Assembly (NCBI GenBank): GCA_015272515.1 | Contig: JACYLN010000018.1 | Span: 1-35,757 of the forward strand | DNA length: 35,757 nt | Reading direction: 5' to 3' | Source: Leptolyngbyaceae cyanobacterium C42_A2020_001 | GTDB lineage: Bacteria > Cyanobacteriota > Cyanobacteriia > Leptolyngbyales > Leptolyngbyaceae | Part shown: piece after piece, positions 1 through 35,757 of the stretch | How the letters are laid out: the number at the start of each line of letters is the position of its first letter | Position numbering within the stretch: the first letter of the stretch is position 1 | Position numbers and translations under genes: made by a program | The notes under the pieces: model-generated | The model's input: the letters and a program-made list of their open reading frames with translations, nothing else | Told to the model about the DNA's origin: nothing | Databases searched by the model: none

Positions 1-559
1 CGCATTTACCAATATAGGGGGAACACTGGAAATTGTCAACCGCTCTCTAAAGACTCTCTAGAGATGGGCTGTGATCTAGAAAGACTTAGACGATCGCGTA
101 GAGGTTTCCAGGAATCATGAACTGGTAACGACATCTGGTGATGACTATTTGAGTGCTGGCTCCTGACTCTTGCTCCCGTTGAACTCTAGTGGAATGGTTT
201 TAGTGAAAGCGGTTGGAGGGAGTTCTGAAAATGCGGTGGGAGGCGCTTTCTTTCCAACTAACACTCCTGGAGCTGTCATTCCAGGTAGTATTACCGTGAC
301 TCTTTCAGATGGCACAACGCAGACCCTCACCAATACCAATAGTAGTTCGTTTATTGGGTTCATCGCTGATCCGGGAAGCGTTTTCACGTCACTAAGCATC
401 GCTTCTGTTAATCCTGAGTTGGAAGTTTATCCAACCGTTAACGATCTTCTGATTGGCACGGCTATACCAACGCCTGCTCTATTGCCAGGATTAATTAGCA
501 TGGGCATGGCGGTGTGGCGCAAGCGTAAGGCGGAGTTAGCTAGCGATCGCGAGGCTTAA
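1..559 (+). pseudogene. PTPA-CTERM exported protein, C-terminal remnant
   Basis: The open stretch from a TTG at 170 to 559 encodes a beta-rich, Ser/Thr/Gly-rich segment ending in the tripartite sorting signal of cyanobacterial surface proteins: a PTPALLPG motif, a short hydrophobic helix and a basic tail (WRKRKAE). Sequence just before the signal (FIGFIADPGSVFTSL, then a VNDLLIG-like strand) resembles the extracellular domain these proteins usually carry. The same frame upstream (from position 2) is also protein-like but is interrupted by stops at 59-61, 77-79 and 164-166, and there is no convincing ribosome site at 170. I therefore read it as the 3' end of a decayed gene that enters from the left edge. 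A short intact protein with a TTG start is the alternative. Known of the family: the signal directs processing and sorting at the envelope. Confidence 0.55.
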
Positions 560-571
560 TCCCTTCCGTTC

Positions 572-636
572 AAATCTCCGATTTCTTAAAGCAGTTTTGC
601 AGTTTAAGCTAATTCTGTTGCAGAAATCGGAGATTT
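572..636. repeat. Long inverted repeat (15-bp perfect arms)
   Basis: AAATCTCCGATTTCT at 572-586 is the exact reverse complement of 622-636, with a 35-nt loop. It lies 13 nt after the stop of the PTPA remnant and 26 nt before nadC. It could act as a terminator for the upstream unit, a leader structure for nadC, or a mobile hairpin repeat of the type common in cyanobacterial intergenic DNA. No T-tract follows, so a plain intrinsic terminator is not well supported. Confidence 0.6.
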
Positions 637-661
637 ATATGGTTGGGGTTATTCAAGACTA

Positions 662-1549
662 ATGCGAAAGAATAGGATGAACATCACGACTGCTGTATTG
701 CCTCCGTTTTTAGTACTTGACCCCTTACTCCACAGTTGGTTGGTAGAAGACATTGGGAGGGGCGATCGCACCACTCAATCAATTTTTCATAGTAACTCTC
801 AGACTGGAGATGCCCAATGGACTGTCAAGGAATCTGGAGTTATTGCAGGCTTGCCGATCGCGGCGCGAGTGTTTCAACTGCTGAACCCGCATGTCAACTG
901 CACGGCAGCGGTAACAGAGGGACATTGGTGCGAGCGAGGGCAGACGATCTTGACCATTTCAGGTTCAATCGATGCCTTATTAACCGGAGAACGGGTGGCG
1001 CTCAATTTGGCAATGCGATTGAGTGGAATTGCTACTATGACACGCAAATACGTGGAGTTAATTGCAGATTTACCGGCCCAACTGGTGGATACCCGCAAAA
1101 CCACGCCTGGCTTGCGCTTGCTGGAGAAGTATGCAACTCAAGTCGGAGGAGCCGTAAATCACCGCATGGGCTTGGATGATGCCGTGATGATTAAGGACAA
1201 CCACATTGCCGCAGCGGGAGGGATTGGGGACGCGATCGCCCAAGTCCGTGCTCATGCTCCCTATCCTTTAAGTATTGAAGTCGAAACAGAAACGTTGGAA
1301 ATGGTGCAAGAGGCACTTCAACACGGTGCGGACATTATTATGCTGGACAATATGCCGTTAGAGATGCTGCGGCAAGCCGTTGCCATGATTCGGCAGACAC
1401 GCAACTCAGTAAAAATTGAGGCATCGGGCAACATTACACTTGAAACCATCCGGACTGTGGCAGAAACAGGAGTAGATTACATCTCCAGCAGCGCCCCCAT
1501 TACTCGCTCCTCATGGCTGGATGTGAGTATGCGTTTCACACAGGGGTAA
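662..1549 (+). CDS. nadC: Nicotinate-nucleotide pyrophosphorylase (quinolinate phosphoribosyltransferase)
   Basis: This enzyme converts quinolinate and PRPP to nicotinate mononucleotide, CO2 and PPi, the entry step of de novo NAD synthesis in the cytoplasm. The 295 residues match the family length. The N-terminal part contains LVEDIGRGDRTT. The barrel carries the PRPP/quinolinate-binding signature DTRKTTPGLR with the following HRMGLDDAVMIKDNH, then EVE, IMLDNM and EASGNI strands, and ends in ISSSAPITRSSWLDVSM, the cyanobacterial version of the C-terminal motif. ATG at 662 gives the longest form. A second ATG at 677 is equally plausible, because neither has a strong Shine-Dalgarno. No nadA or nadB lies nearby, so it is probably transcribed alone or with the next gene, 123 nt downstream. 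Confidence 0.95.
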   Translation: MRKNRMNITTAVLPPFLVLDPLLHSWLVEDIGRGDRTTQSIFHSNSQTGDAQWTVKESGVIAGLPIAARVFQLLNPHVNCTAAVTEGHWCERGQTILTISGSIDALLTGERVALNLAMRLSGIATMTRKYVELIADLPAQLVDTRKTTPGLRLLEKYATQVGGAVNHRMGLDDAVMIKDNHIAAAGGIGDAIAQVRAHAPYPLSIEVETETLEMVQEALQHGADIIMLDNMPLEMLRQAVAMIRQTRNSVKIEASGNITLETIRTVAETGVDYISSSAPITRSSWLDVSMRFTQG

Positions 1550-1672
1550 GGCATTCTTGGCTTCTTTACCCTGACAAGAATTCTGGAAGTGCTTTTGGAT
1601 TGACTTTGTGACCTTACAATGGGTTGAAATGACATGCAAGTTGTTCAACCAAAGAAAACCAGGAGTAGAAGC

Positions 1673-2761
1673 GTGCCGAAGTCTGCAAAGTACTTGTTGA
1701 TTGGCTCCACTGAAGCATATAGTGGCAAGTCAGCAACCGTCCTGGGAATTGCCCATCAATTGAAGGAGAAAGGCTTAGATATTGCCTATGGCAAGCCTCT
1801 CGGCACGTGCTGGGGAAATTCTTCTGGTGAAGTCATTGAAGAAGACGTGGAATTTGTGGCTCAAACGCTAGCCCTACCCCCTAATCGCTTGCAACCAACA
1901 GTGCTTCCATTGACGGATACAACGATTCAACGGCGGATCATGGGCGATGACCAAGTGAATTATCCCCAGATGCTTAAGCAGTATCAACAGATGCAAGGTC
2001 CAGACTTAGTCATTTTGGAGGGGCCCTCTAATCTGGAGGAAGGCAGCCTATTTGACTTGTCTTTACAGCAAGTCGCGGATGTTATTGGGGCCAAAATTCT
2101 GCTCGTAGCTCGCTTTCATTCGCTCTTGATTGTGGGTTCCTTAATCTCTGCAAAGCGTCGTCTGGGCGATCGCTTACTGGGAGCCTTTATTAACGACATT
2201 CCAAAGGAACGACTAGAGGAAGTTCAAAACTCTGTCAAACCCTTTTTGGAGCAGCGAGGAGTGCCGATTTTTGGCTTGATGCCCCGCAATGATTTGCTGC
2301 GGAGTGTGAGTGTGCGCGATTTGGTCGAAAAGTTGGGATCGGAGGTGCTATGCCGCCCCGATCGCCTGGATTTAATGGTTGAAAGCCTCTCCATTGGTGC
2401 AATGAACGTAAACTCAGCCCTGAAATACTTCCGTAAGGGGCGTAACATGGCAGTAATTACAGGCGGTGATCGCACCGACATTCAACTGGCAGCCATTGAA
2501 ACTTCAACCCAGTGCTTGATTCTAACTGGGCAAATGCGCCCCCACCCGGACGTGGTGAGCCGTGCCGAAGATTTGGAAATTCCCATTTTGTCGGTAGATT
2601 TGGACACATTAACAACGGTCGAAATTGTAGACCGAGCGATCGGACAGGTTCGGATTCACGAGCCAATAAAATTGCAATGCCTGTACAACGTAATGGCGCA
2701 GCACTTTAACTACGATCGCCTGCTGACTGACCTCAACTTGAAACTGGTTGCAACGCCATAA
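1673..2761 (+). CDS. BioD-like/DRTGG-domain protein (Pta N-terminal-like)
   Basis: The protein resembles the regulatory N-terminal half of long phosphotransacetylases. A dethiobiotin-synthetase-like P-loop ATPase domain (GSTEAYSGKSA near the N-terminus, ILEGPSNLEEG after it) is followed by a DRTGG domain (RNMAVITGGDRTDIQ, then CLILTGQMRPH). The catalytic phosphate acetyltransferase domain is absent: the protein has 362 residues against about 700 for full-length Pta. Such stand-alone forms are common in cyanobacteria and are usually annotated as phosphotransacetylase family proteins. The true role is not established, and a nucleotide-sensing regulatory role is inference. I prefer the GTG at 1673 because AGGAG sits 7 nt before it. 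An upstream in-frame ATG at 1634 adds 13 basic residues with no ribosome site. Confidence 0.85.
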   Translation: MPKSAKYLLIGSTEAYSGKSATVLGIAHQLKEKGLDIAYGKPLGTCWGNSSGEVIEEDVEFVAQTLALPPNRLQPTVLPLTDTTIQRRIMGDDQVNYPQMLKQYQQMQGPDLVILEGPSNLEEGSLFDLSLQQVADVIGAKILLVARFHSLLIVGSLISAKRRLGDRLLGAFINDIPKERLEEVQNSVKPFLEQRGVPIFGLMPRNDLLRSVSVRDLVEKLGSEVLCRPDRLDLMVESLSIGAMNVNSALKYFRKGRNMAVITGGDRTDIQLAAIETSTQCLILTGQMRPHPDVVSRAEDLEIPILSVDLDTLTTVEIVDRAIGQVRIHEPIKLQCLYNVMAQHFNYDRLLTDLNLKLVATP

Positions 2762-2869
2762 AAGCACCCTTAACGATCAGCCATCCGTGTCGAGAGTTAG
2801 AAGCCAGGTTAGAAAATTCAGCTTAAGATTTATTACGGAGCCAATCGTTGAGCTTAAGAATTAACTGCA

Positions 2870-3676
2870 ATGACAGCAAAAACCTGGTGGTCAAAGCTAT
2901 TCGCCTCCAACACCTCACAACCCGCTTTTAGCCAGAATCCGTCTGCGACCGTTATCGCATCACAGGGTGCAGTCGTTCAGATTGACAAACTCGGTAAGGA
3001 ATTCCAGGAAGGCGAAATTCAACGAACGGTGTTGCAGAATGTAACGCTGCGGTTTGATTCGGGTGAGTTCGTGGTGTTGCTGGGGCATAGCGGTAGCGGC
3101 AAAAGTACTTTACTGAATCTGATCAGCGGCATCGACAAACCCTCTAGCGGAACCGTGCGGATCAACGATTTGGCCATTACCGAATTGGATGAGCGATCGC
3201 GAACGCTATTTCGTCGGGACTACATCGGATTTGTGTTTCAGTTTTTCAATCTCATCCCCACACTAACCGTGCTGGAAAACGTTACATTACCGCAAGAGCT
3301 AGCAGGGCGCTCCTCTACCGTGGCTCAACAATCTGCCTTGCACCTATTGGAACGAGTTGGATTAGCTGATCGCATTCATACCTACCCAGATAAACTTTCT
3401 GGCGGGCAGCAGCAGCGAGTCGCGATCGCCCGTGCTCTGGCTCACGACCCCGCGCTGATTTTGGCAGATGAACCCACCGGCAATTTGGATGAAGAAACTG
3501 GACAACGCGTTCTACAAATTTTGCTCGATCTAACTCGCAATACAGGTAAAACCCTGATTATGGCAACCCACAATCCAGAGATTGCCCAACTGGCTGATCG
3601 CGTATTGCGCGTACAAGATGGTCACCTCACCCGTGTCATCGTGCATCCCGATGCTCTAGAGGAGGTTGTGGTTTGA
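2870..3676 (+). CDS. ABC transporter ATP-binding protein, AttE/LolD/MacB type
   Basis: This is the cytoplasmic ATPase of an exporter-like ABC system. Walker A is GHSGSGKST (about residues 72-80), the signature is [15 protein letters not shown], Walker B is [14 protein letters not shown], and the switch histidine lies in MATHNPE. The Q-loop region ([18 protein letters not shown]) is typical of the LolD/MacB/FtsE class that pairs with FtsX-fold permeases. An N-terminal extension of about 35 residues precedes the domain and is unusual for LolD-like ATPases. The stop overlaps the permease start by 4 nt (TTGA at 3673-3676), which indicates translational coupling. With the permease and the AttH-like lipocalin it forms an AttEFGH-like operon. 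Confidence 0.92.
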
Positions 3677-6246
3677 CTGCTGTCATTTCTAACCGTCCCC
3701 TCTGGCGCTTGGCATGGCAGCGCTTGCGGCAGCGTCCTTTGCAATACCTGCTTTGTATTGTGGGGATTGCGCTAGGAGTCGCCATGATGGTGTCGATCGA
3801 TCTGGCGAATGGTTCTGCTCAACGAGCCTTTTCCCTCTCAACCGATGCCATTACGGGACGAGCAACTCACCGGATTGAGGTGATCGCGCCCACAGGGGTT
3901 GATGAGTCCATTTACAGCCAGCTGCGGCGAATGCGCCATCATAGCCCAATGGCTCCCGTCGTCGAAGGCTACACCTTGGTGGAAGAGTTGGGCGCTCAAC
4001 CCATGCGGTTGGTTGGCGTGGATGTGTTTGTGGAAGCGCCGTTTCGCAGCTACTTTGGTGATGATGAACGATTAGATGCTCAATCAGTACAACTGTTGAC
4101 AGAACCGGGCGCGATCGTTCTCTCCCAGGATCTCGCCACTCAATACGATCTCAAGCTTGGTAGTGAATTGCATCTGGATATTGCAGGACAGCATCGCACG
4201 GCACAGGTGACTGGCATTGTTGCACCGAATGACACCTTGAATCGTCGCGCCTTGAGCAACTTGCTGTTTACCGACATCGCTACTGCACAAGAACTTTTGG
4301 GGCAGGTTGGTAGGCTCAGTCATATTGATCTGATCATTAATCAACCGGAAGAGTTGCAAGCGATCGCGGCAGCCCTCCCAACCGGACTCAAACTGGAAAC
4401 GGCAGAAGCCCAGAAAAATGCGGTGCAACAAATGACGGCAGCGTTTGAGCTAAACCTCACTGCCCTCAGCCTGTTAGCGCTGGTGGTGGGAATGTTCCTG
4501 ATTTATAACACTGTTACTTTCAGTGTCATTCAGCGTCGCCCCATCTTTGGCATTTTGCGCTGCTTGGGAGTCACGCAAGGTCAGCTATTTACCTTGATCC
4601 TGGCGGAAGCGGCGTTGTTTAGCGTGGTGGGGTCGATTTTGGGCGTTGGTCTGGGAATTGTGCTAGGGCGCAGCATTGTGGGATTGATCACCCAAACTAT
4701 CAACGACTTTTATTTTGTCGTCTCGGTGCAGCAGGTTACGCTAGCCCAAAGCACCCTTTTCAAAGGATTAACAGTGGGAGTGGCTGCCGCACTGTTCGCC
4801 TCGGCGTTACCCGCCCTAGAAGCGATGAACACGGCTCCAAGCCTAATTTTGCAGCGATCGACATTAGAAGGCAAAGTCCAAAAGCTATTGCCTAAATTGG
4901 CGTTACTGTGGGTGGGGTTAACCCTGGCAGGGGTGGCTCTGTTGCGCTGGCAAACGGGCGGATTGATTGCCGCCTTCAGCGGGTTGTTTGCCGTATTGCT
5001 GGGAGCCGCGTTGCTGGTGCCACCCCTGGTATCTCTGGGGATGAAGGCGCTTGCTTCCGTGGGATATCAGGTGGCGGGTGTGTTGGGGCGACTGGCTCCC
5101 CGCGACATTGTGCGATCGCTGAGCCGAACTTCAGTGGCGATCGCGGCATTGATGGTCGCTGTTTCTGTGATTGTGGGCGTGTCGATCATGGTTGGCTCCT
5201 TTCGCGGAACCGTGGTGCAGTGGTTGGATCAGACCTTGCAAGCCGATATTTACGTTTCTCCTCCCACAACGACTGCTAATCGAGTGTTGGGCAAGCTGAA
5301 TCCTGAAATTGTGGAAACCCTTAAAACCTGGGATGGGATTCGGTTGGCGGTGAGCTACAACGATGCCGATGTGCGCGTGGTTGATTTTGATCGTCAAGCA
5401 AAGTTGATCTCAGCGGATGGGGATGTGTCGCAAGGGAAGCGTCCCTATGCCTGGATTCGCCCAGATTTGGGAGCCGATCCCTGGAAAGCATTGGACACGG
5501 GATCTGGGGCGATCATTTCGGAAGCGCTGATCTTACGGGAAAATCTGGCTTCACCACCCGAAACCATCACCCTGGAAACCCCAGAGGGCGATCGCACCTT
5601 CCCAGTCTTAGCCGTTTTTTACGATTACTCCTCTGATCGAGGCACGATTATTCTCGATAATGACCTCTACACCGCCCTTTGGCACGACGATCGCGTTGCG
5701 TCTCTAGGGCTGTTCACTGCTCCTGATGTGTCTGTAGAAGAGACGGTTGCAGTCATTCGTACTCACTTCAAAGGACGACAAGATTTGCTGGTGCAGTCCA
5801 ATCGTAGTTTGCGGCAGGGGTCTCTAGAAATCTTCGATCGCACCTTTGCCATTACCAGCGCCCTGCGTCTCCTCGCCGTTGTCGTCGCTTTTATCGGCGT
5901 TCTCAGTACCCTCATGAGTCTTCAGCTTGAACGCACTCGCGAGTTGGGCATTCTCCGCGCGATGGGCATGACACCCCGCCAACTGGGAACCCTCACCCTG
6001 CTGGAAACAGGACTGATGGGAACACTGGCAGGCATTTTCGCGATGCCGCTTGGGTTTGCTTTGGCATGGATTTTGATCTACGTAATTAATGTCCGCTCCT
6101 TTGGCTGGACATTGCAAATGGCGCTGGAAGGTCGCTACTTCTGGCAGGCATTGCTGGTGGCGATCGCGGCAGCTCTCCTAGCGGGCCTGTATCCAGCCCT
6201 ACGATTGGGACGGATGAACATTGCTACAGCAGTGCGCCAAGAGTAG
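3673..6246 (+). CDS. ABC transporter permease with two FtsX domains
   Basis: This 857-residue membrane protein has a MacB-like architecture in duplicate. An N-terminal helix (about 25-45) is followed by a periplasmic domain and a first FtsX block of three helices (about 265-380). A central hydrophobic pair (about 408-455) follows, then another helix (about 480-510), a second periplasmic domain, and a C-terminal FtsX block (about 725-850) ending in [16 protein letters not shown], the usual FtsX end. This is the fused permease form found in AttFG and in lipoprotein- or lipid-handling systems that extract substrates from the outer leaflet. It starts at a TTG overlapping the ATPase stop. The AttH-like protein follows 51 nt later. 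The substrate is unknown. Confidence 0.9.
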
Positions 6247-6440
6247 GGAATGGATGATTGGAGATTAGGGATTTTAGATTGACATTGGAGATTTTGCATG
6301 AAGCGATCGCTGACGAATCTGTGTTTTATCCTGGCAATCGCTTGTGTGATGTGGCTGTCGTCGCCGCACTTATTCACGAATGCTGCCAACTCCTCCGCCT
6401 CACCCCCAACCTCCAATCGTCAATCTAAAATCCAAAATTC
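6247..6440. repeat. Inverted copies of a dispersed AT-rich repeat, one inside a coding region
   Basis: The gap at 6247-6297 carries GATTGGAGATTAGGGATTTT and AGATTGAC-like text. The complementary version (ACCTCCAATCGTCAATCT, AAAATCCAAAATTC) lies at about 6407-6440 within the next gene, where it is read as PPTSNRQSKIQNS. Related text recurs at about 27071-27180 and 30533-30565. This is a familiar type of dispersed cyanobacterial repeat; here one copy has been absorbed in frame. Confidence 0.6.
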
Positions 6441-7515
6441 CATCGCCTGGCGAGATCTACCTGCAACAGACACATCCAAGTTTGAGAAAGCGATCGCCCC
6501 TCGCAGTTGGCATTTTCCAGATGACTTTGGTGCCCATGAAGATTATCAAACCGAGTGGTGGTACTACACGGGCAACCTGGAAACCGCAGAGGGTAGAGAG
6601 TTTGGCTTCCAGTTAACTTTTTTTCGCCAAGCATTGTCACCGGGAAAACCCGTTTCCGCCTCTCATTGGCGCAGCAACCAAATTTATTCCGCCCACTTCA
6701 CGATTAGCGACATCGCCAGCGATCGCTTCTATCCCTATGAACGCTTCAGTCGCGGCGTGGTGGATTTAGCGGGCGCAGCGGCAAATCCCTATCACGTTTG
6801 GCTGGAAGATTGGTCAGCTAGCGAAATTGAACCGGGAGTAGTACGGCTGCAAGCCCAAACCTCTGATGTGGCGCTCGATCTGATCGTAAACCAGACATTA
6901 CCTCCCGTTTTACAGGGCGATCGCGGTTTGAGCATCAAAGGGGTTGAACCTGGAAACGCCTCGTACTATTACTCCCTGGTGCAACAACCCACCACAGGCA
7001 CGATCACAGTCAAAGGCAAACCTTTCACGGTCAGCGGCGTTACCTGGAAAGACCACGAATATTCCACCAGTTCTTTAAGTCCTGGCACCGTAGGCTGGGA
7101 TTGGTTTTCGCTCCAATTCAACAATGGCTCTGCCCTGATGCTTTACCTGCTACGGCACGAAGACGGCACTCCAGAACGTACCTCCGCTGCCATGTTTGTT
7201 TCACCAACCGGCGAGTTGACTCCCCTCACACCTCAAGACTGGACATTAGAAGTCCTGAACACCTGGAAAAGCCCTCAAAGTCAGGCAACCTATCCGGCAA
7301 AGTGGGTGCTGCAAATCCCCCAGTTGAATCTGGCTGTGCAGGGACAAGCGCTGATGCCCAACCAGGAATTGAACACCTCCACCGCTACTTATTGGGAGGG
7401 AGCCGTTGCCTTTCAGGGAAGCTTACAAGACCAACCCATAAAGGGCAAAGGATATGTAGAACTGACCGGATACGCCGATCGCCTGGATACGATTCTTTCT
7501 GCCAGCGCCCCTTAG
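6298..7515 (+). CDS. AttH/CrtC-like lipocalin-fold exported protein
   Basis: An N-terminal signal sequence (MKRSLTNLCFILAIACVMWL) leads to a mature protein with the hallmark EDYQTEWWYYTGNL and the paired beta-barrel domains of the AttH/carotenoid 1,2-hydratase family (lipocalin-like, COG5621-type). WKDHEYSTSSL and VGWDWFSLQFNNG are typical second-domain motifs. At 405 residues it has the usual length. Its position directly after the ABC ATPase and double-FtsX permease is the classic AttEFGH arrangement, so it is probably the periplasmic or outer-membrane substrate-binding part of that exporter rather than a carotenoid enzyme (inference). Residues about 33-46 come from a dispersed DNA repeat read in frame between the signal peptide and the first domain, probably a tolerated linker insertion. 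Confidence 0.87.
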   Translation: MKRSLTNLCFILAIACVMWLSSPHLFTNAANSSASPPTSNRQSKIQNSIAWRDLPATDTSKFEKAIAPRSWHFPDDFGAHEDYQTEWWYYTGNLETAEGREFGFQLTFFRQALSPGKPVSASHWRSNQIYSAHFTISDIASDRFYPYERFSRGVVDLAGAAANPYHVWLEDWSASEIEPGVVRLQAQTSDVALDLIVNQTLPPVLQGDRGLSIKGVEPGNASYYYSLVQQPTTGTITVKGKPFTVSGVTWKDHEYSTSSLSPGTVGWDWFSLQFNNGSALMLYLLRHEDGTPERTSAAMFVSPTGELTPLTPQDWTLEVLNTWKSPQSQATYPAKWVLQIPQLNLAVQGQALMPNQELNTSTATYWEGAVAFQGSLQDQPIKGKGYVELTGYADRLDTILSASAP

Positions 7516-7564
7516 CTCTAGAGAAAGTATTGGTTCAATCGGGTTCAGTGCTTAAATAGTCGCA

Positions 7565-8652
7565 ATGATTCTGACGAAAACAATGGCGCGTTTTCTAGTT
7601 GGCACTATTCCAGTCGTTGGACACGTTAGCCCATCGATTCCCATCGTTCGCCAACTGGTGCAGCGGGGGCACGAAGTATGGTGGTACACGGGCAAACTGT
7701 TTCAGCCCTACGTTGAAGCGACAGGGGCAACATTTGCGCCGATGATTCATGCGCTCGATTATTCAATTGCAGAGAATGTGCCGGAAGCCTGGGTAAAAGA
7801 ACGGGCAGCCGTCGAGGGAATCGCCCAACTCAAGTTTGACCTGAAGCACTTTTTTATTGAAGCGGCGATCGGTCATGTGCAGGACTATGACGAGTTACTC
7901 CAGCAGTTTCCCGCTGACGCGCTGCCATTGGGCTACCTCCGAGTTCCAAAGGATTTTTTGATGTGGTTTCGCCTTACCTATATTTAGTTGGAACCATTCC
8001 CGACTTTGAGTATCCCCGTAACGATCTGCCCGCGCAGATTCACTTTGTTGGTCCGATTCTTCCAGATCCGCCGGATGACTTTGATCTGCCTTCCTGGTGG
8101 GCAGACTTGGAAAAAGGGTATCCCGTTGTTCACGTTACGCAGGGAACCGTTGCCACGGAGTCCAATGATCTGATCGTGCCAACGCTGTCTGCCCTGGCTG
8201 AAGCAGAGGTATTGGTGGTGGCAACTACGGGAGGCAAACCCGTTGAAGCCATCAACCTGTCTCCAATTCCAGCCAATGCCCGGATCGAAACCTTCATTCC
8301 TTACTTTCGCTTGCTCCCCCATGTGGATGTGATGGTAACTAACGGGGGTTACAACGGAGTGCAAATGGCATTAGCAAACGGCGTGGCGCTGGTTACGGCT
8401 GGGCAAACCGAGGACAAGCCAGAAGTGTGTGCGCGGGTAGAGTGGGCAGGGGTTGGCATCAACCTCAAAACTAAAACACCCACTCCCAAACAGATTCGAG
8501 CCGCCGTGCAACAACTTCTATCGAATCCTCAGTACAAAGCGCGATCGCAGTTTTTTCAAACCCAAATGCAACAATACAACGCCCCAGTGAGAGCCGCAGA
8601 ACTCTTGGAACAACTAGCCACCAGCAAACAACCCATCACGACAAATGCGTAA
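7565..8652 (+). pseudogene. MGT-family glycosyltransferase (GT1-like), internal deletion plus frameshift
   Basis: The 5' part (7565-7987; a second ATG is at 7583) encodes a GT-B N-terminal domain starting FLVGTIPVVGHVSPSIPIVR. The 3' part is in another frame and carries the nucleotide-sugar-binding domain (HVTQGTVATE, FIPYFRLLPHVDVMVTNGG, GQTEDKPEV). Around 7925-7963 the downstream frame can be read back as IGLPPSSKGFFDVVSPYLYL, which is ordinary family sequence, while the upstream frame reaches FPADALP and then turns to nonsense before its stop. The joint lies near 7925-7935. Roughly 80 residues that family members have between these motifs are missing, and the deletion is not a multiple of three. 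A functional enzyme is unlikely. A shorter second product from the GTG at 7963 would lack the acceptor domain. Confidence 0.85.
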
Positions 8653-9408
8653 CTAACATTTCTGCACCAGCAACACGGAATGGGAAGGTCGAACAACCTG
8701 ACTCAATCGAGTCAAAAACTTCTTCTTAAACTCTCCGTTCCCTGCTGAAAACTCTCGCCCAAAAAGATTAGCAACCTTCTCCTTCAGCGACATAAATTGA
8801 TAGCTTCTAACTGGGGTGTACCAGATTTTTCTGAATTGTTCAGGTGAGAAATATTGCAGCGGACGGACTTCGCCCCCCCCAACCAACCCACTGGCACGAA
8901 ACTTGTCGAAGTTGTAGACAAAGCCACCGGGTTGCAACTTCCGATAAATTTCGGTAATCAGGTTCTTCCGGCTCTCAACATCTTGAATTTGAGAAATGAC
9001 ACCTGCCATTGAAACCCAGTTAAAACTTTGGTCAGCAAACGGCAATGCCTCACCCTCGTAACTCAAGAAGTTGATAGCTGGATTTAATTTCCTGGCTAAG
9101 TTAATCGTCCCAGGTCTCAAATCTAGCCCGGTCAACTGCTCTGGACACAAACCCAAATCCAGGTACATTCGAGTACTGCGCCCGTTGCCACAGCCTAAAT
9201 CCAAAAGTTTCGCAGTTTCCAGGGAAATGCTACTCAAGCACACTGCTTTTGCTGTGTAATAGAGCAAACTGAGGCGATACGCAATCTCGTATTCACTCTT
9301 TACCGGATTCCAGGTATCTGCCTCATCAGGCTCCAAAACCTCGTAATCGGAGAGCACCTGTTGAGCCACTTGACCAAGCTGATTGCTGACCTGAGTAATA
9401 GATTCCAT
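8653..9408 (-). CDS. Class I SAM-dependent methyltransferase
   Basis: The Rossmann methyltransferase motif I is LLDLGCGNGRSTR (about residues 68-80), followed by the motif II acidic strand LTGLDLRPGTI, a FNWVSMAGVISQIQD motif IV region and LQPGGFVYNFD. The 251 residues fit a Methyltransf_11/25-type enzyme. The substrate cannot be deduced. The gene is convergent with the broken glycosyltransferase and its stop abuts that frame's stop directly (8652/8653). It follows the alpha/beta-hydrolase on the same strand after 90 nt, so the two could be cotranscribed. Confidence 0.85.
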   Translation of the reverse strand: MESITQVSNQLGQVAQQVLSDYEVLEPDEADTWNPVKSEYEIAYRLSLLYYTAKAVCLSSISLETAKLLDLGCGNGRSTRMYLDLGLCPEQLTGLDLRPGTINLARKLNPAINFLSYEGEALPFADQSFNWVSMAGVISQIQDVESRKNLITEIYRKLQPGGFVYNFDKFRASGLVGGGEVRPLQYFSPEQFRKIWYTPVRSYQFMSLKEKVANLFGREFSAGNGEFKKKFLTRLSQVVRPSHSVLLVQKC

Positions 9409-9498
9409 ACTTATCCCTGCGAGTAAGTTCCAGCAGGATTATAAAGTGGCAACCTGGTTCAAGCGGATTAACTAGGACACATCCCACCCGATAAAAAC

Positions 9499-10314
9499 TC
9501 ACTCTGCCAAAAACTGAAGCACCGCAGTAGCAACTTTGTCAGGAATCTGGTTCATCATGCAAATGGTGCCATCAGAAAACTCAACAACCTTTCCATGGGG
9601 GATGGCTTGAGACAGGAAAAAGCGGTCTTTTGCCAGTGCCAGTCCAAGCCGCTCAAATTCTTCCATGTCATCAATGCCCCAGAGAATTAGCGTCGGCTGC
9701 TGAATGGCGCGAAAACGATCTGCCGCATCTATGCAGTAATTGCCCACTGCCCACACTGCATATAATGGATAGCCAAAACATTTCAGATCATCCAACACCC
9801 AGCGATGATTCAACTCCGCCGAGCCAATATAGCGATCGCGCGCATTCCAGCGTTCTAGCAAATGAGAGCCATCCGCTTTGATCACAAATCCTTCTTCAAA
9901 TCGGCGTATCAGATCAGCTTTGCCAGCTTCACCAAACCCTGCAACGTTGCAAAGAATTAGTTTCTTAATTCGGTCTGGATAGGAGACAGCAATTTCTCCA
10001 GAAACGAATGCGCCTGTATGATTTCCAAGCACGTTTGCTTGAGTGATATGCAATTCGTCTAGTAGGGCGATCACAGTCTTTGCATAGTCTGCAACTGAGT
10101 AAAGTCTGGGTGGTTTATCAGAATCTCCAAACCCCATAAAGTCCATGGCAATGACGCAATAGTGTGGAGCCAGCAAGGGCATCAATTCGCGATATTCATC
10201 ACTGCTGCGTGGGTTCATATGTAACAGCAACAGTGCCTCTCCTTCTCCACCAATGCGATAGTGAATCTGTCCATCGGCAGTATCCAGAAAGGCACGTTTA
10301 ATAGGGGCACTCAT
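9499..10314 (-). CDS. Alpha/beta-hydrolase fold protein with non-canonical catalytic site
   Basis: The fold is clear: LLLLHMNPRSSDEY (oxyanion region), VIAMDFMGFGDSDKP, the elbow VLGNHTGAF, and LILWGIDDMEEF (acid strand). The nucleophile elbow, normally G-x-S-x-G, reads G-N-H-T-G with His in the nucleophile position. The C-terminal region that normally supplies the catalytic His reads SDGTICMMNQIP, with none. It may be a subfamily with different chemistry or a non-enzymatic binding role (inference). Its own promoter is visible: TTGCAA (10364-10369), 17 nt, TATAAA (10341-10346 in complement). This argues that it is not simply the tail of the LexA-boxed operon upstream. Confidence 0.85.
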   Translation of the reverse strand: MSAPIKRAFLDTADGQIHYRIGGEGEALLLLHMNPRSSDEYRELMPLLAPHYCVIAMDFMGFGDSDKPPRLYSVADYAKTVIALLDELHITQANVLGNHTGAFVSGEIAVSYPDRIKKLILCNVAGFGEAGKADLIRRFEEGFVIKADGSHLLERWNARDRYIGSAELNHRWVLDDLKCFGYPLYAVWAVGNYCIDAADRFRAIQQPTLILWGIDDMEEFERLGLALAKDRFFLSQAIPHGKVVEFSDGTICMMNQIPDKVATAVLQFLAE

Positions 10315-10340
10315 GGGGCTATCTCATTTCGATATGACCC

Positions 10341-10369
10341 TTTATAAAGTAGCCACCAAAATCTTGCAA
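10341..10369 (-). promoter_or_regulatory. Sigma70-type promoter for the alpha/beta-hydrolase gene
   Basis: On the minus strand TTGCAA (complement of 10364-10369) is separated by exactly 17 nt from TATAAA (complement of 10341-10346). It ends 27 nt before the ATG at 10314. The hexamers and spacing agree well with the vegetative consensus. Confidence 0.6.
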
Positions 10370-10390
10370 CCGCATCCTCCACCATTGCAA

Positions 10391-11446
10391 TTAATTGTGA
10401 CTGCCGCGAATAATGGCATCGGCGATCGCGCTTGATTGAGTACTTTTATCTTCGAGCGATCGCGCATCAGCAACCCGTTGATCTGCTTTTTGCGGAGGTT
10501 GAGTTTTGGCAATGCCACCATTTTGTTGCTCGTAAGACTCCAACGCCTTAGAAATCATGGCCATGCGGCGATCCTGATCGCGCCGAATACTTTCCTCCTT
10601 ACTAATGTCGTCATAAGCTCGCAGTCCGGGGGCATCCCAGCCACCTTTATCACCATCCCAAAATGCCCACACCCGCGCTTCCAAAATTGCCTCGTCACCA
10701 GCCAATCCCTTTTCTTTTTTTGCCTGCGCCAGTCGTTCAATGTAGCCACCCTCTTCCGTCACCGCTAAGGGAGCCTGATTAATCAAGTCAATTCCATTGA
10801 TTTCTTCCGCCACAGTTAGCGGTGCAACTCCGTGTTTTTCAGCTTTCGGCAGCATCACTGATTCATAAATGCGCTTGATCTTGGCAAGCTGACGGCGATC
10901 GCTCTCATCCGGCGACAAATTTTCCTCATTACCAAACTGATAAGAAAACGTACCCCGGTTCCACACACCATTTCCCGGATCAACGTGCCCGTGGTAGTTT
11001 TGAGTTTTCCCACCATCTGCCGTGCGTGTGCCTTCCGCCGCTCCTACGGTACGGGCAACCAGCGATTCCGACCCTCCTGCAAACATATCACCTTGAGCAG
11101 AACTAGTTTTGGTTGAATCAATCGTTGGAGTCTGTGGTGGCTCAGATTGGGCAGGGGCAGCAGCGGCGATCGCGGCACTATTTTGAGTAGTGGGCATGTC
11201 CTTTTCTGAGCGCTTAGATGGAGGTTCAAAACTAATCGCACCGGATGCATCCGCCCAGGGATTGCCAGCCTTACCCGCTTCAACAGGCATGTCGGTTTGG
11301 GCAACATCTGCCGATGTTTCGCCTAGAACGGGGTTAGACTCCGCCTCAAAAGATTCATTCTCAAAAGATTCATTCGCGTTCGCCTGAAGCGGCGCGACAA
11401 CTGTTGCAAGCAGGCTGATTGCAACTGGGAAGACTGAATTTTTCAT
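10391..11446 (-). CDS. Exported protein of unknown function, third gene of LexA-boxed operon
   Basis: I do not recognise a named family. A signal peptide (MKNSVFPVAISLLATVVAPL, cleavage near QANA) is followed by about 110 residues of low-complexity Ser/Pro/Glu-rich linker. A folded C-terminal region starts around HVDPGNGVWNRGTFSYQFG, continues through VAPLTVAEEINGIDLINQ and ARVWAFWDGDKGGWDAPGL, and ends in a helical, charged tail. The strongly conserved-looking Gly/Trp/Asp motifs suggest an enzyme or ligand-binding domain outside the cytoplasm (inference). ATG at 11446 is preferred because it places the signal peptide at the N-terminus. A GTG at 11452 abuts the stop of the preceding gene, so translation is probably coupled. 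Confidence 0.75.
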   Translation of the reverse strand: MKNSVFPVAISLLATVVAPLQANANESFENESFEAESNPVLGETSADVAQTDMPVEAGKAGNPWADASGAISFEPPSKRSEKDMPTTQNSAAIAAAAPAQSEPPQTPTIDSTKTSSAQGDMFAGGSESLVARTVGAAEGTRTADGGKTQNYHGHVDPGNGVWNRGTFSYQFGNEENLSPDESDRRQLAKIKRIYESVMLPKAEKHGVAPLTVAEEINGIDLINQAPLAVTEEGGYIERLAQAKKEKGLAGDEAILEARVWAFWDGDKGGWDAPGLRAYDDISKEESIRRDQDRRMAMISKALESYEQQNGGIAKTQPPQKADQRVADARSLEDKSTQSSAIADAIIRGSHN

Positions 11447-11452
11447 GAACAC

Positions 11453-11926
11453 TTACGACTTCGTGAGGAATTTTTCAATCGTGGGTTTGCTTGGCTCCAC
11501 AATTGCCCAGGTGCCATCGGGTTGCTTTCGCAGAGTTGCAATATGAACCATTGAGCCGCTGCCAATCGTCTCACCCTGTCGATGCTCACCCAGCCGCAAA
11601 TCAGTCAGCCCACATAGACGAAACAAATAAGCTGGAACATCGGGGCTGGAGAAGATCAAACACGCTCGTTGATCTTTTTGGGCGCGTCCATCAAAGGGGG
11701 CGTAAACGGGTTTGCCATCTAAGGCAATGGAGATGTCACCCAGTCCTGCAAGAATTGTGCGACCAGCAATTTGGGTTCCGGGTTGCAGTTTCCATTTTTG
11801 ATAGACTTCAAGGTTAATTGTGTCTTCGGGATTAGAGCCGCGATCGCATCCCACCAATAGCAGCGCCAACGCAGCAATCAAGCCACTTAGGGTTTTAGCG
11901 ACGGAAACTGAACGAGTACCCGGCAT
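11453..11926 (-). CDS. Lipoprotein with a degenerate M23-like (lysostaphin-fold) appearance
   Basis: The start at 11926 (MPGTRSVSVAKTLSGLIAAL) gives a signal peptide ending in the lipobox LLVGC, so a membrane-anchored lipoprotein is predicted. The mature part reads as successive short beta strands with VYAPFDGRAQ and GETIGSGSMVHIATL. This resembles the beta core of M23/lysostaphin-type peptidoglycan hydrolases (APxxG plus G-x-x-I-G), but the zinc ligands HxxxD and HxH are not visible. A catalytically inactive, envelope-binding relative is possible (inference, weak). The gene overlaps the preceding gene by 32 nt and its stop is directly before the next gene's start. Confidence 0.75.
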   Translation of the reverse strand: MPGTRSVSVAKTLSGLIAALALLLVGCDRGSNPEDTINLEVYQKWKLQPGTQIAGRTILAGLGDISIALDGKPVYAPFDGRAQKDQRACLIFSSPDVPAYLFRLCGLTDLRLGEHRQGETIGSGSMVHIATLRKQPDGTWAIVEPSKPTIEKFLTKS

Positions 11927-12284
11927 AAGACTCTCCCTCATACAACACAATCAACCAGGTTTTGGGGTCAAACGCCAGAGGATAGGCCTCCCGTTGAGCC
12001 ATCGCGCCATCTCGCACCTGTACATTCGGCAAACGGCAGTAGGGCGATCGCATCACCTGCTGAATCTGCCCCCGGTTGGAACCTTCGGGAATTGCCAGCA
12101 ACTTTGCGAGTTCATCACGGGATAAGACCGCTTTTGGCTCCACTATTTCCTGACAAATTTCCTTTACAGGAGAGGGTTTTGGCAGCAGCCCATTTAGATC
12201 AGCCACCAACCCAAGCGCCGCGACAACCGACCCCCCTGCTAGCATATACTTAACTCCCATGCCGCGATTGTTATGCCGTGCCAT
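11895..12284 (-). CDS. Membrane-anchored small protein, first gene of LexA-boxed operon
   Basis: This 129-residue protein has one N-terminal membrane segment (KYMLAGGSVVAALGLVADL). A compact domain follows: LSRDELAKLLAIPEGSNRGQIQQVM, a Cys-containing CRLPNVQVRDG turn, then REAYPLAFDPKTWLIVLYEG and AGYSFSF strands. The pattern, two helices then a three-stranded sheet ending in Trp/Tyr strands, is reminiscent of the SmpA/BamE fold; I present this only as resemblance. The domain is of a type I associate with cyanobacteria only. GGAGG lies 9 nt before the ATG. A LexA-like palindrome sits 58 nt upstream. The downstream gene overlaps it by 32 nt. Confidence 0.75.
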   Translation of the reverse strand: MARHNNRGMGVKYMLAGGSVVAALGLVADLNGLLPKPSPVKEICQEIVEPKAVLSRDELAKLLAIPEGSNRGQIQQVMRSPYCRLPNVQVRDGAMAQREAYPLAFDPKTWLIVLYEGESYAGYSFSFRR

Positions 12285-12341
12285 CTTTGCAAACCTCCGT
12301 TGACGTGTAGGAGATACACCTGAGCATCACTCCAAAGAGTA

Positions 12342-12355
12342 AGTACAATTGTACC
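12342..12355 (-). promoter_or_regulatory. Candidate LexA box overlapping an extended -10
   Basis: AGTACAATTGTACC contains a perfect 12-bp palindrome (12343-12354) and fits the cyanobacterial consensus RGTACNNNDGTWCB on both strands. On the minus strand it overlaps TGGTACAAT, an extended -10 (TG-N-TACAAT), pointing toward the gene starting at 12284. I see no good -35, which is tolerated for extended -10 promoters. A bound repressor would occlude this promoter. Confidence 0.65.
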
Positions 12356-12397
12356 ACACGTCATCCGAAAGATGGCTGAAAGTTGGATTTCACCAAC

Positions 12398-12844
12398 TCA
12401 TCGCAATCGTTCCTCTTGAATCAGAGTACGTTGAAACAGTTGATGGTTCTTGAACCAGTGCCAGGTGCGGGCGCGGTAGTTATTGCAAGGGCTGATTTGA
12501 ATCATTTCGTACAGGTAGAAGTCAGCGACAGTTTTGTAGCTGAATTTAAGAATCAACGTTGCCCCATCCGCTTCCCAGGCTTCGCCTTGAATGCGATCTG
12601 TATCAAACCAGAGTTTTTGATCCTGGTAGATGGCTGGAAAACGGTGCTCTTCGCGTTTGCCATCTGCCCACTTGTAGCGGTTGATTTGGTAATAGTCGTA
12701 ACTGCCATCTGTGGGAAATTGGCATGTGAGATGGGAGGTATGTTTATCGATCATGCGCCCTTCTAGATCTAGCACTGAGTAAGTTCCTACCCAATCTCCT
12801 TCATGGCGGGCTAGCACGGGCATCGCGTCACGAATGCTGGACAT
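12398..12844 (-). CDS. Lipocalin-like conserved hypothetical protein
   Basis: The protein begins SSIRDAMPVLARHEGDWVG and continues with alternating strands: GTYSVLDLEGRMIDKHTSHL, DYYQINRYKWADG, KLWFDTDRIQGEAWEADGAT and QISPCNNYRARTWHWFKN. This is the look of a calycin/lipocalin-type beta-barrel as in DUF3598-like proteins, which bind small hydrophobic ligands. The assignment is by resemblance only. ATG at 12844 is chosen over the TTG at 12856. It follows the Crp-family regulator gene after about 36 nt on the same strand, so the two are probably an operon and the regulator may control it (inference). Confidence 0.7.
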   Translation of the reverse strand: MSSIRDAMPVLARHEGDWVGTYSVLDLEGRMIDKHTSHLTCQFPTDGSYDYYQINRYKWADGKREEHRFPAIYQDQKLWFDTDRIQGEAWEADGATLILKFSYKTVADFYLYEMIQISPCNNYRARTWHWFKNHQLFQRTLIQEERLR

Positions 12845-12880
12845 GGCAGTTCGCAAAAATGGGGCGATCGCATTCTCGCA

Positions 12881-13606
12881 TCAATCATTCAACGAGTCGA
12901 GAAATGCATCAAACTCTTTGCGAACAACTTGATAACACTCACACGCAGATCCCTCCAATCCTGAACGATCCAGAATGGTAATTTGCCCCCGGTGGTACCG
13001 AATCAACCCCGCTGACTGAAGCGTGTTGGCAGTCAACCCAACTGCCACTCGCCGCGCTCCAATCATCTGAGCTAAAAACTCTTGGGTAAATTGCAACTGA
13101 TCCCGCCTGGCTCGATCTTGAGCAACCAACAACCAGCGACACAACCGCTCTTCTAAAGGGTGAAACCGATTGCAGATAGCGGATTGCGCCAGTTGTACAA
13201 GATAGGCATAACTATAACGTAACAATATGCGATATAAGCTTGAACTATAGGTCAAAGCATCTCGCAAGATTTCAACTGGTAACTTTAACGCTTCACCAGG
13301 TAACTGACAAATTACTTGATAGGGATGAATAGCCACACCAAAAAACGCAGGCAAACCCACCATTCCTTCAGATCCAATCATGCCAATTTCCGTAGAACTT
13401 CCCTCTTGAGTAGAACCCACAATCGAGATTACGGCAGTGGTAGGAAAGTAAACGGCTGAAATCAGCTCCTCCGGCTTATACAATACGGTATCGCTTGTAA
13501 GCTGAGTGATCGTTAAGTAGGGCAGGAGTTGGTCATATTCTGCGATGGGTAAGGCGGCGAGTATGCGGTTAGAACAATGATTTGATGAATTGAGCGATGT
13601 AGGCAT
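12881..13606 (-). CDS. Crp/Fnr-family transcriptional regulator
   Basis: An N-terminal cyclic-nucleotide-binding-like beta roll (VLYKPEELISAVYFPTTAVISIV, then STEIGMIGSEGMVGLPAFFG) is joined by a long dimer helix (RFHPLEERLCRWLLVAQDRA) to a C-terminal winged helix (FTQEFLAQMIGARRVAVGLTANTLQSAGLIRYHRGQITILD). The EIGMIGSEGMVG segment lacks the RxA phosphate-binding signature of cAMP-binding members, and there is no Fnr-type Cys cluster, so the effector is unknown. It is not NtcA. It is divergent from the response regulator, and a 22-bp palindrome lies between them that could be its operator. Confidence 0.88.
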   Translation of the reverse strand: MPTSLNSSNHCSNRILAALPIAEYDQLLPYLTITQLTSDTVLYKPEELISAVYFPTTAVISIVGSTQEGSSTEIGMIGSEGMVGLPAFFGVAIHPYQVICQLPGEALKLPVEILRDALTYSSSLYRILLRYSYAYLVQLAQSAICNRFHPLEERLCRWLLVAQDRARRDQLQFTQEFLAQMIGARRVAVGLTANTLQSAGLIRYHRGQITILDRSGLEGSACECYQVVRKEFDAFLDSLND

Positions 13607-13695
13607 TGACGGTATAATTCCTCACACAGGTTGCTGATGTCGCAACCCCACCGACGTAAAATAATACAATCACGATAAACACCACTTCCCTCTTC

Positions 13696-13717
13696 GTCTG
13701 CTTTCTGGAAAGCAGAC
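13696..13717. promoter_or_regulatory. 22-bp palindrome in divergent promoter region, candidate operator
   Basis: GTCTGCTTTC at 13696-13705 and its exact complement at 13708-13717 are separated by 2 nt. The element is 90 bp upstream of the crp-family start (13606) and 78 bp upstream of the response regulator start (13795). It does not match NtcA (GTA-N8-TAC), CRP (TGTGA-N6-TCACA) or Fnr sites. An operator for a dimeric regulator is the simplest reading; a stem-loop in a leader is the alternative. Confidence 0.5.
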
Positions 13718-13794
13718 ATTGGCTAAAGGTGCTCTTATGCTCTTATTTAAAGTGTGTGAAATTCTTCCTGGTGTTTGACAGTGTTGGTAACCGT

Positions 13795-14184
13795 ATGGGG
13801 CAGGTAACCCAAACTTCAAAGCATTTGCTATACGCAGATGACAGCATAGACAGTTGCGAGTTGATTGTTTATTTATTGCAAGAAGTAGAAGCATTTAACT
13901 TCAAGGTGACGTTTGCTGAAAGTGCAGCAAAGTCAATTCAGGTTGTTCAAGAGCAACGGTTTGACGTGATTGTGCTGGATCAATACTATCTAGACGGTAC
14001 TGGAGTGGACGTATGTGGTTATATTCGTCAGATAGGTATCACCACCCCAGTAATTTTTTATACGGGTGATAGTCGTGATGCGACTAGGCAGGAAGCGATC
14101 GCCGCAGGAGCGCAGTTCTATCTCACGAAGCCTAGCGATTTGGGAGCTTTGGTGGATGCAATTGTGCAGGTTGTATCGGTGTAA
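13795..14184 (+). CDS. Single-domain response regulator
   Basis: This is a stand-alone receiver (CheY-like) domain of 129 residues. The acidic pair is D15-D16 (LLYADDS), the phospho-acceptor is D62 (VIVLDQYYLDGTG), the Thr switch is in FYTGDS, and the conserved Lys is K112 (YLTKPSD). There is no output domain, so it presumably relays phosphate or signals by protein contact. ATG at 13795 is chosen because it gives a normal receiver N-terminus; a GTG at 13729 would add 22 unrelated residues. No cognate kinase is adjacent; the histidine kinase at 18491 is the only one in the window. The gene converges with the aldehyde dehydrogenase across 10 nt. Confidence 0.9.
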   Translation: MGQVTQTSKHLLYADDSIDSCELIVYLLQEVEAFNFKVTFAESAAKSIQVVQEQRFDVIVLDQYYLDGTGVDVCGYIRQIGITTPVIFYTGDSRDATRQEAIAAGAQFYLTKPSDLGALVDAIVQVVSV

Positions 14185-14194
14185 GTCATCCTAT

Positions 14195-15607
14195 TTACAA
14201 ATTCCACCAGGGATCAGCGCTCTCATTGGTTTTCACTAAGTAAGCTTTTTGTCGTAAGAAACGCTTGATGGAGGCACCGCCCATCCGAGAACCTCCCAAG
14301 CCAGAAAACTTGAAGGAATTTTTTTCACCCTCGTAAATCAGCGCTGTGAGGGCTGCATCATTAATGCTAATGGCTCCTGCCTGAATGGCATCTGCTATGG
14401 GTAAGGCTTCTGCATCAGTGTGTGCAAATACAGCGGCACTGAGTCCATAAGCAGTATCGTTGGCAAGGTCGATCGCATCTTTCACGGTTGCAAACGGCAT
14501 GATTGGCATGATTGGCCCGAAGGTTTCTTCTGTCATCACTTTCATTGAATGATTAACCTGGGTCAACACGGTGGGGCGACACCACAAACCCCCACTTAAA
14601 TGTTCAATCGTTCCGCCACAGTAGGCGATCGCGCCTTTTTGGTAAGCGTCTTCCAGATGGTCGGCAATGATCGCAGCTTGCCTCTCGGCAATGATCGGTC
14701 CAATTGCCCCATCGTTCAAACCGGGATAGGCAAGATTTAACGCTTGAGCTTTAGCAAGGAGTCGATCTACGAACGTTTCAAAAATCGATTCAGCCACATA
14801 GATACGCTCAATTGAAAGACAAGATTGTCCTGCATTCACCACCGATCCCCACAAAATTGCAGATGTTGCCAAATCGAGATTGGCGGATTCCAACACCACT
14901 GCTGGATCTTTTCCACCCAGTTCTAAAAAGGCAGGAATAAAACGTTTTGTAGCAACTTCTGCAACTTTGCGGCCAGTGGCGACACTGCCAGTAAAGCAGA
15001 TTAAATCAACCTGTTCTACCACCGCAGTCCCAGTTTCTCCGGCTCCAGTGATGTACTGCAAAATTGCCTGCAAATCGGGAATCGCGGTGATAGTTTTGAG
15101 CAAGGGCTGCACAAATCGGGGTGCAATTTCACTGGGTTTGACAATCGCCGCACACCCCGCCAGCAATGCTGGGATCAGATCAATCGTAGAAAGTAGCAGG
15201 GGAAAGTTCCACGGGCTGATAATGCCAACTAACGGGTAGGGAACGGCTGTTTGTTGTAGCTGAATGAATGGAATAACAGTATTTTTTTGGAATGTTTTCA
15301 GTAAGTCTGGAGCAAGGCGACACCAGCGATCGATATTATTCAAAAATGAGTTTAGTTCTAATTCTGAAACTGATAAGCGACCCGTATCTATCGTTAGTGC
15401 ATTGATAAGTTCGGAAGAATTTGACGTGATCTGTTGCTTCCATTGTTGAAGTATTGCAATTCGATGTTCCAAACCCATTGCTTGCCAATGCCCCTGTGAT
15501 TTACGAAGGCGATCGCACACCTGCTTCAACTCTTCTCTGGATGGAGGCGTAATCCAATCATCGATTTCACCAGTGCGGGGATTGCGAATGCCAATGGGAT
15601 GATTCAT
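14195..15607 (-). CDS. NAD(P)-dependent aldehyde dehydrogenase
   Basis: The enzyme oxidises an aldehyde to the acid. The 470 residues contain the Rossmann loop FTGSVATGRKVAE, the catalytic Glu in FLELGGKDPAVV, the catalytic Cys263 in NAGQSCLSIERIYV, and the late motif EETFGPIMPIMPF. PLVGIISPWNFPLLL is the typical N-terminal coenzyme-binding strand. The length is at the short end of the ALDH superfamily. The substrate is not determined; cyanobacterial relatives are implicated in fatty aldehyde or carotenoid-derived aldehyde oxidation (family knowledge, not specific to this gene). The gap to the nitrilase-like gene upstream holds tandem repeats. Confidence 0.92.
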   Translation of the reverse strand: MNHPIGIRNPRTGEIDDWITPPSREELKQVCDRLRKSQGHWQAMGLEHRIAILQQWKQQITSNSSELINALTIDTGRLSVSELELNSFLNNIDRWCRLAPDLLKTFQKNTVIPFIQLQQTAVPYPLVGIISPWNFPLLLSTIDLIPALLAGCAAIVKPSEIAPRFVQPLLKTITAIPDLQAILQYITGAGETGTAVVEQVDLICFTGSVATGRKVAEVATKRFIPAFLELGGKDPAVVLESANLDLATSAILWGSVVNAGQSCLSIERIYVAESIFETFVDRLLAKAQALNLAYPGLNDGAIGPIIAERQAAIIADHLEDAYQKGAIAYCGGTIEHLSGGLWCRPTVLTQVNHSMKVMTEETFGPIMPIMPFATVKDAIDLANDTAYGLSAAVFAHTDAEALPIADAIQAGAISINDAALTALIYEGEKNSFKFSGLGGSRMGGASIKRFLRQKAYLVKTNESADPWWNL

Positions 15608-15717
15608 AGGTGTAGGGGCAGTTCATATCTGCTAAAAAAAGGCAGGAGTTAGAAGGCAGGAGTTAGAAGTCTGGAATCAGAAATCAGAAGGTGTAGGGGC
15701 AGTGTTTCATACCTGCC
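15608..15717. repeat. Tandem 14-mers flanked by a direct repeat
   Basis: GGCAGGAGTTAGAA occurs twice head to tail (15641-15654 and 15655-15668), followed by a degenerate third copy at 15669-15682. This block lies between two copies of AGGTGTAGGGGCAGT-N-CATA-CTGC (15608-15632 and 15689-15717). TGTAGGGGC is a core found in many dispersed cyanobacterial intergenic repeats, and related text is at 17795-17819 and 32532-32550. Confidence 0.7.
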
Positions 15718-15742
15718 CAAAAGGCAGAAATCCAGGAAGTGT

Positions 15743-16783
15743 TTAAATCATGCCTAAATCTGATAAGCGCTGAATTGCAGTTTGCTGAGTTTGGATGAAG
15801 TGCGATCGCTCAATGTTGCCAGTTTGCATGGTGTTTGATGGGTAAATGCTGTGTTTGGTGTAGCTGTCGGCGTACATTTCCAGGCGTTGGCGTGCCAGAA
15901 GGTTGGTCAATCCGGGGCGACGACGGTAACGGCGCAATGCTGCCAGGTCAATTTCGGCAAAGGCTGCCATGCTTTCTCCGGTTGCGGTTTCTGCCAATAC
16001 CAGCCCACGATAATCAATGATTTTGGAACCCCCATCAACTGAACCAGGGGGAATGGCGCTGTTGAGCAGCCCGCCCGTGTTTGCTGAAATTACGTATGCC
16101 AGATTTTCTACAGCACGGGAGATCTTGGCAGCTTCTTTGGGCGATCGCTCCTTACCATACACCTCCGAAGTGGGATGGAGAAACACTTCAGCACCCCGCA
16201 ACGCTAAACAGCGCGCCAGTTCAGGAAATAGAATTTCATCTGACGCGATCGCGGCTAAATTGCCGATCTCCGTTTTGGCAACGGGAAACACCCCCTCCAA
16301 TCCGTAGTGCTCCAGGTATTGCTCCCAAACATCGTGGGGAGTGGGCGCAAACATAGAATTTAGCCGACGATAGCGCAACACAACATTCCCAGAAGGGGCA
16401 ATCACAAAGCAGGTTTGGAAATACAAACCAGGGAAATGTAGGTCGAGTTCGTAGGCGTTTCCAGCCAGAAAAATTGCGTGTTTCTGGGCAATTTGTCCCA
16501 GGGCTTCGTATTCGGGTCCGGCAATTTCAATGCAGGCTTTGTCTGCCCATGCAGCGATCGACTCTCCCATAGGGAAACCTGTTAAAAAATATTCAGGTAG
16601 AACCACCAGCCGACAATCTGCTCCAATAAAGGCGAGGCTGGCAGCAATTTGAGGATTAAGGCGAGTGATTGCTTGCCGAATTAGCGCGGTTGCTTCGCGG
16701 CGATCGCGTGCCTGGTTCACAGCATGGCAACTTGTTTGCAGGGCCAGGGCCCGGTAAAACTCTAAAAAAGGAGTGGCTTCCAT
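15743..16783 (-). CDS. Nitrilase-superfamily (carbon-nitrogen hydrolase) protein lacking catalytic Cys and Lys
   Basis: The CN-hydrolase fold is clear. The catalytic Glu64 is in RLVVLPEYFLTGFP. RYRRLNSMFAPTPHDVW corresponds to the Lys motif, with Arg140 where the catalytic Lys should be. GNLAAIASDEILFPELAR corresponds to the Cys motif, with Ser181 where the nucleophilic Cys should be. AEVFLHPTSE and ENLAYVISANTG are typical later strands. At 346 residues it is longer than most; the last 40 residues are an extra tail. With Cys and Lys replaced, classical amide or nitrile hydrolysis is doubtful. It may be a subfamily with altered chemistry or a binding role (inference). It is probably cotranscribed with the SGNH gene 27 nt upstream. 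Confidence 0.83.
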   Translation of the reverse strand: MEATPFLEFYRALALQTSCHAVNQARDRREATALIRQAITRLNPQIAASLAFIGADCRLVVLPEYFLTGFPMGESIAAWADKACIEIAGPEYEALGQIAQKHAIFLAGNAYELDLHFPGLYFQTCFVIAPSGNVVLRYRRLNSMFAPTPHDVWEQYLEHYGLEGVFPVAKTEIGNLAAIASDEILFPELARCLALRGAEVFLHPTSEVYGKERSPKEAAKISRAVENLAYVISANTGGLLNSAIPPGSVDGGSKIIDYRGLVLAETATGESMAAFAEIDLAALRRYRRRPGLTNLLARQRLEMYADSYTKHSIYPSNTMQTGNIERSHFIQTQQTAIQRLSDLGMI

Positions 16784-16810
16784 ATTCCGCCGTCCAAAAA
16801 GGAATTTGCT

Positions 16811-17560
16811 TCACGATACAACAAATTCCTGAATCAGTTGCCGCCACTGATCGTAAGCAATGCCGTTAAGATGCAGTTCATCCTGGCTATACTGCGAATC
16901 TAAACTGCCGTGTTGATTGGCAAAGTGAGGAAACAAATCAATGTAGATGCAGGAAAATGCCACCGCTAATGTGGGCAATTGCTGGTTGACGGCAAGAATA
17001 TTAGCTCTCAGTTCTGGGCTGTAGCGGCGATCGCCTACAGGTAATAGGCTTTGAATATATAGCTGAGTTAATGAAGATTGAGCACGAAAACGAGTCAAAA
17101 TCGTAGTGTAATTTTGTATAAGTTGTTCAACAGAAATGTCTCGAATTAAATCATTAATACCAATCATGAGAAAAACTTTATGCGGTGTAGATTGTGTAAT
17201 CGAGTCGAGTCGTTGTAGTAGCCCTGCCGTGGTATCACCTGAAATTGCTCGATTTTTAATAGAAATTGAGAGAAGTTCTGACCATTCTGCTTCATTGGTT
17301 AAACTATCGCCCAAAAACACAATATCGGTTGGTTTGATAGTTAAATAGGCGAACTGATTAAGACGATGAACATAAAAAGGAACGTTACTGAAATCTTCAT
17401 AGGGATCAGAACTGCGGATTAACTGAAGTTTTCTGCCAAGATAAGTCCATCCACCTCGCCGGGCAACAAAGATTGAGAATGCTGTAATGAATAAACCGTT
17501 TAAACCAAAGGATACAAGCCAAAGAATTGATTGCATGGCAGAAAGAATGCGGGTTCGCAT
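16811..17560 (-). CDS. SGNH/GDSL-family hydrolase, membrane-anchored
   Basis: An N-terminal hydrophobic segment (ILWLVSFGLNGLFITAFSIF) anchors or exports a 249-residue esterase-like protein. Block I is VFLGDSLTNEAEW with the nucleophile Ser86. SGDTTAG gives the oxyanion Gly, MIGINDL the Asn block, and DELHLNGIAYDQW the Asp-His pair near the C-terminus. All four SGNH blocks are present, so it should be active. It resembles platelet-activating-factor acetylhydrolase/TesA-type lipases in general layout. The substrate (acyl or acetyl ester, possibly in the envelope) is unknown. The nitrilase-like gene follows after 27 nt. Confidence 0.88.
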   Translation of the reverse strand: MRTRILSAMQSILWLVSFGLNGLFITAFSIFVARRGGWTYLGRKLQLIRSSDPYEDFSNVPFYVHRLNQFAYLTIKPTDIVFLGDSLTNEAEWSELLSISIKNRAISGDTTAGLLQRLDSITQSTPHKVFLMIGINDLIRDISVEQLIQNYTTILTRFRAQSSLTQLYIQSLLPVGDRRYSPELRANILAVNQQLPTLAVAFSCIYIDLFPHFANQHGSLDSQYSQDELHLNGIAYDQWRQLIQEFVVS

Positions 17561-17566
17561 CTACTG

Positions 17567-17600
17567 TAAAAGGGAGACGGCGATCGCCGTCTCCCTTTTA
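17567..17600. terminator. Perfect 34-nt palindrome centred on a HIP1-like core
   Basis: From 17567 to 17600 every base pairs: TAAAAGGGAGACGGCGA and its exact complement, with GGCGATCGCC at the centre. It has a G/C-rich stem flanked by A and T runs, so an RNA from either strand would end in a stem followed by U residues. This is the arrangement of a bidirectional terminator. However, it has no loop bases and lies 7 nt upstream of the SGNH start, so a cruciform or protein-binding site is also possible. Confidence 0.5.
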
Positions 17601-17639
17601 AAAATCTTTTCAATTTTGTAGTTTTGGTCAGAACACTTA

Positions 17640-17822
17640 AAACAAAGAAGAGCTGCAAAGCCACGGGTAGGCGTGCTGACTCGCCTTCGCCACGCTACGA
17701 TAGCTACGACGACATCAGTTATGAAGGCTTTGAATGCCAATCTCCGTCCTTACCTTTCTCATATTTTAGAAACCAAACGATTGAAGGAACGTTGTAGGGA
17801 CGCTCCTAACGCCCCTACACGT
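17640..17822. repeat. Intergenic dispersed-repeat fragments
   Basis: This stretch between SGNH and chaB has no gene-like frame. It contains GTAGGCGTG ... CACGCTAC (about 17667-17698), the common GCGTAGCGTGGCGAAGGCGAG-type repeat in complement. It also holds the hairpin TGTAGGGACG-CTCCTAA-CGCCCCTACA at about 17794-17820. Both are short repeat families seen across cyanobacterial intergenic DNA. Confidence 0.5.
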
Positions 17823-17832
17823 TCAGATAATC

Positions 17833-18207
17833 TTATGATTCAGAAAGGGGCTGGGGTCTGTGCAGTCCTTGCTCCATAGGCTTACGGATGAATTTGCCAT
17901 CTGCACCACGGGTGTAGATTTCGCTGTGCTCAATACTCTGCCATGCCACTTTCATTGCAGAGTCACGATCGCCGTTGTTTTCATAAATACTGTTGTAAGC
18001 CGCAATGAAAACTTGTTGAGCATCTTCTGGCAAAGCTTCACGTACATCTTGCGGTAAAGTGTCTACCGTCATCTGCCCTTGAGAAGCATCAGGGCTTTGC
18101 ATTGTGCCGTGTTCGCCTGCACCTGCATATTCATTAATTGCTTCTTCAACTTCAGGAATCTCTTCTGCGTTTTCTCCCTGGAATTTCTTAATTGCATTCT
18201 CGTCCAT
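17833..18207 (-). CDS. chaB: ChaB-family protein
   Basis: The C-terminal half carries the ChaB domain: LPQDVREALPEDAQQVFIAAYNS, then a helix with MKVAWQSIEHSEI, then the terminal YTRGADGKFIRKP. ChaB is named for a proposed regulator of the ChaA cation antiporter in E. coli, but its molecular role is poorly defined. The first 50 residues are an acidic, Glu/Ala-rich extension absent from the E. coli protein. ATG at 18207 is chosen because GGAGG lies 6 nt before it; a start at 18219 lacks this. The gene stands alone. In cyanobacteria such proteins are often linked to stress genes (family impression, not shown here). Confidence 0.82.
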   Translation of the reverse strand: MDENAIKKFQGENAEEIPEVEEAINEYAGAGEHGTMQSPDASQGQMTVDTLPQDVREALPEDAQQVFIAAYNSIYENNGDRDSAMKVAWQSIEHSEIYTRGADGKFIRKPMEQGLHRPQPLSES

Positions 18208-18490
18208 AAAAACCTCCAAATGTTTAGAACCATAAATCTAAAACTCATTGTATGAAGGTAGTTTTTTTTCTTCCTCCCCCGTATGAAAGAGAAACTTGTA
18301 GATTAGTATCTGCTAAAAGATTGGGAAAAATTAGCTCCAAAAGTCTATTGAATTTAGACGTTTATTCTGTGTCAACGATTTCAAGGAGTTTTTGCAGAAA
18401 TTGCTATACTGAAGGTTTAAACAATATCATTGTGTTTTTATTTATACCTTTTCATCAGGAATTTGCTCATTCAGGCAATCGCCCTCTCTC

Positions 18491-20890
18491 ATGGTCAACG
18501 CACCATTCTTGTTTCATCTCTTTTCTCCAGAGTCATGGCTGATCTTGCTTTCAGGAGTGACGCTAGGCGCGATCGCCACCAGGTTACTGATACAAGTGTC
18601 CTGGTTGAATTTTCACCGTCAAGAGGATGTCGCCAAGCTCCAACAGTCGCAACAAGAACTAGAGCAAAGTAAACGAGACATTCAGGCCTTGCTTGATTCC
18701 ATTCCCGATCATTTGGTGCGCTTGCGACGAGATGGCATTTACCTCAGTTTTATTAAGGGTGGAAATATCAAACTAATTGGGGAAGGGATGCTCGCTGCCG
18801 ACGTTAGCATCTGGGATATTTTGCCTCCAGCAATGGCACGACACCGAATGGAATACGTAGAACGCGCTCTGCAAACGGGGGAACTGCAACTGTATGAGTA
18901 TGAGATCGCAATTGATGGTGAAACACGCCACGAAGAAGCCCGAATTGCGGTTAGTGGAGTCGATGAAGTATTAACAGTTGTACGAGACATTACTGATCGC
19001 AAACGAGCAGAATATGCCCTTCAGCAACAGGCAGAACGCGATCGCGTTCTCCACAAAGTCACTCAAGCTATTCGTAATTCTCTCGATCTCAATACCATTT
19101 TCTCAACCACAGTTCATGAATTTGCCCATTTGTTACAAGCTAATCAAGCAGTTATTTATCAGTATCTATCCAATAAGCAAGTTTGGAGTTGTATTGAATC
19201 CTATCAACCCAGTTGGCTTTTAGATCAGAGCTTAGGAGCCTATTTTCCTGACCAAAACACTGATGTTTCAAGTCAGCTTAAACACCAAAAAATTGTGCGA
19301 ATTAATCATGTTAACCAATTGAAAGATGAGACGAATCACAATCTTGGTTGTGCATTTCCGGCGGCATGGTTAATCATTCCTATTTACCTGAAAGAGCTTT
19401 GGGGATGTTTAGGGTTAGTGCGGCAAGAGCAACCCTGGCAAGATTCTGAAGCTGAACTTGCGTCTGCAATTGTTGATCAACTTGCGATCGCAATTCAGCA
19501 GTCAGAACTTTATCAACAAGTTCAACAACTCAACACGCATCTGGAACAACAGGTACAGGAACGAACTGCCGTTATTCAAAAAGCATTGACCTTTGAGGCG
19601 TTGCTAAAACGAATTACCGACAAAGTTCGCGATAGCCTGGATGAAAACCAGATTTTACAAACGGCTGTAAATGAGTTGGGCACTGGGTTAGAAGTGGTTT
19701 GCTGTAATGCTGCTATTTACTCAACCGATCTCAATGCTCACACAATTACCCACGAATATTCAACTCAGCACTCCTTTGGTCTTGGACAAAACATTTTATT
19801 TGCAGATTGTTCAACACCTGAAATCTTCCAGCAACTAATCTTGGGTTACGAGTTCCAATTTTGTTTTCCCACTGATCTGTATGCTCCTAATGAGGTAGGG
19901 TTTCATGCGGTGCTCGCCTGCCCTTTATTGGATGATCAGGGGGTTTTGGGGGATCTCTGGTTGTTCCGACAAAAACACGACCATTTTAGTGATCTGAAAG
20001 TACGAATTGTGCAGCAAGTGGCAAATCAGTGTGCGATCGCGCTGCGGCAATCTCGGCTATATCAGGCATCACAGGCGCAAGTTCAAGAATTAGAACGCCT
20101 CAGCCAGTTGAAGGATGATTTTCTCAGTACGGTTTCTCACGAACTGAGAACACCAATGTCTAACATCAAAATGGCAACTCAAATGCTTGGTATTGGCATT
20201 GAACAATTGGGATTAAGCCACGAGCGCGATCGCATCACCCGTTATCTGCAAATTCTGCGAGATGAATGCCAACGCGAAACCGATTTGATCAACGATCTGT
20301 TGGATCTGTCCCGCTTAGATTCAGGTTCAGATCCCCTCATCTTGCAATGTATGCACCTGCAATATTGGCTACCACACGTTGTAGATGTGTTTGCCGAACG
20401 GGTTCATACTCATCAACAACATCTCGTCGTAGCGATCGCAGACGAGCTTCCACCGCTGACAACCGACTTTGCTTACCTGGAACAAGTACTTGTAGAACTT
20501 CTACACAACGCTTGCAAATACACTCCCGCTCAAGAAACCATCAAAGTGGTTGCTCAATGCATCAATCACCAACCCACTGATAAAGGACTCGCACCCCATT
20601 CTACAGAGTTGAGAAAGATTCAAATCAGCGTAGCAAACTCTGGCGTGGAAATTCCAGCATCAGAATTGAAACACGTGTTTGATAAGTTTTACCGTGTTCC
20701 CAACAATGACCCCTGGAAGCATGGTGGCACCGGGTTAGGATTAGCACTGGTGAAAAAAAGAATTGAACGCTTACAAGGTAGTATCACTGTCACAAGTGAA
20801 AACAACTGGACGAATTTCATCATCCAGTTGCCTCAAGAGGTAGAGTGCTTGGAATTAATTACAGCCCTAACAAATCATCCAGTTCGTTGA
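18491..20890 (+). CDS. Membrane-associated sensor histidine kinase, PAS-GAF-GAF-HisKA-HATPase
   Basis: The 799 residues comprise a membrane segment (about 14-36), a coiled coil (about 42-65), a PAS domain (about 65-175, ending VVRDITDRKRAE), GAF1 (about 190-345), a coiled coil, and GAF2 (about 370-535). HisKA follows with the phospho-acceptor His550 in FLSTVSHELRTPMSN. The HATPase has its N box at ELLHNACKYTPA, and its G2 box at GGTGLGLALV. All kinase motifs are intact. The GAF domains lack an evident chromophore-binding Cys-His signature (IPxxxR...CH), so phytochrome function is not supported. No response regulator is adjacent. The start ATG lacks a good Shine-Dalgarno. The last 32 nt overlap the convergent ParR-like gene. 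Confidence 0.9.
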   Translation: MVNAPFLFHLFSPESWLILLSGVTLGAIATRLLIQVSWLNFHRQEDVAKLQQSQQELEQSKRDIQALLDSIPDHLVRLRRDGIYLSFIKGGNIKLIGEGMLAADVSIWDILPPAMARHRMEYVERALQTGELQLYEYEIAIDGETRHEEARIAVSGVDEVLTVVRDITDRKRAEYALQQQAERDRVLHKVTQAIRNSLDLNTIFSTTVHEFAHLLQANQAVIYQYLSNKQVWSCIESYQPSWLLDQSLGAYFPDQNTDVSSQLKHQKIVRINHVNQLKDETNHNLGCAFPAAWLIIPIYLKELWGCLGLVRQEQPWQDSEAELASAIVDQLAIAIQQSELYQQVQQLNTHLEQQVQERTAVIQKALTFEALLKRITDKVRDSLDENQILQTAVNELGTGLEVVCCNAAIYSTDLNAHTITHEYSTQHSFGLGQNILFADCSTPEIFQQLILGYEFQFCFPTDLYAPNEVGFHAVLACPLLDDQGVLGDLWLFRQKHDHFSDLKVRIVQQVANQCAIALRQSRLYQASQAQVQELERLSQLKDDFLSTVSHELRTPMSNIKMATQMLGIGIEQLGLSHERDRITRYLQILRDECQRETDLINDLLDLSRLDSGSDPLILQCMHLQYWLPHVVDVFAERVHTHQQHLVVAIADELPPLTTDFAYLEQVLVELLHNACKYTPAQETIKVVAQCINHQPTDKGLAPHSTELRKIQISVANSGVEIPASELKHVFDKFYRVPNNDPWKHGGTGLGLALVKKRIERLQGSITVTSENNWTNFIIQLPQEVECLELITALTNHPVR

Positions 20891-21128
20891 GTGCATCACA
20901 GGAGGATGGCTGAGACTTAGACTTCGCCGCCCCATTGGGTACCGCTGGAGGTGCGACTGGTGGTAAAGGTTGTGACTCTACTCCAGAGCGTCGTCCCAAA
21001 TACTCATCGGCATAGCGACGAAACACTGCTTCAACGGCTGCTCGTGCGTTTTTCAAGCCCCACTCCTGGGCGATGATCTCCGCTTTTTCTAACACATCCT
21101 GGCTCAGTCTTATCTTGTTGTCATACAT
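20859..21128 (-). CDS. Small ParR-like adaptor, partner of the ParM-like actin
   Basis: This 89-residue protein has an N-terminal part, NKIRLSQDVLEKAEIIAQEW followed by GLKNARAAVEAVFRRY, in the pattern beta strand-helix-helix expected of ribbon-helix-helix DNA-binding proteins. A Pro/Ser-rich linker leads to a short acidic amphipathic end, ALNELDDLLGL. ParR proteins of type II segregation systems are built the same way: an RHH binds centromere repeats and a C-terminal helix caps the ParM filament. The assignment rests on layout and context, not on a recognised signature. It starts inside the end of the ParM-like gene (19-nt overlap) and its 3' end overlaps the histidine kinase gene tail to tail by 32 nt. 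Confidence 0.65.
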   Translation of the reverse strand: MYDNKIRLSQDVLEKAEIIAQEWGLKNARAAVEAVFRRYADEYLGRRSGVESQPLPPVAPPAVPNGAAKSKSQPSSCDALNELDDLLGL

Positions 21129-22135
21129 AGCTGCAAACCTTCTGCGATCGGGAACAAACCACGGACGTTCGCAAATTGCGGATCTGGAATCACTGCAAAT
21201 AGTTTGCGTCCTGCCAGTCGTTCAGTAATCAGATGAGAGCCGCCGCCTGTGACCAGAAAACGAGTAACTCGCGCCATATAGGGAGTGTATTGAGCCTTGA
21301 CTGTTTGGAAAATGCCTCGGAACCACGGATCAAGATATTCTTCTAACCAGGGTGCCCAGGATAAACCCGTATCGGCGTAATTGTGTCCCGCTTTGAAGCC
21401 ATCCATTACCAACCCTGGATCAACCGTGGTGCCCAGCGCATCGGTGAGACGGCGATCGAAGCTGATAGACGCAGCCAATTCATAAGACCCGCCGCGATCC
21501 ATGACGTTCTCATCAATCACTTCTCCTTCGGCATCTACCAGACGCGTTAACCAGGTGCCGCCGCCGATGTCTACCACAATTGTGTAGCCATTATCGGGAA
21601 TCAATCCAAGCCTTTGAGCGTAGTAGTAAGCGCCCATCCCTTCTCGCTCAACGTTGACCTGATCAACCGTGACCTGGAAAGGTACACCATTACGCTTAAA
21701 TTCATGTACACCCATTAGCTGCGATCGCAAAGCTGCTTCATTCCTCGACAGTTCCGGCGTAGAGATGTGGAGGTTAAGGGAAAATTCTGTGTTTCCATCC
21801 CACGATTCTAAACACGCATAAAGATGCAACCGCGCTAATTCAACCTTGTTTTCAATCACCGTTTGCTGCTGTCTACGATATTTGTATGCTTGCACCCCAA
21901 AGTGGTAGCGAGTGCCATCTGGCATTTCAATAAGCGGTGAAGTATCTAGAAAGCGAACCGGATCACGTCCCTGTGGCAATTGGTAATGAACAGAGCGAAT
22001 GGCTCTGGGACTGTTTGTTCCATCCCAAAATTTGAGATCATAATTTCCAGCATCCAGTGCTAAGGTACGCGTAGAAACACTGGGCGTAGCAGGCTCTTTA
22101 ACAGCCTTAGCGCGTCTTGTTTCGGTAGAAGTCAT
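21110..22135 (-). CDS. ParM/StbA-family actin-like protein
   Basis: This is an actin-fold ATPase with phosphate-1 loop LALDAGNYDLKFWDG, phosphate-2 loop YTIVVDIGGGTWLTRLVD, and adenosine loop FLVTGGGSHLI. The DRGGSYELA segment and a C-terminal FANVRGLFPIAEGL match ParM/StbA relatives. The 341 residues fit the family (about 320-350). ParM filaments push plasmid copies apart; chromosomal copies in cyanobacteria have no settled role. ATG at 22135 is preferred: GGAGAAAG lies just upstream, whereas the alternative TTG at 22165 has nothing. The N-terminal 20 residues are a basic, Ala/Pro-rich extension. The gene is transcribed from a LexA-boxed promoter about 180 nt upstream, with the ParR-like gene as its partner. 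Confidence 0.88.
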   Translation of the reverse strand: MTSTETRRAKAVKEPATPSVSTRTLALDAGNYDLKFWDGTNSPRAIRSVHYQLPQGRDPVRFLDTSPLIEMPDGTRYHFGVQAYKYRRQQQTVIENKVELARLHLYACLESWDGNTEFSLNLHISTPELSRNEAALRSQLMGVHEFKRNGVPFQVTVDQVNVEREGMGAYYYAQRLGLIPDNGYTIVVDIGGGTWLTRLVDAEGEVIDENVMDRGGSYELAASISFDRRLTDALGTTVDPGLVMDGFKAGHNYADTGLSWAPWLEEYLDPWFRGIFQTVKAQYTPYMARVTRFLVTGGGSHLITERLAGRKLFAVIPDPQFANVRGLFPIAEGLQLCMTTR

Positions 22136-22312
22136 GGATCTTTCTCCAGAGGTGGTGCGAGGCAAGTGAACGGACTATAGGTAGTGTCCTCAATGGCTGA
22201 GTTTGGGTTTCCTAACCCTACACGCAGGGACGATTCATTCTACAGCAGACTTCTTAATTTGCTAATTTGATTTGCTAACATTTGTCCCCATTCGCGGTCG
22301 AATCAGCCCATA

Positions 22313-22352
22313 AGTACAAGTGTACTTTAGCGATCTTCCTTTTGGATGTCAA
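22313..22352 (-). promoter_or_regulatory. Promoter of the parMR-like pair with overlapping LexA box
   Basis: On the minus strand TTGACA (complement of 22347-22352) is followed after exactly 17 nt by TAAAGT (complement of 22324-22329), a strong vegetative promoter. AGTACACTTGTACT (complement of 22313-22326) overlaps the -10, fits the cyanobacterial LexA consensus RGTACNNNDGTWCB, and has a 16-bp inverted repeat (AAGTACA-N2-TGTACTT, 22312-22327). The predicted leader to the ATG at 22135 is about 180 nt. Confidence 0.7.
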
Positions 22353-22389
22353 CTTGGAAAATAATTGCCCCGCAGGAGAATAACCTCTT

Positions 22390-22420
22390 GGTGCGTTACG
22401 CGACGCTAACAGCGACATTT
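22390..22420. repeat. Short dispersed repeat (GGTGCGTTACGCGACGCTAAC type)
   Basis: The text at about 22390-22413 is a degenerate inverted pair, GTGCGTTA and TAAC-GC-C, of the GGTGCGTTA...TAACGCACC hairpin family common between cyanobacterial genes. It lies between the GT61 stop and the parM promoter. Confidence 0.45.
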
Positions 22421-22433
22421 TAGGCGAGACATT

Positions 22434-23474
22434 TTATACGAGGGCGATCGCGTCCAGGGTTCTGGCTAAGTCATCAATGTCGATTTCAAATCCATCGGCA
22501 ACAGGGTTACCAATGACAAAGGCATACCGTAGTCCTAAACAATCGGTGTAGTCTTTATAAACGTTGTTAAAGCGGTAGGGGGGTTGCAGAGTTAGCATCA
22601 CGCCGTTTTCTGACATCGGAAATAGCCCATGCACCAGTTGACTTCCTTCTACGCCAACTACGATTCTAGCTCCCAACGTTTTTTGCACAATTTCTACCGC
22701 AGACAAGGTTTCAGCATCTAGAATCGTAAAGCCTTGTGCTTGCAAAAATTGCGCGATCTTGGGTTCATTGAGCAGCGATCGCTGCACTCCCGTATCTTTT
22801 CGCAGAAACATGACTCCTGGATGGGTTGGAGAGGAAGCCTCTTGCTGAAGTTTTGTCCGCAATGTTTGATAGCGTTGCCGCTTGAATGAGTTCTGCCCAA
22901 CATCGTCAATTATGATGAAGCGTTTACAGAAAGCTTGAGAAATCGGTTTTGTTTGAATATCAAACAAAGTACTATAGCCAATTTGGTGCTGAGTCAATGG
23001 TTTAGAAACAGTAACTGCGGTTGCGAGTTGCTGAGCGGCTAGAGTTAATGTCAAATCATCAGTGATCCAATGACCAAAAAATCGATTTCCTACCCAGGTA
23101 CAGGCGAGTGCAGCTTCTGCAATTAATTCAGTCGTTCCTTGTTTTAAGAATGCTTCTTTTGTGGTAACCAGAACGTGTTTCATCGCCCCTTTGTAAACAT
23201 ATCCGCTCAGGAAATGTACATCTCGCAATTGATAGGCCGTAGTAGCACCGTGTTCAACTGTACCGCCCTGAATGCGAGTGAGTTCGTTGGCGTAGGTGGT
23301 GGTGTCGGGAACAGCCGTCACTTTTTCTAACGCGGCGGGCAAATAAATAGCGGGCGGATGGGTGGCGCGCTCCCCGGGACACAAAATCCACTGGCGATCG
23401 CACACGTCTTGATAGGTTTTGCGTCCCTGGATCAGACGCAGGATTCGCTGTTGTAAAGGAGCCAGATTCAGCAT
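22434..23474 (-). CDS. Glycosyltransferase family 61 (DUF563) protein
   Basis: The family pattern is seen in VGNRFFGHWITDDLTLTLA (GHW and following acid), VMFLRKDTG (the RxD/E strand of the nucleotide-binding half), and ARIVVGVEGSQLVHGLFPM (the usual GxxGA-like turn followed by a hydrophobic helix). The 346 residues fit GT61. These enzymes transfer pentose or hexose units to surface glycans. The sugar donor is unknown. It starts 6 nt after the lpxD stop, so the two are almost certainly cotranscribed and it may act on lipid A, LPS or another envelope glycan (inference). Confidence 0.8.
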   Translation of the reverse strand: MLNLAPLQQRILRLIQGRKTYQDVCDRQWILCPGERATHPPAIYLPAALEKVTAVPDTTTYANELTRIQGGTVEHGATTAYQLRDVHFLSGYVYKGAMKHVLVTTKEAFLKQGTTELIAEAALACTWVGNRFFGHWITDDLTLTLAAQQLATAVTVSKPLTQHQIGYSTLFDIQTKPISQAFCKRFIIIDDVGQNSFKRQRYQTLRTKLQQEASSPTHPGVMFLRKDTGVQRSLLNEPKIAQFLQAQGFTILDAETLSAVEIVQKTLGARIVVGVEGSQLVHGLFPMSENGVMLTLQPPYRFNNVYKDYTDCLGLRYAFVIGNPVADGFEIDIDDLARTLDAIALV

Positions 23475-23480
23475 AAGATT

Positions 23481-24539
23481 TCAAGCGTTTGCTTCTAATT
23501 CCTCAATTCGCTTCTGCAATTTTTTGAGCGTCTGGTACATCTCCGGCAAACGGCTATAAATTGCGGATGACTTGAGATAGGTTTTGTGATCCACACAGGG
23601 GTAGCCAGAAACGATTTCGCCAGCAGCAACGTTGCCGTGAACTCCCGTTTTAGAAGACGCGATCGCGCCATCGCCCAACGTTGCCTCATTCGCCACACCC
23701 ACCTGCCCTGCCAAAATCACGCGGTTGCCCACTTCTACACCGCCTGCCAGCCCCACCTGTGCGGCAAAGGCACAGCCAAATCCAATGTGGCATCCATGCC
23801 CAATGTGTACCATGTTGTCGAGTTTGGTTTGTTTACCAATGCGGGTTTCGCCCACAGCCGGACGGTCGATCGCCGCATTGCAGCCCACTTCTACGCCATC
23901 TTCCAACACCACATAGCCCGATTGCTGCATTTTGTACCAGCCCTGGGGTGTGGGCACAAAGCCAAACCCTTCAGCACCCACCACCGTCCCAGAATGAATC
24001 ACACAATCTGCCCCAATTTGAGCGCGTTCATGGATCGTGCAGTTCGCGTGTAGAACTGTGCGATCGCCAATTTGTACGTCCGGATAAATCACCACATTGG
24101 GATGGATACAGGCGTGATTCCCAACCGCGACACCCGCCTGAATCACCACATGGGCACCGATGTAAACTGACTCGCCAATCGTTGCCGTGGGATGAATTAC
24201 CGCTGTGGGATGAATTTCGGGCGCAGGCTGAAAGGGCTGGTAAAATAATGCGATCGCTTGAGCAAACAACAATCGTGGTTCAGCCGTTTCTAACCAGGCA
24301 ATGCCGCGATCACTAGCGGCAGTTTGTAAAGCATGATTCTTGGGCAGAATCAAAGCACTGGCAGCGGTTGTTGCCACCTGAGCTGCAAATTTAGCACCAT
24401 CGATGTAGCTGATTGTTCCTGGTTTTGCCTCATCCACCGCCATGACGCTCTCCAAACTGGGGTCGAGGTCAGGGTTAAAACCCAGGCTGGAATGCTCTAA
24501 GGAAATGCCCAGCCGTTGAACAACGTCACTAAATTTCAT
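23481..24539 (-). CDS. lpxD: UDP-3-O-acylglucosamine N-acyltransferase
   Basis: LpxD adds the second acyl chain, from acyl-ACP, to UDP-3-O-acylglucosamine in lipid A synthesis. The N-terminal uridine-binding domain (MKFSDVVQRLG ... DEAKPGTISYIDGAKFA) is followed by a left-handed beta helix made of many hexapeptide repeats (IHPTAVIHPTATIG, VYIGAHVVIQAGV and later turns). The catalytic His region is DNMVHIGHGCHIGFGCAF. A C-terminal helical tail (YSRLPEMYQTLKKLQKRIEELEANA) completes the trimer-forming protein. ATG at 24539 matches the usual MKFS start; 24569 adds 10 residues. GT61 follows at 6 nt. The other lpx genes are not in the window. Confidence 0.93.
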   Translation of the reverse strand: MKFSDVVQRLGISLEHSSLGFNPDLDPSLESVMAVDEAKPGTISYIDGAKFAAQVATTAASALILPKNHALQTAASDRGIAWLETAEPRLLFAQAIALFYQPFQPAPEIHPTAVIHPTATIGESVYIGAHVVIQAGVAVGNHACIHPNVVIYPDVQIGDRTVLHANCTIHERAQIGADCVIHSGTVVGAEGFGFVPTPQGWYKMQQSGYVVLEDGVEVGCNAAIDRPAVGETRIGKQTKLDNMVHIGHGCHIGFGCAFAAQVGLAGGVEVGNRVILAGQVGVANEATLGDGAIASSKTGVHGNVAAGEIVSGYPCVDHKTYLKSSAIYSRLPEMYQTLKKLQKRIEELEANA

Positions 24540-24605
24540 CGCTGATTTATTTGCAAACGCCGTCATCATCCTATGCCAAATAGAGACGATTGACTATGCA
24601 GAGTC

Positions 24606-25775
24606 TCAAGCGGGAAGGGTAATTGCCTGTCGCAAAGCTTCAATCGTTGCGATCGCGTGTTTTGCGGCAAGTTCTACTTCAGCTTCGGTGTTAAATCGGC
24701 CAATCCCAAACCGAATCGAGGCATAGGCCAATTCAGTAGAGCGCCCGATGGCCTGCAACACATGGGATGGAGCAGATTTCGCTGAGGTGCAGGCAGACCC
24801 AGAGGAAACGGCAACCACTGGCTGCAAACCCACCAGCAACGCCTGCCCATCCACTCCTTCAATGCTGAGGTTGAGATTACTCGCTAACCGCTGGGTAAGA
24901 TGCCCATTGAGATGAACTCCGCCAATTTGGCTGAGAGATTGCCAGAGGCGATCGCGCAGTTGAGTAATCCGAGCGGTTTCCGTCTCCATCTCATCAATGC
25001 CAAGCTGCACTGCCGTTGCCAACCCCACAATTTGAGGCGTGTAGAGGGTGCCAGAACGCATTCCCCGTTCGTGCCCGCCGCCGTGCAGTTGGGGCGCAAG
25101 CTGCACCCGTGGATTCCGTCGCCGCACATACAAAGCACCAATGCCTTTGGGTCCGTAAATCTTGTGAGCCGTGAGGGACATCAAATCAACATGCATCGCT
25201 TCCACATCCAGCGGCACTTTCCCGATCGCCTGGGCCGCATCCGTGTGAAATAAAATCCCCCGCTGATGGCACAGTGCCCCAATCTCGGCAATGGGTTGCA
25301 ACACGCCAATTTCGTTATTGGCAGTCATCACCGACACTAGAATCGTATCGGGACGCAGGGCATTTTCCAAATCGAGCAAGTCAACCAGCCCATCTGGTTT
25401 AACCGATAAAAAGGTGATATCAAAACCTAGCGATTGCAAATAGCGACAGGGATCTAGCACCGCATTGTGTTCCGTCTCCACCGTGATAATGTGCTTGCCT
25501 CGACTGCAATACGCCTCTGCGACTCCCTTGATTGCCAGGTTATTTGCCTCAGTTGCCCCGCTGGTGAACACAATTTCTTCGGGAGAGGCATTGATTGCCG
25601 TTGCCAACAGTTCTCGCGACTGTTGCACCGCTGCCTCAGCTTCCCATCCATACTGGTGACTAATGCTTGCCGGATTGCCAAAAAACTCAGTGAAAAACGG
25701 CAGCATCACCTCCATCACCCGTGGATCAACCGACGTTGTAGCATGACAGTCAAGATAGATTGGGCGTTGAGACAT
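24606..25775 (-). CDS. Cysteine desulfurase (IscS/NifS family)
   Basis: This PLP enzyme removes sulfur from cysteine for Fe-S clusters, thiolation and cofactors. It begins IYLDCHATTSVDP, with TSGATEANNLAIKG (PLP phosphate site), HTDAAQAIGK, the Schiff-base Lys in SLTAHKIYGPKG, and the persulfide Cys in SSGSACTSAKSAPSHVL. The 389 residues match class I (IscS/NifS-like), not SufS. Cyanobacteria have several paralogues, so I give no symbol. ATG at 25775 (MSQRPIYLD) fits the family; 25823 adds 16 residues without support. It lies 66 nt upstream of lpxD. No iscU or sufE is adjacent. Confidence 0.92.
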   Translation of the reverse strand: MSQRPIYLDCHATTSVDPRVMEVMLPFFTEFFGNPASISHQYGWEAEAAVQQSRELLATAINASPEEIVFTSGATEANNLAIKGVAEAYCSRGKHIITVETEHNAVLDPCRYLQSLGFDITFLSVKPDGLVDLLDLENALRPDTILVSVMTANNEIGVLQPIAEIGALCHQRGILFHTDAAQAIGKVPLDVEAMHVDLMSLTAHKIYGPKGIGALYVRRRNPRVQLAPQLHGGGHERGMRSGTLYTPQIVGLATAVQLGIDEMETETARITQLRDRLWQSLSQIGGVHLNGHLTQRLASNLNLSIEGVDGQALLVGLQPVVAVSSGSACTSAKSAPSHVLQAIGRSTELAYASIRFGIGRFNTEAEVELAAKHAIATIEALRQAITLPA

Positions 25776-25844
25776 CTCCATAAGCGGTTTCGTCACGCGA
25801 TGTATTTCGTTCAGTATGCCCAAATCTCGCGGCAGTTATCGATC

Positions 25845-26270
25845 TCAATAGACGAAAATGCCGCCCGTCTTTTGAATATCGACCGTTGAATTGCCAGGTT
25901 GATCGTCAGGAAGTTGGCGAACCGTTACAGTCACCACATTCTGGTTAGCAGAAACGCTGCACTTCAGGTTGAATCTGGCATCAACCGAATTGATCAGCAG
26001 GTAGATAGGTAAGGGCAATTGGGTGAGTAGCCCAGTCGCACCGGGTTGAAGCTGGCGAGGGGCAAACTCATTGCTGGTTGAAGCATACTCCACAGGAATT
26101 CCTGCTTGGTTTACGATCTGAACTTTGTATGCCTTTTGAGGATTAATGCGGGCAACGGGTTGCCAGGCGGCGGTGATTATGTTTCCAGTGGGAACGGCAT
26201 TTGCCTGAACACTGACTGCTCCAGTTAAAACGGTCACCAGCAGGGCAGCGATCGCGATAGACTTCCGCAT
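25845..26270 (-). CDS. Small secreted protein of unknown function
   Basis: A clear signal peptide (MRKSIAIAALLVTVLTGAVS, cleavage near VQANA) precedes about 115 residues of beta-rich sequence. It contains YKVQIVNQAGIPVEYASTSNEF, a PLPIYLLINSVD strand and NVVTVTVRQLPDD, and ends in an Ile/Val/Tyr strand (GGIFVY). The layout is that of a compact immunoglobulin-like or jelly-roll periplasmic protein. I recognise no named family. It has the same strand as the envelope protein upstream (66-nt gap) and the desulfurase downstream (about 70 nt). Confidence 0.78.
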   Translation of the reverse strand: MRKSIAIAALLVTVLTGAVSVQANAVPTGNIITAAWQPVARINPQKAYKVQIVNQAGIPVEYASTSNEFAPRQLQPGATGLLTQLPLPIYLLINSVDARFNLKCSVSANQNVVTVTVRQLPDDQPGNSTVDIQKTGGIFVY

Positions 26271-26336
26271 TACTTCACTCCTCAGAGGTTGCTCTGAAGC
26301 CAGTCTATCAAGTTTTCATCTCGCGCCGCGATCGCC

Positions 26337-27032
26337 CTACTTACACCGGAGAGAATTAAACACACCTGCCGCTTGTTTCTCGGCCTTAGCACCGATCGCC
26401 GTGACTGTTACCTGGCGTTTGCTGTTGTCAAAAATCGCGACGGCATCATACTTAACTGCATAAACCGGAGGAAGTTCAGCATAGAGAGTGAGTTCACCCG
26501 TTTGAATTCGCACGGGCACTGTGTTGTAGCAAAAACGCAACTCTTGAGTACGTGTGGAGATCACCCGGAAATCTTCACCAGAACGGTAGGAAAAGGAAAA
26601 GTCAGGCGACGAAAACAGATCAGTGGGTTGGGCTGGAGGTGATTCAGGTGGAGAGGGGGTAGGAGTAACCGCTGTTTCCACATCCAGGGGAACACGCGCA
26701 ATAAAGAGTTCCGCCCCCGACAAGTTAGCCACCTCTGCTTCGGTGAGCTTGGCTGGATCTTTGAGAAACGAAGAACTGCTGACGATCGCCACCTTCGCCC
26801 CTCCCAGGTTGGCTCCAAACACCCCTTGAACCGCCCCAGGAAGCTGATAATCCATCAAGCTACGCGAAATCAAAAACGCCCGTTGAGGATCAGCAGCATT
26901 ACCAAAAAACTTATACACCAAACCAGCTAACCCAATAGCAACCAGCAATACAGCACCCACCGTAATCGCGATCGCCTCCCAAATCGTCACCGGATACTGA
27001 GGCTGAGCTTGAGATTCAGACGTTTCGACCAT
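26337..27032 (-). CDS. Single-pass membrane protein of unknown function
   Basis: The 231 residues have one membrane helix near the N-terminus (IWEAIAITVGAVLLVAIGLAG) and then a soluble part. It reads ADPQRAFLISRSLMDYQLPGAVQGVFGANLGGAKVAIVSS, an acidic Pro-rich linker (TAVTPTPSPPESPPAQP), and a second strand-rich segment ending GVFNSLRCK. No family is recognised. I start it at ATG 27032 (MVETSESQAQ). The longer frame to 27182 would translate a 50-residue Pro/Ser-rich stretch that is really the dispersed intergenic repeat at 27071-27180. It sits 180 nt downstream of ilvC on the same strand. Confidence 0.75.
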   Translation of the reverse strand: MVETSESQAQPQYPVTIWEAIAITVGAVLLVAIGLAGLVYKFFGNAADPQRAFLISRSLMDYQLPGAVQGVFGANLGGAKVAIVSSSSFLKDPAKLTEAEVANLSGAELFIARVPLDVETAVTPTPSPPESPPAQPTDLFSSPDFSFSYRSGEDFRVISTRTQELRFCYNTVPVRIQTGELTLYAELPPVYAVKYDAVAIFDNSKRQVTVTAIGAKAEKQAAGVFNSLRCK

Positions 27033-27050
27033 AGAGTTCTCAGGGGTTAG

Positions 27051-27185
27051 GGGCTGGGGAGGATGGGGCAGGAATTGGAGATTAAGGATGGGTGATTGAG
27101 GAGGGGTAGGTTGGGTAATGGGTGATGGGGAGGGTGAGGAAGGCAATCTAAAATCTGCAATCTGCAATCTTCCCGCCTCCATTCC
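27051..27185. repeat. Dispersed AT/purine-rich repeat block downstream of ilvC
   Basis: This block has repeated GGGTGATTGAGGAGGGGTAG and ATGGGTGATGGGGAGGG-like text, then AATCTAAAATCTGCAATCTG. It is related to the copies at 6247-6440 and 30490-30570. It fills the gap between ilvC and the membrane protein gene and contains no convincing gene. Confidence 0.5.
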
Positions 27186-27212
27186 CCATCCTCTCGTTTC
27201 CCATTCCTCCGT

Positions 27213-28250
<1,038 letters not shown>

Positions 28251-28435
28251 TTAATCATATCAAAGATAGATGGAGATAGAGTATCGGTTGAGGTTTTGAC
28301 ACAATTTTGGGAAATGGGGGAAAGACAAATCCGTAGGAAACCTGGTGCTTACCTAGTGCACTGGGGAATGGGAATAGGGTACAGGGTGTGGGATATAGTG
28401 CAGAATGGGCAGAAATCTTTGAGCTAAGGAATCGT

Positions 28436-28918
28436 GTGCGATTTAGAGTCTTTTTACTGGCGGCAATGCTGATGCTCTGGCTGGGGCTGAGAAGTTCGGC
28501 GTGGGCATCGGTGCATCAGTATCCCGAAGGGGCAGACCGGGTAATGTATCGATCGCTCCAGACATTGCGAGATCGCACGGATCAGGCGTGGCAGTTAGTG
28601 CTATTTAAGCGACTGAAGGCAGGGCAGACGGAAAGTATTCATTTACGGCTAGTGGGGTTTCCGGGGGCGGTGGAGTTCAAGCATCCGGCACCATTGCGAA
28701 TTTCGGGCAGCGATCGCGGTTGGGTGGCGGCAGATAGTTTGGCAGAAAATTCACTCTTTCCAGCCAATGTCGGCGAGTATGATGTGTTGCAACCGCTCAC
28801 TGAAGCGTCCACGAGCCGGGTGCTTCAGCTCTTTTTGCCGACTACAGCCGGAGATATTGAATTGATCGTGCCATCTGCGGTTATGCAGGAATGGCGGCAG
28901 GTAGCGGCCTTTAATTAG
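28436..28918 (+). CDS. DUF3122 exported protein
   Basis: This cyanobacteria-restricted family has no assigned function. A signal sequence ([22 protein letters not shown]) is followed by the family pattern [34 protein letters not shown], and [20 protein letters not shown]. It ends [18 protein letters not shown] at 28436 is preferred: AAGG lies 5-8 nt before it, and it puts the signal peptide at the N-terminus. A GTG at 28388 would add 16 residues. Its last 4 nt overlap the convergent pdxH gene. Confidence 0.82.
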
Positions 28919-29559
28919 GGCGATAAGCGCTCGATGATCCAGGTACCATTTTCGCGGCGGTAGCGGAGGCGATCGTGCAGGCGATTGGGTCGCCCCTGCC
29001 AAAACTCGATCGCGTCAGGCACAACCCGAAACCCGCCCCAATGAGGCGGACGGGGAATGTCGCGATTTTCGTAGGTGCGGGTCAGGTTTTCCAGTTGTTG
29101 CTCCAGCACTTGCCGATTGGGGATCACGCGGCTCTGCTCCGAAGCCCAGGCTCCCAGTTGGCTGCCACGCGGACGACTGCGAAAGTACGCCTCCGTTTCT
29201 GCAGCCGCAACTTTTTCAACGCTGCCCTCAATCCGTACCTGACGCTCTAACATCCCCCACCAAAACACCAACACCGCCTGGGGATTTTCGGTCAGTTCCC
29301 GCCCTTTGCGGCTCTCATAGTTGGTGTAAAACACAAAGCCACGCTCATCCACCCCCTTCAATAGCACAATCCGAGCAGAGGGGATGCCGTCTTTAGTGGC
29401 AGTGGCGATCGTCATGGCGTTGGGTTCTACCAGATCTGCCGATAACGCCTGTTTAAACCAGATTTGAAATTGCTGGATGGGATCGGGATGGACTTCCGTT
29501 TCTAGCAGTTGTTGACGAGTGTAACTAAGGCGGAGATCCGCAATGGAGTAGTCAGACAT
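28915..29559 (-). CDS. pdxH: Pyridoxamine/pyridoxine 5'-phosphate oxidase
   Basis: This FMN enzyme makes pyridoxal phosphate in the salvage route. The 214 residues show the order typical of PdxH: an N-terminal [35 protein letters not shown] (FMN), [46 protein letters not shown], and the C-terminal [16 protein letters not shown] substrate segment ending in IERLSP. It starts 7 nt after the prmA stop, so the two are cotranscribed. Its product is the cofactor of the cysteine desulfurase in this window. Confidence 0.96.
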
Positions 29560-29566
29560 AGCTTTT

Positions 29567-30475
29567 TTACGATCGCCGGATGTTCATACAGCACCACTCG
29601 CCCCGCTTCCACAAAGCTGCAACTACCCAGCCATTTTCTTCTAATGTATCAGCAACGGGTTTTGCCTGATCCAGCAAAATGCCGCTCAAAGCTCCCCAGG
29701 TAGTGGATTTGACGAGGGCAGTCATTTGCGGCACCAGATCAATAATCACTTCTGCCAGGATATTGCACACCAGTCCATCCACGGGCGCATCAATCATTTC
29801 CAACAGGCGATCGACGCTCCCCTCTGCCACTATCAAACGGTCTGAAGCAATTTGATTCAGTTCTCGATTTTCCAGCGTCGATTTAACTGCCAAAGGATCG
29901 GTATCCACCGCGTACACCTTCCGAGCACCCAACATCAGCGCTCCCACCGACAAAATCCCCGACCCACAACCGATATCCGCAACCACCAGATCACGAGGCT
30001 GTTCAACCCCCACAGGAGAATCTCCCAGCCGCATTTCCAGCGCTTCCAGGCAGAGTTGGGTTGTGGCATGATCCCCAGTGCCAAAAGCAACCCCCGGTTC
30101 CAGCTTCAGCAACAAGCGATCGCGATGTTCTGGTAAGGGCAACCAGGCAGGATGAATCAAAAAGCGATCGCCAATTTCCTGCGGTTGCCAATGTACCTTC
30201 CAACTACTTGCCCAATCCTCCTCATCAATCAAATTCCACTGGATTGCAGGTGCCGACAACCCCATACACAGCGCATCTTGCCGCAGCAAAAGCGCCAACG
30301 CCGATAAATCCAGCATTTGCACCTGAATTTGAGGCAGGTAAGCACGCACCAAACTGGAAAAACCCTTACTCTCACTAGAAGTTCCACGACTGCCAAATTG
30401 CTGTAGCCGCCAGAAAATTGAATCTTCCAGCGTCGGGTCACACAGAATTTGAATTTCCCACCAGCTATTTGCCAT
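29567..30475 (-). CDS. prmA: Ribosomal protein L11 methyltransferase
   Basis: PrmA trimethylates ribosomal protein L11 with SAM. The N-terminal substrate-recognition domain ([21 protein letters not shown]) is followed by a linker and the methyltransferase domain. That domain contains the hallmark [16 protein letters not shown], motif [21 protein letters not shown], the acidic strand VYAVDTDP and the family NILAEVI motif. The 302 residues match. It lies downstream of serA, a common cyanobacterial neighbourhood, and 7 nt upstream of pdxH. Confidence 0.95.
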
Positions 30476-30489
30476 GTCAGAAGGAGTCG

Positions 30490-30640
30490 AGAGAAGAGGG
30501 CAGGGGAGAGGGTATGGGGTATGGGGTGTAGGGGGATTTTAGCTTGGAGACTTTAGATTAGGTGGGGATTGGGGGAGTCAGGATGTGGATGAGGTGAGAG
30601 AGGTGGTGAAGGTGAGGGAGTTAGAGAGTGGATGAGTAAG
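30490..30640. repeat. Purine-rich low-complexity intergenic stretch
   Basis: Between serA and prmA the plus strand is a run of GGGTAT, GGTGAG, GAGAGG and GGATGAG-like words with no stable frame. It includes text related to the dispersed repeat (TTTTAGCTTGGAGACTTTAG). I see no gene or clear terminator here. Confidence 0.45.
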
Positions 30641-30694
30641 CGAGTGAGCAACATTCCACCCATCTACCCACTACCCATTACCCCAACCCCTAGT

Positions 30695-32278
30695 TCACAA
30701 CGTCACTGTGTACGCATCTCGGATGCCGGGGACTTTCAAGATCTCTGCCATGATGTTCTCTGGCAAAGGATCGTCGATGCTGAGTACCATGACGGCATCA
30801 CCTCGAACGATTTTGCGCCCAACCTGCATACTGGCGATATTGACATTGAAGCTACCCAGAAGGGAGCCGATCTTGCCAATGATCCCCGGCATATCGCGGT
30901 GCATTGTAAACAACATATAGCGATTGGGGGGAACGTTCACCGGAAACTCGTCTACGTTGGTGATGCGAATTTCGGAATCGCCCAACAGCGCACCGGAGAC
31001 GGAATGTTCGCCCAGCGAGCCTTTGGCAGACAGTTGCAATGAGCCGGTGTAGTCTTTAATGGCAGCATCGCGAGTTTCGATGACGTGAATGCCGCGTTCT
31101 TTGGCTTCCAGGCTGGCGTTGACGTAGTTGACTCGCTCTTGCAAAGCGTGGGAGAGCAGTCCTTTGAGGGCAGCAACGACGATTGGTTGGCTCTGGTTGG
31201 TTGCCAGTTCGCCCTGAAGCCGGACGTTGAGCGATTCAATGCGTCCGCCAGCGAGTTGTGCTACCAGGTTGCCCAGCGTTTCTGCCAGTTGCAGGTAGGG
31301 GCGCAGTTGTTCCAGCAGATCAGGACGGAGACCGGGGATGTTAACGGCTGACCGGGCGGGTAAACCGAGTAGTACATCGCGAATTTGCTCTGCCACGTCG
31401 ATCGCCACATTGATCTGAGCCTCTTCCGTGGAGGCTCCCAGGTGAGGCGTTAACACCAGTTCTTTGCCCACACTCCGCAGGCTAGAATCGGCTTCTAACG
31501 GTTCGTTTGCGTAAACATCCAGCGCCGCTCCAGCAATTTTGCCCTGCTTTAAGGCTTCAACCAGGGCTTTTTCATCGATAATGCCGCCCCGCGCGCAGTT
31601 GATAATGCGGGTAGTGGGCTTCATTCTGGCGATCGCGGCTTCGTTAATCAAATTAGTGGTTTCTGGCGTTTTGGGCAGGTGCAGAGTGATGTAGTCTGCC
31701 TCTTGCAGCAAAATATCCAGGTCTACCAACCGACAACCCAATTGCTCTGCCCGCTCGTGAGAAACGAAGGGATCATACGCCAACAGCTTCATTCCCATTG
31801 CCTGGGCAACCGTGGCAACGTGAGCACCAATTTTGCCGAGTCCGACTACGCCTAGCGTTTTTTTGTAAACTTCAACCCCCGTAAAGCTTTTGCGATCCCA
31901 CTGACCGCTTTTCACGGATTGATTGGCATCTGGGATGTAGCGCGACATACTCATCATCATCGCCAGGGCGTGTTCTGCCGCTGCGATCGTGTTGCCTTCT
32001 GGCGAGTTCACGACAATGATGCCTTTGCGGGTTGCGGCTGGAACGTCCACGTTATCCACTCCAACCCCGGCTCGACCGATGATTTTCAGGTTGTTGCCCG
32101 CATCAATCACATCTTTCGTAACACGAGTACCGGAACGAATCATCAGAGCGTCGTACTCTGGAATGATCTGAATCAGTTCATCAACTGGGAGATTAGTTTT
32201 TACATCAACCTGGGCGACTTGAGATAGGATGTCAATCCCAGCTTGGTCGATTGGATCGGAAACAAGAACCTTTGGCAT
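30695..32278 (-). CDS. serA: D-3-phosphoglycerate dehydrogenase
   Basis: This enzyme oxidises 3-phosphoglycerate, the first step of serine synthesis. The 527 residues are the long type 1 form. The substrate/NAD core contains [18 protein letters not shown] (dinucleotide loop), [15 protein letters not shown] (catalytic Arg), PLEADS (Glu) and [15 protein letters not shown] (catalytic His). An intervening ASB domain follows (about 320-450), then a C-terminal ACT domain ([21 protein letters not shown] ... IASMQVGRK) that is the site of serine feedback in some relatives. ATG at 32278 (MPKVLVSD) is the standard start; 32320 adds 14 unrelated residues. It is divergent from the TIGR03790 gene. Confidence 0.96.
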
Positions 32279-32651
32279 GGCGGGCGAAGAGAATAAAAAA
32301 CAGCAGAGTCGCCTGAGCAATGGGAACCCAACAATCCAATAAATTCACCATCCATAGAATATGGCTGGGTGAATTGGGGGTATCCCTCCACTCTCTTTCT
32401 AAAGAAAACGATTTGGGGGACGCGCAGAGAAACCGACTTTTTAACATACGTCATTTTGAAACCAATTCTCGAATTCTGCCTGATTTTTTAATTTGGGAAT
32501 CGGGAATCGGGAATCGGAAAAAATATACCTGTAGGGGTAACGCCTTGTTCTTACCTCTGTAATGGCAAATGGGAAGTGGGTGGATTATCCGGCATCTGGG
32601 TAAAATGCCGTGATAGTTATGGTGTTCATTTAGTGATTTTTTGGCAGGTCT
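32279..32651. other. Divergent intergenic region with heptamer repeats
   Basis: This region, about 370 nt long, separates serA and the TIGR03790 gene. It holds three tandem copies of GGGAATC (32495-32515). Text of the CTGTAGGGGTAACGCC dispersed-repeat type lies at about 32530-32550. Both promoters must lie here, but no convincing -35/-10 pair stands out. The frames across it have no protein character. Confidence 0.5.
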
Positions 32652-33701
32652 GTGAGTTTCCGTTTGTTTTTGGTTAGAGTGGCGATCGCGGTTCTATTTG
32701 TGCTTGGGTTGCAAAGCTGTGAATCGCTGGATCAGCTTTCGGCACCGATGGAACCCTGGTTAACCTCGGACGAGTTGGTGGTGCTTGTCAATCAGGCAGA
32801 TCCGTTGAGTGTGCAAATTGGGGAATATTACCAGCAGCAGCGCCAAATTCCGCGCAGAAATGTGATTTCCGTGAATTTTGTGCCGGGTCGCGCTGAACTG
32901 TCGCCTGAGGAGTTTCAGCAATTAAAAGAGATTGTGGATGCTCAAGTTCCTGCTTATGTGCAGGCGTTTGCCTTAACCTGGGCAGAGCCTTATCGAGTAG
33001 GGTGTATGTCAATTACGTCAGCGTTTGCGCTGGGGTTTGATCAAGCCTATTGTGCGGGGGGATGTCAACTTACAAAGTCGAATCCCTATTTCAATAGTCG
33101 AAGTCATCAGCCTTATCAAGATTTGCGAATTCGCCCGACGATCGCGATCGCAGCAGCCGATTTTAACGCCGCAAAAGCCTTGATTGACCGGGGTATGGCA
33201 TCAGACAACACCTATCCCACAGGAACGGCGTACCTGGTGAGCACAAATGACAAAAACCGCAATGTGCGTGCTGCCATCTACCCTCAAATCAAGCAATATT
33301 TATCGTCCCGGTTCAATATTGAAACCATTAATGCCAACGTCTTGCAAAACAAGCCAGATGTGATGTTTTACTTTACAGGATTAGCTGAAGTGAATGAGTT
33401 GACCAGCAACTACTTTTTGCCAGGGGCGATCGCTGATCATCTGACTTCCTTCGGCGGCATGTTAACAGACAGTTCGCAAATGAGCAGCCTGCGGTGGTTA
33501 GAAGCGGGCGCAACAGGCAGCTACGGCGCAGTGGTTGAACCCTGCAATTTCCCTCAAAAATTCCCCAATCCTGGCATTGTCATGACGCACTATCTCAACG
33601 GCGACACCCTGCTAGAAGCCTACTGGAAAAGCGTTGCTATGCCCGGTCAGGGAATTTTCATTGGAGAACCACTGGCGCGTCCATTTGCAACCTATCAATG
33701 A
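32652..33701 (+). CDS. TIGR03790-family lipoprotein
   Basis: The N-terminal FLVRVAIAVLFVLGLQSC ends in a lipobox, predicting a lipoprotein. The family pattern follows: ELVVLVNQADPLSVQIGEYYQQQRQIPRRNVI near the start, FALTWAEPYRVGCMSITSAFALGF, and LPGAIADHLTSFGGML. Then come the C-terminal EAGATGSYGAVVEPCN, HYLNGDTLLEAYWKSV and GQGIFIGEPLARPF. The family occurs in cyanobacteria and planctomycete-like bacteria and has no experimentally known role. The final part resembles caspase/gingipain-fold proteins in outline (inference). It starts with GTG at 32652 after a weak AGGT. The stop is 5 nt from the remnant on the other strand. Confidence 0.83.
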   Translation: MSFRLFLVRVAIAVLFVLGLQSCESLDQLSAPMEPWLTSDELVVLVNQADPLSVQIGEYYQQQRQIPRRNVISVNFVPGRAELSPEEFQQLKEIVDAQVPAYVQAFALTWAEPYRVGCMSITSAFALGFDQAYCAGGCQLTKSNPYFNSRSHQPYQDLRIRPTIAIAAADFNAAKALIDRGMASDNTYPTGTAYLVSTNDKNRNVRAAIYPQIKQYLSSRFNIETINANVLQNKPDVMFYFTGLAEVNELTSNYFLPGAIADHLTSFGGMLTDSSQMSSLRWLEAGATGSYGAVVEPCNFPQKFPNPGIVMTHYLNGDTLLEAYWKSVAMPGQGIFIGEPLARPFATYQ

Positions 33702-33706
33702 CTCCA

Positions 33707-33997
33707 TCACAATTTTTTGGCTTTGCCAATGTACATGACCGATTGATCATTATTCATTGTGACGTTGAATTGACTCATTTTTCGATAGTGCTGGTAGGCA
33801 GCGATATGCTCTATCAGCGTTTCGCCAAAGATGTTGAAGCCTTTGATCTCGATTGATTGAAAACCAAGTTCACTCAAACTATTGCTCAACTCCATTGGTT
33901 GAATAAATTTGTGCCAATCGTGAATAGCACACGGAATTTCACATATAGCAAAGTGCTGAGTAATGAGGACTGAGTGCTGAGAATGCAATCCAGTCAC
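33707..33997 (-). pseudogene. C-terminal remnant of a UbiG-like methyltransferase
   Basis: Homology-like sequence begins at about 33945 with IHDWHKFIQPMELSNSLSEL and runs through IEIKGFNIFGETLIEHIAAY to QSVMYIGKAKKL. This is the C-terminal end of UbiG/Coq3-type SAM methyltransferases. The SAM-binding half is gone. The first 20 codons (TGLHSQHSVLITQHFA) are translated from a short repeat, GTGCTGAG ... GAGTGCTGAG (about 33953-33981), which probably marks the deletion edge. No start codon with a ribosome site is seen. It is presumably non-functional. Confidence 0.7.
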
Positions 33998-34031
33998 TTC
34001 AGGACTTTCAGCAGTTCGATAGTCCTAACCC

Positions 34032-34047
34032 ATAGCAGTACTGCTAT
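34032..34047. repeat. 16-bp perfect palindrome
   Basis: ATAGCAGTACTGCTAT is self-complementary over all 16 bases. It lies between two gene remnants. This hairpin sequence resembles dispersed cyanobacterial repeats and may have mediated or followed the deletions here. Confidence 0.5.
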
Positions 34048-34104
34048 AACAGATCTTCCAGTAACCAAATCATGATCAGTCGAGATTTGAACGTGCGATT
34101 CCCA

Positions 34105-34275
34105 TTACAATTGATGATTTTTATCAGATGCTTGCAGTGCTACCACGGGTAGTTGAGCCAGCCAATCGTTTAACGTTTGAGTCGAGTTTTGCTTCCAGAC
34201 AGTGTAACTCACTCGGACGCGATCGCTGACGTACTGATGCAACAGCTCATCCCAAACGTCAAACTCTGCCGTCAT
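34105..34275 (-). pseudogene. N-terminal remnant of a DUF547 protein
   Basis: The frame from ATG 34275 reads TAEFDVWDELLHQYVSDRVR, then VSYTVWKQNSTQTLNDWLAQ and LPVV. This is the opening of DUF547 domain proteins (F-x-x-W-D-x-L-L-x-x-Y-V ... R-V-x-Y ... L-x-x-W-L). The rest of the domain, normally more than 150 residues with conserved Asn/Tyr/His motifs, is missing and the frame ends at 34105. The dispersed palindrome at 34032 follows. It is probably a truncated gene. The longer reading to 34314 overlaps the acidic-protein gene and is not needed. Confidence 0.65.
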
Positions 34276-34285
34276 GCGATCGTGC

Positions 34286-35116
34286 TCACACGTTAACTTC
34301 TTCTGGTTCCTCAAATTTTACCGGATTGCCAGCATGATTCATTTCACGTGTTGCTTTCGGCTCATCTTCCAGTTCAAAATCATCAGCCACCGCAACCGCT
34401 TCCGCCGCCGCCTCTTCTGCTTCTTCCTCTATTTCTTCTTCCTCATCTTCCTCTTCTTCATCGTCTATTTCCTCATCTTCCTCTTCTTCCTCTTCTTCAT
34501 CGTCTATTTCCTCATCTTCCTCATCTATTTCTTCTTCCCCATCTTCTTCTATCTCATCTTCCTCTTCTTCCCCCCCATCCCCATTTTCTACTTCTTCTAC
34601 TTCTTCTTCATCGACTTCCGTCAATGTTGCGCTAATCGCTTCAGGCTTAGCCGATACTACTTCCAGTTCCTCATCAGTCGCTTCAAATTCCTGAGTTTCT
34701 GAAGGGTCTGAAGTAGTGAGAGTTGCGGCGGCGATCGCAGTTTCTGGCGATTCTGGCTGAGTGGCAACAGGCTGAGATGGTTTTTGGGTGGGAGTGACAG
34801 GCTGAGGAGAAGGGGTTGGTAAATCGCTGAATGAATGAAGATTTTTTTGCGATCGCAGCAAACGAATAATGCCGCTATCAAGATACTGTTTGTTAGCTTG
34901 CCGGGAAAATTCCACAATCTTTTGCCCTAAACTTTCCCCGTATTGCTGTGCTGCCTGAACTGTTTCAAAGGATTGCTTAGAAAGGTCAGTCACCAAATGA
35001 CTCAATTCTTTATTGCCACTCCGAGTCGAGGGACTAATTCCGCTCTCAACAATTACTTTTTTTGCCCCTTTCTTGATGGCTTTCTCAATCGTTTTGTTGG
35101 GAATAGGTTGAGACAT
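34286..35116 (-). CDS. Acidic low-complexity repeat protein of unknown function
   Basis: The N-terminal 90 residues look folded and helical (NKTIEKAIKKGAKKVIVESG, VTDLSKQSFETVQAAQQYGE, VEFSRQANKQYLDSGIIRLL). A Pro/Thr/Gln-rich linker follows, then about 100 residues almost entirely Glu and Asp (about 165-255), with Ile/Val at intervals. The C-terminus reads NHAGNPVKFEEPEEVNV. The acidic tract is encoded by imperfect tandem DNA repeats (34441-34530). No signal peptide or membrane helix is visible. Such tails are seen in chaperone-, metal- or DNA-mimicking proteins, but nothing here fixes a role. The gene stands alone. Confidence 0.75.
   Translation of the reverse strand: MSQPIPNKTIEKAIKKGAKKVIVESGISPSTRSGNKELSHLVTDLSKQSFETVQAAQQYGESLGQKIVEFSRQANKQYLDSGIIRLLRSQKNLHSFSDLPTPSPQPVTPTQKPSQPVATQPESPETAIAAATLTTSDPSETQEFEATDEELEVVSAKPEAISATLTEVDEEEVEEVENGDGGEEEEDEIEEDGEEEIDEEDEEIDDEEEEEEEDEEIDDEEEEDEEEEIEEEAEEAAAEAVAVADDFELEDEPKATREMNHAGNPVKFEEPEEVNV
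34441..34530. repeat. Imperfect tandem repeat in a polypyrimidine tract
   Basis: Three units of 30, 39 and 21 bp (34441-34470, 34471-34509, 34510-34530) all begin CCTCATCTTCCTC and end TCTATTT. They lie inside the acidic-protein gene. The surrounding 34410-34620 is almost purely C/T on the plus strand. Confidence 0.8.
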
Positions 35117-35412
35117 TTGGGCGTGCTTCCTTCCTTAACAGCGCGTGGATATAACTCAGGATGAACGCTCTTTTATCCTGAGCATTTTGACAAAAACAGA
35201 GTCGAAAATTGAAGAAATTTTTCTAACGATACCGTACCTTTCCTTGTTTACTATGCTGTCCTCAATACACGCCAGAAAAAATTTGCCTGCAAATTCAGCA
35301 ACGTCAGTTGACTGACCATCGCTACACAATGAAAGATGCGTCGTGGCAGTGCCCAACGCATCCAGTGTGATTTTTTAACGTCCAAGTCTAGAGAGTTTAG
35401 CCGAGAAAACTT
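35117..35412. other. Intergenic region with a stem-loop
   Basis: CTCAGGAT (35155-35162) and ATCCTGAG (35175-35182) can form an 8-bp stem with a 12-nt loop, upstream of the acidic-protein gene on the minus strand. A plus-strand frame at about 35233-35371 (ending SWQCPTHPV) has some protein-like composition but no start or recognised homology. Otherwise I see nothing here. Confidence 0.45.
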
Positions 35413-35619
35413 TTACCGAACCAAGTGCAGTACATCTCGAACCACGCTATAGCCAGCCATATCCCAAAACAAATAGGCAACAAACCCGATCATTGCCAGG
35501 CGACCGTTCCAAACCTCTTGCTGCGGATTCACGCCCACAAGCCAAGCATTGCGATCGGCACCATTATATTCTTTTGCTACTGGAGGTACGTTTGTAATCT
35601 TATCGTTAGGGTTATCCAT
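35413..35619 (-). CDS. hli: High-light-inducible (CAB/ELIP/HLIP family) protein
   Basis: Hlips are one-helix thylakoid proteins that bind chlorophyll and carotenoid and protect photosystem assembly under excess light. The signature EVWNGRLAMIGF (ExxNGRxAMxGF) begins the single membrane helix, which continues VAYLFWDMAGYSVVRDVLH. At 68 residues the length is normal. ATG at 35619 is preferred because GGA precedes it by 9 nt; ATG 35628 and TTG 35646 are alternatives. The region before it to the window edge (35620-35757) should hold the promoter, but I see no clear HLR1-type direct repeats. Confidence 0.9.
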   Translation of the reverse strand: MDNPNDKITNVPPVAKEYNGADRNAWLVGVNPQQEVWNGRLAMIGFVAYLFWDMAGYSVVRDVLHLVR

Positions 35620-35757
35620 TGCTTTCATTCCAAACTCGCTTTGCAACTCATAGTACTGATTGTTTCAGGTGATACGTTCCATCGCAGGGCGCAATTTTGC
35701 ACCATCTCTAAAGAGGGATTTAAGCTGTGTTCACGTTCAAACCCATCTTTTGTCTTT

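Follow-up and report, generated by a model that had tools for sequence, protein, structure and literature searches.

How an alpha/beta-hydrolase-fold protein might work, or whether it works at all, when a histidine takes the place of its nucleophile and the usual C-terminal histidine is missing is the question raised by a gene of Leptolyngbyaceae cyanobacterium C42_A2020_001. The gene lies in the 35,757-nt stretch of contig JACYLN010000018.1 (assembly GCA_015272515.1) that we have analysed, referred to here as the window, where it occupies positions 9499..10314 of the minus strand and encodes a protein of 271 amino acids (stop codon included in the coordinates). The ORF runs from an ATG at 10314 to a stop codon at 9501-9499 without any internal stop, and the plus strand over 9499-10314 is interrupted by stops and holds no ORF spanning the same stretch. 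The first-pass annotation had credited the gene with a good promoter of its own, and this claim was not confirmed, as the promoter scan of positions 9300-10600 listed no minus-strand sigma-70 site. By eye, a TTGCAA-17-TATAAA sequence that the scan rule on the last T leaves out can be found at 10369-10341, ending 26 bases before the start codon with a 9/12 match; sites of this grade are expected by chance in the region (shuffle mean of 1.7, both strands), and this one is no better than chance.

The protein is a member of the alpha/beta-hydrolase superfamily, as given by the Pfam Abhydrolase_1 domain (5e-20, 72.6 bits, with a cut-off of 25.8) and by the structural match of its AlphaFold2 model to 3om8_B. 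The model, built from 30 alignment rows, has a mean pLDDT of 90.6 and a pTM of 0.90, and this best match has a Z of 29.3 and an rmsd of 2.4 over 252 residues, i.e., nearly the whole chain. Below the superfamily level, none of the best 25 of the 29 matched NCBIfam families reached its cut-off: the haloalkane dehalogenase equivalogs stayed below theirs (for instance PRK03592, 73.3 of 241 bits), and so did the RutD-type aminoacrylate hydrolase family TIGR03611 (42.3 versus 238.5 bits). The Pfam Ndr domain of NDRG, a dead hydrolase homologue, scored 22.5 bits over residues 72-126 only, with a cut-off of 23.3. The Asp nucleophile of haloalkane dehalogenases and epoxide hydrolases is not present, the elbow residue being H99. 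An identity as canonical hydrolase, dehalogenase or epoxide hydrolase was thus rejected, since the defining residues are missing and no NCBIfam cut-off was reached among these 25 of 29 families. Two sequence comparisons with the PDB (310 and 191 distinct sequences matched) showed no HTG elbow in the five alignments examined each time among the best 60, and none of the structure matches among the best 50 PDB entries and the best 50 Foldseek rows was named as a His-elbow kind.

The active-site region was examined by translation, alignment and the model. Residues 95-103 read VLGNHTGAF, and the elbow G97-N-H99-T-G101 (10012..10026, minus strand) places H99 at the nucleophile position. In the model, strand 5 covers residues 93-98 and the next helix residues 100-111, and residue 99, which stands between them, is thus located on the elbow. 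The acid strand, LILWGIDDM, carries D215 and D216; the alignment points to D216 (9667..9669, minus strand), which follows the strand 208-213 of the model, as the strand-7 acid and the proposed partner of H99. Residues 246-256 read FSDGTICMMNQ, and the canonical strand-8 His column, with His in 7 of 8 outgroup proteins, aligns with I251, so that the loop DGTICMMNQ (residues 248-256; 9547..9573, minus strand) corresponds in the alignment to the lost catalytic-His site. The oxyanion-strand motif LLH-M-NPRSS (residues 30-38; 10201..10227, minus strand) has HM instead of the usual HG, a change to HM or HQ that is found in 28 of the 34 aligned His-bearing members of the family (M or Q at residue 33). 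Among the features of a canonical triad hydrolase, the window protein thus shows the acid after strand 7, but neither a Ser, Cys or Asp at the elbow nor a strand-8 His. These results bear out what the first-pass annotation had read from the letters, namely a G-N-H-T-G elbow with His at the nucleophile position, a C-terminal site reading GTICMMNQ without His, and a normal acid strand.

The relatives of the protein were then surveyed in its own genome, in its order and phylum, and outside the cyanobacteria. In its own genome, 13 places match the window protein at E <= 1e-5, and seven of the other twelve were examined. The elbow residue is Ser or Asp in six of them, and the remaining one (L006, C70:114346-114681) reads SSLTG near the elbow in an ambiguous alignment and has no strand-8 His, which possibly makes it a second odd active site. 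Within the order, 5 of 42 genomes, own genome included, carry a copy at 79-100% identity, and a His-elbow gene was found in 11 of the 386 genomes of the phylum sample. The search of the genome collection yielded 18 cyanobacterial and two Flavobacteriaceae loci. Of the 34 loci considered, 32 entered the neighbourhood comparison, which did not include the two Flavobacteriaceae, and removal of four repeat loci (L051, L061, L062, and L063) left 28 cyanobacterial loci, window included. All 28 have the His elbow, in one case as GHHFG, and their identity to the window protein falls at two levels, 68-82% (type A) and 58-62% (type B).

The tblastn search of plasmids (E <= 1e-20) gave 11 records with 29-34% identity to the window protein. 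We have fetched 7 of these 11, and then 3 further relatives from the 10 records of a second search; a third search (8 records) added none. The elbow reads GHHTG, GSHTG or GTHTG in all of the first seven, and GTHTG, GMHTG and GHDQG in the three later ones, the last coming from a Mycobacterium plasmid and being used as outgroup. The His elbow is therefore present in 9 of the 10 fetched plasmid relatives, whose His-bearing sources are Streptomyces, Rhodococcus, Shinella, Novosphingobium (2), Variovorax, Azospirillum, Comamonas, and Rhizobium. A local expansion is seen on the Novosphingobium resinovorum plasmid pSA1, with nine family matches (L068, L071-L078): eight have GxHTG and the ninth is a two-domain ORF with one domain reading ATHTS. 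Where the plasmid records are annotated, they name family members only 'alpha/beta hydrolase'. The two Flavobacteriaceae members read GHHGG and, because of these two and of the cyanobacterial GHHFG, the elbow Thr is not strict. Outside cyanobacteria, sampling covered the plasmids and a set of 247 genomes centred on a Maribacter genome, the sole match in that set being this central genome. The first-pass annotation had pointed to the HTG elbow as the mark by which to trace homologues, and relatives with a His elbow do exist in cyanobacteria, plasmids, and Flavobacteriaceae.

The alignment and the tree comprise 49 proteins chosen by hand, including 34 family members with His at residue 99 and 8 outgroup proteins; for pSA1 and two others, the rows consist of the locally matched stretch, which is short in some cases. 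All His-bearing members but P_L093 have an acid at residue 216 (D or E, 33 of 34), and T100 is kept in 31 of 34. At column 251 none of the 29 readable His-bearing members has His (I in 20, V in 3, L in 2, A in 2, N in 1, R in 1), the other 5 of the 34 being gaps. Histidines do occur nearby: L013 and L015 carry one at residue 256, L092 has one some four residues ahead of the strand-8 site, and most cyanobacterial members have one at residue 240, ahead of strand 8. The tree splits the family from the eight outgroup proteins with a support of 100/100; this outgroup, in which L006 is itself odd, is too small to settle a single origin with respect to all hydrolase families. In ten pairs of His-bearing copies from cyanobacteria, dN/dS ranges from 0.042 to 0.136, so these copies are under strong purifying selection, dS being saturated between the window protein and two relatives.

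Seven family members have no His at residue 99 (L031, L041, L047, L052, P_L076, P_L081, and P_L082). The first four are cyanobacterial tandem copies (L031:8886-9698, L041:7663-8475, L047:8212-9018, and L052:8428-9234), with GHLTG, GSLTG or GSVTG at the elbow and G or A at residue 216, i.e., the elbow His and D216 are both missing in 4 of 4, and a Glu one or two residues earlier remains. They adjoin a His-bearing copy, with a BKACE gene between the two in two cases; Chlorogloeopsis fritschii PCC 6912 is among the species with such a tandem pair. On the plasmids, P_L076, a domain that shares its two-domain ORF with one reading ATHTS, lacks the elbow His and keeps D216. At the acid, P_L081 and P_L082 (GSATG) show a ragged local-match end and a gap, respectively, and the clear His-less rows for reading the acid are the four cyanobacterial copies and P_L076. 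Joint loss of H99 and D216 amounts to 2 independent events on the starred branches and 3 in all, too few for significance in a sign test; a plain Fisher test gives 1e-5, with kinship ignored and one gap row counted as acid lost.

The neighbourhood of the gene was compared over the 28 cyanobacterial loci. Ten neighbour clusters were identified by matching a single representative of each to Pfam and NCBIfam, and all counts are lower bounds, since some loci end at contig edges. The window has only three genes of the shared set, all on the minus strand: a DUF3598_N protein (12398..12856; linked in at least 21 of 28 loci), an aldehyde dehydrogenase (14195..15607; at least 16 of 28), and a carbon-nitrogen-hydrolase family protein (15743..16783; at least 13 of 28) with Ser at the expected Cys site. 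The other linked genes encode an allantoinase-like amidohydrolase and a quinone-oxidoreductase-type dehydrogenase (at least 18 loci each), a member of an Asp/Arg-hydroxylase family (16), a RidA-like protein (15), a SnoaL_2 protein (14), a histidyl-tRNA-synthetase-like protein named by eye (13), a DUF4437 cupin (6), and BKACE (5). In the order, all 5 genomes with the His-elbow gene have DUF3598_N, as do 6 of the 37 that lack the gene. The shared neighbourhood can also occur where the His-elbow gene is missing, and L104 and L105 have it nearly complete.

Some of these neighbours are unusual in their own right. The carbon-nitrogen-hydrolase cluster reads AS[DE]E in all 15 rows, or 13 after removal of duplicates, at what we take to be the position of the catalytic-Cys motif of such hydrolases, which makes it a second case of a swapped nucleophile. 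The RidA-like cluster (e.g., L052:4160-4609) reads PTWTG in all 17 rows (two duplicates included) where the catalytic Arg of RidA enzymes presumably stands, and this neighbour may thus not be an imine deaminase. The histidyl-tRNA-synthetase-like gene ends about 19-23 bases before the His-elbow gene in L032, L036, L046, L055, L057, and L058. A gene with a CrtC/Lipocalin_9 domain also lies nearby in the window (6298-7515, plus strand).

Among the 386 genomes, the allantoinase-like gene was found in 10 of the 11 that carry the His-elbow gene and in 7 of the 375 that do not (Fisher 1.2e-14, kinship ignored). The co-occurrence holds where the two genes are unlinked, as in the window genome, whose allantoinase-like gene is located on another contig, beside an Asp/Arg-hydroxylase homologue. 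One of the ten (G083:C1:1443293-1444087) has an allantoinase-like gene with three in-frame stops and keeps its His-elbow gene. Over the loci L102-L108 and L055-L059, a DUF4437-type cupin was found beside the allantoinase-like gene in all 7 genomes without the His-elbow gene; in the same set of 17 amidohydrolase genomes, the cupin is at the locus in 4 of 4 type B versus 0 of 6 type A genomes (p 8e-5 across the groups, kinship ignored). At least two kinds of cupin are involved, with a similarity of about 30-37%; a genome search with one kind listed 12 of 386 genomes and 0 of the 6 type A genomes, the other kind being unlisted in that search. Both the amidohydrolase and the His-elbow gene are missing from three of these twelve genomes (G169, G284, and G376), and L044, a type-A-like locus outside the 17-genome set, does have a cupin. 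The distribution gives a hint, and only a hint, that the type A His-elbow protein and the cupin may substitute for each other. Outside cyanobacteria, the Variovorax and Comamonas relatives are near acyl-CoA dehydrogenase, amidohydrolase, and adenylate-forming or AMP-binding genes, that of Shinella is near an aldehyde dehydrogenase and a gene of the aspartate/glutamate-racemase family, and those of Streptomyces and Rhodococcus lie among transposases, with one oxidoreductase adjoining.

The reading that we favour, with a probability of about 0.52, is that the family is enzymatically active and that its catalytic base would now stand on the nucleophile elbow instead of the strand-8 loop, as part of a putative H99-D216 acid-base dyad. 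H99 on the elbow would hydrogen-bond directly to D216, and the spacing between nucleophile and acid in canonical enzymes would permit such direct contact. D216 would have been kept despite the lost strand-8 His because H99 would be the new partner of the acid. With the base relocated in this way, H99 would serve as general base and acid, and no covalent acyl-serine would be formed. The target could, more speculatively, be a carbonyl or enol-type intermediate, undergoing C-C cleavage, decarboxylation, tautomerisation or water addition, and the protein could have a role in a small-molecule pathway that also uses the allantoinase-like amidohydrolase.

The main rival of an active H99-D216 dyad is a dead hydrolase fold kept for binding or regulation. 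The canonical Ser and the strand-8 His are both missing, as would suit such a pseudo-enzyme, and the His-less copies that stand beside His-bearing ones are also under purifying selection (dN/dS 0.145 in two pairs); however, the same His together with the same acid in several phyla is not expected of a dead site, and the gene co-occurs with metabolic enzymes, which makes this explanation rather unlikely for the His-bearing members. The first-pass annotation had left the choice between unrecognised chemistry and a pseudo-enzyme, and the alternative now divides: the conservation of H99 and of the strand-7 acid across several phyla and the purifying selection in cyanobacteria favour unrecognised chemistry, and thus a putative activity, for the His-bearing proteins, whereas the tandem His-less copies of four relatives are, judging from their residues, the likely pseudo-enzymes, possibly as partners of the His-bearing copies. 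Alternatively, H99 could be the nucleophile itself, oriented by D216, and become covalently acylated or phosphorylated during the reaction. The elbow is the nucleophile seat of the fold and the His is conserved there, but the second step would lack a strand-8 His for the activation of water, and section 2.7 of a 2024 superfamily classification gives Ser, Asp or Cys, or else no nucleophile, for this position (PMC11878206), so that a nucleophilic H99 appears improbable.

The remaining rivals turn on the other conserved residues. Besides H99, the near-invariant Ser and His of the family are S65 (34 of 34 His-bearing members) and H32 (32 of 34). The same residues occur in the outgroup, Ser at the first position in 5 of 8 proteins and His at the second in all 8. 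H151 is found in 27 of 34 His-bearing members. H32 and H151 could suggest that H99 holds a divalent metal together with H32, D216 or H151, yet H32 sits at the general HG-motif position, and H151, at the start of helix 150-163, is kept in 7 of 7 His-less members; a metal site is thus very improbable. The invariance of S65 would likewise fit an ordinary serine hydrolase whose triad had been missed through a shifted alignment, but S65 belongs to a DxxGxGxS stretch that outgroup proteins have besides their own triad, and the complete lack of His at column 251 in the readable rows also speaks against it, leaving this explanation a still slimmer chance. A working triad of another Ser and His, which according to the first-pass annotation would overturn its reading, did not emerge from conservation. 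As to a sequencing error or a recent decay in the window genome alone, orthologues at 68-82% identity share the elbow motif (one as GHHFG), the ORF is uninterrupted, and dN/dS between relatives is far below 1; the relatives with the same motif rule this explanation out for practical purposes.

Taken on sequence grounds, the His-elbow family without a strand-8 His appears to be real and to have a previously undescribed active-site layout, and it does not look like a broken gene. Our literature search, mainly of titles and abstract openings of non-subscription papers, retrieved no description of a His elbow, and searches for GXHXG with hydrolase and for DUF4437 gave no match. The 2024 classification states that the His on the loop after strand 8 is totally conserved (PMC11878206), and a study of 40 families likewise locates the base after strand 8 (PMC7034887). 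A branch spanning several phyla in which the His stands on the elbow and is missing after strand 8 would be an exception to this rule. The family also offers a compact putative His-Asp site for study and engineering, and the gene marks an uncharacterised cyanobacterial pathway around the allantoinase-like enzyme.

Among known systems, the canonical Ser/Cys/Asp-His-Asp hydrolases, such as 3om8 and the enol-lactonase 2xua, resemble the window protein in the whole fold (Z of 29.3 and 29.0), in the strand-7 acid, and in the position of the elbow in the model; the window protein differs from them by its elbow His, by the lack of a strand-8 His, and by the change of the oxyanion HG to HM (HQ in many relatives). 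CGI-58 is described as a hydrolase fold without the catalytic Ser and with an active site that has yet to be located (PMC11878206); both CGI-58 and NDRG lack the usual nucleophile, like the window protein, and no His elbow is described for either in the sources consulted. The hydroxynitrile lyases AtHNL and HbHNL perform non-hydrolytic general-base chemistry through the triad His on the same fold (PMC3444685). Both have a complete Ser-His-Asp triad, unlike the window protein. Tomato MKS1, a methylketone synthase and beta-keto acid decarboxylase, is presented in PMC10548524 as lacking the canonical triad and using one His as base. By this description, MKS1 is like the window protein in that the canonical triad is missing. 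The base His of MKS1 is located on strand 8. In HOD (1-H-3-hydroxy-4-oxoquinaldine 2,4-dioxygenase), PMC10548524 describes a His-Asp general base and a dispensable Ser. The HOD base is H251, on the strand-8 loop, and its elbow residue is Ser or in some cases Ala; the window protein has no HOD-type base His on that loop and carries its candidate His on the elbow, and is thus not a HOD member. The proposed working is nevertheless similar, with a His-Asp dyad as base and a non-essential nucleophile, and by this analogy a HOD-type working is possible for the window protein.
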